Below are positions 1-64,000 of a stretch of DNA of 64,000 bases, in pieces (position 1 is the stretch's first letter; each line of letters begins with the position of its first letter). Origin of the DNA: Desulfosediminicola ganghwensis (GTDB lineage Bacteria; Desulfobacterota; Desulfobulbia; Desulfobulbales; Desulfocapsaceae); NCBI RefSeq assembly GCF_005116675.2, contig NZ_CP050699.1, forward strand, positions 3,805,001 through 3,869,000. The letters are read 5' to 3'. The translations under genes and the position numbers were made by a program. Under the pieces are notes generated by a model that had not been told where the DNA came from, ran no database searches, and saw nothing but the letters and a program-made list of their open reading frames with translations.

Positions 1-1612
1 TAGGGCCTGAAGCAAGAGTCTGCCCACTAACAAGTGGGTTATCTGACGCATAGTAGGCATACCTGGTTTTCATGTCACCGGTAATATGCCCTTGAATTAT
101 CGCAGCACTTATTGCCCTTTGATAATGCCCGCCCTCCATCTCAAGACCTATGGCTTTCCAGCTTGAGGCATGAAACCGTTCAAGGACATCACGGTTCTGC
201 AGGGAGGTACCGAGGACAGTCACCATTGGCCCCGAAAATACACTTACCCCATTTTCAAAATCACCTATCTCCAGGTCGTTGTTCACTATGTAATTGTGCG
301 GGGTACCTTCCATAACATGAGCGGTCGCCAACATTATGTCGCCCTTTTTTCCCGGCAGAATTCCGGCTTTCCCCATAATAGAGATAGACTCAACATTAAA
401 AGTGATCATCTGGTCATCAAGGTGGCACGGACAAAGCAACTCATCCATAACCTCGAAAGCCTGGGTACCAAAAGCGTAGTCCATCACCACCACCACAGGC
501 TTTTGTTCCTTAATCAGGTGCACATTCACCTTAAGGCATGGATGCATTGCAGATTCATCAATAAGCGAGGTATCTATTATGTGTACGTCGATGTTAGAAC
601 CAGAATGATCTTCATGGACATAGAAACCATGATTTTCAGCATAACTCTCGACCTCTTCCTCCCGGTCTCTCAGCAGCTTTACCGTCTGATACAAATCAGA
701 GGGCAATTCCTTGCCTTCTTCCTTCAGCGCACCAGGACCATAAACCACGTTTCGTATTGAATGCATATTGGCGCTGATCACGTGCAAGGGCCTGTCCTTA
801 AAACCAAGCTCAAACAGACGCTCTTTCAATGATTGTGCCCAGATAGTGGCATATTTATGCTGACCGATAACCTCTCGCAAAGACGGGGTGAAATATACTG
901 AAAGTTCGCTATTCTGATGATTCTCTTCGTCAATTACCCTCTTCCCGATGGTGTATATAATTTTAAAGAGGCCGTTATTGCTTTGATATCTATCTTTATT
1001 GCGATTCAGATACTCATAGGTATCCCGTGTTTCTTTATAAGTTCGGCCTAGAATAATAGAGAGATTCCAGATTGCCTGGTCAAGTTCACCACCTGTCATT
1101 TTTCGGTTTTCGAGCACAATCTTCTCAAGCTCTTTCCATTCCGAAGTAGTGCCTTCGAGTCGGTTGCATGCCTGGTGGTATATCTTATGCGCTTCGATAT
1201 TTAAGAATGTAATGTGAGTCAGGATGTCATATATTTCACTCAACCCCCTGGTTATGACAAAGCACATCTCAGTGTCAGAAACTGCATAGGATACTCGCCT
1301 TCTCTTTAATGGCACTATCCTGGTAAAAGCTGTATCGTGAAAATCTTCCTGGGCAGTTAAGATGAGCTTCGTACATTGCTCAATCCCACAGGGCATACGA
1401 TCAATTACATATTCAAGCCCCTTCAGTTCAACAATTCGTGGATCCGTCATCGAGCCATAAATTTCCGGGCTCAACATTTTCAAGGCTTCGGCCAGCTTTT
1501 CTCCAGCTTTACCTGATGGGGTATATGAGCCTTGAAGAATCAGTGAATCTGCAATGGTTTTAAAGGTACGAATTGCGGTACGTGCTATATGTGATTTTGA
1601 AGGTTCCTGCAT
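1..1612 (-). CDS. Partial large protein with a nucleoside-phosphorylase-like C-terminal region (DUF6909-like)
   Basis: The reading frame is open without a stop from the ATG at 1612 down to base 1, at least 537 codons, so the C-terminus lies outside the window. An ATG at 1618 is also in frame. The AGGTG at the gene start lies 6 bases before the 1612 ATG, which favours that start, and an in-frame TAG lies upstream. The N-terminal 300 residues are helical and unfamiliar. The later part contains GILPGKKGDIMLATAHV, TVLGTSLQNRDVLERF and GLEMEGGHYQRAI, which recall the base- and ribose-binding loops of the PNP/UDP phosphorylase and AMP nucleosidase superfamily. I infer a nucleoside phosphorylase-like fold. 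The DUF6909 label is from memory and uncertain. Codon use is like the neighbouring core genes. Confidence 0.7.
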   Translation of the reverse strand, partial: MQEPSKSHIARTAIRTFKTIADSLILQGSYTPSGKAGEKLAEALKMLSPEIYGSMTDPRIVELKGLEYVIDRMPCGIEQCTKLILTAQEDFHDTAFTRIVPLKRRRVSYAVSDTEMCFVITRGLSEIYDILTHITFLNIEAHKIYHQACNRLEGTTSEWKELEKIVLENRKMTGGELDQAIWNLSIILGRTYKETRDTYEYLNRNKDRYQSNNGLFKIIYTIGKRVIDEENHQNSELSVYFTPSLREVIGQHKYATIWAQSLKERLFELGFKDRPLHVISANMHSIRNVVYGPGALKEEGKELPSDLYQTVKLLRDREEEVESYAENHGFYVHEDHSGSNIDVHIIDTSLIDESAMHPCLKVNVHLIKEQKPVVVVMDYAFGTQAFEVMDELLCPCHLDDQMITFNVESISIMGKAGILPGKKGDIMLATAHVMEGTPHNYIVNNDLEIGDFENGVSVFSGPMVTVLGTSLQNRDVLERFHASSWKAIGLEMEGGHYQRAISAAIIQGHITGDMKTRYAYYASDNPLVSGQTLASGP

Positions 1613-1618
1613 TGGCAT

Positions 1619-1942
1619 CACCTGTTTACTAAGCGAGTTGACCTATTCAGCGGCTGCCATTCCAATAATGGAACTTAAAGAATAGTTCCCACGGCAACCT
1701 CCTTAATTCTTTCTGGAATTGATCATACCAGTTCAGTTACTATTTTCTGAACTATTTTTCCTGGAAAAGGAGTGCATTGGGCGCAAAAAAAACAGGAAAC
1801 GAACGAGACAGAACACGGGTTGCCAACGATACAACCTGAAACACGCTTGCAATCGCAGTCTATGGGAAGAGAAGCGGTGATGATGAAAAGATGAGCCGAG
1901 ACAGAACCGGGGGCTGAACCTGTCGCAGCCCCCACCACCCAT
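1619..1942. other. Intergenic region with a hairpin after engB
   Basis: I see no gene here. Bases 1911 to 1935 contain GGGGGCTG and CAGCCCCC separated by a 9-base loop, directly downstream of the engB stop on the minus strand. The stem is strong but no clear T-tract follows, so it is a possible transcript end or mRNA-stabilising hairpin. Short open frames here show no coding character. Confidence 0.5.
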
Positions 1943-2521
1943 CTAGAGAAATCGCTGAAGAGCTTCAATCAGTTCTTGCCTGCCCTGGCCCGTTTTTGAA
2001 GAAAAAAGAACTCGTTGGGAAGGAGTAATGCCGTGACCCGCATCAAGCATTTTGGCATTTTTGACCCGGTCATTGCCAGATACCTTATCAATTTTGGTGT
2101 ATACAGGCAAAAATGGAATGTTTTTCTGGCTGAGCCAGGTGAGTAACTGGGTATCCTGCTGCTTCGGAGCATGACGGATATCCAGGATGACAACCACGCA
2201 ATGTAATGTCTTGCGAGTTTCCAGATAGCGGGTAATCAATCCTTGCCAGGCATTCTGCATGTCTTTTGAGACTCTGGCAAAACCATAACCAGGGAGATCG
2301 ACCAGATGGTACTGGTTATCGACCAGAAAGTAGTTCAAACCCTGCGTTTTTCCGGGTCGCCCACTCACCTTGACCATCGATTTACGGCCAATAAGCGTAT
2401 TCATCAGGCTGGACTTGCCAACATTAGAACGCCCTGCAAATGCTATCTCCGGCAATTCTTCAGGGGGCAGCTGTTTGTCACTATGGACACTCAGTAAAAA
2501 TTTAATGTCATGAAAAGTCAT
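1943..2521 (-). CDS. engB: Ribosome biogenesis GTP-binding protein EngB (YihA/YsxC)
   Basis: This 192-residue protein is a single-domain P-loop GTPase that assists assembly of the large ribosomal subunit in the cytoplasm. Motifs are visible in order: G1 GRSNVGKSS near residue 30, a switch region around RPGKTQGLNYF, G3 DLPGYGFA near residue 75, and G4 TKID near residue 142. Length and motif order fit the EngB family and nothing appears missing. It sits alone on the minus strand about 170 bases downstream of hisG, so it may be read from the his transcript or have its own promoter. Confidence 0.95.
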   Translation of the reverse strand: MTFHDIKFLLSVHSDKQLPPEELPEIAFAGRSNVGKSSLMNTLIGRKSMVKVSGRPGKTQGLNYFLVDNQYHLVDLPGYGFARVSKDMQNAWQGLITRYLETRKTLHCVVVILDIRHAPKQQDTQLLTWLSQKNIPFLPVYTKIDKVSGNDRVKNAKMLDAGHGITPSQRVLFSSKTGQGRQELIEALQRFL

Positions 2522-2692
2522 TTTTTCCCCTTATAAAAAATAAGAACCTGTACCGTTATCAGGATGTTCTATTATACGGCCAGGTTCATATTTTGAGCAA
2601 ATTTACAGGATAAATCAAGCTGGTCGACATATCGGCAACCAGAGTAACCAGATTCTACTGAACCGGGTTACACCAGTCATTATTTTTCCTGC

Positions 2693-3565
2693 TTAGATTA
2701 CTTTGTTGAGCGGATATTCAATAATACCCTCTGCGCCCTTTTTAATGAGCGCTGGAATCAAGTCGCGAACAACATCCTCGCTCACCACGGTCTCCACAGA
2801 AAACCAATCAGTATTATAGAGATTTGCAATGGTTGGCGCATTAAGGCTCGGCAGGATTTTGACGATCTCCTCAAGCTTCTCTTGGGCCACATTCATCTTC
2901 ACACCCACAATACGATCAGCGTTAAGCGCTCCCTGCAGGAGAGTGAAAATGTTTTCGATTTTCTCGCGCTTCCAGGTATCATTCCAGGCTTCCTTGTTGG
3001 CAATGAACTGAGTGTTTGACTCCATCAACTCATAGATGATGCGCAGGCCGTGGGCACGAATAGTGCTCTCGGTCTCGGTCACCTCGACAACTGCGTCAAC
3101 AAGGCCGGAAACGACTTTTGCTTCAGTAGCACCCCAACTGAACTCGATCTCTACGTTGATTCCCTTCTCTTCAAAAAAGCGGCGGGTAACATTGACCAGC
3201 TCAGTGGAAACTTTCTTGCCTTCCAGGTCCTCGAGGCTTTTAATGTCGGAATCACCGGCAACCGCGATTACCCAGCGGGTCGGTTTTCTGCTCACTTTGG
3301 AGTATACGAGGTCACCAACCAATACATACTCGGACTCATTCTCCATGGTCCAATCCTTACCGGTGATACCTGCGTCAAGCATACCGCTTTCAACATAGCG
3401 CGACATTTCCTGCGGGCGGCAGATAGAACACGCTACCTCGTCGTCATCAATTTTCGGAAAATAGTTTCTGGCTGCCGGCTTGATCAACCAGCCAGCTTTC
3501 TCAAAAAGTTCAATGGTCGCATTCTCGAGACTGCCTTTAGGAAGTCCCAGCTTTAACTGTGTCAT
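2693..3565 (-). CDS. hisG: ATP phosphoribosyltransferase (long form)
   Basis: HisG joins ATP and PRPP to form phosphoribosyl-ATP, the first step of histidine synthesis. The 290-residue length is that of the long form, with two periplasmic-binding-like catalytic domains plus a C-terminal ACT-like domain (roughly residues 215 to 290) used for histidine feedback inhibition. [21 protein letters not shown] at the start and [14 protein letters not shown] in the middle are typical. It follows hisI with a 44-base gap on the same strand, so the two form a small his operon separated from other his genes. The start ATG at 3565 is consistent with the family N-terminus. Confidence 0.95.
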
Positions 3566-3609
3566 CTTGTACGATCTCCAATTTCTACAGAAGTTAGGTT
3601 GTCTTCTGT

Positions 3610-3987
3610 TTATTTCTTGCCGTATACCGCTTCAGGGTCAAAAACTTTTTCCCCTTCTACTACCAAAGTATCTCCGTCGACTTTTCTGTGAAAGCATGAT
3701 CGGTGACCAGTATGGCAAGCCGCCCCCCCAAGCTGTTCAACGAGAAAAATCACGGTATCTTCATCGCAGTCAACCAGAATATCATGGATAACCTGCACAT
3801 GGCCGGATGATTCGCCTTTGAGCCAAAGTTTATTTCTGGAGCGGCTCCAGTAATGAGCCTTGCCGGTCTCCAGTGTTTTCTGCCAGGAAAGCTCGTTGAT
3901 GTATGCGAGCATCAAAACCTCCCGGGTCTCATGATCCTGCACAATGGCTGGCAACAGACCATCTGCAGATTTTTCAAAGTTCAACAT
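3610..3987 (-). CDS. hisI: Phosphoribosyl-AMP cyclohydrolase
   Basis: HisI opens the purine ring of phosphoribosyl-AMP, the third step of histidine synthesis. The 125-residue monofunctional form lacks the HisE pyrophosphohydrolase domain often fused to it. The metal ligands are visible in DCDEDTVIF (about residues 79 to 87) and in [13 protein letters not shown] (about 93 to 105), whose cysteines bind zinc. It is the first gene of the hisI-hisG pair. HisE must be encoded elsewhere. Confidence 0.95.
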
Positions 3988-4349
3988 AACGTTCTCATCC
4001 TTTTGAAAATCAATCTGACTTTACAGACAGGGGCAGCGGACAAACAGTTCTCTACAAGAACCTGTTTAGAGCCTCTTTTTGAGTATAAGGCGATGGGCGG
4101 AAACTCCGCTTTTAGAACAGGCGATGCAATATAACCTGTCAGGATCAGGAAATCTGTCACATTACGTGGCTACAATCTCTTTGTCAAGCAATAGAAGATG
4201 TTTTTTGTAACCCAACTATAAATATTGCAAAACATACCCTCAAGCTGATAATATAAGCGGTTCGTTACTAAAGTTAACAAATCGACCTTTAGAAAACAAA
4301 ACACACTACATGTCAACTGTTTAAGTTGCATTAAGGAGTTAGCAGAGAA

Positions 4350-4793
4350 ATGAAAATTGATACAAATGATATCGTCACCCTGGCATTTATCGGAAAACTC
4401 GAAAACGGTACTGAGTTTATGAAAGTCAGTGAAGATAAACCCATACAAGTTACCATAGGTAACAGCGAACTGCCTCCAACGGTTGAAAATGCCCTGGTGG
4501 GACTCGAAGTTGGCCAGTCTCGCACTGTACGGGTTACCTCGGAAGAAGGTTTTGGACCACGGATGAAAAACCTGTTACAAACGATCAACAACAAAGAATT
4601 CATCCAGCGCATCAACCCGAAACCAGGCATGGTAATCTCGTTAAAAGTTGATCGGGATGGAGAGGAACATCAGGTTCCAGCTACTGTGATGGAAGTCAAT
4701 GAAGGTTCTGTAGTTGTTGACTACAATCACCCACTTGCAGGCCACAACCTGACCTATGAGGTTTCGATCCTCAACATCCAGAAACCTGCCTGA
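4350..4793 (+). CDS. FKBP-type peptidyl-prolyl cis-trans isomerase, SlyD-like
   Basis: This 147-residue cytoplasmic protein resembles SlyD-type isomerases, which speed proline isomerisation and act as chaperones. The split FKBP domain is recognisable: IVTLAFIGKLENGTEF at the N-terminus, a central insert-in-flap-like segment around residues 70 to 120, and AGHNLTYEVSIL at the C-terminus closing the fold. No histidine-rich metal-binding tail is present, unlike E. coli SlyD. A good Shine-Dalgarno (AAGGAG) precedes the ATG at 4350. A strong terminator follows the stop, so the gene appears to be transcribed alone. Confidence 0.85.
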   Translation: MKIDTNDIVTLAFIGKLENGTEFMKVSEDKPIQVTIGNSELPPTVENALVGLEVGQSRTVRVTSEEGFGPRMKNLLQTINNKEFIQRINPKPGMVISLKVDRDGEEHQVPATVMEVNEGSVVVDYNHPLAGHNLTYEVSILNIQKPA

Positions 4794-4815
4794 TCACAAA
4801 CACCACAATTGAAAT

Positions 4816-4853
4816 AGAAAGGCCCATACTTTCTGAAGTGCGGGCCTTTCTAT
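4816..4853 (+). terminator. Intrinsic terminator after the FKBP gene
   Basis: AGAAAGGCCC and GGGCCTTTCT form a 10-bp stem with an 18-base loop, with T-rich flanks on both strands. It can end transcription of the FKBP gene and possibly also of the converging pentapeptide gene. Confidence 0.8.
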
Positions 4854-4885
4854 TCTACAGCGCAACAAATCTCATAAATTACCGG

Positions 4886-5509
4886 TCACATAGGCTGGGC
4901 ATCCGGCTCTTCAATCGTCTGCTGTGGATCTCGTAAGGTTGCGGTCCTAATCGGCGACAGTTTCTTTGGAGTAGGGGCTTTAACCGTGGTTTTCACCATT
5001 GGAACTTCCTCCTCGCTTCTCACCGTGACAAGTTCTCCGGCCCCCGTAACCTGATTCACAGCCCCCTCTGCTGCGTTCTCCGCAATAGCCTCTTTATTGG
5101 TATCAGGCCTCTGCTCATCAAGCAAGGCACCTACGACATAAGCCCCATCCAATGACCTCGCGCCTAACATAGCTCCTCGGAGGTCTGCTTTCGCCAGGTC
5201 TGCGCCAACCATGACTGCCCCCTCAAGCAAAGTATCTCGTAAATCTGCACCAGCAAGATTCACCAAATACATTTTGGCATTACGTAAATCTGCACCTTGC
5301 AATTCAGCCCCCCTGAGATCCAGTTTGTTCAAATTCAGGCCGCTGAGGTTGCAATCAGGACAGCTATTTGTCTTTTCCAGCCTCAGCAAGTTAGTATTTT
5401 TAACAACCGCATCCTCTTGATTGTTTGCACTGACACTATCGACACAAACGGCCATGGTACAGGCGACACCAACGAAGATACAACAGAATACCCCTGTCAA
5501 CCTGGTCAT
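4886..5509 (-). CDS. Secreted pentapeptide-repeat protein
   Basis: The 207-residue product starts with a hydrophobic segment (about residues 5 to 25) ending near VSAN, a likely Sec signal peptide. Residues about 55 to 130 hold tandem A(D/N)LXX repeats such as GAELQGADLRNA, AGADLRDTLL and GADLAKADLRGA, which fold as a right-handed quadrilateral beta-helix. Two cysteines in CPDCNLSG just before the repeats could form a disulfide or bind metal. The C-terminal 70 residues are low-complexity and proline/threonine-rich. The role is unknown. A periplasmic or outer-surface location is inferred. Confidence 0.8.
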   Translation of the reverse strand: MTRLTGVFCCIFVGVACTMAVCVDSVSANNQEDAVVKNTNLLRLEKTNSCPDCNLSGLNLNKLDLRGAELQGADLRNAKMYLVNLAGADLRDTLLEGAVMVGADLAKADLRGAMLGARSLDGAYVVGALLDEQRPDTNKEAIAENAAEGAVNQVTGAGELVTVRSEEEVPMVKTTVKAPTPKKLSPIRTATLRDPQQTIEEPDAQPM

Positions 5510-5986
5510 AGTCCCTCACTTATGATTATATTTCTTTTTAAGGGTAAAGGCCCTTTTCTCATTTCTAGTTACACCTGAAACTCAGCTTCACCAGGTAATC
5601 CGTGAGGAGCTGGAGTTAACAGCATAAAGCTTAAGAAGTATTCCGAACAGCTCGACACAGAATATTGATTCCGGGAGGGAGCACTTGCCAATCTGCCACG
5701 CCTCAGTCCGCTCCCCTCACCTTTTCACGCTGAAGATAAGCAGGGATTAGATTCTCTTTAGTCTGTTTTCGTTCTTTCAGACAAGGTGGAGTTTTGCTTG
5801 AAAACGCATCACCATGATCGCCCCTTTTTTTCTATTTTGACCTTGTTTACTGTGCCATTTCAAACAACATCTTTCAAGAAAAGAGACGTTCACTACCACA
5901 AACACGCATTTCATTACAACCACTCAAGTCATCAAAGTAAAAATATCCGACGTAAGCAGTCGCACACAACCAGATCTGCAATCAGG
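5510..5986. other. Intergenic region, no gene seen
   Basis: This stretch lies between two minus-strand genes for exported proteins. It carries AT-rich sequence immediately upstream of the pentapeptide gene that could hold its promoter. Open frames on either strand lack ribosome-binding sites and recognisable protein features. Confidence 0.5.
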
Positions 5987-6475
5987 CTACCCTCTTGTTC
6001 TTCGCCACTCCCAGGGAGGGGTCGGCTCCTTGTCGCGCCAGAGCCCTTTTCTTTTCGCTCTGGCTTGCCGTTCCAGGCGATTCCATTCCCTACAGACTGA
6101 TTCTCTGCAATAATAATCGTATACCCATGCAGCGCCCTGCCGAACCAGTTCCCTATTAACGCAGACAGAATCACTATAGGCAATCGCCAAAATCCTGTTA
6201 TAGCTATCCCGTCCCTTTACCTCAATCGTGATGTCATTTGCCAGCAAATTCGTAGTTCTTTTTTTAGCTGTTCCGGCATGCGGCTGATCATATTCAGGAC
6301 AATCAATCCCCCACAAACGTATTTCCTTTCTACCACCTGCCGTCCGAACCACAATTGAGTCGCCATCTATTACTTTTATAACTTCACCTTGCAATATTTC
6401 TGATGCAAATAGACATGAGGAAGCCGGTAGAAAAAAACCGATTACAATAATAAGAGTCTGGAATATTGCTTTCAT
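5987..6475 (-). CDS. Secreted thermonuclease (SNase family)
   Basis: The product is about 162 residues with a signal peptide (hydrophobic residues 3 to 22, FFLPASSCLFAS). The SNase OB-fold is clear: VIDGDSIVV, IRLWGIDCPEYDQP with the catalytic arginine, GRDSYNRILAIAY with the second active-site region, and KGLWRDKEPTPPWEWR at the end. The family degrades DNA and RNA outside the cytoplasm using calcium. I chose the ATG at 6475 because GGAAGGG lies about 9 bases upstream and the signal peptide begins directly. An upstream in-frame GTG at 6493 would add six residues. Confidence 0.88.
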   Translation of the reverse strand: MKAIFQTLIIVIGFFLPASSCLFASEILQGEVIKVIDGDSIVVRTAGGRKEIRLWGIDCPEYDQPHAGTAKKRTTNLLANDITIEVKGRDSYNRILAIAYSDSVCVNRELVRQGAAWVYDYYCRESVCREWNRLERQARAKRKGLWRDKEPTPPWEWRRTRG

Positions 6476-6807
6476 AAATACGTACCCTTCCACCGTCTCA
6501 AAATTTATTCTGAACTATTTGCTTACCTCAAGGAGGATAAACCCCTTGTTCCTATATCAGGCAACAGCAAAAAACATTGGAACCGAGATCGCATCCAGAG
6601 CAGCCCTGTTTTCTCAATATAGCAAAATCTCTATTGTTATTTGCCCTTTTAATGTGATATTGTTGCATTAGTTCAGGGTGTCAAAATCAGTCACAGAGGA
6701 AAATACATATCATATTTACCTCAACTTGTCAGTTATGATCAACGAGCATTTTCCCGTCGTAACACCCCTAAAGTGACCATTAAACGTCAACTTGAAAATA
6801 CTTATAC
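6476..6807. other. Divergent intergenic region
   Basis: This AT-rich gap separates the minus-strand nuclease from the plus-strand cNMP-binding gene and should carry both promoters. I see no gene and no clear operator. Confidence 0.4.
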
Positions 6808-7296
6808 ATGTCTGCGCTTATACTTTCAGAATCTGAAGAGGACACTCGAAATTTCCTACTCAGCCTCCCAATATTTGACAGTCTGGATGTCGATGAATTA
6901 ACTATCCTGGCTCAACATATGAGTTATGTCCATCTTAAAAGAGGTGAATATCTTTTCTTAGAAGGTGATAAAGGCAGCTTTATGGGTTTTGTCGTACAAG
7001 GACTTCTTGAGGTAGTAAAGAAATCCGAAACCGGCCAGAGTGTTGTCATTGCCAGGCTGGCCAAAGGAAACTCCATTGGTGAAATGGGCCTCATAGATAA
7101 GTCACCGCGCTCGGCAACTGTTATCGCCAGACAACCCACTTTAATGGTGACGCTCACCGACAAAGGGTTTGATATGCTCACTGATCGCTCACCAATACTG
7201 GCTGTAAAGGTAATCCAGAAAATAGCCAGGCTCTTGAGCCTTTACATGCGGCGCACCTCCAGCCGACTTGCTGACTTAATGCAACCAATGGTGTAA
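6808..7296 (+). CDS. Cyclic nucleotide-binding (cNMP) domain protein without a DNA-binding domain
   Basis: This 162-residue protein is essentially one cNMP-binding beta-roll: FLLSLPIFDSLDVDEL leads into LKRGEYLFLEGDKGSFMGFVV and GNSIGEMGLIDKSPRSATVIA, the phosphate-binding cassette with its arginine-serine-alanine motif. Unlike CRP/FNR regulators there is no C-terminal helix-turn-helix. The final 30 residues are a helix (KIARLLSLYMRRTSSRLADL). It is probably a stand-alone sensor acting through protein contact. The ligand cannot be told from sequence. Confidence 0.85.
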   Translation: MSALILSESEEDTRNFLLSLPIFDSLDVDELTILAQHMSYVHLKRGEYLFLEGDKGSFMGFVVQGLLEVVKKSETGQSVVIARLAKGNSIGEMGLIDKSPRSATVIARQPTLMVTLTDKGFDMLTDRSPILAVKVIQKIARLLSLYMRRTSSRLADLMQPMV

Positions 7297-7707
7297 AAGA
7301 GATCGACAGCCCCTTTTTCGATCAATCCGATGTAACTTTGCAATAATTACTCTCTATACTTATCGGCGCTCTGACCGCCATCGATCATTCGTATCTTGTA
7401 GCGCAGATCCAGTCTGAATTTTCTGCTACTGTTGAGGTCAGGGAAAGCTCTTGATTAATACTCGAGGCGCTGAGAAGTTACCGCTATCAACGCCTCCTAC
7501 TAGACTGTTCAGATCCGATAAGCAGCATAGACTTCCTGAAAGAAATAAGGTCAGACTTCCCCCCCCAGCTTATAATTCTGCAACGTATCCCAGCCACCCG
7601 GAGGTAACTGGAGCGTAAGCGTCTCACCATCCCCATCTTTTTCCCACCAAAAAACGTGATTAAATATGCCACCAATTCAAAGGAGGCATGCCACGTCAAC
7701 ATAATCC
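7297..7707. other. Non-coding stretch before the IS66 remnant
   Basis: No supported gene. The sequence probably includes decayed mobile-element DNA on the left of the IS66 tnpA relic, but I cannot define a terminus. Confidence 0.35.
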
Positions 7708-8049
7708 ATGGGCAAACCCGCAGAAGTAAAAGCTGCGTTCTGGCAAAAGTACATTTAGAGCTTCAACGGTAGCGCATTGAGTCAGGCGAAGTATTGCGGA
7801 AACCCCATTCCCTTGCCTTATACAACATTCTACTAGTGGGTAAGGAAGCTCAAGAAGGATGATGGGCAGCAGGAACAGGCACGTTTTACCCCTCCTTTGA
7901 CCGTGCAGTCTGCCCAGTTGCGAAAACACAGCCAAACACCTGCCGGATTGACGATCCATGTAGGTCAAAATGAATTTCGAGCAGAAATTGCTGAAGATTT
8001 CTCAGTTGTTGCTCTCAAGAAAATTTTGTCGGTTATACAGCATTTATGA
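7708..8049 (+). pseudogene. IS66 tnpA relic
   Basis: Reading from ATG 7708 gives GKPAEVKAAFWQKYI, a stop, SFNGSALSQAKYC, and after a second stop WVRKLKKDDG. This is the layout of IS66 TnpA (a short helix-turn-helix protein, compare the intact copy at 55233 to 55571). Two in-frame TAG codons make it non-functional. Confidence 0.7.
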
Positions 8050-8327
8050 TTTTCAAACCAGATGAGAGCTGAGTGTATACGGCCCTTGATGCAACTGACA
8101 TGCGGAAATCGATCGACGGATTGTCTATTCTTGTGGAAGATCCTTTTGGCCTGGATCTGTTCCCAGAGAGTTTGTTCGCTTTCTGTAACAGGAGACGAGA
8201 GCTGGTGAAAATCCTTTACTGGAATGATAACGACTTTTTCATTTGGATGAAGGGGCTGGGGGAGGATATCTTTCGATGACCTAACTCCGAAGAGGAGGTT
8301 ATGGAGGTGAGAACTCTCATTGAGTAA
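8050..8327 (+). pseudogene. IS66 tnpB relic
   Basis: The frame reads YTALDATDMRKSIDGLS, LFAFCNRRRELVKILYW and GLGEDIFR, then a TGA where intact TnpB has tryptophan, then PNSEEEVMEV. It matches the intact IS66 TnpB at 54889 to 55236. The original start is lost and the frame is interrupted, so it is a dead copy. Confidence 0.8.
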
Positions 8328-8560
8328 CTCCAGGGTTCTCACCTCGCGGAGCTAGAGAAACTAAGAATCGGCATGAGGCGGAAATGCGTTTGCTTCAGCA
8401 TCAGGTTCGCAACAAGCTTGAGCGGTAGGATTGGCTATGGCTTCCTTCAGATCCTTCATTGGCTTTCCTTCAACGGTTTATTTCTCATCGGGCAGATCCG
8501 GACAGTTTATTCAGACACCCTTGCCTTTGCCTAAACATTCCAGGCTTTCAGAGGTTATGA
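8328..8560 (+). mobile_element. Probable IS66 tnpC remnant, mostly deleted
   Basis: A short piece around 8375 to 8430 can be read as RHEAEMRLLQHQVRNKLER before a stop, similar to the coiled N-terminus of IS66 TnpC. The remainder of the transposase is absent. The stretch ends where an FlhB-like reading frame begins, which suggests a deletion joined the two. Confidence 0.4.
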
Positions 8561-8812
8561 GCTGTTGCTCTGGCCTATGACCAGCTAAAAGATTCTGCGC
8601 CCAAGATCATTGCGAACGCAAGAGGGAATCTGGCCTTAAAATTACTCTCACATGCCAAAGCAAGCGGAGTCCAGATCCACCATAATCTAAACCTCGTCGA
8701 ACTTCTCTCCAAACTCCCCAGCGGAGAAGAAATACCCCCTGACCTCTGTCAGGCTAATGCCGAAATTCTTGCCTTTGTCTATCAGGTGAGCGAAAGGTTA
8801 AAGGATAAATAA
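8561..8812 (+). pseudogene. FlhB/FlhX-like C-terminal domain, 5'-truncated
   Basis: The frame from 8561 encodes AVALAYDQLKDSAPKIIANA, then VQIHHNLNLVELLSKL and GEEIPPDLCQANAEILAFVY. This is the cytoplasmic C-terminal domain found in the FlhB/YscU export-switch family and in stand-alone FlhX proteins of about 90 to 100 residues. The NPTH autocleavage motif is absent, as in FlhX. A TGA sits directly before the conserved start of the domain and no ATG, GTG or TTG precedes it. The IS66 remnant adjoins it, so the 5' end was probably lost. Confidence 0.65.
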
Positions 8813-9027
8813 ACAGCCCTGGCCATTGTTCTTAATTACAGCACGCTTGAGCTCTTTGAGCTATCGTCACCACGTCTCACCCTCCCCCTGGTAATTGCCT
8901 GTTTTCAAATGTGCTATAGCATTTCCTGTGATACTATCTGTATTACAAGAGTTGAAAACAGCTTCCATATACCTGTACCGAAAACAGTGCAGGATCTCTA
9001 TTCCACCTTTCTTCCCGGAGGTTGATA

Positions 9028-10104
9028 ATGGGCGAGACTACCAACAAACTTTTTTCTCCATTCTCACTGAATTCCTTCACCATCAGAAATAGAATCGGTG
9101 TTGCTCCCATGACCAGAATGTCTGGAGACAATCGCTCCATCCCTCGGCAAGATGTGCTGGATTTTCTCGTACGTCGTGCCGTAAACGGAGCCGGCATTGT
9201 CTACACCGAAGCAATTGTCACCGATTACGAAAGCGCTCAGGGCTACCCGGGCCAGGCACGGATCACCAATCGGGAGCAGATAGATGTCTGGAAAAGCGTA
9301 GCAGACAAGATACGGGATGCAGGAGCTATCTCGATAATGCAGATATTTCATTGCGGCCGAATAGCCTGGCCGGATGTCAATCCGGCTTGCAGGATCATAG
9401 CGCCGAGCGCCATTACCCCAAAGACAGAGAACCCGCTGACAAATGCGCCATACCCGCTCCCCGAAGAGATGAGCGAGTTTGAGATCGAGCACGTTATTCA
9501 GGGTTTTCAGGAGACGGCGAGAGGAGCTATGGCGGCTGGATTCGATGGCGTTGAGATACACGGTGCCCACGGTTATCTCATTAGCCAGTTCCTCTCGAAT
9601 TATTCCAACAAACGCACTGATAAATATGGTGGCAGCCTGGAGAATCGCTTCAGGTTTGCCCATGAAATTATTCAATCAGTCAGAAAGGTCATACCCACCA
9701 CTAAAATTCTCTCTTTCAGGTTATCTAACTGGGGCATAGTTGACATGGATGTGTCACTTTTTCAGAACAGTGGAGAATGGCTTGACCTTATCTCAATGCT
9801 ATCGGAGCAATCTATTGATGCCCTCTCTATATCGACATATGATTTTAAGGAAAATGCATTTGAAACAAACGCCACCATGGCAGAACTCACAAAAAAAGCG
9901 TCCAATCTTCCCCTTTTGATCTGCGGCAAGGTGTTTGACCGAGCCACGGCTGAAACAGCACTGCAGCATGCTGATGTGGCGCTCTTTGCCAAGTCGATGC
10001 TGCTCAATCCAAACCTGGTTGAAGACCTTCGTTCGAATGCACAATTACCCTGTTACAGCTCGGAACAGGCAAACGTAGCCTACACTGAAGCAATCCTGCC
10101 ATGA
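9028..10104 (+). CDS. NADH:flavin oxidoreductase, Old Yellow Enzyme family
   Basis: This 358-residue FMN-dependent TIM-barrel enzyme reduces activated C=C bonds or related substrates. Motifs include NRIGVAPMTRMSG near residue 20, the substrate-binding EIHGAHGYLISQFLSNYSN near residue 174, and RTDKYGGSLENRFRF just after it. No C-terminal FeS/FAD extension is present, so it is a classical single-domain OYE and not a 2,4-dienoyl-CoA reductase type. The Shine-Dalgarno CGGAGG at 9016 is 6 bases from the ATG at 9028. The in-frame TTG at 9022 is therefore unlikely. Confidence 0.93.
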   Translation: MGETTNKLFSPFSLNSFTIRNRIGVAPMTRMSGDNRSIPRQDVLDFLVRRAVNGAGIVYTEAIVTDYESAQGYPGQARITNREQIDVWKSVADKIRDAGAISIMQIFHCGRIAWPDVNPACRIIAPSAITPKTENPLTNAPYPLPEEMSEFEIEHVIQGFQETARGAMAAGFDGVEIHGAHGYLISQFLSNYSNKRTDKYGGSLENRFRFAHEIIQSVRKVIPTTKILSFRLSNWGIVDMDVSLFQNSGEWLDLISMLSEQSIDALSISTYDFKENAFETNATMAELTKKASNLPLLICGKVFDRATAETALQHADVALFAKSMLLNPNLVEDLRSNAQLPCYSSEQANVAYTEAILP

Positions 10105-10391
10105 TCCTGAAAAAATGCTATTTTTCCCTATGATATTGACAACTCATCGACATATCGAATAAATAGGCGAAATTTTTAATGACTCCAAAGAAAAGTGGTA
10201 TCACGACAACAAATCATTCATGTTTTTTGGGATGTTAATGATATGTTTTAAGTAGAAAAGAGATATTTATTCCCGGCCCCGGCCGGAAAAAGATTTATTC
10301 TGGCTTGGATCATTGTTATTGGCCAGAACGTATCAGACACAGCAGTTTATAGCATCGAACGACCTGGAATCCCAGCGAAGAGGGTGCCATA

Positions 10392-10877
10392 ATGACAACC
10401 GTCTCAAATCACTCTGTAACTCTCCTGTTCCTGGCAACTCTGCTCTTTATGTTTCTCATGGCAGGGGTTGTCGTCCTCTGGTATGCCGCCAGGATGAATC
10501 TGAATGAAGGGCTCTGTTTGATCCGCACCAGCCTCAATGTCCTGAACAATCAGGATGGAGGTGTCCCCAGTCGCTGTAGACGTGAATTCAAACGTGTCGA
10601 TATCGATGGATTGAGAGCTGACATTTCCGACGGTCTTGCCTCGTATAGCGGTCTGGTAACCAATATCTCTGCCCACGGACTATGCCTGCAAGATATACCC
10701 GACAGGTTGTCAAGTTCACGTTCACTGCTTTCAGTGGTCGTCAGAGGTCAGGTCGAGAATTACAGGATAGTTGCCAGACCACGCTGGGTGGTGATTCAGG
10801 AAAATAAAGGAAAAACTCTTGGGGTTGAGATAGCAAGCTCCCCTACCAGCTGGAACGAATTCGTTTTTTCCCACTGA
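10392..10877 (+). CDS. Membrane-anchored PilZ-domain protein
   Basis: The 161-residue product has one N-terminal transmembrane helix (about residues 9 to 32, LLFLATLLFMFLMAGVVVLW), a short linker, then a PilZ-like region. RCRREFKRVDIDG resembles the RxxxR c-di-GMP motif, and LVTNISAHGLCLQD resembles the DxSxxG motif with aspartate replaced by asparagine. PilZ proteins bind c-di-GMP and affect motility or surface behaviour. The asparagine substitution may weaken ligand binding. Confidence 0.75.
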   Translation: MTTVSNHSVTLLFLATLLFMFLMAGVVVLWYAARMNLNEGLCLIRTSLNVLNNQDGGVPSRCRREFKRVDIDGLRADISDGLASYSGLVTNISAHGLCLQDIPDRLSSSRSLLSVVVRGQVENYRIVARPRWVVIQENKGKTLGVEIASSPTSWNEFVFSH

Positions 10878-10901
10878 TCTCTCCCCCAGGGATAGTGAAA
10901 C

Positions 10902-10939
10902 AAAAAAAGGGTTACAGCCTTATTGACTGTAACCCTTTT
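10902..10939 (-). terminator. Terminator of tRNA pair 1
   Basis: GGGTTACAG and CTGTAACCC form a 9-bp stem followed on the minus strand by a run of Ts, directly downstream of tRNA-Asp. Confidence 0.85.
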
Positions 10940-10946
10940 ATCGTAC

Positions 10947-11023
10947 TGGCGGGGCCGACGAGACTCGAACTCGCGACCTCCGGCGTGACAGGCCGGCATT
11001 CTAACCAACTGAACTACGACCCC
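10947..11023 (-). tRNA. tRNA-Asp(GTC), copy 1
   Basis: The minus strand gives a full cloverleaf with acceptor GGGGTCG/CGGCCCC, anticodon GTC in the loop CTGTCAC, T-arm GTTCGAG, and an encoded CCA end. Confidence 0.95.
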
Positions 11024-11054
11024 AGTAATGACGCTTGACGCTCTGTCAAATTTT

Positions 11055-11130
11055 TGGTGGGCGGAACAGGGCTTGAACCTGTGACCCTCGGCTTGTAAGG
11101 CCGATGCTCTCCCAACTGAGCTACCCGCCC
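11055..11130 (-). tRNA. tRNA-Val(TAC), copy 1
   Basis: The minus strand gives acceptor GGGCGGG/TCCGCCC, anticodon TAC in the loop CTTACAA, T-arm GTTCAAG, and an encoded CCA. It lies 31 bases upstream of tRNA-Asp on the same transcript. Confidence 0.95.
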
Positions 11131-11148
11131 CGCGTCAGCGTGAGAGAC

Positions 11149-11177
11149 TATTTACCAACTTCCCCCTGACCAGTCAA
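11149..11177 (-). promoter_or_regulatory. Promoter of tRNA pair 1
   Basis: The minus strand carries TTGACT, a 17-base spacer and TAAATA, followed by a GC-rich stretch before tRNA-Val. That is a sigma70-type promoter with a discriminator suited to stringent control. Confidence 0.75.
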
Positions 11178-11262
11178 GCAAATAAAAAACAAATGTTTAG
11201 CAATTGATAATAATATATGACACACCTGCTTTTATCAGGAAAAAGCTATGAACAAGGGCAAC

Positions 11263-11300
11263 AAAAAAAGGGTTACAGTCTTATTGACTGTAACCCTTTT
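11263..11300 (-). terminator. Terminator of tRNA pair 2
   Basis: Same GGGTTACAG/CTGTAACCC hairpin with T-tract on the minus strand, in the second repeat unit. Confidence 0.85.
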
Positions 11301-11307
11301 ATCGTAC

Positions 11308-11384
11308 TGGCGGGGCCGACGAGACTCGAACTCGCGACCTCCGGCGTGACAGGCCGGCATTCTAACCAACTGAACTACGACCCC
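11308..11384 (-). tRNA. tRNA-Asp(GTC), copy 2
   Basis: Sequence appears identical to copy 1, displaced by 361 bases. Confidence 0.95.
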
Positions 11385-11415
11385 AGTAATGACGCTTGAC
11401 GCTCTGTCAAATTTT

Positions 11416-11491
11416 TGGTGGGCGGAACAGGGCTTGAACCTGTGACCCTCGGCTTGTAAGGCCGATGCTCTCCCAACTGAGCTACCCGCCC
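11416..11491 (-). tRNA. tRNA-Val(TAC), copy 2
   Basis: Sequence appears identical to copy 1, displaced by 361 bases. Confidence 0.95.
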
Positions 11492-11509
11492 CGCGTCAGC
11501 GTGAGAGAC

Positions 11510-11538
11510 TATTTACCAACTTCCCCCTGGCCCGTCAA
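11510..11538 (-). promoter_or_regulatory. Promoter of tRNA pair 2
   Basis: Minus-strand TTGACG, 17-base spacer, TAAATA, at the same position as in copy 1 with small changes in the spacer. Confidence 0.75.
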
Positions 11539-11623
11539 GCAAATAAAAAACAAATGTTTAGCAATTGATAATAATATATGACACACCTGCTTTTATCAGG
11601 AAAAAGCTATGAACAAGGGCAAC

Positions 11624-11661
11624 AAAAAAAGGGTTACAGTCTTATTGACTGTAACCCTTTT
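11624..11661 (-). terminator. Terminator of tRNA pair 3
   Basis: Same hairpin and T-tract in the third repeat unit. Confidence 0.85.
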
Positions 11662-11668
11662 ATCGTAC

Positions 11669-11745
11669 TGGCGGGGCCGACGAGACTCGAACTCGCGACC
11701 TCCGGCGTGACAGGCCGGCATTCTAACCAACTGAACTACGACCCC
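11669..11745 (-). tRNA. tRNA-Asp(GTC), copy 3
   Basis: Sequence appears identical to copies 1 and 2. Confidence 0.95.
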
Positions 11746-11776
11746 AGTAATGACGCTTGACGCTCTGTCAAATTTT

Positions 11777-11852
11777 TGGTGGGCGGAACAGGGCTTGAAC
11801 CTGTGACCCTCGGCTTGTAAGGCCGATGCTCTCCCAACTGAGCTACCCGCCC
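11777..11852 (-). tRNA. tRNA-Val(TAC), copy 3
   Basis: Sequence appears identical to copies 1 and 2. Confidence 0.95.
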
Positions 11853-11870
11853 CGCGTCAGCGTGAGGGAC

Positions 11871-11899
11871 TATTTACCAACTTCCCCCTAACCCGTCAA
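11871..11899 (-). promoter_or_regulatory. Promoter of tRNA pair 3
   Basis: Minus-strand TTGACG, 17-base spacer, TAAATA. The repeat similarity ends shortly upstream of this promoter. Confidence 0.75.
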
Positions 11900-12215
11900 G
11901 CAAATAAAGTGCGATTTAATTTAAATCCCACAATTAATTATAGCCGCCGTGAATACAATGTAAAGGCAGACAAAACATGAATCGCTTTAACTCATCCCTA
12001 TCCCATTGTGGTACCGATAAATACTCATAATATCAAAGGGCATGCTCTGTTCGAACCAGATCGAAAAACACAAAAAATAAAGCCCCTGCCGGGTAAACTG
12101 CTACCTTTACCCCTGATTACATTCTGACAACTTACTCAATTAATTAGAGACCGGAATGATTTTGACAGGACTGCCTATTATTTGAATGTGACGAGAAGAA
12201 TAAAAGACAAGAAAC
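11900..12215. other. Spacer between tRNA pairs 3 and 4
   Basis: AT-rich sequence without a supported gene. It replaces the short linker that separates pairs 1 to 3. Confidence 0.4.
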
Positions 12216-12253
12216 AAAAAAAGGGTTACAGCCATAGTGACTGTAACCCTTGA
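12216..12253 (-). terminator. Terminator of tRNA pair 4
   Basis: The hairpin GGGTTACAG/CTGTAACCC recurs with a different loop and a T-tract on the minus strand. Confidence 0.85.
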
Positions 12254-12260
12254 ATTGTAC

Positions 12261-12337
12261 TGGCGGGGCCGACGAGACTCGAACTCGCGACCTCCGGCGT
12301 GACAGGCCGGCATTCTAACCAACTGAACTACGACCCC
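12261..12337 (-). tRNA. tRNA-Asp(GTC), copy 4
   Basis: Mature sequence is the same as the other copies. The surrounding DNA has diverged. Confidence 0.95.
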
Positions 12338-12368
12338 AGTAGTGACGCTTGACGCACGGTGAAAATCT

Positions 12369-12444
12369 TGGTGGGCGGAACAGGGCTTGAACCTGTGACC
12401 CTCGGCTTGTAAGGCCGATGCTCTCCCAACTGAGCTACCCGCCC
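12369..12444 (-). tRNA. tRNA-Val(TAC), copy 4
   Basis: Mature sequence is the same as the other copies, with diverged flanks. Confidence 0.95.
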
Positions 12445-12462
12445 TGCGTTAGCATGAGGGAG

Positions 12463-12491
12463 TATTTACCAATTTCCCCCTAACGCGTCAA
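12463..12491 (-). promoter_or_regulatory. Promoter of tRNA pair 4
   Basis: Minus-strand TTGACG, 17-base spacer, TAAATA. It lies between the lon stop and tRNA-Val. Confidence 0.75.
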
Positions 12492-12503
12492 GCAAAAAAG
12501 GTT

Positions 12504-14897
12504 CTAATGTGCTGAATTATGTTCCAATGCTTCGCCATTACTCGCTAACTCATTTGAAGTAAGCGTCTTTAGAACAGTCTCCCCTTCTTTCAATACAATT
12601 GCATGTTCCAGTACCTCATCCATATGTTCCACGAGCGTAATGTTGAGGCTTTTACGGATTTTTGTCGGTACATCAGCGAGATCACGCTCATTATCCTTCG
12701 GAATCAGAACATGAGTGATATTACCCCGTTTGGCAGCAAGTAATTTTTCGGTCAAACCGCCGATGGGTAAAATTCGACCTCGCAGGGTAATTTCCCCGGT
12801 CATTGCAAGTTCATGCCGCACAGGTGCCCTGAGTAATGCAGAGACCAAGGTAGTGGCAATGGTAATACCGGCAGACGGTCCATCTTTGGGAATTGCACCC
12901 TCCGGTACATGAACGTGTATATCGAGCTTCTGGTAGAAGTTTGATTCAAGCCCAAGCAGATCGGCACGTGAGCGGACGTAGGAAAGTGCTGCCTGTGCTG
13001 ATTCCTGCATTACATCGCCAAGCTTACCGGTAATGGTCAACTTGCCGGAACCAGGCATCAGGGTAGCCTCGATGGTGAGCAACTCACCGCCGACTTCAGT
13101 CCAGGCAAGGCCGGTGGTAAGGCCAATTTCATCCTGCTCTTCAGCCAGGCCATATCTGTATTTAGGAGTTCCCAGGAACTTTACAGCTGACTGGGCACTG
13201 ACCCGATACTTCTTGTCCTTTTCGTTCTTCTTCAGTCGATCACGGGCTATTTTTCTGCATAGTGAAGCGATGTTTCGCTCAAGATTACGTACACCGGCCT
13301 CCCTTGTATATCGCCTGATGACTTCGAGAATTGCCCCATCCGTCATCATGATATCGCCTATGGCAAAGCCATTTGCCTCAAGCTGTTTGGGAACCAGGTA
13401 CCCTTCTGCAATCTTCAGCTTCTCCTGCTCGGTATAGCCGCGAATCTGGATGATCTCCATCCTGTCTTGAAGTGGAACCGGAATACCGTGCAGGTTATTA
13501 GCGGTAGTTATAAAAAATACTTCAGACAGGTCATAATCAATATCGAGATAATGATCGTTAAAGGCAGTGTTCTGCTCTGGATCAAGTACTTCAAGCAGCG
13601 CAGAAGATGGATCGCCACGGAAGTCCATGGACATTTTATCCACCTCATCGAGACAAAATACCGGGTTGGCAACATTCGCTTTCTGCATAGACTGAATAAT
13701 CTTACCCGGCATAGCACCGATGTAGGTACGCCTGTGGCCGCGAATCTCTGCCTCATCCCTTACACCACCGAGTGACAGACGGGCAAATTTTCTGCCCATT
13801 GCCCTGGCAATCGAACGGCTGATTGAGGTCTTACCGACACCTGGAGGACCGACCAGACAAAGAATAGGACCCTTGATCTTTTTTACCTGGGTCTGGACAG
13901 CCAGGTACTCAAGAATTCGCTCCTTGGTCTTCTCCAGTCCGTAATGATCTTCGTCGAGAATCCGCTCGGCTTTGGCAATATCGAGCTGAGATTTGGATTT
14001 CTTCTGCCAGGGGAGGTTCACAATGCAATCGATGTAATTGCGGACAACTGTTGTCTCGGCAGACATCGGCGGCATATTTTTGAGTTTTTTCAGCTCCTTG
14101 AGCGCCTTATCCCGGGCAACCTGCGGCATCTTCTTTTTGCCTATCTGCTCCTCAAGCTCACCCATCTCATCCAGGCCATCTTCATTCTGGCCCATCTCGG
14201 TCTGGATCTCACGAACCTTCTCGCTCAGGTAATAATTTCGCTGGGTTTTGCCCATACGCATCTTTACCTTGGCGTTTATAGTCTTTTCCAGCTCGGCGAG
14301 CTCGATCTCCCGGTGAATTACCTCAAGAACCTTCTCTATTCTGGTAATTAAATCATCACATTCGAGAATCTCCTGCTTCTCATTTGCCTTTAACGGTAAA
14401 TGCGAGGAAATGATATCCAGCATCTTCACCGGATCCTCGATAGTACTGACTGATTTCACCACCTCTTTGGCGATTTTCTTATTGGTAGAGGCAAACTCTT
14501 CGAAAAATTTACGAAGCTCTCGCTCATAGGCAATGAGTTCGCCTGTCTTTTCAATCTGGTCAGCCAGTTCCTGCACTTCAGCCTGCAGGAAATTCTCATT
14601 GGGAACATAAGAGATAACTTTAGCTCTCTTTTTCCCCTCGACCAGTGCCTTAATGGTACCGTCAGGTAAGCGCAGCAACTGCATAACTGAGGCGAGCGTA
14701 CCATACTCGTAAATGCCGTCCTCTTCAGGATCATCTACGGCGGAGTCTTTCTGGGTAACAAGCAGAATTTCAGTACGCTTTTCCATCGCATCCTCTAAAG
14801 CGAGGATCGATTTTTTTCGTCCCACTACCAGTGGCGCTACCATGTGCGGAAAGATAACAATATCCCGCAGCGGCATAAGCGGATAGAGCTTAGTCAC
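12504..14897 (-). CDS. lon: ATP-dependent protease La (Lon)
   Basis: Lon degrades misfolded and regulatory proteins in the cytoplasm. The 797-residue product has the N-terminal substrate-binding domain ([20 protein letters not shown]), a coiled middle region, an AAA+ module with Walker [10 protein letters not shown] near residue 350, and the C-terminal Ser-Lys protease domain with KDGPSAG, where the catalytic serine is residue 675. Length and order are those of LonA. It is the last gene of the tig-clpP-clpX-lon cluster, 52 bases after clpX, so it may be co-transcribed with it. Confidence 0.97.
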
Positions 14898-14949
14898 TTG
14901 TTCTCCTTTATGTCATAGCCGCGCCCGGCAAATGATGCCGGGCGTAAAA

Positions 14950-16218
14950 TCAGGCTGTTTTCAACGAATCTTCGGGTGCATTCTGATACAGAACAACAGG
15001 ATACTCACCATCAACGATTACCTGCTCAGAAATTACACATTCCTGAACGTTTTCTTTAGATGGCAAGTCGTACATAACATCCAGCATAGCCTCTTCCATT
15101 ACAGAACGCAAACCACGTGCCCCTGATTTACGTTCGAGAGCCTTGCGCGCAATCGCCAGCAACGCCCCTTCTGTAAATCTCAGCTGAATACCTTCGAACT
15201 CGAAAAGCTTCTGGTATTGTTTGGTGAGAGCGTTCTTCGGCTCACGGAGGATACGCACCAGATCTTCTTCATGAAGTTCTTTCATGGTGGCAATAACAGG
15301 CAGACGCCCTACCAGCTCAGGAATAAGACCGAACTTTAGCAGATCCTCCGGCTGAACTGACGCCAGCAATTCGCCCAGGTCCTTCTTGTTCTCAGACATG
15401 ACCTTGGCACCGAAGCCGATCGACTTTCTGCCTTCACGACGCTTCACTACCATATCGAGGCCAACAAACGCACCACCAACAATAAAGAGGATATTGGTGG
15501 TATCAATTTTCACCAACTCCTGCTGAGGGTGCTTGCGACCACCTTTGGGCGGAATCGAAGCAACGGTGCCCTCGATGATCTTCAGCAGTGCCTGTTGCAC
15601 GCCCTCACCGGAAACGTCACGGGTAAGCGATGGACTGTCGGACTTCCTGGCAATCTTATCGATCTCATCGATATAAATGATCCCCCGCTCTGCCCGCTCG
15701 ATATCGTAATCTGCAGACTGTAACAGGTTCACAAGGATATTTTCCACATCATCCCCAACATACCCGGCCTCTGTCAAAGTAGTGGCATCGGCCATGCAGA
15801 AAGGAACGTTAAGAATCTTGGCGAGAGTCTGGGCTACCAGGGTCTTGCCGGACCCGGTCGGGCCAATCAGGATGATGTTGGATTTTTGAAGTTCGACGGA
15901 ATCGTCAGTTACTGGAGCGTCAATGCGCTTATAGTGGTTGTGCACAGCGACGGAGAGCACTTTCTTGGCGTAATCCTGTCCTATCACATAATCATTGAGA
16001 TAGTCATGAATTTCCTTGGGCTTCAGCGAAGCGGCCATGGCTTCCTCACCAGGCTCCTCACCTCCATCACCCTCTTCATTGACGATCTCATTGCACAGTT
16101 CAATGCACTCATCACAGATGTAGACATCCGGACCAGCTATAAGCTTTTCAACTTCTTCCTGGCTTTTTCCGCAAAACGAGCAGTTACATTCAGGCTCGTT
16201 ATTGTCAATATCGGCCAT
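14950..16218 (-). CDS. clpX: ATP-dependent Clp protease ATP-binding subunit ClpX
   Basis: ClpX unfolds tagged proteins and feeds them to ClpP. The 422-residue protein has the N-terminal zinc-binding domain (CSFCGKSQ with CDECIELC), an AAA+ domain with Walker A GPTGSGKT near residue 120, the ClpP-docking loop (IGFGA), and the sensor-2 region [12 protein letters not shown]. It starts one base after the clpP stop, so translation is probably coupled. Confidence 0.97.
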
Positions 16219-16219
16219 A

Positions 16220-16822
16220 TTATTCTTCCTTATCTAAAACATCACGATTTACGATAACTTTATCAATTATACCATACTCCCTAGCTTCCACGGCACTCAT
16301 AAAGTTATCCCGCTCTGTATCGAGAGAAATTTTCTCGACATCATGTCCGGTATGGTGGGCAAGAATCTTATTCAAATCTTCACGCATCCGGAGAATTTCC
16401 CTGGCGTGAATATCAATATCAGTAGCCTGCCCCTGAAAACCACCCATCGGCTGGTGAATCATAATGCGTGAATTGGGAAGCGAGTAACGCTTGCCAGCAG
16501 CACCGGCAGCAAGTAGCAAGGCACCCATCGAGGCCGCCTGGCCAAGACAGAGGGTTGCGATGTCACATTTAACATATTGCATGGTGTCATAAATCGCCAT
16601 GCCTGAAGTTACGGAACCACCGGGAGAATTGATATAAAAAGTTACATCTTTCTCGGGATCCTCAGCCTCCAAGAACAGTAGCTGAGCAATAATAACATTG
16701 GCCACGTCGTCATTGACTGCTGAACCAAGAAAGACGATGCGTTCTTTCAGCAGACGGGAGTAGATGTCATATGCTCGTTCTCCTCGAGGACTCTGCTCAA
16801 CTACCATAGGGACTAGATTCAT
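16220..16822 (-). CDS. clpP: ATP-dependent Clp protease proteolytic subunit ClpP
   Basis: The 200-residue serine protease carries the complete catalytic triad: Ser98 in GQAASMGA, His123 in MIHQPMGG and Asp172 in LDTERDNF. ClpP forms a double-heptamer chamber that works with ClpX, encoded immediately downstream. The short N-terminus suggests little or no propeptide. Confidence 0.97.
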
Positions 16823-16985
16823 ATCGTCACACTCCTAAAATGGGACGACTGCAACGGGCACACGCCGGTTGCAGTCGTCTATGATTATTTATAAGATCCG
16901 ACGGTGATACTTATAAGTTCACTATGCAGATCAAATATATATCCATTCCCGACATAATGCCAGGAGGCTGTTAACATTCTTTAGC

Positions 16986-18311
16986 TTATTCAGCCTTTTC
17001 CTCGCCCTCTGATTCAGCTGGAACTGGCTTTTCTGCAACCATTTCTGCGTTGTCGCGGAGGAAATGAAGAATCTTTTCGTTCAGCAGTTCATTCATGAAT
17101 GGGAGAAGATCGTCACGGCTCTGGAAAAATTCCTTAACCTTTGCAACCGGCATGTTGTACTGATCACCGATACGCTGGAAACCGCGCTCGAGATCTTCAT
17201 CTTCAACTTTGATAGACTCGGTCTCACCAATTTTCTTGAGAATGAAATCGCCACGAACACGCTTGGTGGCAACCTCTGAATTCTGCTCAGCCAGTTTCTC
17301 CTTGGAGAGACCTGCTGCCTCAAGACTTACCCCAGCCTGCTCAAGCTGCTGCTCAGTCTGCTTGATCATCTGCTCAATCTCGAAAGCAACCAATCTGTTC
17401 GGTACCTCGAAGTCATGGCTTTCGAGCAGTTTTTGCATGATTCTGTCGGTTACTACACCATCGTTTGCTTCTTCACGCTCTTTAATTTTGCGCTCGCTGA
17501 TTGAAGCCTTCAGTGCATCCAGTGTCTCAAAGTTCTCGCTTACATCTTTAGCGAACTCATCGTTGAGCTCTGCGAGGACACGTTCTTTCACATCTTTAAC
17601 GTTGATCTTGAACTCAACGGTCTTGCCTTTGAGAACCGGGTTTGGATGAGACTCGGGGAAATCCACCTCGTGGGTCGCCTCTTCACCCTTCTTCATGCCG
17701 ATTAGCTTGGCCTCGAATTCTTCTCCCATCCGGCCTGAACCGACATCGACAGAGTAGTCTTCGTTTTTAACCTGCTTCATGGCTTCGCCGTCATGGTAGC
17801 CCTGGAAGTCTACCACAACAACATCACCTTTTTCGATCGCACGATCTTCAACAGAACGCAGAACAGCCATCTCTTTCTGCAGAGATTCGAGTTCAAGCTG
17901 CACTTCTTCATCTGTTACGAGAGCTTCAGGCTTCTCAATCTCGAGACCTTTGTACTCACCAAGCTCAAACTCAGGGCGGACATCGACGTTGGCGGAATAG
18001 GTGAAAGAACCGTCTTCGTTGTAATTTACACTGGTGATCTCAGGATGGGTAACAGCGTCGACATTCTCTTTTTCAATCACATCGAAGTAGGTTTCCTGAA
18101 CAAGCTTTTCGCCAATCTCACCTTCAACCTGTGGTTTGTAATTCTTGATGACGATGGAGCGAGGTACCTTGCCGCGTCTGAAACCCTTCATCTTGGAATC
18201 TTTTTTCAGCTTGTCATACTCCGCGTTCAGTCTCGGCTGAACGTCGCTCTCCGGGATAGTTACTGTTACTTTTTTGGTCAGAGTACCGACACTTTCAATG
18301 TTTACTTCCAT
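16986..18311 (-). CDS. tig: Trigger factor
   Basis: Trigger factor is the ribosome-associated chaperone and prolyl isomerase that meets nascent chains. The 441-residue product has the N-terminal ribosome-binding domain with the signature GFRRGKVP (about residues 44 to 51), an FKBP-like domain around residues 150 to 240 (EKGDVVVVDFQGYHDGE), and a long helical C-terminal domain. I place the start at 18311: AGGA lies 8 bases upstream and MEVNIESV matches the family N-terminus. The open frame extends 22 codons further to 18377 without support. It heads the tig-clpP-clpX-lon cluster. Confidence 0.95.
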   Translation of the reverse strand: MEVNIESVGTLTKKVTVTIPESDVQPRLNAEYDKLKKDSKMKGFRRGKVPRSIVIKNYKPQVEGEIGEKLVQETYFDVIEKENVDAVTHPEITSVNYNEDGSFTYSANVDVRPEFELGEYKGLEIEKPEALVTDEEVQLELESLQKEMAVLRSVEDRAIEKGDVVVVDFQGYHDGEAMKQVKNEDYSVDVGSGRMGEEFEAKLIGMKKGEEATHEVDFPESHPNPVLKGKTVEFKINVKDVKERVLAELNDEFAKDVSENFETLDALKASISERKIKEREEANDGVVTDRIMQKLLESHDFEVPNRLVAFEIEQMIKQTEQQLEQAGVSLEAAGLSKEKLAEQNSEVATKRVRGDFILKKIGETESIKVEDEDLERGFQRIGDQYNMPVAKVKEFFQSRDDLLPFMNELLNEKILHFLRDNAEMVAEKPVPAESEGEEKAE

Positions 18312-18474
18312 CTGAGTTTTCCTTTTTTTGAGTTCCCTATAGTCCATCAGCCACAGCATGCGTACGCGCCCGATCATTTCACCGGAGTTGAACTACGCCG
18401 CACGTTGATTCTATGACTGTCTGGATTTTTGTTGTGCCGGGGTGAAATGTAGAACGTTCATCGTGTCAGATCAG

Positions 18475-18559
<85 letters not shown>

Positions 18560-18928
18560 AAGTCCTGATCGTACTCCAACAATTTCGGCACGAACATATA
18601 TTTCTAACCACTTTCCCCCAAACAATAAATCTCCTGAAGAGATAAGAGGAAATTAATTAACTTTAACCAAGTTCTTGTAATTCACATCACAGCCCCAGTC
18701 AAGACTCTAAAGCAGTCTTAACGAGCCCAAGTGCGAAAAAGATGCTATAAATACCATTTCGTGCGATCAGTTTCCAGAGTTTTTTCAAGTTGAGGTAACG
18801 ATTACATGTTTGAATAGGCGATTTTCACACAGTGTGTTTGATTTATTTGTAAAAACGCTTAACATTGGCATAAGTCAGTTCTTCAGGACATTTCATTAGA
18901 TCATCACCATAATATTATAGAGGTGCTT
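18560..18928. other. Divergent intergenic region
   Basis: It lies between the minus-strand tRNA-Leu and the plus-strand thioredoxin-fold gene and should hold both promoters. No gene is visible. Confidence 0.4.
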
Positions 18929-19789
18929 ATGTTGCGCAAAACTTCCCTACTGGCCTGTACCGCCCTTCTCCTTTCCCTGCCACTCACAGCAAACGCTATT
19001 CAGAACACCGGAAAAAGCAACAAGCTTGAGTGGAAAGTGGTTGAGAATGTTCAGTTAGCAGGTAAACCGCTTGATTTCGCCCAGTCACTTGACGGAAAGC
19101 TAACGTACGTGCTGGATGATAAACATAATGTGGTGATTTACGACTACAAAGGCGATGAGCTAGGTACCATCCCGGCCGGAGAGGGAGTGACAGGCATTGA
19201 CATTTCCGCAACCGGCGACTGGCTCTACCTTGTGGACACCTCCGCCAACACATTCACCAGAGTGAGCTTAAACTTTGTTCAGGAAATTGACATTACAGAT
19301 TCCCCGTTTAAGGGTAATGCCGATGCGCCAGTTACCATGGTCATCTTCACAGACTTTGAATGCCCATACTGCAAGAAGCTCGAACCTGTATTGAACAAAG
19401 TTTTTGAGGCCAACAAAGACAATATTAAGCTTGTTTTTAAGAACATGCCACTCAGCTTCCACAAAATGGCTGAGCCAGCACACCGCGCTGTTATGGCGGC
19501 TGATCTGCAGGGTAAATTCTGGGAGTTTCACGACAAACTGTTTGCCGCACCGAAACTCTCTAATCAGCTCATTACCGATATCGCCGGTGGCCTTGGTCTC
19601 GACATGGAGAAGTTCGAAAAAGATATGAACTCTGGCCAGGTTCGCCAGAAAATTCAAAAAGACCTCAGTGACGCCAAACGTGCCGAGGTAACAGGAACAC
19701 CAACCGTATTTATCAATGGACGTAGAGTTTCCGACAGATCGGTGCAGGCTTTCCAGAACATGATCAACGAAGAGCTTGTCGCCAAATAG
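18929..19789 (+). CDS. Exported DsbA/DsbG-like thioredoxin-fold protein
   Basis: The roughly 286-residue product has a signal peptide (LLACTALLLSLPLTANA), then about 100 residues resembling a beta-propeller fragment (GVTGIDISATGDWLYLVDT), then a DsbA-like domain. In that domain the redox motif CPYC sits near residue 145 (FTDFECPYCKKLEP), and the cis-proline loop is VTGTPTVFING. Helical insertion residues lie between them. It is probably a periplasmic thiol-disulfide oxidoreductase. I chose ATG 18929 because AGAGG is 5 bases upstream. GTG 18923 is also in frame. Confidence 0.88.
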   Translation: MLRKTSLLACTALLLSLPLTANAIQNTGKSNKLEWKVVENVQLAGKPLDFAQSLDGKLTYVLDDKHNVVIYDYKGDELGTIPAGEGVTGIDISATGDWLYLVDTSANTFTRVSLNFVQEIDITDSPFKGNADAPVTMVIFTDFECPYCKKLEPVLNKVFEANKDNIKLVFKNMPLSFHKMAEPAHRAVMAADLQGKFWEFHDKLFAAPKLSNQLITDIAGGLGLDMEKFEKDMNSGQVRQKIQKDLSDAKRAEVTGTPTVFINGRRVSDRSVQAFQNMINEELVAK

Positions 19790-19813
19790 CAAGCTTACAT
19801 AAACAGTAACTTG

Positions 19814-20776
19814 ATGAGTAAACAACAATTTAGCCAGGTTCTGGAGTTTGACGACAATCAGATAGCCATGAACCTCTTTGGAGATCTCAACAGGAATCTC
19901 CATATCATTGAGAACAGTTCCGGCGTGAAAATCAGCGCCCGTGGCAATAACCTGAACATCAGTGGCTTCCAGCACGATGTGGAAATAGCATCGGAACTGC
20001 TTTCTCAGCTCTATGAACTGATAGGCAAAGGGTATCCTGTCTACAGCTCAGATTTCGCTTTCGGTCTGCGTATTCTGGAATCCACTCCGAAGGCCAGGCT
20101 CGATAAGATATTTTTAGACAAGGTGTATGTCACCACCCAGAATCGGGTGATTTCTCCTAAAACAAAAAACCAAAAGATCTACATAGATGCCATTCGGGAT
20201 AATGACATTGTCTTCGGCATTGGCCCCGCCGGTACCGGGAAGACCTACCTGGCTGTAGCCATGGCTGCCTCAGCTCTCGTCACCGGCCAGGTACGCTCGA
20301 TCATTCTCACCAGACCGGCAGTGGAAGCTGGTGAAAAGCTAGGATTTCTGCCTGGCGACCTGGCACAGAAAGTCAACCCGTATCTGCGTCCGCTTCATGA
20401 CGCGCTCAACGATATGGTCGGTGCAGAAAAGTGCCAGGACCTCGTTGAGCGAGGTGTTATCGAGATAGCACCTCTGGCTTTCATGCGCGGCCGAACCCTA
20501 AGTAATGCTTTTATTATTCTAGATGAAGCCCAGAACACGACCCGTGAACAGATGAAAATGTTTCTTACCAGGGTAGGTTTTGATTCCTGCGCTGTTATTA
20601 CCGGTGACATTACCCAGGTTGACCTGCCGGTCAAACAGCACTCTGGCCTGGTGGAAGCGAAAAAACTTCTCAAAAACATTGAAGGGATCAGGTTTTGCAC
20701 TTTCTCTAAGGCCGACGTGGTCCGTCACCCGCTGGTGCAGAAAATAATTCAAGCCTACGAAACGGATGAAGATTGA
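19814..20776 (+). CDS. phoH: PhoH family ATPase (YbeZ-like)
   Basis: The 320-residue cytoplasmic ATPase has an N-terminal KH-like RNA-binding segment (ISARGNNLNISG, about residues 37 to 48) and a RecA-like core with Walker A GPAGTGKTYLA near residue 137, Walker B FIILDEAQN near residue 234, and an ITGDITQVDLP sensor. YbeZ works with YbeY in rRNA processing and ribosome quality control, and ybeY lies next downstream. An in-frame TTG precedes the ATG at 19814 and is not needed. Confidence 0.93.
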   Translation: MSKQQFSQVLEFDDNQIAMNLFGDLNRNLHIIENSSGVKISARGNNLNISGFQHDVEIASELLSQLYELIGKGYPVYSSDFAFGLRILESTPKARLDKIFLDKVYVTTQNRVISPKTKNQKIYIDAIRDNDIVFGIGPAGTGKTYLAVAMAASALVTGQVRSIILTRPAVEAGEKLGFLPGDLAQKVNPYLRPLHDALNDMVGAEKCQDLVERGVIEIAPLAFMRGRTLSNAFIILDEAQNTTREQMKMFLTRVGFDSCAVITGDITQVDLPVKQHSGLVEAKKLLKNIEGIRFCTFSKADVVRHPLVQKIIQAYETDED

Positions 20777-20880
20777 TTTATCTTTCCTTATTCCGGTAAG
20801 ATTGAAGGGATGAGAACCGTACTTGAGGCTCTCTTCCCTTTTTAATTTCAGAATTCATCATATAATCCCGACATCCTATC

Positions 20881-22080
20881 ATGCCCGTAGATATCTCTAC
20901 CCAGTACACACTGCCATCGTTCCCTGTTAATATTGAGAAACTGAAACGCAGGACTCAATGGTTCATGAACCAATTGGAGGTCAACGGACATTCCGTTTCC
21001 ATACTGCTCATAGACGATGAAGAAATGAGCAGATTCAACAATCAGTATCGTGGTAAAGAAGGACCTACCAACGTTCTCTCTTTTCCTTTATTCGAAGCCA
21101 CCGAGGAATCTCCCTTCTCAGAATTGCCCATTGATGAGCTGGGAGATATCATTATCTCCCTCGACACTGCCCTTCGTGAAGCTCATGAACTAGACCAGCC
21201 TTTTCCTTTCCGCCTGAACTGGCTTATCGTTCACGGATTGCTTCACCTGCTGGGTATGGATCATGAACGAAGCGAGCAGGAAGCTCTTGAGATGTATGAT
21301 AAAGAGCAGGAGTTACTTTCCCGATTTGAACACTACAGGAGAAATCAAATGACGCATCTTGCAATTAACGTCGATCACATTGCAACAATTCGCCAGGCAC
21401 GGGGAACCACCGAACCAGACCCGGTAACAGCCGCCGCAATGTGTGAGCTCGCCGGCGCTGAAGGTATCGTTATCCACCTGCGCGAAGATCGTCGCCACAT
21501 CCAGGATCGCGATGTACATATTCTTCGCAAAACCATTAAAACCAAGATGAACCTTGAAATGGGCGCCACTAAAGAGATGATCGGTATCGCCCTGGAAGTA
21601 ATTCCTGATCTTGTCACTCTGGTACCGGAAAAACGTCAGGAACTGACTACCGAGGGTGGTCTTGATGTAATAGGTCAGAAAAAGAAAATTGCTAAAGCAA
21701 TAGAGAAGCTTGGCCAGGCAGGAATACCCGTCTCTCTTTTCGTCGACCCCGACCTTGAACAGATCCGTACCAGTCATGAAATTGGTGCGACCTTCGTGGA
21801 GATACATACCGGCAGATATTGCGATGCCGAGACCGAAGCTGAACAGGAGCAGGAGTTCCAACTCATTGCAGATTCCGCCAATGAAGCCTACCAGTTAGGT
21901 TTGCGAGTCAATGCAGGTCACGGGCTGGATTACCGTAACACGGCAAGGATTGCCGAACTGGATACCATCGAGGAACTTTCCATCGGTCACTCGATTATTA
22001 GCCGCGCAGCCTATGTTGGCATTGATCAGGCCGTTCGGGAAATGCTTGCCATTATTCAGCAAGCCAAAAACTCATTGTAG
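20881..22080 (+). CDS. ybeY-pdxJ: Fused rRNA maturation endonuclease YbeY and pyridoxine 5'-phosphate synthase PdxJ
   Basis: One 399-codon frame carries two complete enzymes. Residues 1 to 156 are YbeY, with the zinc-binding motif HGLLHLLGMDHE (about 120 to 131). Residues 157 to 399 are PdxJ (THLAINVDHIATIRQARG, HLREDRRHIQDRD, HTGRYCD, VNAGHGLDY), which makes pyridoxine 5'-phosphate from deoxyxylulose phosphate. No stop separates them. An internal AGGAGA followed by ATG at 21349 could also initiate free PdxJ. The pairing with phoH matches YbeY's usual context. Confidence 0.93.
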   Translation: MPVDISTQYTLPSFPVNIEKLKRRTQWFMNQLEVNGHSVSILLIDDEEMSRFNNQYRGKEGPTNVLSFPLFEATEESPFSELPIDELGDIIISLDTALREAHELDQPFPFRLNWLIVHGLLHLLGMDHERSEQEALEMYDKEQELLSRFEHYRRNQMTHLAINVDHIATIRQARGTTEPDPVTAAAMCELAGAEGIVIHLREDRRHIQDRDVHILRKTIKTKMNLEMGATKEMIGIALEVIPDLVTLVPEKRQELTTEGGLDVIGQKKKIAKAIEKLGQAGIPVSLFVDPDLEQIRTSHEIGATFVEIHTGRYCDAETEAEQEQEFQLIADSANEAYQLGLRVNAGHGLDYRNTARIAELDTIEELSIGHSIISRAAYVGIDQAVREMLAIIQQAKNSL

Positions 22081-22209
22081 GAACTATTTTCAAGTTATTG
22101 AATCGTAAGCTCAACGAGATGCTTCAGACACTCTTTCAGTTCAACTTATTGACAACAGCATCAGCGTCGGTCAATATTTGGTAAAACGTTACTAATAGCG
22201 CGATTGCGA

Positions 22210-22236
22210 TTGACAAGCTTCCAAAAATTATGTTAT
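22210..22236 (+). promoter_or_regulatory. Probable promoter of tRNA-Leu(TAA)
   Basis: TTGACA at 22210 is followed about 15 to 17 bases later by TGTTAT/TTATTA, ending about 13 bases before the tRNA. Confidence 0.6.
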
Positions 22237-22249
22237 TAGAAACGACCTT

Positions 22250-22337
22250 GCCTGGGTGGTGGAACTGGTAGACACCCGAGACTTAAAATCTCGTGGGCCT
22301 TGCGCCCGTGCGAGTTCGATTCTCGCCCTAGGCACCA
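22250..22337 (+). tRNA. tRNA-Leu(TAA), island attachment gene
   Basis: The cloverleaf has acceptor GCCTGGG with CCTAGGC, anticodon TAA in the loop CTTAAAA, a long variable arm, T-arm GTTCGAT and an encoded CCA. A P4-type integrase gene begins 200 bases downstream. The 3' end of this tRNA is therefore the likely attL core. I found no second copy of CGCCCTAGGCACCA in the window. Confidence 0.95.
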
Positions 22338-22373
22338 GCAGTTGGTTCAAGGACTTCCATCAAAGTCCTAGTA

Positions 22374-22408
22374 AGCCCCTAAGTATCAATTACTTAGGGG
22401 CTTTTTTT
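22374..22408 (+). terminator. Terminator after tRNA-Leu(TAA)
   Basis: AGCCCCTAAGTA and TACTTAGGGGCT form a 12-bp stem followed by seven Ts. Confidence 0.9.
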
Positions 22409-22538
22409 CATTCTTTTTCGTCCACTACCTTCCATTCTTTTCCGTGTCATTCCGTCGAAAAAGGGGTATACAATAGGGTATACGTTTACCAGGCATTCAA
22501 ACCAACCTCGAAAAATATACCCTTTTTGGAGCCAAGGA

Positions 22539-23774
22539 ATGTCCAAGCTTACAGTTCTGCAAATAAAACACGCAAAGGGCCAATGTCGCCTGGCTGATGG
22601 CAAAGGGCTCTTTTTTGAAATCACCATTAGCGGAAGTAAGCGTTGGTTATACCGGTACAAAATACTGGGCAAAAACGGTAACTACATAATTGGTCATTAT
22701 CCAGAGATAAGCCTTCAAGCGGCTCGTCAGGCACGGGATGAAGCTAAGAAGCTGGTCCAAGAAGGTGTCAACCCCGCCGCAGCACGAAGGGAGAAAAAAC
22801 TTCAAAAAATCGCCCTTCAACATCAAGAAAAGCAAAGGCGTCTTGGCAAATTTGAAATCTTAGCACGTGAATGGATTGAAACTCAAAAAGGTCGGTGGAG
22901 TGAGAATCACTCCCTGGCGGTTTTATCTTCACTCAAAGCTAATGTTTTCCCCTACATTGGTGGTCAACCCATTGAAACCATCACCCCGCCGGAAGTATTA
23001 AAAATCATACGACGAATTGAGAGTCGAGGTTCTCTCGAGATCGCAAAAAAGGTCCTGCAAAGGATGAACTCCGTTTTCCGCTACGCTGTACAGACAGGGA
23101 AGGCGACTTACAACCCAGCAGCCGACATGAAGGGCGTTCTGAAGTCCAGAACCGTTACCCATACGCCTTCCCTCCTTGATCGCGAATTAGCACAACTTTT
23201 GCGAGACATTACCAACAACCAAAAGCTATTTGTTGCTACACGCCTTGCCCTGCATTTTACAGCGCTTACTGCTTGCCGCCCTGGTGAAGTCAGGCAAGCG
23301 AGATGGGAAGAGTTCAACTTGGATTTGAAGGAGTGGTACATCCCCGCTGAACGCATGAAAATGAAGCGTGAGCACATTGTCCCCTTATCAAAGCAGGCCC
23401 TCTCTGTGCTTGAGCGATCCGGGAAGCTTTTTGGAACCGATGGATTTGTTTTCCCAGCTCCCAGGCACCTTGAAAAGCCAATGTCGGACAACACCATGGG
23501 AAAAGCTTTGCGTGACATGGGGTATAAAGGTAGGGCAACCCCCCACGGATTTAGAGCTTCTTTTTCTACGATGGCATATGAAAGCGGCGAATTCCCTCCT
23601 GAAGTGATCGAAAAAGCATTAGCACACGAAGAAAAAAACAAAATCAAGAGAGCCTATAATCGAGCTGAATATTTAGAACAACGAAGGAGTCTTTTAGACT
23701 GGTGGGGGGAGAAACTTCAAACCCTAGAGAACACTTCTGAGATCATCGACTTTCACAGGGTAAGAAGGAGATAG
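22539..23774 (+). CDS. int: P4-type tyrosine integrase
   Basis: The 411-residue recombinase has the N-terminal DUF4102-type arm (LADGKGLFFEITISGSKRW), a SAM-like core-binding domain (about residues 100 to 190), and the catalytic domain with Arg in TACRPGEVRQARWEE, the HxxR box in TPHGFRASFSTMAYE, and the tyrosine in KRAYNRAEYLEQR. Such integrases insert islands at the 3' end of tRNA genes, here tRNA-Leu(TAA). It should drive integration and excision of the following island, with the AlpA-like protein as probable partner. Confidence 0.95.
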   Translation: MSKLTVLQIKHAKGQCRLADGKGLFFEITISGSKRWLYRYKILGKNGNYIIGHYPEISLQAARQARDEAKKLVQEGVNPAAARREKKLQKIALQHQEKQRRLGKFEILAREWIETQKGRWSENHSLAVLSSLKANVFPYIGGQPIETITPPEVLKIIRRIESRGSLEIAKKVLQRMNSVFRYAVQTGKATYNPAADMKGVLKSRTVTHTPSLLDRELAQLLRDITNNQKLFVATRLALHFTALTACRPGEVRQARWEEFNLDLKEWYIPAERMKMKREHIVPLSKQALSVLERSGKLFGTDGFVFPAPRHLEKPMSDNTMGKALRDMGYKGRATPHGFRASFSTMAYESGEFPPEVIEKALAHEEKNKIKRAYNRAEYLEQRRSLLDWWGEKLQTLENTSEIIDFHRVRRR

Positions 23775-23901
23775 AGATAATATTAGCGTAAAAAACAGAT
23801 CAGAAACCAACTTGACCCCAGCTAGGGTAGTTTCCAAAAGACACTCCTCTAGCGCTCTGCCCAATTAATCTTTACAGGGATATTATCAGGAGGGAAGCAA
23901 A

Positions 23902-24798
23902 ATGGACGAAGATTTAAAGTTTTTAACGAATCGCTTAAGTGGTCAGTTTGGCCTCGCATCAGCCTGGCTTTCAGAGTGCATAAAAAGTGAAGCGCGCAGT
24001 GAAGATTTTTTCCCTCCTAGCGACTGGTTTAACCATGACACCTGGACAGTAGAACAGGCCTTGCTGCTTTTAGCCGGCATAGACCCCAACGGAGCAGAAA
24101 TTTCTTGGAATTTTTTCGAGACGACAGAACAGCTAAAAATTGAAAATGCCGACATACTGATATGCGCCCCTGAAGCAAAGTGGGGTGACTATTATGGTTC
24201 AGACCTATCTGAAGCGGAAGCTAAGGCGGAGAGATGTTTGGAAAAATTTTCTGAAGATGAACAACAGCAACTTGCTCAATTATTAGAAAATCAATCTGAG
24301 AATACCGCTTTTAATGGAAAATTTGACAGCTGCCTCCAGTATTACGACATGAGAAGCTGGTATTATCATGCAGAATTACGGTTAGATCGACTCTGCAATC
24401 TGTGGATGAGTCGTAAAAATTCACATGAAAATCCAGGCATTGAACTCGACGCAAAATACGAGCCTCACTACTATTTGTCATGGATCAAGTCTAAGGAAAT
24501 AACCAAATTAGTCCCATGGTGGGATAAAGCTGTTAAAGACGGTTTCATCCCTAACCAAATGAAATCCTCACCTCCCCCAACAGGTCAAAATTACACACAA
24601 AGAAGTTGCCTCAACGTAATTGGCGCTCTTCTGGAAATTATCGTTGGGGACTTCAAGGGTAACTCATTCTCAACTGACACTGAGTTGCGCAGTTTTATAA
24701 GTGAAAAATTCGGCGGCGCCTACGGAATCGGTGAAAGGACCACTGCCGGAATTTTCTCCCAAGCCAAAAAATCCATTAATTCAGAACTCCAACCATAA
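23902..24798 (+). CDS. Island protein of unknown function
   Basis: The 298-residue product starts at an ATG preceded by GGAGGGAAG. It is acidic and tryptophan-rich (DWFNHDTWTVEQALLLLAGI, WYYHAELRLDRLCNLWM) and has no signal peptide or membrane helix. The C-terminus (LRSFISEKFGGAYGIGERTT) looks helical and could be DNA-binding. I do not recognise a family. Its place between integrase and alpA suggests a role in island control or replication, by inference only. Confidence 0.7.
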   Translation: MDEDLKFLTNRLSGQFGLASAWLSECIKSEARSEDFFPPSDWFNHDTWTVEQALLLLAGIDPNGAEISWNFFETTEQLKIENADILICAPEAKWGDYYGSDLSEAEAKAERCLEKFSEDEQQQLAQLLENQSENTAFNGKFDSCLQYYDMRSWYYHAELRLDRLCNLWMSRKNSHENPGIELDAKYEPHYYLSWIKSKEITKLVPWWDKAVKDGFIPNQMKSSPPPTGQNYTQRSCLNVIGALLEIIVGDFKGNSFSTDTELRSFISEKFGGAYGIGERTTAGIFSQAKKSINSELQP

Positions 24799-24814
24799 CC
24801 ATCCCCCCCTGCCC

Positions 24815-24851
24815 CATTGCAATTGCAACGGATTTCGTTGCAATTGCAATG
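24815..24851. repeat. Perfect 16-bp inverted repeat upstream of the AlpA-like gene
   Basis: CATTGCAATTGCAACG, a 5-base loop (GATTT), then the exact complement. Each arm itself contains TTGCAATTGCAA-type half-palindromes, so it is a candidate operator or excisionase-binding site. No T-tract follows, so a terminator is less likely. Confidence 0.7.
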
Positions 24852-24926
24852 CAATTCCCCCCTGCACTATCTAAACTCTTCCACCAAAGGTCGCGACCAT
24901 CCTAAAACACCTTTATGGGAGAAATC

Positions 24927-25112
24927 ATGAAAACCAAACTTCTCAGACTACCAGAAGTAGAGTCAATCACCGGCCTCAAGAAATCTGCAATCTACGCATG
25001 GGTCAAAAAGGGCTTTTTCCCACCACCTGTAAGGCTAGGCGCTAAAGCTGTCGCGTGGCGTGCCTCTGATGTTCAAGAGTGGGTCGACAAGCTTCCACGG
25101 AGGAATCCTTAA
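24927..25112 (+). CDS. alpA: AlpA-family helix-turn-helix regulator
   Basis: The 61-residue protein reads LLRLPEVESITGLKKSAIYAW followed by VKKGFFPPPVRLGAKAVAWRASDVQEWV, the winged-helix excisionase/AlpA fold. AlpA proteins activate integrase expression or act as excisionase in P4-like elements. GGGAGA lies about 6 bases before the ATG at 24927. The upstream ATG at 24915 would overlap it and is less likely. Confidence 0.88.
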   Translation: MKTKLLRLPEVESITGLKKSAIYAWVKKGFFPPPVRLGAKAVAWRASDVQEWVDKLPRRNP

Positions 25113-25198
25113 TTACCCAACTTGAAGGGAGGGTGGTCACACCCAATTTAGCAGATCACCCTCTCTGCCCACCATTCCTGAATAAACGAGGATTTGTG

Positions 25199-25426
25199 AT
25201 GAATACAATGATTTCAGATAACTCAAGCCAATACATACTCTTTGAAGTCCACAACCAGGGAAACTCCCTATTAAATCGTCTGCTAAAACTCGCCGTTAAG
25301 CCCCTACAGGCTGGACAGTGGGTCATGTCACAAGAAGCCAGAGTGATCGAGTCGCAAAGTGCAAATCCTGAAGCTGAATACATTCAACTTCCAGGGGAAA
25401 AACAGGAGGGCTCTCAAAATGATTAG
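25199..25426 (+). CDS. Small island protein
   Basis: The 75-residue product begins at ATG 25199, preceded by ACGAGGA. The sequence (SQYILFEVHNQGNSLLNRLL) has no recognisable domain. It overlaps the start of the primase gene by 8 bases, suggesting coupled translation, so it may be an accessory to replication. Confidence 0.55.
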   Translation: MNTMISDNSSQYILFEVHNQGNSLLNRLLKLAVKPLQAGQWVMSQEARVIESQSANPEAEYIQLPGEKQEGSQND

Positions 25427-27845
25427 TGCAGAACAGATAGGGTTAGCTCTGGATGGACGTTTAATGCCTGGTGGGGAATGGCGTTGCATCTGCCCGGCTC
25501 ACGACGACCATAATCCATCTTTGGATATAAAAGATGGGGATACAGGTAAGCCAATTGTTATTTGTCGTGCTGGTTGCTCTTCTGAGGCGGTTATATCAGC
25601 TCTAGCGAGGCAAGGTTTATGGTACTCAAAAGCAGATCAGACACCTTTTTCGCAAGAGGAGCATCAGGAGAATAGGCTGAAACGTGAAGCAGAAAACAAG
25701 CGAAAGTGGGAACTGGCTAAAAAAACAGGTCGTAGGCTAGGTGAACGTTCTATCCTAGCGCGCCAAGATCACCCCTATTTATCACGCAAAGGAGTAAAAG
25801 CTGTACCGTATTTGTGCGAGTTATCCATCGAAGAGGTTGAAGCAACCATAGGCTACATCCCAAAACAGGGGAAGGAACCTCTACAGGGGCGTATACTCTT
25901 GGCACCATTCTTTGATTCTACGTATCACTTCTGGACACTCGAAATGATCGATCCTGATGGACGTAAGGCAGCCCTTGCAGGTGGCCGGAAGCAAGGCCAT
26001 TTCTTTACACCAGAGGACTTACCAGAGTCACCTAAGCGTATTTTCATAGCAGAAGGCATAGCTACCTGCCTGTCAATCAAAGAGGCAACCTGCATGCCAA
26101 CGATCAGTGTTGGGAGTTGTACGAATTTTTTACCTGTAGCGAAGGCCTTGAAGGAACAATATGAGAGTGTTGAAATAGTCATTTGCGGTGATCTTGGTAA
26201 TGGTGCCAAGTCTGCTACGGATGCAGCCACTCTCGTGGGCGGAAAAGTAATTTTCCCGCCTAACCATCTTGGCGAGGGCGCTGACTTCAACGACCTACAC
26301 GTCAAAAATGGTTTGAGCGCTGTTCGCGAACAGTTGTCACTGGCACTCAATGACAATCAAAATGAATGGCCAGATCCTGAAGAAATTAAGGCAGAACTGC
26401 AACCAGTTGCACCACTAACAAGCGAAATGATCCCTGCCCCCTTCCGTGAGTGGGTCGAGGATATAGCGTATAGAATGCAAGCTCCTGTAGACTATGTAGC
26501 AGTCGCCTTGATCGTTGTCTGTGGTTCTCTTATTGGCACACGTTGTAGGATCAAGCCAAAACAAAAGGACGATTGGGCTGTTACCCCTAACCTATGGGGG
26601 GCAGTGATCGGACCTCCATCGGCAATGAAGAGCCCTACCCTAAACGAGATATTGAAAAAAACACTTTCAAAGCTCGAAATAATAGCAGCTGAGGAGCATA
26701 AACAGGCAAAACTTGAATCTCTCGCAAAAATGTATGTAAAAGAAGAGCAAGTCAGGGAGATTAAAAGTCAGATTCGGCAGGCGGTTAAGAAAAAAGATGA
26801 AGCCAAGGCCGAAGAAATTGCTAATCAAATGCAACCTGAGCAATCCTTAGAGCCGCCACAGGAAAGAAGATACAAAACCAATGACGCAACCATTGAAAAA
26901 CTAAACGACTTACTGAGCCGTAACCCTTCAGGATTGCTTGTCTTCCGTGACGAACTCATGGGGTTGTTCAAGAGGCTGGATAAGGCTGGTAATGAGACGG
27001 ACAGGGCCTTTTACCTCGAGTCATTCAATGGGGATGGCAGTTTTATTGATGACCGAATTGGTCGGGGTACTATACGTACCGAAAAACTTTGTTTGTCGCT
27101 ACTCGGCGGAGTCCAGCCGGATAAGATCAAAAGTTATTTACACGCAGCCATACATGGTGGGGAGAATGACGGATTTGTACAGAGGTTGCAACTCTCTGTG
27201 TTTCCAGACCAAGGCGAGTGGAAATATACCGACCAGTACCCTAGTTCGCAAGCCAAGAACAGAGCATATGAACTCATCGAGGCCCTTGATAATTACCCAT
27301 TTGAGGATAGGCAATACCTACGATTCTCAGAAGATGCCCAGATTGTGTTCATCGAGTGGCTTACGGATTTACAGACAAATAAGCTATTGGACGACACTAC
27401 ACATCCAATTTTAGTAGAACACCTAACCAAATACCGTTCTTTAATGCCTTCTTTGGCGCTTATATTCCACCTATTGGATATGATTGATAGTGGCAGAACA
27501 TTACAACCAGTCTCTGAACATGCTGCGATCATGGCTGCTTGCTGGTGTGATTATTTGGAAACGCATGCAAGGCGCATATATTCTCTCGCTCTTGATCCTG
27601 CGCAAACGAGTCTTGGAGCCCTCGCCAAAAAGCTACAGCAAGGGAAACTGAAAAACGGATTTACAATTCGCGATATTCAACGCAAAGGTTGGACCATGCT
27701 TAGCGACCCAATCTTAGTTAAAGAGGCTTTAGAGATGCTCGTGAGTGCAGGATGGTTAAGACCAGTGGATATACCTCAGTATGGTGCAGGTCGACCAAAA
27801 TCACTGGCTTACCATATAAATCCGAAAATATGGGACAGTGTGTGA
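25419..27845 (+). CDS. Primase/helicase-like protein (zinc finger, Toprim-like, DUF3987)
   Basis: The 808-residue protein starts at ATG 25419 with ACAGGAGG upstream. Residues about 20 to 60 form a CHC2-like zinc finger (WRCICPAHDDHNPSLDIKDG, CRAGCSSEAVISAL). Residues about 140 to 300 are Toprim-like (RIFIAEGIATCLSI, EIVICGDLGNG). Residues about 330 to 790 match the DUF3987 ATPase-like region with GPPSAMKSPTLNEIL and LLVFRDELMGLF. It probably primes or unwinds DNA during island replication. A long hairpin follows its stop. Confidence 0.85.
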   Translation: MISAEQIGLALDGRLMPGGEWRCICPAHDDHNPSLDIKDGDTGKPIVICRAGCSSEAVISALARQGLWYSKADQTPFSQEEHQENRLKREAENKRKWELAKKTGRRLGERSILARQDHPYLSRKGVKAVPYLCELSIEEVEATIGYIPKQGKEPLQGRILLAPFFDSTYHFWTLEMIDPDGRKAALAGGRKQGHFFTPEDLPESPKRIFIAEGIATCLSIKEATCMPTISVGSCTNFLPVAKALKEQYESVEIVICGDLGNGAKSATDAATLVGGKVIFPPNHLGEGADFNDLHVKNGLSAVREQLSLALNDNQNEWPDPEEIKAELQPVAPLTSEMIPAPFREWVEDIAYRMQAPVDYVAVALIVVCGSLIGTRCRIKPKQKDDWAVTPNLWGAVIGPPSAMKSPTLNEILKKTLSKLEIIAAEEHKQAKLESLAKMYVKEEQVREIKSQIRQAVKKKDEAKAEEIANQMQPEQSLEPPQERRYKTNDATIEKLNDLLSRNPSGLLVFRDELMGLFKRLDKAGNETDRAFYLESFNGDGSFIDDRIGRGTIRTEKLCLSLLGGVQPDKIKSYLHAAIHGGENDGFVQRLQLSVFPDQGEWKYTDQYPSSQAKNRAYELIEALDNYPFEDRQYLRFSEDAQIVFIEWLTDLQTNKLLDDTTHPILVEHLTKYRSLMPSLALIFHLLDMIDSGRTLQPVSEHAAIMAACWCDYLETHARRIYSLALDPAQTSLGALAKKLQQGKLKNGFTIRDIQRKGWTMLSDPILVKEALEMLVSAGWLRPVDIPQYGAGRPKSLAYHINPKIWDSV

Positions 27846-27851
27846 ATAATT

Positions 27852-27895
27852 AACCGACAAAACCGACGAAACTAATATTGTCGGTTTTGTCGGTT
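27852..27895 (+). terminator. Perfect 16-bp hairpin after the primase gene
   Basis: AACCGACAAAACCGAC and its exact complement are separated by 12 bases, then CACTTTT. It probably acts as a terminator. The repeated CCGACAAAACCGAC pattern would also fit a protein-binding site. Confidence 0.6.
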
Positions 27896-27909
27896 CACTT
27901 TTAGAGCAT

Positions 27910-28254
27910 ATGAGGGTTTTTATGAATTGGATGTCGAGGTTAGAAGAAAGCGATAAACGGTTAAATCATAAAATATTGTCCACGAGTAGAAGTGGTGTTG
28001 AAGGTATCACAAAGACTGAGACTTCGGCTAGATCGCCTGAAAAAAATGTTCTTAAACCTTTTGTTTTCAACAGCACTCATGGACCTGACCTTCGCATACC
28101 AGCAGACTGTCATCCCAAATATAAGTGGTGGGCTGGTGGTCAGTCAATTGCGGAGACATTACTGGAGATCAACGCACCCAAAACCGTATGGTTAAATCAC
28201 GTTGATCCTACGCTGAACAAAAGAGGATGGAATCTGATGGCGAAACATTTTTGA
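27910..28254 (+). CDS. Hypothetical island protein
   Basis: The 114-residue frame encodes a basic protein with HGPDLRIPADCHPKYKWW and GGQSIAETLLEIN. No domain is recognised. The lack of a strong ribosome-binding site keeps confidence low, but the composition is protein-like. Confidence 0.5.
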   Translation: MRVFMNWMSRLEESDKRLNHKILSTSRSGVEGITKTETSARSPEKNVLKPFVFNSTHGPDLRIPADCHPKYKWWAGGQSIAETLLEINAPKTVWLNHVDPTLNKRGWNLMAKHF

Positions 28255-28660
28255 CAAGGTTAGTTATTAAGAATAATTCTAAACTTCTACAGTCACCTGG
28301 GATAATTCCGACTTGGTTTGTCTGTAGGTCGATAAGCGAAATCCTAAGATTTACAGTTTGTATACGTATAAACAGTAGACACATCAAATTAAGTCAATGT
28401 CAAATTCCTATATGATTTGATGGGCAACCTTATCTCGGTATCAATACAACTATGAAAATCCATCTCTTGCTAAGCAATTTTTAATTCGGACTTTACCCTA
28501 TTTTTCACATGGGATCGAATGTACCCCTCCTAACAGAATAGGAGTGTGGAAGGGTTGCTAAGATCAAGAGAGTCCAGAGCAACGACAACCTGTATGTGTC
28601 GCATGTGGGTATGTAGGTGTATTGGGCCTGCAGTTATGATAAGTTTAGTTTTGTTAAGAA
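28255..28660. other. Gap between hypothetical gene and jetD
   Basis: About 400 AT-rich bases. I see no gene, RNA or clear terminator for the converging jet operon. Confidence 0.4.
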
Positions 28661-29506
28661 TTATTTGATCAATAAAGCCTCGTGTTCTAGGCCTCTGTTG
28701 TATTGACTCATTAGTTCGACCACCTTACGTGCCTGTGGGTCTTCTGACGACCGGAGGCGTTCATATACGGTGCGGCTATCATTCAATAATTGTTCACTGC
28801 CATACTTAAATAGAGCTTCGAGGTTGTGGGGAACAAACAACTCAACCCTAGAGTTAAGTTCCTTTAGTTTTAAGTATTCATCGATCCCTACTGGATCGTA
28901 ATCGCCAAAGTGTAAAAATCTACATCCACTATTTACAAAGATACTGTCTATCACCTTCCTGCTAAATCGTCCTTGTGTCCAAATAATCATGTCGATTTTG
29001 GTCTCCAAGGTGTCTATATCATCAAAATTCAAAAAGACAGTTCTATTTTCGACAGTTGCTAGATTGCCATTTACCTCTAACCTGTCTCCCTCAACAAGGG
29101 TAATTGCAGCACATCCGGTAAGATTGCACCATTCGTATGCCGGCAATTGCTGTCCGTTCAGTCGTAATACGGTGGGGTGGGGCGAGAACACCCTGATAAG
29201 AACGACAGAGGTTTTTTGTTTATCAAAACCCTGTTTGGAATTGCGATATACTGCTGTGGCATCAATACGGTTTTCAGTGCCCACGATCGCCTTATCAAGT
29301 CCTTCAGGGAAAATCGATAGCGAATAGCTTGCCAGGGATTTAGAATCCTGCGTGACGTATTTCTTTCCTGCCCCGGTATAATCAATGCGAACAATTTCGG
29401 TCTCAATAAGCCTGGTTAACTTTTGCCGGTTTTTCAATGAAACCTTACTGAAAGCAATGCTGCCTTCAGCTTCAAGGGTATTTAATATTTTTGCTAAAAC
29501 CCTCAT
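28661..29506 (-). CDS. jetD: Wadjet protein JetD (Toprim nuclease subunit)
   Basis: JetD is the Topo VI-like subunit that cuts circular DNA captured by the JetABC complex. This 281-residue protein has the Toprim acidic motifs ATVENRTVFL (Glu153), FLHFGDYDPVG (Asp202 and Asp204) and a terminal GLEHEALL. It is shorter than the roughly 400-residue JetD of well-known Wadjet types, mainly at the N-terminus. The start overlaps the jetC stop by 4 bases and it is the last gene of the operon. Confidence 0.88.
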   Translation of the reverse strand: MRVLAKILNTLEAEGSIAFSKVSLKNRQKLTRLIETEIVRIDYTGAGKKYVTQDSKSLASYSLSIFPEGLDKAIVGTENRIDATAVYRNSKQGFDKQKTSVVLIRVFSPHPTVLRLNGQQLPAYEWCNLTGCAAITLVEGDRLEVNGNLATVENRTVFLNFDDIDTLETKIDMIIWTQGRFSRKVIDSIFVNSGCRFLHFGDYDPVGIDEYLKLKELNSRVELFVPHNLEALFKYGSEQLLNDSRTVYERLRSSEDPQARKVVELMSQYNRGLEHEALLIK

Positions 29507-32253
29507 GCCTCTTCCTTAACGAGAAGGGTCATGTTTCTTTTGTCCACATAAAGTCCTTGCTTCTTACCAGATTCAAGGAGGTATATTTTATTGACGATAT
29601 GTTGTGCGTCAGGGCTTGCAATTATTGGTGTGAAACCTAATTCTATTGCTTTTTTCATGACCGCTCGTCTATTTTTGTCATCCAGAGCCGTAACCTCATC
29701 AAGATAGAAAGGGATTCTAGCATGGTTCTTCTTGTCGTCAAATAGTCCCCTCATAAGCATAAGATTGACAAGAACCTTAACAGTTATAGTCGTCCCATTC
29801 GACTCCACATTGGATAGGGATGTATATGTCTCTTTTTTCCCATCTATTTTCTCGACCTCAAACTTTAGGGAGAAAAGGTTTTTGATATCTATACGGCCTT
29901 TTTCCATTGCGATTCTTTCAAGTTCTTGAAGTGGTCCTTGGGCCTTGGTAAAATCATTTCCTGTATCTGAGAACTCAAACAATTCATGTTGTGTTCTGGC
30001 AGCCTTATTGATGATGCTTTGGAAAAGTTCGGTCATATACCCTTTCTCTTCTACGACAATCCTCAGGCTAAGGAGGTCGGAAATTTGTATCTTTGACAAA
30101 TCCCTGTTAATAGTGTTTGCCTGACCTCGAATCACCTTGACATCTTCAAGAAGATCTCTCAAATCTGTGTGGAGACTGCTTAGTGTCTTTTCCCAAATTG
30201 TATTTGCTGCTTTCTCCCGAGTTTCCAGTTCACCCAGTTTTTCCTTAAGAGAGTCAAGGAATTGCTGTTCAGACTCATACCTCCCACTATTGGGGCCAAG
30301 TTGAGTTTCAATGATATTCAGGTTTCTTTGAAGATTCTCACTATCCCTTTCCTGTGCCCTGGCATAAAGCGCATACCTGTCAATAAGCGCCTCAATCTCA
30401 TCATCGAGCCATGTAAAATTATCAGGTATTATCCAGTCAGGATCTGGTTTCTTTAAACATTCAATTTTCTCTTTCAACTTGGACTCTTCTGCCTGGATCT
30501 CAGAGATTCTTGTACCAATCCCCAAAATATCTGAGCTAATCTTTCCATACTCTTTTTCTAAAGAGTCGTACTTTTCGTTTTTTCGCTGTTCTTCTACCTC
30601 TATTTGACTTATCTGGGTTTTAAGAATTCGAATATTCGACTCATTTTCCTTGAACGTCCTATACCGATCAGCCTCCTTCTGTCTGCTAGATAGCTGTTTT
30701 CTGATTTCGCTAAGTTCTTTTTTCAACTCGGCCTGCTTCTTGGCGGCTTCTAATGTCTTTTCGTCCCGGGCTATTTCGCTTTCCAGGTTCGCTATACTTA
30801 ATTGAACCTGCTCCATATTGAAATATTTTGAAAGGTCCGGTTTCAACTCTTCTATCAGGTTTACTCTAACAGAAGGGTCAGAGTACGTATCATTCTTTAT
30901 CCTGCCAAGGATGGTTTGCAAGTTGGTCACAAGCAATTTGGTATCTGTAATACTAACCGGACCGTTATCGGTACTCTGTCCTAGAACCTTTTCATTTAAA
31001 ACTGCAAACACACGGGATAATTCTTCTTCTGTAAATTCATTACAGAGCATCTTTGCAAAGGTATTTTCGAAGTTGCTCAGCCTCAACGAGAGAGTTTGAA
31101 GTTCACGAATGTGTGCTTTCAACCTTGGCTCAACAACAATGATATCTTCAATAGTAACTAGAGCCAGGTTTTCGGCTATCTCATGTTCTCTGTTTTGGAG
31201 CTTGTTTATTGTAGCCGCTGCAAAGTCTGGAAGATAACTGCTGAAATGTAACTTTTCGTTCTCAAGTAATTTTATTTGATGATCAAGGGAACCTTTTTCT
31301 TTGTTCAGTCTACCAATAGCTCGACGAACATTTCCCTTTTCATGTTCAATTTGATTTTTAAGTTCTTTCTTAAGATCTCTATCATTCCCAAGGTTTTGAA
31401 TGAGGGTGATGTTATATTTTTGGCATTTCGAAAACTCATCCAATATCAGGGAGTATCCACCGACCATGTTCTCCCGGGCCTCATTTCGATTTGCAAACTG
31501 TTCGAAGCTTTCGTGTATGTATTTTTCAAGTTTTTGAAGTGTTAGAATTTCAGAGCGGATCTTATTTATCTCTTCCTGCTTTTTTTTGAATCTTTCTTGC
31601 AGATCGATTACGCCTTTAACCCGCATTTCGGGGTGGCACATCTGTATCAGGGCCTTTTTCACTTCATCTTGGTCTACAGTTGCCAGTTCCAACAGATTTT
31701 TATAGTTTTGCCGGAATTTTTTATAACCACCCTCATTTCTGATTGGCAAAAGATTGAGCTTGACACCCGTTCCAATATCATTTCCTGTCAGGAGAGACTG
31801 AAGATTACGGCCTGTTAAAATTTTAAACCCTTTGTCAGCCAGAAGCGGTTTAAGTTCACTTCCTCGTCGTATTACACCGCCATCTTTAAAATAGTGACTT
31901 TTCTTGTAAGAACCGCTGTATATAAAACGTTCGTATTCTCCATTTCCCAACGCACTGGTTCCACGAGCACCTACCACCATGTATCCGTTAGCAGTTAAAC
32001 ACTCAAAAAGTATATAACTGTATTCACTCTTGAAATAGTATCGTTTGCTGACGGCGTTATCTTTCGTGAATTTGAAGCTTCGGTCGTTATCTATATAGAG
32101 GAATTGAAGGGCAGAAATTAAAGTGGTTTTGCCGCTGTTGTTGGCACCTACCAGGTGTATCCCTTCATTCAGTTCAACTTCTGCATATTGGTATTTCCCG
32201 GAGTTGATCATGATGATTCTAGTAGGTCCGTTTGTTTCAATCGCTCTAGTCAC
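29503..32253 (-). CDS. jetC: Wadjet protein JetC (SMC/MukB-like ATPase)
   Basis: The 916-residue protein has an SMC architecture. Walker A is LVGANNSGKTTL (residues about 35 to 45), followed by a long coiled coil rich in Glu, Lys and Leu between about 250 and 730. The C-terminal head has ATLSN-like LSNVESNGTTI and Walker B IPFYLDEVTALDDKNRR. JetC should extrude DNA loops as a dimer with JetA (kleisin) and JetB (KITE). It overlaps jetB by 8 bases. It is somewhat shorter than type I JetC, mostly in the coiled coil. Confidence 0.9.
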   Translation of the reverse strand: MTRAIETNGPTRIIMINSGKYQYAEVELNEGIHLVGANNSGKTTLISALQFLYIDNDRSFKFTKDNAVSKRYYFKSEYSYILFECLTANGYMVVGARGTSALGNGEYERFIYSGSYKKSHYFKDGGVIRRGSELKPLLADKGFKILTGRNLQSLLTGNDIGTGVKLNLLPIRNEGGYKKFRQNYKNLLELATVDQDEVKKALIQMCHPEMRVKGVIDLQERFKKKQEEINKIRSEILTLQKLEKYIHESFEQFANRNEARENMVGGYSLILDEFSKCQKYNITLIQNLGNDRDLKKELKNQIEHEKGNVRRAIGRLNKEKGSLDHQIKLLENEKLHFSSYLPDFAAATINKLQNREHEIAENLALVTIEDIIVVEPRLKAHIRELQTLSLRLSNFENTFAKMLCNEFTEEELSRVFAVLNEKVLGQSTDNGPVSITDTKLLVTNLQTILGRIKNDTYSDPSVRVNLIEELKPDLSKYFNMEQVQLSIANLESEIARDEKTLEAAKKQAELKKELSEIRKQLSSRQKEADRYRTFKENESNIRILKTQISQIEVEEQRKNEKYDSLEKEYGKISSDILGIGTRISEIQAEESKLKEKIECLKKPDPDWIIPDNFTWLDDEIEALIDRYALYARAQERDSENLQRNLNIIETQLGPNSGRYESEQQFLDSLKEKLGELETREKAANTIWEKTLSSLHTDLRDLLEDVKVIRGQANTINRDLSKIQISDLLSLRIVVEEKGYMTELFQSIINKAARTQHELFEFSDTGNDFTKAQGPLQELERIAMEKGRIDIKNLFSLKFEVEKIDGKKETYTSLSNVESNGTTITVKVLVNLMLMRGLFDDKKNHARIPFYLDEVTALDDKNRRAVMKKAIELGFTPIIASPDAQHIVNKIYLLESGKKQGLYVDKRNMTLLVKEEA

Positions 32254-32806
32254 TCCAAACCTCCATTTTACCGAACTGATTATCCTCCGCTATTGCTTCA
32301 ACACACAGATCGAAAAAGCGATAAATGGGAGGAGTGAACTCAAAATTTTGGCCGCTGCCGATAATGGTTGCAAAGCCATATCTTGCCATGGTTTTGACAA
32401 CCGACCTTAATCCCCCGCTATCTGTTATTCTGACTTCTTTCATCAAGTCTCTGTACCGTTCGGTTGTTAGGTGAGGGAGTAAATCCAATGAAAACCTGGT
32501 AGTCATCAGGGCATCTTCAAGGTCTCTTTCGCGTTTATCAAGATTTTCAATGAGAAGAAATGTAAATAGCGCCATTTGCTTGATATTCTCATTGTTTGTT
32601 TTGTTTTTATTTGCTTTGAAGTAAAAAAATTCCCGTGGGTGGTATATCAATTCGTATCCTAGTGCAGAAAAGCACGCAGTAAAGTCCTTTTTCCGGTCAA
32701 CTAAAGAGAAGAATTTTGAACCATCCATATAGCAAAGATGTTTTCCCTGTTGCAAGTCACTGAAGATTTGAGCAAGATTTGGAAGGTCATACTTATTGTC
32801 CATCAA
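32246..32806 (-). CDS. jetB: Wadjet protein JetB (KITE/MukE-like subunit)
   Basis: The 186-residue protein sits between jetA and jetC with overlaps on both sides (4 and 8 bases). It has the winged-helix composition of DUF4194/MukE-like subunits (LDKRERDLEDALMTTRF, VKTMARYGFATIIGS). The identification rests strongly on operon order and size. Its role is to bridge the kleisin and the SMC heads. Confidence 0.78.
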   Translation of the reverse strand: MMDNKYDLPNLAQIFSDLQQGKHLCYMDGSKFFSLVDRKKDFTACFSALGYELIYHPREFFYFKANKNKTNNENIKQMALFTFLLIENLDKRERDLEDALMTTRFSLDLLPHLTTERYRDLMKEVRITDSGGLRSVVKTMARYGFATIIGSGQNFEFTPPIYRFFDLCVEAIAEDNQFGKMEVWSD

Positions 32807-34026
32807 ATTAGGTCCTTTATTTCGATAGGAAGGGTGTGAACAAGATATCCTTTGATTTTATAAGTTTTTATTTCCTCTTTATAAATTGGGTCTAATGAAT
32901 GATCGATTAGAATCTTATAGGCTTGGAGCAGCAAAGCTGGATCTTCCCCATGGTATCGGTCCATAACCCATTCAAATGAGTCTTCAACCGGTAAGGCTTT
33001 CCGAAATTGTTTAAGTAACTGGGTTTGAATGATAGCCGATACCCTTACCTCATTGTGTTCATCATGGTTGATCCTTGGTGGGTGAGATGGTTCATAGCCT
33101 TTTGCTTCTTTCATGAAATCAAGCAGTTTTAGGTCTTGGAAGAGGGCAGTTTTAAAAACTGTAGAGGGAAGATCCAGTTTGTTTACAACATGGTCAAGCG
33201 CAGCAGGTCCCTCTTTATCTACCTTCTTTAATATTGCGGATACGCCACGTCCAAAAAGGTTTGCGCGGAGACTTTTGAGTAAGGGAGTCACTTCATCTAG
33301 AGATTCCCGGAATGAGTTTTTTAAATCACTTCGAACCCTTGGTAATTGTAATACTACCCTTCTGGTTTTATCTTTCTGGTCACGATCCAGAATGTATTCA
33401 TGTTGAGCATGTTCTAACAGGACTTGAAGTTGTTGTAGGCTTCGGTCAACGGTACCATCAACTATGACCATTTCTTCGAGAGGAGTAATAAATCTATGTA
33501 AAGTATCTGTTACTTTTTCGTATCGGACTGCAGAACTTTCATGTTTTTCATTGATCTTGATTTTGGTTACTTCATTGATGATAGCTAACCTGTTACCGTT
33601 AGAGCACTGTCTTAACTTTTCAATATTGTTTGTTAAATCTCTAAGATAATTATCTATTCGGACATCATTTCCATCCTTGAAGGCCTTTTCAAGCTCCTGC
33701 CTGTGTAGATCAAGTTCCTCTAGATAGACTTTTATTTGCTTTGCGGATGTGAAACGGTGTTCTCGCTCAAGAAATTCGACGATTTCCCTTGTGAGAGGCT
33801 GTACTTCATAAAAGTTGGTTGCACCAGGAACCTGTTGTATGAATTTTTGTCTAACTAATTGGAAGAAAATGTTACGGGGCTTGTTGGTGGAGTCACCACG
33901 ATTGTACTTGCGTATGAAGTTAAATATGTCTGCTTCAGACAGGTCACCGGCAAAATGATAAAGATCTATCATAAGAAGATAATTCTCAAGACCTAATTTC
34001 CACCATGCTTTGTACTCTAAAGCCAT
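32803..34026 (-). CDS. jetA: Wadjet protein JetA (kleisin/MukF-like subunit)
   Basis: The 407-residue first gene of the operon is helical. It begins with a winged-helix-like region (FHFAGDLSEAD-type segment at residues 23 to 35) and has a middle rich in charged helices (RQELEKAFKDGNDVRIDNYL), as in the DUF3375/MukF-like JetA subunit. It is shorter than type I JetA (about 500 residues). Order JetA-JetB-JetC-JetD with overlapping ends is diagnostic. The Wadjet type cannot be fixed by eye. Confidence 0.78.
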   Translation of the reverse strand: MALEYKAWWKLGLENYLLMIDLYHFAGDLSEADIFNFIRKYNRGDSTNKPRNIFFQLVRQKFIQQVPGATNFYEVQPLTREIVEFLEREHRFTSAKQIKVYLEELDLHRQELEKAFKDGNDVRIDNYLRDLTNNIEKLRQCSNGNRLAIINEVTKIKINEKHESSAVRYEKVTDTLHRFITPLEEMVIVDGTVDRSLQQLQVLLEHAQHEYILDRDQKDKTRRVVLQLPRVRSDLKNSFRESLDEVTPLLKSLRANLFGRGVSAILKKVDKEGPAALDHVVNKLDLPSTVFKTALFQDLKLLDFMKEAKGYEPSHPPRINHDEHNEVRVSAIIQTQLLKQFRKALPVEDSFEWVMDRYHGEDPALLLQAYKILIDHSLDPIYKEEIKTYKIKGYLVHTLPIEIKDLI

Positions 34027-34735
34027 TTATGCACCTAGTTTAAAAATTGTTTTCCATACCTATAGCATATCAGGGGTATCATATAGTGACCCCCCTAGCA
34101 ATTTTTTATTATTTTATAGAGGAATAGTCGAGTAGGCTAACAGGTCATGCTGCTGGGAAAGCGTTATGCACAGTTTTTTGCCCTTTATGTTTGGCATGGC
34201 TTTAGAGTTTAAAGAACTACATCAGTTAAGAAATCGGAAATAAACGTAAAAGTAATAACATACACTGCACTTAACCTAACGACAACATTCTCTTTATGCA
34301 TGGTGAAACAGGGGATAGACCATGGTCGATTCTATTTACGGGGTATTTTTCTATCTGAGAACTTCCTTTAAGCTGTTTGTAACACCAAGATTCCCGCAGG
34401 CAATCTCAAAGCCAAAATGAAATATCTATGTTAATGTTCTTCCTGTATCCAGAAAATTTGGCTCGCTCTCAAAACCTAACAACAAAAGTGCAACGAGAGA
34501 TGAGAGCTTATCCATGTACACCTCTACCTTCTTCATGTGAGGGCAAAGTTTAGATTATTCCTGATAAGGCCAGTGAGGCTAACGAATTAGGCGGGTTGAC
34601 CTTATTCCTATCTCTTCAACTAGACCTCATACAAGATAGCCGCATTTCATGGAGTAGCAGTGAAAGATCGTACAGTCCCATCAAGCTGTGTTGTGATGGG
34701 AAAACTAAAAATGCACGAAGTTCGACACAACAAAA
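34027..34735. other. About 0.7 kb without a supported gene upstream of the jet operon
   Basis: The left part should hold the jetA promoter (minus strand). The remainder shows only short frames without ribosome-binding sites. I see no tRNA, repeat or insertion sequence end. Confidence 0.4.
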
Positions 34736-34765
34736 CCCACAAAAGGGTTCTATTGGTTTTGTGGG
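34736..34765 (-). terminator. Terminator of the lipoprotein gene
   Basis: CCCACAAAA and TTTTGTGGG form a perfect 9-bp stem with a 12-base loop. On the minus strand it is followed by TTTTGTT, 39 bases after the lipoprotein stop. Confidence 0.7.
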
Positions 34766-34803
34766 GACCCGTATCGTCGTCCTATAGGAGCGTCCAATTA
34801 GTA

Positions 34804-35484
34804 TCAGAGAAAAATGTTTTGAGTTATGCCCTTGGCAGCGACCTCAACCATTTGAGGGAGATACTCATGAATTTCTGGATTTCTTTGATGAGTTATTACG
34901 AGGCCCAAGTCTAAATCCCGTCTGGGCGAATTAATGTATTCTGCTTTTCCGACTCCCCTCCAAATAACCGTACCAGTCTGAGAATCAACTAGCTCTCCCA
35001 AAACTATAAGATTGGTGCGCCAGACGTTGTTGGTATCGCTAACCCATCCTGTATATCCTGTATCTACACCTCTAATTTTTTCTCTAGAAAGATGTACTGA
35101 CGGGATGAGTAGAAAATAACGGGCCCCGGTTTTTTTAGAAAATTCTCTTAAGGGAGGAACTGAAATGGCCTTTAAAGTGTCATAAGCAGATTTCCACTCT
35201 ACATACTCATCCACAAGGTTGTTCTTAACTATTAAGGTCTTGAATTCCCCGGATTCTACAATACCTGTCGCTGGATTCAGGGTTTTCAAACTTTTAGCAA
35301 GTGCCGCTTCTATCGTTCCGGACAGTCCCGGCATTTCTGCCGTTTCTTTTACAGGCAGAATTGCAACTACCCCGTCAATCCCAGAATGGGCATCTACCAT
35401 GGTGTATGATTTGTCCCGAAGCCCTTCGATAGATGCGCAAGAAGTGACAATGAAAGCTACCAGAACGAGCACAAAGTTTCTCAT
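34804..35484 (-). CDS. Putative lipoprotein of unknown function
   Basis: The 226-residue product has a lipoprotein signal peptide: basic start MRNFVLVLVAF, then lipobox VTSC with the acceptor cysteine at residue 16. The mature part contains VVAILPVKETAEMPGLSGTI and TVIWRGVGKAEY, which recall periplasmic or outer-membrane proteins of the GNA1162/TolB-N-like kind, but I cannot name the family. GGAG precedes the ATG at 35484. It has its own terminator and stands alone. Confidence 0.75.
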   Translation of the reverse strand: MRNFVLVLVAFIVTSCASIEGLRDKSYTMVDAHSGIDGVVAILPVKETAEMPGLSGTIEAALAKSLKTLNPATGIVESGEFKTLIVKNNLVDEYVEWKSAYDTLKAISVPPLREFSKKTGARYFLLIPSVHLSREKIRGVDTGYTGWVSDTNNVWRTNLIVLGELVDSQTGTVIWRGVGKAEYINSPRRDLDLGLVITHQRNPEIHEYLPQMVEVAAKGITQNIFL

Positions 35485-35705
35485 TCTAATTCTCCTATTT
35501 GATTCGAGTGAAAAGAAACAGTGATAAGTGATTTCGTTAGTTGCATGATAGGGCTAATAACAGTTAGCAGGAGTTTGACTGGAAGGCAAGGGGGAACGGC
35601 TTAATGTATTTAAAAAAACAGGAGATCTATGAGGAAGATTGATCCTGCTATAAAAGAGTGGACACTCAGATAAGCCAATATTAAAGAGATTGGCAGGAGG
35701 AAGAT

Positions 35706-36437
35706 ATGAGTGTTCAAAGAAGAAGATACGATCCAGATTTCAAACGCAAAGAAGTGGCCCCGGTTCGTTGGGCAGGATCGGGGCATGACTCAGAACCAGA
35801 GGCGATACTGATACACCTTTTAGGGAAAAACTATCTGCACAAGTACAGGGAGAAAGATTGTGGTGCTGGTTACCTGATCACCCAAGAAGAGAAACAGTTA
35901 TGTTCAGCTACCATGCCCAATCTACTCCATCGATCAACTGTGCAGAGAGAGTTACAGGCATTGATCGAGCGAATTATTGAGGTGAATTCAAACGAGAGCT
36001 ACTTTTACCAAATCGACTTAGTAGCCATCTTCGGGGATTACATCTCTGACACAGAAGACATCGCTCCTGTCGATGTCTTCATCAAGGGTAAGCTCAAGGA
36101 CTCTATCTTGAAGAAGTATGGCCGTCCCGGAGACGCCGGACGTATCCTTGCCAAGAAACATAAGAGACAAATCATTTCCTCCAAGAATGCAGCTGCATCC
36201 CCTGAGCTTCACGCCATAAATACACTACAACGTCAATCACACTCGTTTCAGATCGTTAATTCTCTCCGAGAAATTGCATTCGGTGGACCTATTAGGGTTC
36301 GCATTTGTGACATCAATGAACCACCAGAGGAAGTAGATCTGGAAGAACCTATGTTCGTTGTAATCTATGACATTGATGACCCGAGCATCCATAGGGCTGG
36401 CATCCCTTACATCCCATTCCAGAACAAGGAAAACTAG
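35706..36437 (+). CDS. Hypothetical protein with a transposase-like N-terminus and possible nucleotidyltransferase-like segment
   Basis: The 243-residue frame starts at an ATG preceded by GGAGGAAGAT. The first residues, QRRRYDPDFKRKEV, look like the start of IS3 OrfA proteins, but no helix-turn-helix follows. The centre reads YQIDLVAIFGDYISDTEDIAPVDVFIKGKL, faintly like the GS...D.D core of minimal nucleotidyltransferases. That is a guess. The C-terminus is acidic. The gene may be a chimera of a transposase fragment with another protein. Confidence 0.5.
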   Translation: MSVQRRRYDPDFKRKEVAPVRWAGSGHDSEPEAILIHLLGKNYLHKYREKDCGAGYLITQEEKQLCSATMPNLLHRSTVQRELQALIERIIEVNSNESYFYQIDLVAIFGDYISDTEDIAPVDVFIKGKLKDSILKKYGRPGDAGRILAKKHKRQIISSKNAAASPELHAINTLQRQSHSFQIVNSLREIAFGGPIRVRICDINEPPEEVDLEEPMFVVIYDIDDPSIHRAGIPYIPFQNKEN

Positions 36438-36904
36438 TAGTAACTTCTCTCCTGAAGTCATCATTACAGGAACAACCCTGCTCTCGTTGGAACAAACCGG
36501 AACACCAGAACACGCACACAATAACGCTTTTACAGTGACATAATAAGGTGACAGCACAGTTTGTTCCTGTGTTCCGTTGTTCCAACGGTTTTCTAGTATT
36601 CTTTTGGTTCTTCCTCTCCGGCATAAAGAGCCATCAGATCACGTAATCCTTTGGAGAACAATGTAAGAAATTTGTAATACCTACCAAATATAAGGACAGA
36701 TACAGTAGAAGTACTTTTCATTACACGAGAAATGCGTATGGGCTTTGGCCGGCCTATACGCATTTCTCGTTTATAGCGTGTGGAAGCCCTTTATTGCGTC
36801 TATACAAAACTCGCTGTATAGTCAAACATTATCAGTAATATCATATTCATATGATGTTGTTCCTCTTCCTCTCTTTAGCCTAAGTTTTTCAACGAGGTAA
36901 TATT
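36438..36904. other. Intergenic region with a long hairpin
   Basis: No gene is seen. Bases 36725 to 36770 hold a perfect 15-bp inverted repeat, listed separately. The rest is AT-rich and probably includes the promoter of the OB-fold gene. Confidence 0.4.
36725..36770. repeat. Perfect 15-bp inverted repeat
   Basis: ACGAGAAATGCGTAT and its exact complement flank a 16-base GC-rich loop that can itself pair (GGC/GCC). It could be a bidirectional terminator for the upstream gene. Confidence 0.6.
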
Positions 36905-37279
36905 ATGAAATTAAAAAATCGCTTTCTAGGCATACTTGTCATTGCTATCACACTCATGGCGACAGTAGCTAGTGGTCAGATAATAAAAACAAACGAAGCA
37001 AATGCTTACATCGGGCAGAAAACCACTGTATGTGGTTTCGTTGCCTCAAGCAAATATTCTGATAAGTCTACAGGGAGACCAACTTTTCTTAACTTTGATA
37101 ATACATTTCCTAGACATGATTTTACGATCGTAATCTGGGGCAATAATCGCCAATACTTCGGAAGGCCAGAAAAACAATACAAAGGTAAAGATTTATGTGT
37201 TACCGGTCAGATAGAGAGCTTTAAAGGAAAAGCTCAAATCGTAGCTGAAAGACCTTCAGAAATTGCAGTAATTAATTGA
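36905..37279 (+). CDS. Exported OB-fold protein
   Basis: The 124-residue product has a signal peptide (FLGILVIAITLMATVASG) and one small beta-barrel domain: INTNEA-like start, AYIGQKTTVCGFVASS, PTFLNFDNTFPRHDFTIVIWG, KDLCVTGQIESFKGKAQIV. This matches small periplasmic OB-fold proteins often linked to nucleic acid or nuclease genes. A thermonuclease-type pseudogene lies about 1.7 kb downstream. AACGAGG precedes the ATG. Confidence 0.75.
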   Translation: MKLKNRFLGILVIAITLMATVASGQIIKTNEANAYIGQKTTVCGFVASSKYSDKSTGRPTFLNFDNTFPRHDFTIVIWGNNRQYFGRPEKQYKGKDLCVTGQIESFKGKAQIVAERPSEIAVIN

Positions 37280-37798
37280 GGTCTTAATAATAGTTTCACC
37301 ACTTGTCCTAGATCAATCTGATGATCCAGCTCAAGAGGTTTATATGGAAACGAATACACGTAACTCCACAGATCGTCGAGGCAAGTCAATTAAGATAAAT
37401 TTTTACTTAATTACAGTTACTTGAGGGATCGTAGAACCTTGCTATCTCTTCTGCTGGTTTTCTCACTTCTATCCATACCATCAAAGTCCTCGACTCTTCA
37501 TACAGACAACACAAGTAGGCTACCTGCTGTCCTATCAATGTCCTGTCGCCCTATATGGTTACCGGATGTGTCACGCACAAAGTGTCCAATATTTTCCAGA
37601 CAATGCAGGACGCTGTGTCAAGAATTAAAAATTCAGACTTTACTGGACACGACAGAAAGCGGAGATAGGTGAGCGTCGAGAATGTCACAGGAAGTAAACT
37701 CTGATGGACAGGATTGGAATCATGGGTGCAATCTGCTCTGGTTGGTGGTATTGATTTGATATCGTAGTGATAATCCCGTTCCCAACATAATATTTAAT
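37280..37798. other. Gap with a possible decayed signal-peptide gene
   Basis: Around 37421 a frame starts with hydrophobic LLSLLLVFSLLSIPSKSS and another frame continues with CPVALYGYRMCHAQSVQYF and GRCVKN, ending at 37627. This could be a frameshifted small secreted protein, but support is weak. No other feature is seen. Confidence 0.3.
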
Positions 37799-38668
37799 AT
37801 GACAGCAGATATTGAAGAGCTAAAAAATGAAGTGCTGAGAGAAATTGGACGGAATGTCGTTCTGTACCAACAGTTTGAGGTAATGCTCAAGCTCTTGGTT
37901 ACCCACGGTAAATTTTCAGGATATGTTTGTGATCTCCAAGGCATTCAGGACAAAAAGAAAGCTAAGGTGATGAAGCAGACACTAGGGCAAGTTGCTGGTC
38001 AGTTCTTAGACAACACACTCGGAGAATATCAAGAAAGTAACGAGGAACTTCCAGAGCTAAAAGAGAAAGGGATGCATATGTCCTTTTCGTTCCAAATTCA
38101 AACTGATGAAGACTTTTACGTAAAAACCAGGGAGAATATTGCCAAGCTCGTAAAAGAGAGAAATGACCTGATCCACCATTTTCCACTGAACTACAATCTG
38201 AATACACTTGATGGATTGAAGGAAGCAGAGCAATATCTGGATTCACAAAGAGAATCACTGCTACCAGAGTACGACAATGTTAAACGGTATCTCAAGACTC
38301 TTGATCAAGCCAGAAAACAATTTGCTGAATACATTTCTTCCGGGGGAATGAAGAGACAGTGGAAATTAGATGAGCTTCGACAAGAGTATGTAGTAAAATT
38401 GTTGGGTAGGATAATTGAGGTTGCCAAGAGGGATGATGGATGGACTCTGGTCGTTCATGCAGGTCAACTGCTCTACCAGAATTCACCTGATCAATTGAAA
38501 GAGGTTAAGAAGAAGTACAAATGCAGAACCCTCAACGATCTCATTTTGAAGACAGAGATTTTCGACCTTGAAGAAGAGTCAACTCCCAAAGGTGGCAAAC
38601 GTACCATATACAGGCTCAAGGATGGGTGGAGATTGGAGACACATCCCATTGATGAGATTTCAAACTAA
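37799..38668 (+). CDS. HEPN-like and LOTUS (OST-HTH)-like domain protein
   Basis: The 289-residue protein has an N-terminal helical region with the HEPN RNase motif R-x4-H at ERNDLIHH (Arg121, His126). The C-terminal region fits a LOTUS/OST-HTH domain: LGRIIEVAKRDDGWTLVV, LKEVKKKYKCRTLNDLILKT, then IFDLEEE and YRLKDGW. HEPN domains commonly cleave RNA in abortive-infection and toxin systems, and LOTUS domains bind RNA or helicases. An RNA-targeting defence protein is a reasonable inference in this island. Confidence 0.65.
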   Translation: MTADIEELKNEVLREIGRNVVLYQQFEVMLKLLVTHGKFSGYVCDLQGIQDKKKAKVMKQTLGQVAGQFLDNTLGEYQESNEELPELKEKGMHMSFSFQIQTDEDFYVKTRENIAKLVKERNDLIHHFPLNYNLNTLDGLKEAEQYLDSQRESLLPEYDNVKRYLKTLDQARKQFAEYISSGGMKRQWKLDELRQEYVVKLLGRIIEVAKRDDGWTLVVHAGQLLYQNSPDQLKEVKKKYKCRTLNDLILKTEIFDLEEESTPKGGKRTIYRLKDGWRLETHPIDEISN

Positions 38669-38736
38669 TCTCCCCCCACACACACAATCTCAAAACTGTT
38701 AGCAAAGAAGGTTAGTCATGCACTTTACATCCTTGT

Positions 38737-38781
38737 AAGCCTTTACTGGTCAACGTGTTGCACTTATTACGTGACACCAGC
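38737..38781 (+). mobile_element. Solitary IS30 end
   Basis: The plus strand encodes AFTGQRVALIT followed by a stop and then the inverted-repeat end GTTGCACTTATTACGTGAC. This equals the transposase C-terminus and right end of the intact IS30 at 62621 to 63705, in the opposite orientation. The rest of the element is missing. Confidence 0.75.
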
Positions 38782-38942
38782 TCCTCCCCCATCCCCGCAT
38801 TGCTTTCCATCCACTGATCAGTCGAACATACTGGATACTTCAGAATCTTATTGATATTGAACCGTCACACTGGTTATCTATATCTGCATATGCTAATTAT
38901 CTAAAGATAAATACTAAACATTCTCAACCGAGGTCTTAGCAG

Positions 38943-39601
38943 GTGATCCGTTCGTTCATAGATATTCTCATACCAACCTTACTCATTTCTTCACCTACCT
39001 TTGCCCTGGCACTTACCGGCAAAGTGGTCAGTGTTACCGACTGTGACACTATCACAATTATTGACCGCTCAAACAGGCAGCACAAAATTCGTCTGTACGG
39101 CATAGATTAACCAGAAAAAGGACAGACGTATGGCCAAGCCGCAAAGAAATATACATCGAAGTTGGTAGCAGGTGAAAAGGTAGAGGTCAAAGGTACTACA
39201 AAGACAGATACGGTAGGACTGTCGGTGCTGTGATTGTTAATGGGATGAACGTGAACGAGAGCCTCATAAGTTGCGGTTACGATTGGCAATACAGGAAGTA
39301 CTGTAAAGCGTCATTTTGTGATGACTGGTTAGAACTTGATGAACAAGCCAAATCATTAAAAATCGGCCTTTGGCGCGATTCTAACCCTATCCCGCCATGG
39401 CAGTGGCGCAAGGAGGTTCTGTCTAATAGTTACAACAAGTAAACATCAACTGTAAGCGGGCAGCACGGCAATATCAAGAGTCATGTGTTCCACTCTGCCT
39501 CCTGCCGTTATTTTAACTGTAAGAACGGAACTCAGAGCTTTGACAGTCGGCAATCGGCGCTGCCTGCAGGGTATAGACCGTGTGGAATGTGTAAGCCATA
39601 A
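38943..39601 (+). pseudogene. Broken secreted thermonuclease with C-terminal cysteine (Ada-like) domain
   Basis: From GTG 38943 the frame gives a signal peptide (ILIPTLLISSPTFALA) and KVVSVTDCDTITI...RLYGID, then a TAA. The frame resumes with PEKGQTYGQAAKKYTSKL, needs a shift near 39197 to read KDRYGRTVGAVIVNG and GLWRDSNPIPPWQWRK, and meets a second TAA at 39440. In the same frame it continues with VFHSASCRYFNCKN and AGYRPCGMCKP to 39599. The whole is an SNase nuclease with the cysteine tail common in such proteins, disabled by two stops and one frameshift. Confidence 0.75.
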
Positions 39602-39636
39602 TATTTTATAAATTTTACTCAAACGGGTGGTTTTAG

Positions 39637-39993
39637 TTGGCAGATTCAATAGAAGAACTAACTCGACGTGTCAAAGAGTTTTGTGAAACAAGAGATTGGG
39701 ATCAATTCCATGGTCCTAAGGACCTTGCGATTGGAGTAATAACTGAAGCTTCTGAATTATTGGAACATTTTCGCTTTCTCTCTGAGGAGGATTCTCGTTC
39801 AATTTTACAGGACCCTACCCGTAAACTTGAAATTGAGGATGAAGTTGCCGATGTTTTATTCTTTTTACTTAGGTTTAGCCAGATGTATGATATTGACCTT
39901 ACTAAAGCACTAATACGTAAGCTAAAGAAAATAGAGCAAAAATACCCGGTAGAAAAAGCTCGTGGGAAGAATTTAAAATATACAGATCTTTAG
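39637..39993 (+). CDS. MazG-like nucleotide pyrophosphohydrolase (dCTPase/RS21-C6 type)
   Basis: The 118-residue protein starts at TTG 39637. It has the all-alpha NTP pyrophosphatase motifs: ITEASELLEHF (about residues 34 to 44) and EIEDEVADVLFFLLRF (about 67 to 82), which supply the metal-binding acidic residues. The size fits the DCTPP1/RS21-C6 class that hydrolyses (deoxy)nucleoside triphosphates. It stops 14 bases before the DUF2075 helicase and is certainly in its operon. Dinucleotide or dNTP depletion during phage attack is a possible role. Confidence 0.85.
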   Translation: MADSIEELTRRVKEFCETRDWDQFHGPKDLAIGVITEASELLEHFRFLSEEDSRSILQDPTRKLEIEDEVADVLFFLLRFSQMYDIDLTKALIRKLKKIEQKYPVEKARGKNLKYTDL

Positions 39994-40007
39994 CATAGGG
40001 CCCTACT

Positions 40008-41903
40008 GTGATCGTCTACTCAGCAACAAAGTCTCAATTTAAAGATGATGTCATGACTAATGACATCGGCAACATCATTTTTGAAGCATTCAAAACAGCT
40101 ACCAAGAAAAGTACCAGCAAATCAGAAGTAGACTCATGGCTTAACTCTCTCCAATACATGGATAGGATTCTCAATGACAATGATATTCCTGGTGATGCCG
40201 GTGTGTCGATAGAGTACCACCTCCCACAGACCTCAAAACGAATTGATTTCATCCTAACTGGTATAGACCCTCATGAGAGGGATTCTGTCATCCTCATCGA
40301 GTTAAAACAGTGGCAAAAAGCTGAGCTGACAGAAAGCGATGCTGTCATCAAAACACGATTTCGTCACGGAGTTAAAGAGACCTTACACCCTTCTTACCAA
40401 GCCTGGTCCTACAAAAGTCTACTGGAGCACTTCAACGCTACTGTTCAAGAAGAGCATATCCAGCTTTTTCCATGTGCATACCTGCACAATTACGAGAGCG
40501 ATACCGTAATAACCAATCCTTTCTATGCTGATCACATAGCAAAGGCCCCGCTCTTCCTTAAAAGAGATGCTAAAAAGCTTCAGGCATTTATAAAATCCCA
40601 TGTCAAATACGGTGACAAGAACAACATTATGTACCGTATCGATAATGGGAAAATAAAACCATCAAAGAACCTTGCTGATCAGTTATCCTCAATGCTGAAA
40701 GGCAATGAAGAGTTCGTTCTCATCGATGATCAAAAGCTTGTCTATGAGACATCAATTCAACTGGCCAAAACTGCGTCCTCCCGGAAAAAGCAGGTATTAA
40801 TTGTTGAAGGTGGCCCTGGTACAGGAAAGTCAGTGGTTGCTATCAATCTTCTTGTCCGCCTAACCAATGAACAGCTTATTACCCGCTATGTTACTCGTAA
40901 TTCTGCTCCACGATTGGTCTACGAGGCAAAGCTCACAGGTGCACTGAAAAAATCTCATATATCCAATATGTTTTCAAGCTCCGGCTCCTATCATTCTGTC
41001 AAAAATAATGTGTTTGACTGCCTCATCGTTGATGAAGCCCATAGACTCAATGAAAAATCAGGGCTGTATAGCAATCTCGGTGAACACCAAGTCAAAGAGA
41101 TTATAAACGCCAGCAAGTTAAGTATCTTTTTTATTGATGAAGATCAAAAGGTAACGCTGAAAGATATCGGCAGTAAAGATGAAATAAGACGCTGGGCAAA
41201 GCATCACAATGCCTCTGTATCAAAGCTTAATCTAGAATCACAATTTCGCTGCAACGGTTCTGATGGATACCTAGCCTGGCTGGATAACACACTGCAAATC
41301 AGACCGACAGCTAACACTGTTCTCGATACCAATGATTTTGATTTCCGAATTATAGACAATCCCGCTGAGTTACATGAGCTGATCACCGAGAAGAACAAAA
41401 TTAACAATAAGGCACGAGTCGTAGCCGGTTACTGCTGGAAATGGATCAGCAAAAAGCATCCACACATGAAAGATATTATTATCGGGGACTACAAGGCGAC
41501 CTGGAATCTGGAGTCAGACGGTCAAGCCTGGATCATACAGCGAGACTCTGTAAGTGAGGTAGGGTGTATCCACACCTCACAAGGTCTGGAGGTGGATTAC
41601 ATAGGCGTAATTGTCGGCCCTGATCTCACAGTAAGAGAGGGCAAAGTGCTAACTCATCCTGCTGAACGTGCCGGTACAGATAGATCTGTTCATACTTGGA
41701 AGAAGTTGATGAAACAGGAACCAGAATCCACACAAAAACGTCTTGATGCTCTTATAAAGAATACCTATCGCACACTGATGACTAGGGGCCAGAAGGGCTG
41801 TTATGTGTATTTTGTTGATGAGGAGGCAAGAGAACATTTCAAAGCCGGCATAACAGACTCCAACTCTACTTCAACTTACCCATGGGCACTGATGGCGGAG
41901 TAG
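40008..41903 (+). CDS. PD-(D/E)XK nuclease fused to DUF2075 helicase
   Basis: The 631-residue protein starts at GTG 40008. Residues 70 to 105 carry a PD-(D/E)XK nuclease core: RIDFILTG (Asp80) and VILIELKQW (Glu98, Lys100). Residues about 260 to 620 are a DUF2075 superfamily 1 helicase, with Walker A GGPGTGKS near 268, DEAHR near 340, and LNLESQFRCNGSDGYLAWL and HTSQGLEVDYIGV as later motifs. It probably cleaves and translocates on nucleic acid. With the MazG gene before it, it forms a two-gene candidate defence unit. Confidence 0.85.
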   Translation: MIVYSATKSQFKDDVMTNDIGNIIFEAFKTATKKSTSKSEVDSWLNSLQYMDRILNDNDIPGDAGVSIEYHLPQTSKRIDFILTGIDPHERDSVILIELKQWQKAELTESDAVIKTRFRHGVKETLHPSYQAWSYKSLLEHFNATVQEEHIQLFPCAYLHNYESDTVITNPFYADHIAKAPLFLKRDAKKLQAFIKSHVKYGDKNNIMYRIDNGKIKPSKNLADQLSSMLKGNEEFVLIDDQKLVYETSIQLAKTASSRKKQVLIVEGGPGTGKSVVAINLLVRLTNEQLITRYVTRNSAPRLVYEAKLTGALKKSHISNMFSSSGSYHSVKNNVFDCLIVDEAHRLNEKSGLYSNLGEHQVKEIINASKLSIFFIDEDQKVTLKDIGSKDEIRRWAKHHNASVSKLNLESQFRCNGSDGYLAWLDNTLQIRPTANTVLDTNDFDFRIIDNPAELHELITEKNKINNKARVVAGYCWKWISKKHPHMKDIIIGDYKATWNLESDGQAWIIQRDSVSEVGCIHTSQGLEVDYIGVIVGPDLTVREGKVLTHPAERAGTDRSVHTWKKLMKQEPESTQKRLDALIKNTYRTLMTRGQKGCYVYFVDEEAREHFKAGITDSNSTSTYPWALMAE

Positions 41904-42006
41904 CAGGTGATCTGGCCAATCAAACAAATCTAAAAAGACTGTAAGTAAAACCTAGTAGCTGATTACAAGTAACGATTTTTTTTATCTACACTCAAGTTGA
42001 ACCCCT

Positions 42007-43170
42007 ATGAATCTTAATTACCCTCATCATTCCAAATTCTTAAAATCATGCGAAGCTGTCATTAAGAATGAGAAGGAATCCCTTTCTGAAGGCCAACTGA
42101 TTTCGATATACCTCCCGAAAGGTGGATACCCTAGAAAGGCCGAGATCATAATTTCTCCCACTGATACGAAATTCTTTTCCACTGACTGGATAAGCTCACA
42201 TCCATCTCGGTTCTCATCAAGAATCAGGGCAGCGGCATTAGCTCTTCATAACCAAGGCTGTTTTGGCAGGTTCCAAGTCTCCCACTACGATGGGCTGCTT
42301 AGGATTAAATCACTTAATGTTAAAAGGGTCCTCTATAAAAAGGTTGCGAAATCACAATATACAGATGGCGTTAGGGTTAACCTGGAATTCCATAGCGAGT
42401 TTAATCCGCCATCTAGCGAGTTTTACGCAGGCAAAGGGCAATCCCGCCCTATTACTGTCAGGTTTAACAACAAGGTATTTCAGGCAAAGTATTTACATGA
42501 GAACCCTGCATCTTCTAATAGAGACATGCAGTCAATCAGGTTCTCGAAGGAACTGAGGAATGAATTCAGAAATGTAACACCTGATACAACTGGATACTTT
42601 TCTATAAAAATCGGCCCATCTCTCAAAGAATTCGCTTTCGATATTGTTACTGCCGATAACCTCACTGAAACTGAATCTTTTGCAAAAATGTTTCTACAGC
42701 AACAGCAAAAAGGTATTCTTACGGATAATGACATAGACAGGATCAGAAGAGAAAGGCTTAAAGAATTTGACCAAAACCAAATTGGAGGTAGACAGGAAAT
42801 CTCTAACCGGTCAGTCAATAAAAGCGACCCGATCCTGAAGGAAGATATAAAGCAGCTGTACCGTTATAAATGCCAAATATGCAGTGAGCAGATACGAAAG
42901 GTTGGTTGGGCTGAAGGACTAACCAAACAGCAGGAATTTGAATACCTGTCTGCCGATGCCCATCACGTTGTTCCTCTTGAAGATCACGGGTTAGATACAC
43001 CTGGCAACATTATCTGTGTATGCCCGAATTGCCACAGGAGGTTACATACCTGGGAGATGATCATTGAGTTTGTAAGTGGGGAACCGGTTTGCCGTAATCA
43101 AATTACTGGGGAATTGATGTCGATGGTAGTTGATCAGGATCATGGATTTGGTTGTCAAATGAAGAAATAA
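42007..43170 (+). CDS. HNH endonuclease, long form
   Basis: The 387-residue protein has an N-terminal region of about 270 residues with two possible sensing domains (FFSTDWISSHPSRFSSR and PSSEFYAGKGQSRPITVRFNN). Its HNH nuclease spans residues about 288 to 350: CQICSEQ, DAHHVVPLEDHG, NIICVCPNCHRRLHTWE. The four cysteines bind structural zinc. McrA-like restriction of modified or foreign DNA is plausible. The N-terminal domain was not recognised. It has its own weak ribosome-binding site, 103 bases after the helicase. Confidence 0.8.
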   Translation: MNLNYPHHSKFLKSCEAVIKNEKESLSEGQLISIYLPKGGYPRKAEIIISPTDTKFFSTDWISSHPSRFSSRIRAAALALHNQGCFGRFQVSHYDGLLRIKSLNVKRVLYKKVAKSQYTDGVRVNLEFHSEFNPPSSEFYAGKGQSRPITVRFNNKVFQAKYLHENPASSNRDMQSIRFSKELRNEFRNVTPDTTGYFSIKIGPSLKEFAFDIVTADNLTETESFAKMFLQQQQKGILTDNDIDRIRRERLKEFDQNQIGGRQEISNRSVNKSDPILKEDIKQLYRYKCQICSEQIRKVGWAEGLTKQQEFEYLSADAHHVVPLEDHGLDTPGNIICVCPNCHRRLHTWEMIIEFVSGEPVCRNQITGELMSMVVDQDHGFGCQMKK

Positions 43171-43387
43171 TGCTTTGGAATTCGATGTGAATTTAGCCCA
43201 TTCTTCACTTAATACTGGTTACACCCAAATGCCCCTTTTACGTATAGTCAGGAAACATTTCTACGGTAACATTGAAAATAATCCTACAAATCAAGACTTT
43301 AACCCAGCTTACGGTATGTTGGTTATTGCGTTGGCCACCACTCAACCAAGCGTTTAGGACGCACTATATACATAAGGGGAAAATCTC

Positions 43388-44302
43388 ATGGCTGAAAAAA
43401 CGCCTTATTCAAGAAGTCCCGAAAGCACTTCTCGTGAAAAAACCATGAGAAAAAAACTTGCACCAGAATTACTTAGCAATCTGGGAAAAATAATATCAGA
43501 TCGTTTAGTAAGAGGAATGCATTTCATTGAAGTTCAACCAAACAGTGGCCCATCTCTTGTAATTTGGGTGAAATGTGCTTGGAAACCTGGAAAGTTTGGA
43601 AATTGTGCAGTTCAATTAGATTTCCCTGGAAAAGACAAGCGTGCGAACACAGCAAAGGATACGATAAGAGTCGTAGATGAAAAAGCAATTCGTGCACGCG
43701 AGCGCGGAGCCACCCATTTACTGATGCTTGCTGCGGATAATGAAGGTCATAAAGCTCTAGCGGCAAATATAGTGCCAATTGAAAAAATAACCCATCTCAC
43801 CAAAGAATGTCTTTCCATTGATGAATCGCTGACTCGCAATGGAGCATCTCCAAGTATTTATGTAGTAGCCCATGGAGAACGACAAACAAAAATAGTAAAT
43901 AAAGTCAGAAGATTATCTACAGATCTTCTTAACATAATTGAAGACACTATTTTATTCTCAGATGCAATTGATGATTTGGTTTCATACCCAATTGGTTCTA
44001 TATCACCGGAAAAGAAAGTAATTAGTTCAGGCTCTTATTCGAGAGACCCTGCAGTCCGAACATATGTGTTAAATAAAGCAGATGGTCAATGTGAATACTG
44101 CGGTGAGGTTGGCTTTCTACTTAGTGATGGTGTTTCTCGATATTTAGAAAGTCACCACATAATAGCTCTTGCAGATGCAGGGCAAGATACCATTGGCAAT
44201 GTCATTGCGCTATGCCCGAAACATCATCGGGAAGCACACTATGGGTTAAAAAGGAATGATCTTGAATCTCAGATGCTTAAAATTGTGAAAAAACGGAACT
44301 AG
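43388..44302 (+). CDS. HNH endonuclease
   Basis: The 304-residue protein starts at ATG 43388 after AAGGGGAAAA. The N-terminal 200 residues (RGMHFIEVQPNSGPSLVIWV, ERGATHLLMLAADNEGHKAL) may form a recognition domain. The C-terminal HNH module covers residues about 233 to 285: CEYCGEVGF, LESHHIIALADAGQ, NVIALCPKHHREAHYG. It is the last gene before the IS91-like element and is another likely restriction-type nuclease. Confidence 0.82.
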   Translation: MAEKTPYSRSPESTSREKTMRKKLAPELLSNLGKIISDRLVRGMHFIEVQPNSGPSLVIWVKCAWKPGKFGNCAVQLDFPGKDKRANTAKDTIRVVDEKAIRARERGATHLLMLAADNEGHKALAANIVPIEKITHLTKECLSIDESLTRNGASPSIYVVAHGERQTKIVNKVRRLSTDLLNIIEDTILFSDAIDDLVSYPIGSISPEKKVISSGSYSRDPAVRTYVLNKADGQCEYCGEVGFLLSDGVSRYLESHHIIALADAGQDTIGNVIALCPKHHREAHYGLKRNDLESQMLKIVKKRN

Positions 44303-44492
44303 ATAAAGGTCAACAAATACAAAGAAAACACAGGGAATTACCACTACGCCTCCTGTTTTCTGCGATAATATCCGGTTATACTGGTCTTTTGCTTACTTGC
44401 AGTGGTTGAACGAAGCCGCTACGCGGCAGAGGTCTTGAGTATACTTCAGTAAAGAGTCCAATTCCGGACACTTACAGAAAAAGGAGTATACC

Positions 44493-45409
44493 ATGAAGGC
44501 AAAAGATTCCAAACGTTTTGAAATCCTTTACGATCGGCACCTGAAAAAGCTTACGCTTCAAGGCAAGAGTCAGGCAACTATCAGCGCCTATGCCCGGGCT
44601 GTTCGTCGTCTTACCGAACATTTTGATTGTTGCCCAGATCAACTGTCGGTGGAGCAGCTCGAAGATTATTTTACCCGTCTGGTAGAAAACTATTCCTGGA
44701 GTACGGTAAAGCTCGACAGGCTCGGCCTGATGTTCTTCTGGAAGCACGTCCTGGAGCAGGACTGGCAATGGCTCAATATCGTCAAGCCACCAACTGTGAA
44801 AACAATCCCGGATATCCTTACTAGAGAAGAAGTTGCCTTACTTGTTCACAACACGCGCAAACTCCGTTACCGGGTCTTTCTCTTTACTACTTACTCCATG
44901 GGGTTGCGTTTACAGGAAGCACTTTCTTTACAGATCGGAGATATCGATGCCAATCGCAGACGGGTACATATCCGCAGAGGCAAAGGACATAAAGATCGTC
45001 TGGTTCCACTGCCTGATCGAACCCTGAAGGCATTACGCATTCTCTGGCAGGATCATCGCCATCCCAAGCTGCTTTTCCCAAACTATAGAGGCTCTGCTGA
45101 AACCATCATCAGGGCAACCTCTCACATGAACATCGGTTCCACCCAGCAGGCCATGAAAGCGGTGGTTGCAGCCTGTAACATTAAAAAAAAGTCTCCATCC
45201 ACTCCCTCAGACACAGCTTTGCCACCCACCTCCTCGAAGCGGGTTTAAGCCTTCGCCACATCCAGGAACTTCTCGGGCATTCAAGCCCCACAACCACTGC
45301 CCGTTACGCCCAGCTCACCTACACCGCGGAAAAGGATAGCATTGCCACCATAAACGAGCTGATCAATTCCATGGAGCTGAACCCAACGAGGAAGCAACAT
45401 GGACATTAA
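44493..45409 (+). CDS. Tyrosine recombinase made by predicted -1 frameshifting (IS91-associated)
   Basis: Frame 0 (44493 to 45248) encodes the N-terminal SAM-like domain and the first catalytic motif [14 protein letters not shown], but ends before the remaining active-site residues. At 45183 to 45191 the sequence ATT AAA AAA AAG holds a canonical A_AAA_AAG slippery heptamer. Slipping by -1 continues as [18 protein letters not shown] (HxxR), [12 protein letters not shown] (His and catalytic Tyr) to the stop at 45407. The product would be about 305 residues. Its end overlaps the transposase start by 11 bases. A simple indel mutation is the alternative. Confidence 0.7.
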
Positions 45410-46451
45410 ATCACTCATCAACAAATACTTCGACCTGTACATGATTCGTCATGGCGGCAATGCCATCCCAGAGCAACTGAGGGCTTTGAGGGACATACAG
45501 CAGTGTCGAACCCCTCAATCTGGCGAACTCTATGCACGATGCCCTGATTGCCAGCATGGAGAATGGCGCCCCCTCTCGTGCGGCAACCGCCACTGCCCAA
45601 CCTGCCTCAATCACCAGACCAGTTCCTGGCTTGATAAACAGCAGGCGAAGCTCATGCCGGTCCCCTACTTCCTGGCCACCTTTACCTTACCATATGAACT
45701 GCGATACCTGGCATACGGGCACCAGAAAACTGTCTATTCCCTGATGTTCAAATGCGTCGCTGAAGTCCTTAGATCCTTTGCTGCGAACCCAAAACATCTT
45801 GGAGCGGAGATCGGCATGACCATGATCCTGCACACCCACGCGCGAGACCTCTCGTTTCACCCCCACATTCATGTACTCATCCCTGGCGGCGGTATAGATA
45901 AACGATTCGGCAAGTGGAGAAAGGTGAAAAATGACTATCTCTTCAATGGATTTGCCCTGGCCAAAACCTTCCGCGGCAAATTCCTCGACATGCTGAAATC
46001 AACAGGCCTGTCCCTGCCTCAAAATCTGCCTGAAAAGTGGGTTGCCCATTGTGAATGCGTGGGCAATGGCTTCCCGGCCCTGAAATATCTGGCCAGATAT
46101 CTCTATCGAGGCGTCATCAGCGAGAAAAATATTGTGGCAAGTCACAACGGAAATGTCACTTTCAAGTACCGTGACAGTAGGACTGATGAGCTAAGATATT
46201 CCACAGTAAAAGCAGAGGATTTCCTGAACATCCTGGTCAAGCATGTCCTGCCGAGAGGCTTCAGACGCGTGCGGGATTACGGTTTTCTGCACGCCAATGC
46301 CAGAAAAATCAGAACCCTCATTCAGCTTATACTGCATGTCTTTACCCCAATAGTGCCAAAACAGCGGCAAAGGCCAAAGTATTCCTGCCCAAAATGCAAG
46401 GCGGCTATGCTGGTGATACGCTTTCGATTCGACTACGGCAGATCAGGATAA
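45399..46451 (+). CDS. tnpA: IS91-family HUH transposase
   Basis: The 350-residue protein has an N-terminal zinc-binding region ([22 protein letters not shown]), the HUH motif [12 protein letters not shown] near residue 153, the Y1 catalytic helix YLARYLYRG near residue 227, and a C-terminal cysteine pair (CPKCKAAM). IS91 transposases move DNA by rolling-circle-type single-strand transfer and can mobilise adjacent genes. It looks intact. Confidence 0.92.
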
Positions 46452-46648
46452 TGATTAGCCTGGACGCTGCTCTCACATAAATTCAGCAGGAGGTAATGCA
46501 GTCTATGAAAACAATCTGTTTCTTTCACACCTTGTCAGGTGAAGGGATAACTATGCTCTATAATTACAGCTAGAATTCAAGGCCCCCTTCCAGGGTAATT
46601 ACTTTCAAAAGATATTTCCTTAGGAGAAAAGCCGGGCTTGTTCAACCA

Positions 46649-46692
46649 CGGATAAGATTGTGGATCGCTTTGCGATCACAATCTATCCTTAT
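46649..46692 (-). terminator. Bulged hairpin at the endA stop
   Basis: GGATAAGATTGTGGATCGC pairs with GCGATCACAATCTATCC across a TTT loop, with two bulged bases. It abuts the endA stop codon on the minus strand and the right repeat of the IS91-like element. It could be the endA transcript end or a recombination hairpin. Confidence 0.45.
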
Positions 46693-47417
46693 TCGTTAGA
46701 CACGAAAGGGTTATCGTTTCCTTGGATCTGTTTGATACGAGATACCCTTTTACACTCCCAGCCTGTTACCGGATACATCGTATCCCACGTCTCCATGAGT
46801 TTTCTCTGGCTCTTGCTCATGCTGTACCGTGAATAAGTGGAGTCCATGTATAAGTAAGTCCTTGCGATCTGCCCTCTTGCTATCTCTGGTGGATGAGCCT
46901 TTCTTCCCTCTATCCTCATATCACATGATCCAAAGGTTGGATAAGCCTCAGGAAGTACTGTGAAGTTGTAATTACTGCGTAAGGCATTAACTGATCCAAT
47001 AGCAGGAAAGAGGTTATGTAGGTCAGACTCCATATACCTGAACGCAGTGTTTACCTTCCTAGCACAATTTCTCCCCTTAAAAGATTTCCCTTTACTATCT
47101 ACGCATGCCTGGTCTCCATCTCTCCATTCCACGAATATACGACCAAAGTTCTCTGCTGGAACTATATGCTCCCATTCAACCTTCTTTGATCTCTTAACAT
47201 ACTTTTCTGAGATAAACCCAATAGGTGGGTTGATGTACTTCTTCTCGTCGTAGTCAGCATCGCAATAGATGGTCTTCCTATAGTCAGTGTAGACCTCTCT
47301 TTCCAGATATCTCTTAGCCTTATTGAATGAATCTATGCTCTGGTTTTGGGCTGCTGCACTGGTAGCCATAACAGCTACGAGTACTGTTCCTAATATGAAT
47401 CTGCTTGCTTGTATCAT
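46689..47417 (-). CDS. endA: Secreted endonuclease I (EndA-like)
   Basis: The 242-residue product has a signal peptide (SRFILGTVLVAVMATSAAAQ). The endonuclease I fold is clear: YCDADY, VEWEHIVPAENFG with the catalytic histidine, DLHNLFPAIGSVNALRSNYNF, and YPVTGWECKRVSRIKQIQGNDNPFV at the C-terminus. These enzymes degrade DNA in the periplasm or outside the cell. AGAGAGAAG precedes the ATG. It appears intact. Confidence 0.93.
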   Translation of the reverse strand: MIQASRFILGTVLVAVMATSAAAQNQSIDSFNKAKRYLEREVYTDYRKTIYCDADYDEKKYINPPIGFISEKYVKRSKKVEWEHIVPAENFGRIFVEWRDGDQACVDSKGKSFKGRNCARKVNTAFRYMESDLHNLFPAIGSVNALRSNYNFTVLPEAYPTFGSCDMRIEGRKAHPPEIARGQIARTYLYMDSTYSRYSMSKSQRKLMETWDTMYPVTGWECKRVSRIKQIQGNDNPFVSNE

Positions 47418-48414
47418 CTTCTCTCTGTCGTTTTAATTCTTTGGTTCATGCCTGGGGCAAAGAGGTCAATATGGAATGACTAAGAGAAGAACGTGCATTA
47501 AATCAGGATAAACGTCAAGATTCTAATTAGCTATATGCGAATTGACGGAGGAGAGAAGATAGACGTTCCATTGTGTCTGGTTGTAATCTGGAACACGTGG
47601 AACAATGCCGAAATCCTATGTAGCCGATAATGTGTCTAAATCACAATGATCGGTAAAAATGTTCCAATGTTCCTGAGTAATTTACCCGATTGTTGGAAGT
47701 TGAGATTGGGGAAGATTACGTAGCCGAGATGCTCACCGGGAGTCAGTTGCATGAAGGTTTTCAGGGAACATCTTCGCCATGTAATACTGATGAGAGTTTG
47801 ATATTGACAGTACGAATCTGTGATCTGAATTTGCATAATACCACCTTGACTGAGCCAAGGCGGTAAAGCATATAGACATTTCAACATGGGGAGTACGAGT
47901 TTATGTTTTGTAACTCTTCGTTCCTTATAAATTGGCCTCTGTTGAATAACCCCTAAAGGGAAGAAAGGTTGGATTCAAGAAATAAGTGCAACACCCCTGC
48001 CAATAAAGGCTTCCAAAGGTATTAACCGTCCCAAGACTTTTCTTGGCTTGAAATTTACGATTTAATCACCTGTCCAGCTTTTTGTGTTCGGTGTATTTTA
48101 TGGTTGACTGATGTTTAGAAATCGAAACTCAAGAAATTTCCAGATCAGCGTTAAGGAAGCGCCTAAAACAAAAAAAACCATGTTTACTACTTTTGCTGTT
48201 CCTAAAAAATCTTCAAATATTCCTATATCTTAATTTTAATAAGCATGAATTGCTTTTTTTTTGTTGTATTTCAGTTACCCAATCAGTCCAACTATTATCC
48301 CAAATCTTTTTCTGATTACCACTAAGGCTCAGCCTGACACCTTTTTTTCATGGGTGGTCACTAAATGATACCCCGGCCGTGTCATACTCCACGAAACTCA
48401 ACAGGGGATCTGAT
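47418..48414. other. About 1 kb mostly non-coding, with an IS30 relic
   Basis: I find no supported gene. It contains an IS30 C-terminal relic at 47980 to 48058. The short minus-strand frame at 47636 to 47887 has no domain and no clear ribosome-binding site. The right portion is the upstream end of the IS1595 element. Confidence 0.4.
47980..48058 (-). mobile_element. Diverged IS30 transposase C-terminal relic
   Basis: On the minus strand it reads NFKPRKVLGRLIPLEAFIGRGVALI then a stop, against NLTPRKVLDGLTPLEAFTGQRVALI in the intact IS30 at 62628. The end repeat AATAAGTGCAACAC is also kept. Nucleotide similarity is clearly below that of the solitary end at 38737. Confidence 0.7.
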
Positions 48415-49350
48415 ATGGCTAAACGAAGCGACATTCACTTTCAATCAGGGGTCAGTTTGTTTGATTTTCAATTGCAATACGGTACAGAGGAGCAATGCCT
48501 TGCTCGATTATTCCGCCATAAGTGGCCTAAAGGATATCGCTGTCCGAAATGTAGTCATGACAAGTACTACTTCATTCGATCGCGGTCTTTGTACCAATGT
48601 CGTAAGTGTAGGCACCAGGCCTCGTTACTAACCGGCACCATATTCGCGTCGACCAAGATGCCCTTAACAATCTGGTTTCTCGCTATTTACCTAATAAGTC
48701 AGTCAAAGGAAGGTGTATCCTCTCTGAAATTACGACGTTTTCTTGGTATTTCGCAAACAGCTGCCATGCGTATTAAGCATAAGATCCAGATGGTTATGAA
48801 GTTTTCTGACGATTCAAAACGCCTCGGAGGTTTTGTACAAGTCGATGATGTCTATTGGGGTGGAAAGCGTGGGCGAGGTGCTGAAGGAAAAACACCATTT
48901 ATCGCTGCAATCCAACGTAATAAGAAAGGCCACCCGATGTATATTCGTTTCAGCCGAATCGCTGGTTTTGATTCCAACAGTATGAAGAACTGGGGCGATA
49001 AACATCTTGAAGCTTCAACAGTGATTGTTTCTGATGGCCTACCTTGCTTCCAGAACTTCAACAATCAGGGGCATCACCAGTTTTCAATCAAAACAACAGG
49101 AAGATATGGAGACCCTGACTTTCATGTTTTCGATTGGCTGAACACCGTGATAGTTAATGTTAAGAACTCGATTGTCGGAACGTATCACGGTTTAAATCAT
49201 AGGCATTTACCTCGATACTTGGCTGAATTCTGTTATCGTTTTAATCGTCGATTTGATCTTCAACGTTTATTGCAAACTCTTATTTATCATGCGTCACAAA
49301 CTGCCGCGATTCCAGAGCGCCAACTTAGGCTTGCTGAGGATTGGTGGTAA
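48415..49350 (+). CDS. IS1595-family transposase
   Basis: The 311-residue protein starts at ATG 48415 with AGGGGA upstream. It has an N-terminal zinc ribbon (CPKCSHDKYYFIRSRSLYQC, CRKCRHQ), a helix-turn-helix-like segment (GVSSLKLRRFLGISQTAAMRIKH) and the DDE domain with VQVDDVYWGG, VIVSDGLPCF, and a C-terminal FCYRFNRRFDL. It appears complete. I could not identify convincing terminal inverted repeats by eye. Confidence 0.88.
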   Translation: MAKRSDIHFQSGVSLFDFQLQYGTEEQCLARLFRHKWPKGYRCPKCSHDKYYFIRSRSLYQCRKCRHQASLLTGTIFASTKMPLTIWFLAIYLISQSKEGVSSLKLRRFLGISQTAAMRIKHKIQMVMKFSDDSKRLGGFVQVDDVYWGGKRGRGAEGKTPFIAAIQRNKKGHPMYIRFSRIAGFDSNSMKNWGDKHLEASTVIVSDGLPCFQNFNNQGHHQFSIKTTGRYGDPDFHVFDWLNTVIVNVKNSIVGTYHGLNHRHLPRYLAEFCYRFNRRFDLQRLLQTLIYHASQTAAIPERQLRLAEDWW

Positions 49351-49455
49351 TTAGAAAATATTTTATAGATCAATTAGATTCATTCAAGCTCTTCAGTTCA
49401 GCATAGCGGGGTCAAACGTCCTTCTTAAGTTCCCATTTATTTTCCATCAATAAAT

Positions 49456-50492
49456 CTAATTCATAGGCACTTCTGTAAGGTATTGAATATTTACATTGTC
49501 GTCAAACAAACATGTTTCCAACCCTCGGCAAGAGGAAAAAATAGCCTTATCTAAATCAAAAGAACCTCTGAAATCTACATTTTCAATAATGCTGACTTAA
49601 AGCTAACACCTTCTAAATTAGCATTCCAAAATGGGGGAAAGTAGGTTTGATCAGAAGTTCCCTCACCAGTGAGATCTTCATACCAATCTGACTTTTCTTT
49701 CTTTATATTTTTAATATCGTATTTTATAGTAGCATCTTGAAAAGATGAATTAATTAAGTTGCATTCTACAAAGTCACAATCTTCAAAACGCGTCGGATTT
49801 ATGAATCCTTTTGAAAAAACGACGTCACTGCAACAAGTATAACTGAAGGATACATTTTTTAGAATTGTGTTGAATGACTCAGGTCGGTTGGGATTGATAG
49901 AAAAACAATTGTTTTGAAATGAGGAACCTGATAAATTTCTAATCCCTTCTGATTTAAACGAGAAATCCGACAAATTGATGCCACCTAGATAGTGATCATG
50001 TTTTCCTCTTTTCTGGATTCTTCTTAATGCTCCTGCAATACGCCGCTTGCCTTCATCTGTATTCCACTTCAGGTAATCATCGATCAAATCTTCTTGAGTT
50101 TGAATATAAGCTTTTTTTTCCTGACGATTTGTATAAATGGCTAGGAATATACCAAATACAATTAGATCAAAAATCATCCCTGAAAATTCTACAAACACCC
50201 CATCAAAGAAAACTGCTCTGAATGATTCGGATAAACTTAGAATGCAGAAGATTATCATTACGGAAATAATCACGGCGATAATCGAAAATGGTGCACTTCC
50301 CACTCCAATTGTATTCCAGAATTTACAAGCCGTGTTGTTGAACCAGTCTCTGGTCCCAGGATTTATTTTAGATAAAAGTTGTTGGTAGCCATTCATTGTT
50401 ATAGCTGAGATTTTTTCAGTAAACGGCCACTTTTCGATGATTTTCTTTATTTCCATGTATGATCTCATTTCGTGATAAATGCTAACAAGCAT
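49456..50492 (-). pseudogene. Membrane pentapeptide-repeat protein with a probable frameshift
   Basis: Frame 0 runs from 50492 to 49575 (305 residues). It has two membrane segments (FSIIAVIISVMIIFCILSL and FSGMIFDLIVFGIFLAIY), a basic linker, and irregular pentapeptide-like repeats (LGGINLSDFSFKSEGIRNLSG). Frame 0 ends in GVSFKSALLKM. A shifted frame continues the repeat pattern as IIENVDFRGSFDLDKAIFSSC to a stop at 49456. One small indel near 49590 would join them, so the gene is probably broken or alternatively has lost its tail. It lies in the cassette-like region downstream of attC A. Confidence 0.55.
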
Positions 50493-50647
50493 ATTTATTA
50501 ATTTTGTTTAGCTTTTCTTTTTATTGCCTGAAGATTGTTGACAAATCATACGAATTCACCTTAACTGCTGCTGAAGCTTAGCAGCCGCAGTTTATCGGGC
50601 AATTAGCCAGTTCGCCCCACGCTTGTTCGGTTCACATCATGGTTGTC

Positions 50648-50779
50648 CGATAACGTGGAGCTAACAGGTTGCTGGCACCCGTGAACTACGCAATAAAATC
50701 ATGCTTTTGATATAGCACAAAAGGTTTTAAGAACGAATCGGTAGCCTGACAGCAATCCTTGTTGAGCGTTTTGTTATGC
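50648..50779 (-). repeat. attC-like recombination site A
   Basis: On the minus strand it starts with the core GCATAAC, which overlaps the stop codon of the HEPN-like gene, and ends with CGTTATC. The arms pair with isolated unpaired bases: CTCAACAAGGATTGCTG against CAGCAACCTGTTAG. Core, pairing and extrahelical bases are the signature of integron attC sites. Confidence 0.7.
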
Positions 50780-51295
50780 ATTTTTTTCTTTTATTTCTAG
50801 AAATTTTATATTTTGAACAATTTCTTCGAAGAGGCAATATTCTGGTCCTTTTACCGTGTCCCAATTGGTACCAATATTGTTAAGTCTGAAATAAGTACCA
50901 AACTCCATGTACGCACGATGGTTGCTGAGTTTAAATAGTGCCTTTTCTGTTTTTTCTAGTAATTGTAAGTGTTCGGCAATGTCGAAATCCTGGATTATTT
51001 GCGGAAGTTCATGCGCTAGTATATTTCTGTGTTTTCTTAATGCTTGAATGGTCATTACGTCTTCTGCATCTATTGCTTGCATGAAGTCACGTAGATAAAG
51101 AAGTGACGCTTCAAATTTGTTTTTGTGCCTAGATAATACGTCTTGTTTGTATGATTTGAATGGCATACCTTCGTCGAAGGTCACATTTTTGTAAAATGTT
51201 TCGATTGGATTGACAATCATTCCTTTTGCCAACTCAAACGCGACCAAAATAAAGCCTGCATACGTAAGTGTTTGGGTTATTTTTTCTTCAGTCAT
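50774..51295 (-). CDS. HEPN-like cassette protein
   Basis: The 173-residue helical protein has the HEPN motif R-x4-H in LRKHRNILAHELP (Arg90, His95). Its stop codon lies inside the core of attC site A, and attC site B lies just upstream, so it is the sole gene of a mobile integron cassette. HEPN proteins often act as RNases in toxin or abortive-infection systems. No obvious antitoxin partner (such as a nucleotidyltransferase) is adjacent. Confidence 0.75.
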   Translation of the reverse strand: MTEEKITQTLTYAGFILVAFELAKGMIVNPIETFYKNVTFDEGMPFKSYKQDVLSRHKNKFEASLLYLRDFMQAIDAEDVMTIQALRKHRNILAHELPQIIQDFDIAEHLQLLEKTEKALFKLSNHRAYMEFGTYFRLNNIGTNWDTVKGPEYCLFEEIVQNIKFLEIKEKNA

Positions 51296-51302
51296 TATTA
51301 TT

Positions 51303-52031
51303 CCGACGCATAATCGGGATAGGGAGGAACCTCACGGCTCCCCTCCTCCCACACCACCGGGCATACGGATCACGTACCACGGCGGTTCGGTTGATTGTTT
51401 TGACATTATTGCCAACCGGAGCGTCGATACATTCTCTCAAGTGTAGATTTCTCCTGGTCTAGAGGGATGTTCATCACACTCAAATTAATACTGCACTCCT
51501 CTCTTCCGTTCTGGCCTTCAGTGGGTGAGCCCTCCCGGCTTTTCTATTCACCGGGCTCGTTTCCTGACAACCGCTTCCGATTGCTTTCACCTACTATGCC
51601 TTCTGCTGACTTCTCCTAAACGGTCGGAATTGATTACTCGCATCCCAGCCAATTTCCGCTGCACGCAGCTTCCCAGAGCAATTCGAGAGACCTCCCGAGG
51701 TAAGACATGAAACTTTCATCGCGTAAACGCCGGATTTATAAAACACACCCAAGCGCAGATGGAGGACTTCGCGGTCACGTGCCCGCTCGTCCCGAGTGTG
51801 TCACACCTCATATCCGGTTCCTGTTCGTCGCCCCGCGACTTTGAATTGGGCTTCCTCCAGACAACACCTCGCGATGATGCCCTTGCCCTTCTTCTAACCT
51901 TCGGCTCTGTTTAACCTGGTAAGAGAACTTACACCTCTCTAGTTTCATGCCATGCCCGGCACACACGCCGCGCTCTGCGGCAAATTTGGAGCGTAGCGGA
52001 AAATTTGTCCGACAGCAGCGCCTTGTTAGCT
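51303..52031 (-). repeat. attC-like site B, split by the intron
   Basis: The left half (52031 to 51965, minus strand) reads AGCTAACAAGGCGCTG, a stem-loop with AAATTT arms around CGCTACGCTCC, then GCAGAGCGCGGCGT. The right half (51312 to 51303) begins TATGC. Joined they give the core GTTATGC. The site follows the Mrr-like gene and precedes the HEPN-like gene. Confidence 0.72.
51313..51964 (-). ncRNA. Group IIC-like intron lacking its reverse transcriptase, inserted in attC
   Basis: On the minus strand the 652-base segment begins with GTGTGCC and ends with CCCGAT. Conserved bacterial class C blocks are present: CTTACCTCGGGAGGTCTC, GAAGTCAGCAGAAGGCATAG, and near the 3' end a domain V hairpin with the catalytic AGC in GGGAGCCGTGAGGTTCC. 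The reading frame that should lie in domain IV is almost absent. Only a C-terminal scrap (about GTACGTGATCCGTATGCCCGG) remains. Removing the segment restores GCGGCGTTATGC, an attC core. Splicing ability cannot be judged by eye. Confidence 0.75.
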
Positions 52032-52038
52032 TTTGACA

Positions 52039-52839
52039 CTAATACAATCTCATCCATTGCAAGATGTCATTGTAATCTTTGAGAGATATATCCCACGTGC
52101 TCGGGGCTTGGTTTTGTACAAAATCCACTGCTCCACTAGTAAAACTTGATGTTGTAGCGAGTATCACCTTGTTTGGCGCGCCTACAGTATTCTTGACACC
52201 ATGCAACGCTCTTACAATCTCAACGCCAACCTTATTCTCTGGAGCATACCTTTTACATTCGATGAAGTATTTAGTGTCTATACCAAGATCATTTCTATGT
52301 ATTGCGATTATGTCTTTACCACCATCCCTTGTTTTTGCAGTCAATGTTACTTCAAAACCCTTCGCTCTAAATATTTCAGCGATAATTTCCTCAAACTCTC
52401 TTGGTGTTAAAGAATGTATGTGCTGCGGGTTTTGACTCAAAAACCTTATTAAGTCAGGAATATTTGCCCTGATAAGGTTGATATCTGTAATAATACGACT
52501 TTCAGGAACTATTATTTCAGGTTCAGGGAAAGTATAAATAGCTTCATCATCAAGATGGGTTATATATGGTTCATTTGAACAAGATGCACCATTCGAATTG
52601 TTAATAACATAACTCAGAAAATCGATTGGATATTCTGTAGCGTCAAAATCCAAAGTAATTTCACTATGGCACCTTGGGCAATTGAATTCAAAGAGGAGCT
52701 GATAATTATTTTGAGCTCCCATCCCATTCTCTTTGTAATCACCTCCATAACACTCAATACTGAAATCTGAAACATTATTATTTTGGATATCTCCACAGTT
52801 ATCACATGCAGAGGTAATCACTCCGTCAAAAGTCCACAT
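52039..52839 (-). CDS. Mrr-type restriction endonuclease with a zinc ribbon
   Basis: The 266-residue cassette protein has two CxxC pairs (C12/C15 and C54/C57) that likely bind zinc in the N-terminal domain. The C-terminal Mrr_cat PD-(D/E)XK domain follows: LTPREFEEIIAEIF, GFEVTLTAKTRDGGKDIIAI (Asp176), YFIECKRY (Glu194, Lys196). Mrr-like enzymes restrict foreign, often modified, DNA. The stop is followed within 10 bases by attC site B, so this is a cassette-borne nuclease. Confidence 0.85.
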   Translation of the reverse strand: MWTFDGVITSACDNCGDIQNNNVSDFSIECYGGDYKENGMGAQNNYQLLFEFNCPRCHSEITLDFDATEYPIDFLSYVINNSNGASCSNEPYITHLDDEAIYTFPEPEIIVPESRIITDINLIRANIPDLIRFLSQNPQHIHSLTPREFEEIIAEIFRAKGFEVTLTAKTRDGGKDIIAIHRNDLGIDTKYFIECKRYAPENKVGVEIVRALHGVKNTVGAPNKVILATTSSFTSGAVDFVQNQAPSTWDISLKDYNDILQWMRLY

Positions 52840-53243
52840 TCGTGAAACGTTCTCCTTGTGAAGCTAACAATTAATTATACAGAAGGCTGAGTGAAGCCCC
52901 CATATGGCACACATCCCCCTCAAAGATGCTCCAATAAAGCAAAAATTAATGTGTCATATTAGTCAAATAGGATGCAATAGTCAATGCAGGTATTAGTTTC
53001 GTTCTTCCGGGTAACATTACAAAAACGAGTGTTATAGGTAAAAAAACTACAGAGTTCGGACCAAAGTTTTAAATGCAAAAAATTATGAGATGAGATTTCC
53101 ACCTCAAATCTAAACTGAGTTTGATTTCCCACAAATTGAAGATGTCTACTGTAAATCTTCAAGCCCGCCTTGCATGATTGTGTCGTGTAATCTTCCATTC
53201 TGCCTCACACCGTAGAAAGCCCAACCTCTAAGGTACGTAGATG
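52840..53243. other. Cassette-like intergenic DNA with attC-related fragments
   Basis: AGCTAACAATTAATTATACAG at 52863 and TTCTTCCGGGTAACATTAC near 53009 resemble parts of attC site C at 58450. A copy of the repeat GATTGTGTCGTGTAATC lies at about 53176. No gene is supported. It ends at the IS66 left end. Confidence 0.45.
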
Positions 53244-53254
53244 GTAAGCGGTAA

Positions 53255-54883
53255 TTAAACCCCACTCACATTTCCAGCTATTCGTAGATCGTCAGCTTTT
53301 AAATTCATCGGCAAAAGTTTCAACAGCTCTGAACGAGATTCTGCAAACGGTAATTTTTCAAATAGATATCGAAGGTAGTTATACGGTTCCAAATTATTGG
53401 CCTTGGCTGTTTCAACCAGGCTATAGATCACGGCGCTCGCCTTAGCACCTTCCTGTGTTCCTGCAAACAGCCAGTTTTTTCTGCCAACGACAAATGGGCG
53501 TATTGCGTTCTCAGCGGCATTATTGTCCGGCGTCATTTCAGGAATATCGAGGTAGACCAATAAGCGTTTCCACTGGTTGAGGGTATAATTCACCGCAGAT
53601 CCAAGCAAACTCTTCGGTGTCACTTGGCTAGACTTTTTGCTCAGCCAAAGGAAGAAATCTTCCAGAATCGGCCGAGCCTTTTTTCGACGCAAGGCAAGCA
53701 GGTCTTCATCTGCAAGACCTTGTTTAGCTGCCTCTTTTTCAATTGCATAAATTTGTCGAATATAGTTCAGCGCTACATCGGTGCTGCCCGCCTTTTTGGT
53801 TTTGCCACGACCTTTTTGTGCATCAACAAATTTACGGCGAACATGAGCCCAACAGCCAGCGTGGGCAATATTCGGTTGCGTATCAAGAAAGTCGTACCCA
53901 GCGTAACCATCTGATTGCACGGCTCCACGATATCCCGCAAGCAGCTCCCTTGCAATTTTGGCTGAACGACTTGGAGCATAATGATAGATCAGGCCGGGAT
54001 GATGTGGATCACCACCGCGACATATCCACATATACGATTTAGTTGTTGGTGACCGCCCCGGTTCAGCCAGAACCTGAACCGAGGTTTCATCGATATTGAT
54101 TAACGGACCGGAATGAATCTCTCGCCACAGCAGTTCAAGAAGTGGTGTGCAGGCACCGGCAGCTTTCATTGCCCAATTAGCCATGGTTGCCCTGGGTATT
54201 TCAGCTCCCAGCCGGGAAAATTGTCTTTCCTGCCGGTAAAATGGCAGTGCATCACAGAATTTTGCAGTAAGTATATGGGCGAGTAAGCCCGCGGTAGCAA
54301 TTCCCTTGCTGATAATCTGCTTTGGCGGTGGTGCAATTTTCACCACTGGCCCTTCAGACTCCAATCCTTCACAGGCTTTACAAGCATATTTAGGGCGAAT
54401 ATGACGCACAACCCGTATAATAGCTGGGACGATATCCAACTTTTCGGAAATATCCTCACCTATACGATCCAGCTCCGCCCCACAATTGCAGACTTTATCA
54501 TCTTCGGGAATGTCATGTACGATTTCGACCCTGGGCAGGTTAGCCGGTAACGGCTTGCGGCCTCGTTTCGCTCGAGTATGTTCAGGGACTTCAACAACCT
54601 CGGCAACTGGCTCAACCTCAGGTTCAGGCATGTCAAAGAGAGGCAGTTGCATCACGCCTGCTTCGGCTCCTCCTTTTTCACTTTTTTTGCCAAACAGTTT
54701 GGCATAGAGTAGACGAACCTGCTCTCGTAAAAGCTCGGTTTCCCGCTCGTAACGACGTTGGGTTTCAACGAGAAGTCGTTTGAGTTCTGCCGGGTCATCA
54801 GGAAGGTTTGCTGTATCGAAATTCATGTGTGCAATATACCACATAAACATTGCCATAACAGCTAGTTCAAGCAATATTTCCAT
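53255..54883 (-). CDS. tnpC: IS66 transposase TnpC
   Basis: The 542-residue DDE transposase has an N-terminal coiled segment (LLVETQRRYERETELLREQVRLL), a zinc-binding region (CNCGAELD, CKACEG), and the catalytic core with NIDETSVQVL, VQSDGYAGYDFL and DNNAAENAIRPFVVGRKNWLF. The start at 54883 is the earliest in-frame option. A later ATG at 54826 (NFDTANLP) would remove a hydrophobic stretch and may be the true start. Confidence 0.93.
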   Translation of the reverse strand: MEILLELAVMAMFMWYIAHMNFDTANLPDDPAELKRLLVETQRRYERETELLREQVRLLYAKLFGKKSEKGGAEAGVMQLPLFDMPEPEVEPVAEVVEVPEHTRAKRGRKPLPANLPRVEIVHDIPEDDKVCNCGAELDRIGEDISEKLDIVPAIIRVVRHIRPKYACKACEGLESEGPVVKIAPPPKQIISKGIATAGLLAHILTAKFCDALPFYRQERQFSRLGAEIPRATMANWAMKAAGACTPLLELLWREIHSGPLINIDETSVQVLAEPGRSPTTKSYMWICRGGDPHHPGLIYHYAPSRSAKIARELLAGYRGAVQSDGYAGYDFLDTQPNIAHAGCWAHVRRKFVDAQKGRGKTKKAGSTDVALNYIRQIYAIEKEAAKQGLADEDLLALRRKKARPILEDFFLWLSKKSSQVTPKSLLGSAVNYTLNQWKRLLVYLDIPEMTPDNNAAENAIRPFVVGRKNWLFAGTQEGAKASAVIYSLVETAKANNLEPYNYLRYLFEKLPFAESRSELLKLLPMNLKADDLRIAGNVSGV

Positions 54884-54888
54884 AAATA

Positions 54889-55236
54889 TTATGATACTGA
54901 ATTGTAGCTAAGTTGCATGTGAGCCTGTTGCACATCAAGCCCATGTAAAAGCCACTGCAAAGCAGTTTCATGGACTTCAATTACCTCTTCTTCTGATTCC
55001 GGCCAACGAAAGACATCTGCCTCAAGTCGTTTTTGCCAGATGCAAAAACCATTTTGATACCAGTAAAGGATCTTGACCATATCCCTTTTCCTATTACAGA
55101 AAGCGAACAGACTGCCCGAGAAAAGATCGAGGTCAAACTGATCTTCAACAAGAAGAGACAAACCGTTTATTGACTTGCGCATATCGGTAACCCCGAGAGC
55201 AATGTAGACTCGGACATTTGCTGGAGTGGGAATCAT
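54889..55236 (-). CDS. tnpB: IS66 accessory protein TnpB
   Basis: The 115-residue protein has the TnpB signature DMRKSINGLSLLVED, LFAFCNRKRDMVKILYW and FRWPESEEE. It is required for IS66 transposition. It overlaps tnpA by 4 bases and ends 5 bases before tnpC. Confidence 0.93.
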   Translation of the reverse strand: MIPTPANVRVYIALGVTDMRKSINGLSLLVEDQFDLDLFSGSLFAFCNRKRDMVKILYWYQNGFCIWQKRLEADVFRWPESEEEVIEVHETALQWLLHGLDVQQAHMQLSYNSVS

Positions 55237-55571
55237 GTTAGCTGCTCCAGGGTCTTCACAGCTTTTTTCAATTGTTCGGCGCAGAAGTCACTCTGAATTT
55301 CGAGCTTAAATCGATTGACATGTACTGCGATGCTAGCAGGAGAAGCCGTAACAGGATTATCTGGAAGTGTTGCTGGTACAGTAAGTGGGTAAAACGCAAC
55401 CTGCCTATCATTCAGGTTTTTTAGTTTGCGCTTCCAGTAGCCAAATGTCGCCAGAGCAATGCCGTGCGATTGACAATAGGTTTTCTGACTCAGATTACTT
55501 GATTGCCAAGCAGTGATATGTTTTTGCCAGTATTCCTGCTTCTGCTGTAGTTTCGAGATTGTGCCGTTCAC
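55233..55571 (-). CDS. tnpA: IS66 accessory protein TnpA
   Basis: The 112-residue protein carries a helix-turn-helix-like segment (NLSQKTYCQSHGIALATFGYW) and a C-terminal SIAVHVNRFKLEIQ typical of IS66 OrfA. First gene of the element. Confidence 0.9.
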   Translation of the reverse strand: MNGTISKLQQKQEYWQKHITAWQSSNLSQKTYCQSHGIALATFGYWKRKLKNLNDRQVAFYPLTVPATLPDNPVTASPASIAVHVNRFKLEIQSDFCAEQLKKAVKTLEQLT

Positions 55572-55861
55572 GATGTATACCTCCTTGGTTATGGTGAGGC
55601 ATACTGGAACATGAATTTATAGGACTGAAAAGATGGGGTTTATTGGTCGCTTACCGTAGATGACGATAACAGGAATAGTATAAAGTTGCCGTTGTCCTAT
55701 CACAATCAAACCTTATCAATATTAACTTCAATTCTGACCATTTTTTTTCTGCAAGATAGATTTGCAATAATGCCTGCCAAGCAACACTACGCTGTGGCAT
55801 TGATTTCTCCTCTCTGATAACCGAAAATTACAAAGCATTGGGAAAACTGATTGCGCGATAA

Positions 55862-55928
55862 GACAAGACCAACCTGTTGTAAAACAGGGACGGAGAGCCA
55901 CGGGTCTCTATTTGATAGCCGAGTTGCC
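55862..55928 (+). promoter_or_regulatory. GEMM-I riboswitch (cyclic dinucleotide class)
   Basis: The first stem CCTGTT-GTAA-AACAGG (55873 to 55888) carries a GNRA-type tetraloop. It is followed by GGACGGAGAGCCACGGGTCT, an AT-rich loop and AGCCGAGTTGCC, the arrangement of c-di-GMP-I/GEMM aptamers, closest in memory to Geobacter examples. The ligand may be c-di-GMP or 3',3'-cGAMP; the discriminating base cannot be assigned by eye. It lies 55 bases upstream of the secreted protein gene. Confidence 0.82.
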
Positions 55929-55953
55929 TTTTAATGAGGTGGTTCGGTTTTTT
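55919..55953 (+). terminator. Riboswitch expression-platform terminator
   Basis: CCGAGTTGCC pairs with GGTGGTTCGG (using G-U pairs) across a 9-base loop, followed by six Ts. The left arm is the 3' strand of the GEMM aptamer, so aptamer folding and termination exclude each other. This predicts that ligand binding turns the gene on. Confidence 0.78.
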
Positions 55954-55982
55954 CTGTTGAACTGGATAAAAGGGGGGCTGCT

Positions 55983-57107
55983 ATGAAAACACTTTCTACT
56001 ATGGCCAGTTGCATCAAACAACGACTCTTTGCGACAACCTTGATGGCAGTACTTTTGACACTACTATTGGATTCTGCAGTCTTGGGAGAGTATTTAGAAG
56101 TAGATTTATATCCACTTTACACAGAAGACTACAATCTGTTTGACCATGAATATAGAGGATTTTTTGACTATTTTGAGCAAGACCACATCACTATTCCCGA
56201 CCTGCCTGGGGCAACCTTTTACGTCAAGTCAAAGAACCATACAGGGCCTCACGTGTTGTCTTCTACCCTGGAAGGCACCGAGAGTTTCAAGATTCCTATT
56301 GACGAACCAGGTGTGTCCAAAATTTATATGTTAGGCACGGGTACTTATTTGGCATCGTCATTTGGCCATAGTAGCCTCTGGTGCGAGGACTTAAATCATT
56401 TTTCCTTCACCCTTTCCTATTCTGATGGCGCTGAGGAAGAGGTATTTCCGGTTAACACACTCACTGGACTTTCACAGTGGAGTGACATTCTCCATGGATA
56501 CATGTACGGCTATAGTGGCATAGCAGTGGGCCATTTTCCGGCGTCTGAATGGGGTCACTATCACCTTTACGAAATAGCCGTAGATAATCAGAAAACGATT
56601 ACTGCAATAACTATGAACGACAAGTCAGGAGGCACCTATGATGTTGGTGATTACACCATACTGGCAATGACTCTTGAGGTAATTTCAATCCCAGTAGAGG
56701 TGGATATTAAACCTGGTTCTTGTCCGAATCCGTTAAATACAAGACAGAAGGGGATATTACCTGTCGCAATTTTAGGCACTGAGGATTTTGATGTAACTAC
56801 TATAGACCCTGAGTCTGTTCGATTGGTGGGGGCTGCCCCACTTCACTGGTCAATGGAGGATGTTGCCACACCATATGAAGATATCATGCATGGTTGTGAT
56901 ACTCATGCCTGCACCGAGTTACGATATGATGGCTTCATAGATCTCACTTTGAAGTTCAATGCTCAGGAGGTAGTCGCCGCCATTGGTGAAGTAGAGGATT
57001 ATGAGTGTCTGATCCTCGAACTTTCTGGAAACCTGAAAGATGAATTTGGAGGAACTTCTTTTGAAGGTGAGGATTTTGTGTTTATCCTGAAGAAGAACAA
57101 AAAGTAA
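55983..57107 (+). CDS. Secreted protein controlled by the GEMM riboswitch
   Basis: The 374-residue product has a signal peptide (LFATTLMAVLLTLLLDSAVLG). Residues about 35 to 235 are a beta-rich domain with several aromatic and aspartate residues, without a recognised family. Residues about 240 to 370 contain VDIKPGSCPNPLNTRQKGIL, PVAILGTEDFDVTTIDP and DGFIDLTLKFNAQEVV, a module I recognise from many secreted proteins of Deltaproteobacteria and Planctomycetes but cannot name. Riboswitch control suggests an extracellular surface or matrix role tied to cyclic-dinucleotide signalling. Confidence 0.85.
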   Translation: MKTLSTMASCIKQRLFATTLMAVLLTLLLDSAVLGEYLEVDLYPLYTEDYNLFDHEYRGFFDYFEQDHITIPDLPGATFYVKSKNHTGPHVLSSTLEGTESFKIPIDEPGVSKIYMLGTGTYLASSFGHSSLWCEDLNHFSFTLSYSDGAEEEVFPVNTLTGLSQWSDILHGYMYGYSGIAVGHFPASEWGHYHLYEIAVDNQKTITAITMNDKSGGTYDVGDYTILAMTLEVISIPVEVDIKPGSCPNPLNTRQKGILPVAILGTEDFDVTTIDPESVRLVGAAPLHWSMEDVATPYEDIMHGCDTHACTELRYDGFIDLTLKFNAQEVVAAIGEVEDYECLILELSGNLKDEFGGTSFEGEDFVFILKKNKK

Positions 57108-57135
57108 GTATTTCTATATTAGTATGATTTGCCAT

Positions 57136-57168
57136 AAGGCAGAGTCATTTAGCTGGCTCTGCCTTTTC
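57136..57168 (+). terminator. Terminator after the riboswitch-controlled gene
   Basis: AAGGCAGAGTCA and TGGCTCTGCCTT pair closely with a short loop, followed by TTCT. It lies 28 bases after the stop codon. Confidence 0.8.
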
Positions 57169-57601
57169 TATTTGCTATGGAGAAGGGTAGCAAATACCAA
57201 TACTAACAATATAAATGGTGATCGGGCCTGACGTTTTAGGATTTTGAGGTTTGATTTGATCTCAATCTTCTGATAAACGAGCTCCAAGAGTTACAGGAAA
57301 TACCTCTCACTGGCGGAGGCGACAAGACTGCTGACCTTCCCCGCAGGTAATGTTGAAGTGCAAGGCTCAGTTGTTGGAATTACCTGATCAGGAAGAATCT
57401 TCAACTCCACCTTGCATGATTGTGTCGTGGAATCAATCACGACGCCTGACATCTCGGTGCAAACTGGCGAGTAACGATTATTTGGTATTTTCTCCGCGTT
57501 CGATAGAAGAAATCTGCTCTAGCATGCTAACCCTGTTTCTGCATATCCTAACAAAATTCCGTCTTGTTAGTATGACCTACATGTTGTAAACATCAGTAAC
57601 A
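57169..57601. other. Non-coding cassette-like DNA
   Basis: A copy of the shared repeat TGATTGTGTCGTGGAATC is at 57417 to 57434, followed by ACGCCTGACATC, which resembles a degenerate attC core. The short frame at 57350 to 57589 overlaps this and is probably not a gene. Confidence 0.4.
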
Positions 57602-57829
57602 TAGCTAAATCAAGAACTGGTTTATGAAGTATTCTTTACCGAGGGAGTTGATTTATACGGTGGGACTCGACACAGTTCAGCTATAGCTGTTAGGGAGCAT
57701 TTTACACCAGAACAGATTAAACAAGGGACGATGCATCAAACCAATAAAGCTTTTGAAAGATACTTTAGAATAGGTTCTGATGATGTTCGCAATATTTACC
57801 AACATACATCACAGATGTGGCTCAAATGA
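57602..57829 (+). pseudogene. C-terminal fragment of a tyrosine recombinase
   Basis: In frame with the stop at 57827, the DNA reads YEVFFTEGVDLYGGTRHSSA (HxxR-like GTRHS box), then FTPEQIKQGTMHQTNKAFER and YFRIGSDDVRNIYQ. This resembles the final catalytic stretch of phage-type integrases. No start codon or N-terminal domain is present, so it is a remnant. Confidence 0.6.
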
Positions 57830-57865
57830 TGTCTTAACAACTAACTTAGATAAAGCATAAAAACA

Positions 57866-58414
57866 TTGATAAATCTACCTAATATACCCACCGACAACCT
57901 ATATAAGTTTATAGCTATTTTTGGCTTGGTCATTACGATTTTTGGACTATATATGTTGAAATCTCGATCTAGAGAAATGCAACCTAAGATATTCATCTTA
58001 CAAGAAGAAGCAGCGTTGTTGGAGAGCGAGATAGATATCTTATCACAGAGTTTAGATAAAGTAGAAGAGCAATTAGATAGCCTCGAAAAAGATTCTAACC
58101 GAGATCCAAATAAAATAGCCCATGTTAAATTATTACACGAAAAGAACCGAGAAAACCATAATGAGGTTAAAAGGAAAAGGGCTGTACAAATTGTTAAAGT
58201 CCAAAATAGTCGATTATTACTAAATCAAATCACACGAGAGAATAGAGCTGATAAATTGCTAATAACTCTCGGTATATTATCTATGCTTTTGGGATTCAAT
58301 CTTTGGTACTTTTTATTACAGAGTCCGCAGGACAAACTACTGAAACACGAACTGCAAAAAGCAACTTTAGCTACTGATAAACTAAGCATTCGGGGGCAGA
58401 CCCCAAATCCCTGA
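57866..58414 (+). CDS. Membrane coiled-coil cassette protein
   Basis: The 182-residue product starts at TTG 57866. It has one membrane helix near the N-terminus (FIAIFGLVITIFGLYML), a charged coiled coil (about residues 45 to 110, EEAALLESEIDILSQSLDKV) and a second membrane helix (LLITLGILSMLLGFNLWYFLL). Function unknown. It is followed within 40 bases by attC site C and probably is a cassette gene. Confidence 0.6.
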   Translation: MINLPNIPTDNLYKFIAIFGLVITIFGLYMLKSRSREMQPKIFILQEEAALLESEIDILSQSLDKVEEQLDSLEKDSNRDPNKIAHVKLLHEKNRENHNEVKRKRAVQIVKVQNSRLLLNQITRENRADKLLITLGILSMLLGFNLWYFLLQSPQDKLLKHELQKATLATDKLSIRGQTPNP

Positions 58415-58441
58415 TGATATGACTGATTGTGTCGTGGAATC
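58415..58441 (+). repeat. 27-bp repeat preceding attC core, copy at 58.4 kb
   Basis: TGATATGACTGATTGTGTCG followed by TGGAATC is identical to 60137 to 60163. Shorter versions of its 3' part occur at 53176 and 57417. Confidence 0.75.
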
Positions 58442-58449
58442 TTGCAGGT

Positions 58450-58524
58450 TGCCTAACAGCGCTTTCTTCTGTATAACATTACAAAAATTATGTTACGCAG
58501 ATTCTGTATAATTACTTGTTAGAA
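58450..58524 (+). repeat. attC-like site C
   Basis: It starts with the core GCCTAAC (58451) and ends with CTTGTTAG (58516). Between them AACATTACAAAAATTATGTT can fold as the central hairpin. The 75-bp length and position directly after one small gene and before another fit an integron site. Confidence 0.55.
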
Positions 58525-58545
58525 ATCCAAAATAAAATATCGAAT

Positions 58546-59151
58546 ATGAAAACAAAGGTAGCTTTACAATTTAAGATTGAATTATTAGAAATTTCTCCAA
58601 TAATTTGGAGGACTATTCAAGTTTCAGCAAGATATAGTTTCTGGGATTTGCATGTAGCAATTCAAGATTCAATGGGATGGCTTGATTATCATATTCATGA
58701 ATTCAAAATTAAGCCACCTAGAAAAAGAAATTTCATATCCATTGGTATTCCACATAATGAATATGAAAACAAAACTCTCCCTGGGTGGGAAACCAAGGTT
58801 ACAGATTATTTAAATGAACCTGGTGACTTTGCACTCTATGAGTACGATTTTGGTGATGGATGGGAACATAAAGTAACATTAGAGAGTAAGTTTTTAGCAG
58901 ACGATAATGTCAAATATCCAATATGCATCAAAGGCGAGCGATCCTGTCCCCCTGAAGACTGTGGTGGAGTGCCAGGCTATTATGAATTAATCGAAATACT
59001 TTCAGATAAAAAGCATGAACGTTACGAAGATATGGTTTACTGGTTAGAGAACCATGCCAAGAGCTATATGCCTTATAAGCCTGAAATTTTTGATTCTAGT
59101 TCAGTTGAATTTTGGAATCCAAAAAAACGCTTCAATATGGCATTTAAATAA
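58546..59151 (+). CDS. Plasmid pRiA4b ORF-3-like family protein
   Basis: The roughly 201-residue protein has the family features: LQFKIELLEISPIIWRTIQV at the start, FWDLHVAIQDSMGWLDYHIH, YEYDFGDGWEHKVTLE, and CIKGERSCPPEDCGGVPGYYE. The family is common in plasmids and integron cassettes and its biochemical role is unsettled. I chose ATG 58546; a TTG at 58516 is in frame but would overlap the end of attC site C. attC-like sites on both sides define it as a cassette. Confidence 0.85.
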   Translation: MKTKVALQFKIELLEISPIIWRTIQVSARYSFWDLHVAIQDSMGWLDYHIHEFKIKPPRKRNFISIGIPHNEYENKTLPGWETKVTDYLNEPGDFALYEYDFGDGWEHKVTLESKFLADDNVKYPICIKGERSCPPEDCGGVPGYYELIEILSDKKHERYEDMVYWLENHAKSYMPYKPEIFDSSSVEFWNPKKRFNMAFK

Positions 59152-59159
59152 AAATATTT

Positions 59160-59221
59160 TGCTAAAAAAGTCGGTCAACACGGACTCGCTGAAGCTCGCC
59201 GGTTACCTTCACGTTATGTAT
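59160..59221 (+). repeat. attC-like site D
   Basis: GCTAAAAAAGTCGGTCAACACGG is followed by a short loop, then GCTCGCCGGTTACC and the core ACGTTATG. The arms pair imperfectly with bulges, as attC sites do. The left core is atypical, so confidence is moderate. Confidence 0.5.
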
Positions 59222-59254
59222 GTAGAGCAATTCAAATCCAACAGGAGGTGCCAA

Positions 59255-59755
59255 ATGTGGCCATTTAGTAAAAAAAAGAAAGAGGATGATAGCTCATCAG
59301 TATTTGTAACAGACGCAATTCTATCTCGTGCATTAATGGGCAACCGAGATGCTTGGGACAAAATTTTGAATGACAGTTCTAGAGATTTGTTAAAAGCCAT
59401 TTCGGGCGTCACTATGTCATGCACAATCATCCATCGCTGGGGAGATACTCTTGAAAAAGAGGATTATTTCAACACAAATAAATTTATTGATTTTGTGATT
59501 GGCCAGCACGCAAACAAGAGTACTCTCCAAGAAATAAATGATGACGACAAACTATGGGAAGTAACACAGGAAATCGTTAAGAGCTGTATTGATTTTATGA
59601 AAGAGAAAAAACAAATCCCAACGGAAATAAGTAAATATATTGAAGATGCAAATAATGCACCAGCAATCCATGAAGGGGCATTGCTTAGTGCAATGATGAA
59701 TCCCGTTTCAAACCTGACGAAAAAAGCTCAAGACATTACCAAAAGATTATCGTGA
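59255..59755 (+). CDS. Hypothetical cassette protein
   Basis: The 166-residue product starts at ATG 59255 with a strong AGGAGG 7 bases upstream; the open frame extends further back without support. It begins with a lysine-rich patch (WPFSKKKKEDD) and is helical after that (ILSRALMGNRDAWDKIL). No family is recognised. It is the first of three closely packed small genes. Confidence 0.65.
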   Translation: MWPFSKKKKEDDSSSVFVTDAILSRALMGNRDAWDKILNDSSRDLLKAISGVTMSCTIIHRWGDTLEKEDYFNTNKFIDFVIGQHANKSTLQEINDDDKLWEVTQEIVKSCIDFMKEKKQIPTEISKYIEDANNAPAIHEGALLSAMMNPVSNLTKKAQDITKRLS

Positions 59756-59783
59756 GAAAATTATCAAAAACAGGAGAAGACAA

Positions 59784-59903
59784 ATGGGTGGTGCTTTTTA
59801 TTTAATAGGTATTGCTCTGGCTGGGTTTGTAGTAAGAGAATTAAGGGACAGACCACAAATTTCTTCATTCCTAAAAGAGGATTATGACCACCAACGAAGC
59901 TGA
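59784..59903 (+). CDS. Small single-span membrane protein
   Basis: A 39-codon gene starts at ATG 59784 behind CAGGAGAAGA. It encodes GGAFYLIGIALAGFVV, a likely membrane helix, then a charged tail (RELRDRPQISSFLKEDY). It overlaps the next gene by 20 bases. The good ribosome-binding site and tight packing argue for a real gene. Confidence 0.5.
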   Translation: MGGAFYLIGIALAGFVVRELRDRPQISSFLKEDYDHQRS

Positions 59904-60114
59904 ATCACTCTCCCCTTTCACCACCAAGGATGCTGAAACCATTTGGCGTGAAAGCATTGCCGGGCTACTCAAGGCAGCCTACTTGCAAAGCTTCTCACAA
60001 TCCAAGATTGATTCTGCCCGATACAAGTTTCCATCATTCAAAGAGTGGTGGGCAACCCTCGACAACGAACAGCGAAAACGAGTGAAGGGGGCGCTGGCCG
60101 CGTTCATCCTCTGA
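59884..60114 (+). CDS. Small hypothetical cassette protein
   Basis: The 76-residue product starts at ATG 59884 with AAGAGG upstream. It is helical and tryptophan-containing (TIWRESIAGLLKAAYLQSF, FKEWWATLDNEQRKRVKGAL). No family is recognised. The 27-bp repeat and an attC-like core follow the stop. Confidence 0.55.
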   Translation: MTTNEAESLSPFTTKDAETIWRESIAGLLKAAYLQSFSQSKIDSARYKFPSFKEWWATLDNEQRKRVKGALAAFIL

Positions 60115-60136
60115 TCGCGGCCGGTGCCCCCTTCTG

Positions 60137-60180
60137 GTGATATGACTGATTGTGTCGTGGAATCAACCATACCGCCTAAC
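60137..60180 (+). repeat. 27-bp repeat plus attC-like half site
   Basis: The same 27 bases as at 58415 are followed 10 bases later by the core GCCTAAC (60174 to 60180) and AAGCTCG. I do not find the matching right core, so the site looks truncated. Confidence 0.5.
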
Positions 60181-60358
60181 AAGCTCGTCTCGGCAGCCGA
60201 TCCCCTTTTTCTTAACTTCAACATCCCTTAAGGCATTGACAGTACAAACAATACATGCAAGTGTAGTAGTCCAATGATTCCCCTGTTTTCCATAAAGTTG
60301 ACCTCTCAAAAAAGGTTAGCCTTAAAAACCAAATAACTTTAACCGTAAAGGTGACGTA

Positions 60359-60622
60359 ATGAGTGAGGTAAAAGGCTTGGATTTTGAAGAATATGTTCAA
60401 TGGCGAAAAGACCTGGAAGATGCAGTAAAAATTGAAAATGACTTAATAATTCTTGGGCCGCAAGGGTTCTATGATATAGAAATTTCATCATGTAATACCT
60501 ATGAGAAAATATTGGGTTGGGCATTCCACTTATCTGAAAAAACTTGGATGACCACTGATGTGTTGCGGTATTTCATCAGAGTTGCATGTCAAGCTAGTGA
60601 TATAAAAGTGCCTTCCGTGTAA
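60359..60622 (+). CDS. Hypothetical cassette protein
   Basis: The 87-residue product begins at ATG 60359 with AAAGGTGAC upstream. The sequence (FEEYVQWRKDLEDAVKIEND, EKILGWAFHLSEKTWMTTDV) has no recognised domain. Small stand-alone genes like this are typical of integron arrays. Confidence 0.55.
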   Translation: MSEVKGLDFEEYVQWRKDLEDAVKIENDLIILGPQGFYDIEISSCNTYEKILGWAFHLSEKTWMTTDVLRYFIRVACQASDIKVPSV

Positions 60623-61112
60623 TGCGAATCTCAAACAAGCCTAGTCCTAAACGGTATTAGGCTTGAGTAGGACTGTATTGCTCCACTTTGACAGATCCCT
60701 GTGACTGATAGTACATTCCTATCAAGCATTAAGGTTGATGGGGCATATCTCAAGTAAAACGATACATGCTAGAGGTTAACCTTCCTACTGTTAAGGCTCA
60801 GGCTCTACTGCATGGAAGATTTGCTCCATTAATTGTAGTGGTAGGAAAGATACTGCTTTCATCACCAGAGCCTCCAGCTCGCCCGTATAAGGTCAACCGG
60901 CTATGTCCTGATAAGCTGCAACCCCCATTCCACTGGTTAGGCATTCTTTGATCCGCTGATAGCACCCCTTTAGAGGCAACTGAGATCGCCGATTGCATGA
61001 TCACCAACGGTTCCTGTACAAATGTGACAGTCAGAAAACCACTTTCCTAAAAAATGTAGAGGTACCTATAGACCTGATAGGTGGCAATGGGGTACAGGGC
61101 GGTTCAGCCTAA
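60623..61112. other. Non-coding stretch
   Basis: No supported gene. CAAGCCTAGTCC/TTAGGCTTG just after the preceding stop can form a short hairpin, possibly a terminator. The rest shows no clear feature. Confidence 0.4.
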
Positions 61113-61703
61113 TCATTCAGACATGCTTTCCAGGTATTTACTCCACTTGCCTTTTTCCGATTTTACAATTCTTTCTTGTTCTGCTCCACCCTCTTTGTAA
61201 AAATAACTTCGTTCACCAATCTCAGCACCATACGAATGCTTATATCCATATTGTTCAGCACTACAAAACTCATTGCCTAGCCAAATTGCATCAAGCTCAT
61301 GATACTTGAGAGGGGTACCGTTTTTAACCTTCCGCTCAACCCTCTCACATGCCTCTAGTGCAACTGCTTGACGTACCTTCGTTGCTTGGTATTCATCATA
61401 GGCAAAATAACCTCCTATGATGATTGCGGAGATTAACATTAATGATCCGGTAATTACCGATATTGATTTTACGACCCTTTTCTGCTTCTCGAGAGCCTTC
61501 TCATCAAGTGGTATCTCAGGCCCCTTAGCCCATAGGCATGCTAATCCTCCGAGTATCAGAGCTCCTAGCCAGTTAACAAGTAATCCTAAATAGTTAGTAG
61601 CTTCCACCCTTCCCTGCCTTTCAGTAGGAGGGAATAACCAACAAACAGTGATCAGTACGATACATACAATTATGATTCTCTTTTGCTTCCTGTTTAAATT
61701 CAT
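61113..61703 (-). CDS. Putative membrane protein
   Basis: The 196-residue product has three predicted membrane helices: IIIVCIVLITVCWLF, LLVNWLGALILGGLACLW and ISVITGSLMLISAIIIGGYF. A C-terminal soluble region of about 75 residues has three cysteines or so and a KHSYGAEIGERSYFY segment. No family is recognised. The start lies in a good context (GGTAGGGAGCACGG upstream on the minus strand). Confidence 0.6.
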   Translation of the reverse strand: MNLNRKQKRIIIVCIVLITVCWLFPPTERQGRVEATNYLGLLVNWLGALILGGLACLWAKGPEIPLDEKALEKQKRVVKSISVITGSLMLISAIIIGGYFAYDEYQATKVRQAVALEACERVERKVKNGTPLKYHELDAIWLGNEFCSAEQYGYKHSYGAEIGERSYFYKEGGAEQERIVKSEKGKWSKYLESMSE

Positions 61704-61991
61704 CCGTGCTCCCTACCTTGAAAACTGATGTAATTGCCCAGACGATCCCTGTTTCGTCAAAGTGAATAAAAAGCTGCCAAGCTGTCCTGACGTGCTATTC
61801 ATCGAAAGAACTAAGTATACGATGCCATCATCTTTGATATCTGCAAATGTAGTTTCCAACTGGCTTACTTGACGTCTTCTCATCCATCAGGTCATTTTTC
61901 TCACGCGAGGGTAATAATATCCAGTCGATATTCGAACCGTAATTGTTCTAATTCTCTCGGAATGTCAGACAGTACCCTGAAGGCTATCGAG

Positions 61992-62225
61992 CTATGTGCA
62001 TGACCAGACCACTATTTTTATACCAGCTTGAAAGTGAGTGCTTTTCTCAAGGCTTTTGAGTTTCTTGGCATCTGACACCTCCATTCCTCCAAATTTACTG
62101 CGCCAGCGGTAATATGTCTGTTCGGTGATGTTGCGCTGCCGACACACTTCCCGAACGTTTCCAATGGCATCACCCTCTTTGAGTATTCGAATAATCTGTT
62201 CTTCCGAAAATCTCTTTCTCTTCAT
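61992..62225 (-). pseudogene. IS3-family orfA remnant
   Basis: The product starts KRKRFSEEQIIRILKEGDAI, NVREVCRQRNITEQTYYRWR and SKFGGMEVSDAKKLKSLEK, the helix-turn-helix OrfA of IS3 elements (IS407-like). After residue 60 the sequence diverges, and no orfB follows, so this is a truncated insertion sequence. Confidence 0.75.
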
Positions 62226-62309
62226 CAGTTCCCTCCAGTTGATTTGCCCGAAAGTCTAACATATCAACTGGCATAAAAGCTAAGGGGCTAGTCACTAAGT
62301 GGATGAAAC

Positions 62310-62372
62310 GCTAAGTTCACCAGCGACCTTAAGCGAGTCCAGCGGAACGTAGTGAAGCGAGGTGAAACGTTT
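62310..62372 (-). repeat. attC-like site F (candidate)
   Basis: On the minus strand AACGTTTCACC pairs with GGTGAACTTAGCGTT, around a centre containing CACTACGTTCCGCTGG, a loop composition common in attC sites. It overlaps the end of the truncated Nmad2-like frame. Confidence 0.4.
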
Positions 62373-62620
62373 TTTTATGCCCATTTTTATCTGGATTATC
62401 TTTAGGCATACCATGCAAACCCAACTCACAGTTAGACTTGAGCCATTCTATAAAACTATTCTGAACTTTTTCATTGTGATTAACACGAGTTCCTCTGCCA
62501 CCGACCAAGCATAGATATTTCGCCGGAATATTTATTCTGTTATCTCCATAGTAAATGAATTTATCAGATATAAAAACTGGCTCCTCGACGTATTGAGTGG
62601 ATTTGATTTTTTAGACGGTT
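62329..62620 (-). pseudogene. Nmad2-like nucleotide-modification protein, 5' part cut off by IS30
   Basis: From the IS30 end a minus-strand frame reads STQYVEEPVFISDKFIYYGD, NRINIPAKYLCLVGGRGTRV and VQNSFIEWLKSNCELGLHGM, then PKDNPDKNG to a stop at 62329. This resembles the C-terminus of Nmad2 proteins (nucleotide modification associated domain 2) found in phages and islands. That family match is from memory. No matching N-terminal half is seen on the far side of IS30. Confidence 0.45.
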
Positions 62621-63705
62621 GCTGGAGTCACGTAATAAGTGCAACACGTTGACCAGTAAAGGCTTCCAAAGGTGTTAAGCCATCCAATACTTTTCTTGGC
62701 GTGAGGTTCAGAATGAATACCCCATCCTGAATATCCTCATCAGCCAATGTAGCGAGATCAAATCTCTTTGGCCACAAACGGCGGAGACGACCGTTTGTGT
62801 TTTCATTGGTGCCACGCTGCCAACTTGCATATGGTTTGGCAAAGTACATATCTGCTCCAGTCTCCTTTGAGACTCGGTCATGGTCGGCAAATTCACCCCC
62901 ATTATCCAGTGTTACTGTCAATGCAGAGTGCACTTTGCCGAGCATGCAGATCAGTGCATCAGCTACAGCTTCCTTGCTCTTACGAAGCACACGTTGAGCC
63001 AAGGTAAATCGACTTGTCCGATCAACCAATGTAACCAGGCTTGCATTGACGCCATGAACAAGATCACCTTCCCAATCCCCAAGGCGCGATCTTTGATCGA
63101 CAACCTCTGGCCTTGAACTGCTGTCTACTCGATTGGGAATGGCAGCTACACCAGCCTTTCTGTAACGTTTACCTCCCTTCCAGCGTTTTTTCCCATACCG
63201 CGGCAAGCGAGTATGGAGCAGGCCACCTTGCTGGCGATCCTCACTGATACGCCTGTAGATGGTCGTGTGGCTGAGCCTGTTTGCTCCTGAGCATTCAATG
63301 CCCATACGGGAACTGATAGCGGCTGGCGACCAGCCAAGGGCCAGGGACTCTCGTATGATTGTATCTGTTTCAGGATCACGTTTATCTGCTTTGTCTGCGG
63401 AACGTCTACGGTTATCGCTGAGCACTTGGGCACCCTGGGGATCATAACCCTTTTCGGTACGGTTTCTTTTCAGTTCACGACTGATAGTACTGCTGCTGAC
63501 TCCTGCTTCTTGGGCTATAGCCTTTTGGCTCATGCCCGCTTTACGCAGGCCGTAAATCTGGTATCTTTGCTGTTGAGAGAGTTGGCGATAGTGCTTGTTG
63601 TGATTGTTCATGACAGACCGTGGTTAAGTGTGAGAGCTGACACCATATCGTCAACTCACTCACTTTTCAAACTTCAGTCTGTTGCACTTATTGTATTACT
63701 CCAGC
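62621..63705 (-). mobile_element. IS30-family element
   Basis: Terminal repeats GCTGGAGTCACGTAATAAGT with GCAAC (left) and the complement of GCTGGAGTAATACAATAAGT with GCAAC (right) bound a 1085-bp element with one transposase gene. I could not define a target duplication. Confidence 0.88.
62628..63611 (-). CDS. IS30-family transposase
   Basis: The 327-residue DDE transposase begins with a helix-turn-helix (LSQQQRYQIYGLRKAGMSQK, AIAQEAGVSSSTISRELKRN). It has the catalytic core with LGDWEGDLVHG, VTLDNGGEFADHDRVS and ENTNGRLRRLWPKRFDL, and ends at the left repeat. It appears intact. Confidence 0.95.
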   Translation of the reverse strand: MNNHNKHYRQLSQQQRYQIYGLRKAGMSQKAIAQEAGVSSSTISRELKRNRTEKGYDPQGAQVLSDNRRRSADKADKRDPETDTIIRESLALGWSPAAISSRMGIECSGANRLSHTTIYRRISEDRQQGGLLHTRLPRYGKKRWKGGKRYRKAGVAAIPNRVDSSSRPEVVDQRSRLGDWEGDLVHGVNASLVTLVDRTSRFTLAQRVLRKSKEAVADALICMLGKVHSALTVTLDNGGEFADHDRVSKETGADMYFAKPYASWQRGTNENTNGRLRRLWPKRFDLATLADEDIQDGVFILNLTPRKVLDGLTPLEAFTGQRVALIT

Positions 63706-64000
63706 TTCCTTCTACACAACGTTTGCTGAGCCATTTTGCAGGAGTCCCGTCGGAGACGCCTTTTCGCTTTCGTCACTCTCAGGATCAATGAAGTTAAGGG
63801 AAGCGGTCAAGGTTGCGAGGTACGAGCACCCGTAGGGCTTGACCTTTACTGGTTCCCTTGACTTCATTACCTGCTATCTCATTAGCACAATGGGCAAATC
63901 CTAAATCCACACGAAACGTCGAAGAGCCTAAAAACTTTTGGTTTTCTTGTGTCTTTCTTTAAGTACTCTTCTCCTATATGAAACCTATTCCAATGTTGAA
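63706..64000. other. Right-edge DNA with a large imperfect hairpin
   Basis: No gene is supported. AATGAAGTTAAGGGAA (63787 to 63802) pairs with TTCCCTTGACTTCATT (63853 to 63868) with one mismatch, and GGTCAAGG pairs inside with CTTGACC. The 82-base structure could be an attC-like site or an insertion-sequence end. Confidence 0.45.

Follow-up and report, generated by a model that had tools for sequence, protein, structure and literature searches.

How does a group II intron without a reverse transcriptase (RT) come to lie exactly within the core of an integron attC site, and what would its presence mean for the cassettes on either side? The question is raised by a 652-nt element in the chromosome of Desulfosediminicola ganghwensis, a bacterium whose kinship points to the Desulfobulbales. 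The element lies in the 64,000-nt stretch of contig NZ_CP050699.1 analysed here (the window, positions 3,805,001 to 3,869,000), in whose coordinates the features of the locus, all on the minus strand, are compiled below in the 5′ to 3′ order of that strand.

52039–52839, minus: upstream cassette gene with an Mrr-type nuclease domain, 266 aa (ORF; PF04471, 90.7 bits)
51965–52031, minus: 5′ exon with attC R″ AGCTAACAAGG, stem and IBS1 GCGT (sequence; stem; similar uninterrupted attC sites)
51313–51964, minus: group IIC intron without RT, 652 nt (ends set by comparing it with the 19 further elements extracted; matches to RF02001, RF01998 and RF00029)
51705–51878, minus: most of domain I, with the EBS1 loop ACGU (RF02001, 130.1 bits; EBS1 by position)
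51537–51650, minus: domain II–III region with the conserved TCAGCAGAAGGCATAGTAG block common to relatives (RF01998, 30.2 bits, gathering threshold 35)
51393–51520, minus: short domain IV, RT-less, with a 22-codon mini-frame from ATG (approximate limits)
51313–51387, minus: domains V and VI (RF00029, 26.3 bits, gathering threshold 40; fold and covariation)
51306–51312, minus: 3′ exon, remainder of the R′ core, TATGCGT (sequence)
50774–51295, minus: downstream cassette gene on the intron's strand, 173 aa (ORF; no match in the Pfam search)

Identity and Ribozyme Domains

The initial annotation had described a group IIC-like intron of 652 bases with the ends GTGTG...CCCGAT and had proposed covariance models as a check. 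The first base of the intron is G51964 (GTGTGCCGGGC) and the last T51313 (...TATCCCGAT), giving the ends GTGTGCC...CCCGAT between the exons ...GAGCGCGGCGT (5′) and TATGCGTCGG (3′). Domain I matched the Rfam model RF02001 over its entire length (positions 1–170 of 170; E 1.7e-26), and the same model was matched by the RT-bearing introns of the plasmids pOXA436 and pPp47 with 117.0 and 123.9 bits; since annotated RT-bearing introns of class IIC are matched by it, the model appears to cover class C. The matches to RF01998 and RF00029 follow in the correct order and strand, both below gathering. For domain V this has to be seen against the RT-bearing relatives, which score low as well (38.1 bits for pOXA436, gathering 40; pPp47 unlisted at E ≤ 0.5), so that the low score is a habit of the clade and not a sign of decay.

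Domains V and VI fold into the expected hairpins (−39.7 kcal/mol, z −3.65), which none of 200 shuffled sequences equalled. In an alignment of 12 sequences, 90.6% of 320 cells hold standard pairs, as opposed to 42–52% with slid partners, and 10 of the 28 pairs have changed on both sides. Fold and covariation reveal a CGC triad, which class C introns carry in domain V according to PMC7923331, together with a two-base bulge and a directly following domain VI. The target has class C features too: an IBS1 (GCGT) facing EBS1 ACGU, a T as IBS3, and an attC stem upstream. The stretch 51313–51964 is thus confirmed, by sequence criteria, as a complete group IIC intron.

The attC Site and the Strand of Insertion

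The intron divides the R′ core of an attC site as GCGT/T (halves GCGGCGT/TATGC) between two cassette genes that share its strand; the 266-aa Mrr gene ends 7 nt upstream of attC, and the 173-aa gene starts 17 nt downstream of the intron. The attC half on the 5′ side folds into a stem of 18 bp, in whose 5′ arm three bases bulge out, albeit of unremarkable energy (z −1.61; 12 of 200 shuffles as good). Extra bases on an attC stem mark the R″/L″ arm. Since the bulged arm and the gene order agree, the intron is placed at R′ in the top strand of attC. The site accordingly displays R″ and R′ cores, an imperfect stem, one of whose arms carries extra bases, and the end of a cassette gene next to it, with an R″ that matches the consensus only in part. 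A home-made attC scan was unselective (64 matches in the window vs 50–72 in five shuffles) and missed the rejoined attC site of the window.

Among 58 genomes searched, similar attC halves occur in four others. The site in a genome of the same genus (L192) is 88% identical over 69 nt and continues uninterrupted through CGGCGTT, as does one in the same family (L193, 85%), while the halves at L194 and L195 lack this continuation. Because the L192 and L193 sites are attached to other cassettes, they are equivalent and not orthologous empty sites. The placement given in the initial annotation, exactly in the attC core with halves that rejoin upon removal of the intron, is thereby borne out, with two relatives carrying a similar uninterrupted site.

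Closest Relatives and Target Recognition

A plasmid search matched 136 of 72,556 records, none covering 80% of the query. The best two of those examined are RT-bearing introns of pOXA436 (NZ_KY863418.1) and pPp47 (NZ_MG516912.1). Both interrupt a class 1 integron on the cassette strand; the attC sites entered, those of aadA2 and aac(6')-Ib4, are split at GCGT/T and ACGT/T. In a core tree of 19 elements, which left out one element lacking the conserved block (L183), the window intron and these two are split from the other 16 by a branch with 100/100 support; identity amounts to 76–79% in domains I–II and to 88–90% in domains V–VI. The three introns have EBS1 ACGU in common. The plasmid introns differ from that of the window in their RT of 441–444 codons, a shorter domain III, and their location in drug-resistance integrons of Enterobacterales plasmids.

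EBS1 and IBS1 of the window intron pair fully, with one G-U. Full pairing was found in 15 of 18 introns and a single mismatch in three (G042, G057, G192), and shuffled partners reached the observed total in a fraction of 0.0003 of 20,000 trials, a significance inflated by sequence kinship and obtained with EBS1 loops hand-picked from regex candidates, two of the 20 elements having been dropped (L183 among those omitted). Its EBS1 ACGU, its entry into R′ in cassette orientation and its clustering with pOXA436 and pPp47 place the window intron in a clade of IIC introns entering the top strand of attC. EBS1 (ACGU vs ACAA/ACCA) is tied to which of the two attC strands an intron enters.

Along these lines, the same-strand orientation, which had been singled out for comparison with published cases, is real but, within its clade, not unusual. 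Canonical IIC-attC introns share with the window intron the class, the attC target and recognition through IBS1/EBS1; they enter the other strand (bottom) and the other half of the attC core, at TTGT/T with its different IBS1, and point opposite to the cassettes. The closest RT-bearing introns found target the same position in R′ and likewise follow the strand of the cassettes, and one IIC intron of Enterobacter cloacae is described in PMC7923331 as lying in the attC top strand and as not being IIC-attC. This intron (Rodriguez-Martinez 2012, as cited there) resembles that of the window in class, strand and orientation to the cassettes, the likeness resting on the description. As these cases share it, the orientation is not new; it represents a known, little-described kind that, to judge from the sequences compared, is typical of the clade.

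Other full-length matches to the window intron were found neither in 257 genomes of the order, with two candidates scored per genome, nor in E. coli genomes. At the 3′ end the best match, with 95% identity over 85 nt, comes from an element of the same clade in genome G195, which is mostly deleted and retains a C-terminal RT remnant.

Absence of a Reverse Transcriptase

Domain IV of the window intron comprises 128 nt as (approximately) delimited, and domains III–IV together 198 nt; the corresponding part of the two plasmid introns measures 1401 and 1403 nt. Stop-free sense stretches of the intron reach at most 68 codons. The earlier remark that the frame in domain IV is nearly gone was apt: the domain holds the 22-codon mini-frame, with no recognisable similarity to RTs. 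Because no RT remnant was recognised in it (blastp-short returned matches of 5–14 residues, at chance level), we infer rather than observe a deletion of the RT from domain IV. A weak resemblance between 'STLERM' and the N-termini of RTs, noted by eye only, was discarded. With complete ribozyme domains and no encoded protein, the element is an ORF-less intron.

Such introns are usually, though not by definition, accompanied by a related RT encoded within their host genome. The host chromosome was searched as one 5.65-Mb contig (97.9% complete), plasmids outside this contig being beyond the scope. Neither TIGR04416 nor PF00078 detected an RT gene in it, with controls in named genomes that worked, and the RT protein of a relative, a query without a positive control, found no match. 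TIGR04416 matches are present in all three genomes of the same genus. A draft genome of the same genus (G002) has contigs that end inside near-identical IIC introns at three sites (5′ ends on contigs C60, C67 and C81; 3′ ends on C20, C31 and C58), a sign of recent multiplication; C20 and C31 retain C-terminal RT remnants 5′ of domain V.

Other Introns of the Host Chromosome

When 150 of 370 first-look candidates were scored, RF00029 matched at five places of the host chromosome, the window intron included. Two further introns are of class IIC, at 1705066 (705 nt) and 3403143 (712 nt), and two have a domain I of the RF01999 type (~1703127 and ~4110893). The suggestion of looking for a related full-length intron in this genome therefore led to four other introns, two IIC and two of another type, none of them with an RT and none a full-length relative. 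For an intact parent of the window intron this genome offered no candidate, the matches, in two further RT-less introns, all being partial. None of the five introns holds a sense ORF of at least 80 codons; all five are RT-less and lie in attC contexts, in a contig in which no RT was found. The introns at 1705066 and 3403143 are antisense to the flanking ORFs, at TTGT/T and TGGT/T, and are by their sequence features of the canonical bottom-strand IIC-attC kind as laid out in PMC7923331. A weak RF02001 match at 4826878 has no domain V nearby, and an isolated intron 3′ end lies at 1698664.

The two RT-less introns of the RF01999 type (L014:2629–3275, minus, ~1703.1 kb; L015:2894–3336, minus, ~4110.9 kb) lie on the cassette strand, within the inner attC stem after GCTCGC. 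The second departs from the first after CACACGGTGA, by eye, and looks mosaic.

RT-less IIC Lineages in the Order

Twenty elements with clear ends were extracted, a set that represents the catch of searches and regexes and not a census. Twelve of them lack an RT; they measure 641–870 nt and come from six genomes, namely the host (G000, three), G049 (four), G189 (two), and G057, G087 and G173 (one each). Seven bear an RT, one of these partial. The remaining element (L183:1784–3705, minus, genome G004), evaluated as an RT-bearing element and rejected, carries an FMN riboswitch and ribB in place of the remainder of the intron, enclosed by the first hundred or so IIC bases and an intact domain V/VI end. 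One RT-less element (G049_C16) has no RF02001 match and no EBS1 loop, and an RT-less intron of this genome (L096:2349–2814) contains a 29-nt repeat, CAGGTAAGCGAGG..., three times; inspection by eye shows comparable stretches in further G049 introns.

The RT-less domain IVs fall into related sets. In the set termed B1 (the host introns at 1705066 and 3403143 and both G189 introns) they are 82–85% identical between genomes and sites, the G189 copies 99%, and the domain IV of G087, from another family, aligns with them; in the set B2 (four of G049, one each of G057 and G173) identity is 81–94% across two families. The 5′ exons, and hence the insertion sites, of B1 and B2 elements differ. Homologous RT-less domain IVs in several families and at different sites therefore suggest spread as non-autonomous elements, with an RT acting in trans; the simplest reading is that it was the RT-less forms that were mobilised.

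B1 was rejected as a single clade for the core, in which the 1705066 intron joins an intron that bears an RT (100/99); by its domain IV it belongs with 3403143 and G189; as core and domain IV group differently, the elements are mosaic, with segments exchanged. A group of six in the core tree has support of 86/97 only. The RT-less label requires three changes on this tree (3–5 in bootstrap trees), a number as low in 10 of 500 shuffles. RTs are present in G057 and G173, and partial RT matches in G087; G049 with its four RT-less IIC introns yielded none in the RT search, and G189 with its two only an RT fragment of 17.8 bits, below the cut-off. Contig 68 of G189 is the same sequence as LADS01000050.1 of Desulfobulbaceae bacterium BRH_c16a, a member of the host's family; the Desulfobulbaceae are placed in the order Desulfobulbales.

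A search for the exact RT-less spacing pattern gave no viral contigs and, among genome contigs (near-host records possibly left out), two stretches, both of Desulfobulbaceae bacterium BRH_c16a. Being limited to lengths near those of the window intron and B1, it says little about other RT-less forms. The window intron itself is, on present comparisons, a single copy of a lineage other than B1 and B2.

Proposed Origin and Consequences of the Insertion

The explanation favoured here, with a probability of roughly three quarters for the whole, is that the window intron belongs to the clade whose target is R′ of attC on the top strand, which is that of the cassettes. Entry would have occurred by reverse splicing, EBS1 ACGU pairing with IBS1 GCGT beside the attC stem-loop, and the RT would have been lost by deletion in domain IV, in this intron or in its parent. 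Given its cassette-strand position, the intron should be transcribed together with both flanking cassettes, and it is predicted to splice out and reunite attC in the transcript. At the DNA level it keeps attC split and should thereby tie one cassette to the other against IntI; a block on cassette recombination, as already surmised in the initial annotation, is a reasonable inference. The intron would not move by itself and would need the RT of a related intron arriving in the cell. An outward promoter of the kind reported for S.ma.I2 (PMC8876359) was considered and set aside, as the window intron contains no promoter-like site (three in the region vs 3.3 expected).

The initial annotation had left a choice between dependence on an RT in trans and a fossil. 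The first part stands, inasmuch as movement would require an RT from elsewhere. A dead fossil, in which the RT was lost after insertion and the ability to splice has gone, would fit the single copy, the genome in which no RT was found, the low domain V score, and the partly deleted clade relative in G195 with its C-terminal RT remnant. For the RNA, however, this reading is disfavoured, because the ribozyme core scores as high as or higher than that of the RT-bearing relatives (domain I 130.1 vs 117.0 and 123.9 bits) and domains V and VI are well formed, their structure having been kept through sequence change; the EBS1/IBS1 pairing is intact as well. Taken together, a fossil appears rather doubtful. 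One may also consider an active non-autonomous element that was already RT-less when it reached this attC site by means of another intron's RT, as envisaged for B1 and B2. The kinship of the B1 domain IVs between the host and G189, their alignment with that of G087, the different 5′ exons, and the kinship of the B2 domain IVs across two families give this some substance. Against it, the window intron is the sole RT-less member of its lineage found in the 257 genomes of the order (two candidates each), in plasmids and in E. coli genomes, and the present host contig yielded no RT, so that such a history seems unlikely for this copy. That the stretch is no intron at all and resembles one by chance could be argued from the two Rfam models that remain below gathering; the RF02001 E-value, ends shared with relatives, uninterrupted sites, and the covariation in domains V and VI leave this reading a negligible chance.

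Beyond the window intron, it is tempting, if rather improbable at present, to regard the RT-less IIC introns of the order in general as integron satellite retroelements, i.e. RNA-only parasites of ~640–870 nt that spread between attC sites and genomes via borrowed RTs and persist in RT-free chromosomes. The window lineage would then occupy the cassette strand, able to splice from cassette transcripts while locking neighbouring cassettes in the DNA.

Relation to Known Systems

ORF-less introns, IIC-attC introns and top-strand insertion into attC are each already known. A literature search, within whose reach most subscription papers, the key ones on IIC-attC introns included, did not fall, turned up no account of attC sites occupied by RT-less IIC introns. 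The introns of Thermosynechococcus elongatus (PMC2882425) offer a parallel in their deleted domain IV ORF and good EBS/IBS pairing, and for some of the ORF-less ones mobilisation by an RT in trans is established there; they differ in class, in having driver RTs in the genome, and in lacking an integron. The intron C.te.I1 of Clostridium tetani is likewise ORF-less in a genome without a related RT (PMC4424553), and lies in a surface-layer protein gene (PMC3919590), in contrast to the attC contexts of the five host introns.

In this context one should recall that, according to a 2015 review (PMC4424553), bacterial ORF-less introns nearly always share the genome with a related RT, C.te.I1 being the sole known exception. 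The host chromosome with five RT-less introns, G049 with four, and G189 with two and a weak RT fragment have to be set against this rule as stated there. A later survey counted 888 of 13,041 introns without RT (PMC8919778), and RT-less introns as such are therefore not rare. The window intron provides a naturally small IIC ribozyme, useful for structural work, and the system allows a test of whether integrons serve as reservoirs sustaining non-autonomous introns.

Other Features of the Window

An integrase-like gene at 44547–45319 (plus) and at six further places of the genome has an in-frame TAA in its C-terminal part in all seven copies, and another five-copy set shows the same kind of break. 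At 10950–12444 a pair of tRNA genes is repeated four times in tandem, with starts 361, 361 and 592 nt apart. A c-di-GMP-I riboswitch (55858–55931, 47.9 bits) directly precedes a 374-aa ORF at 55983–57107.
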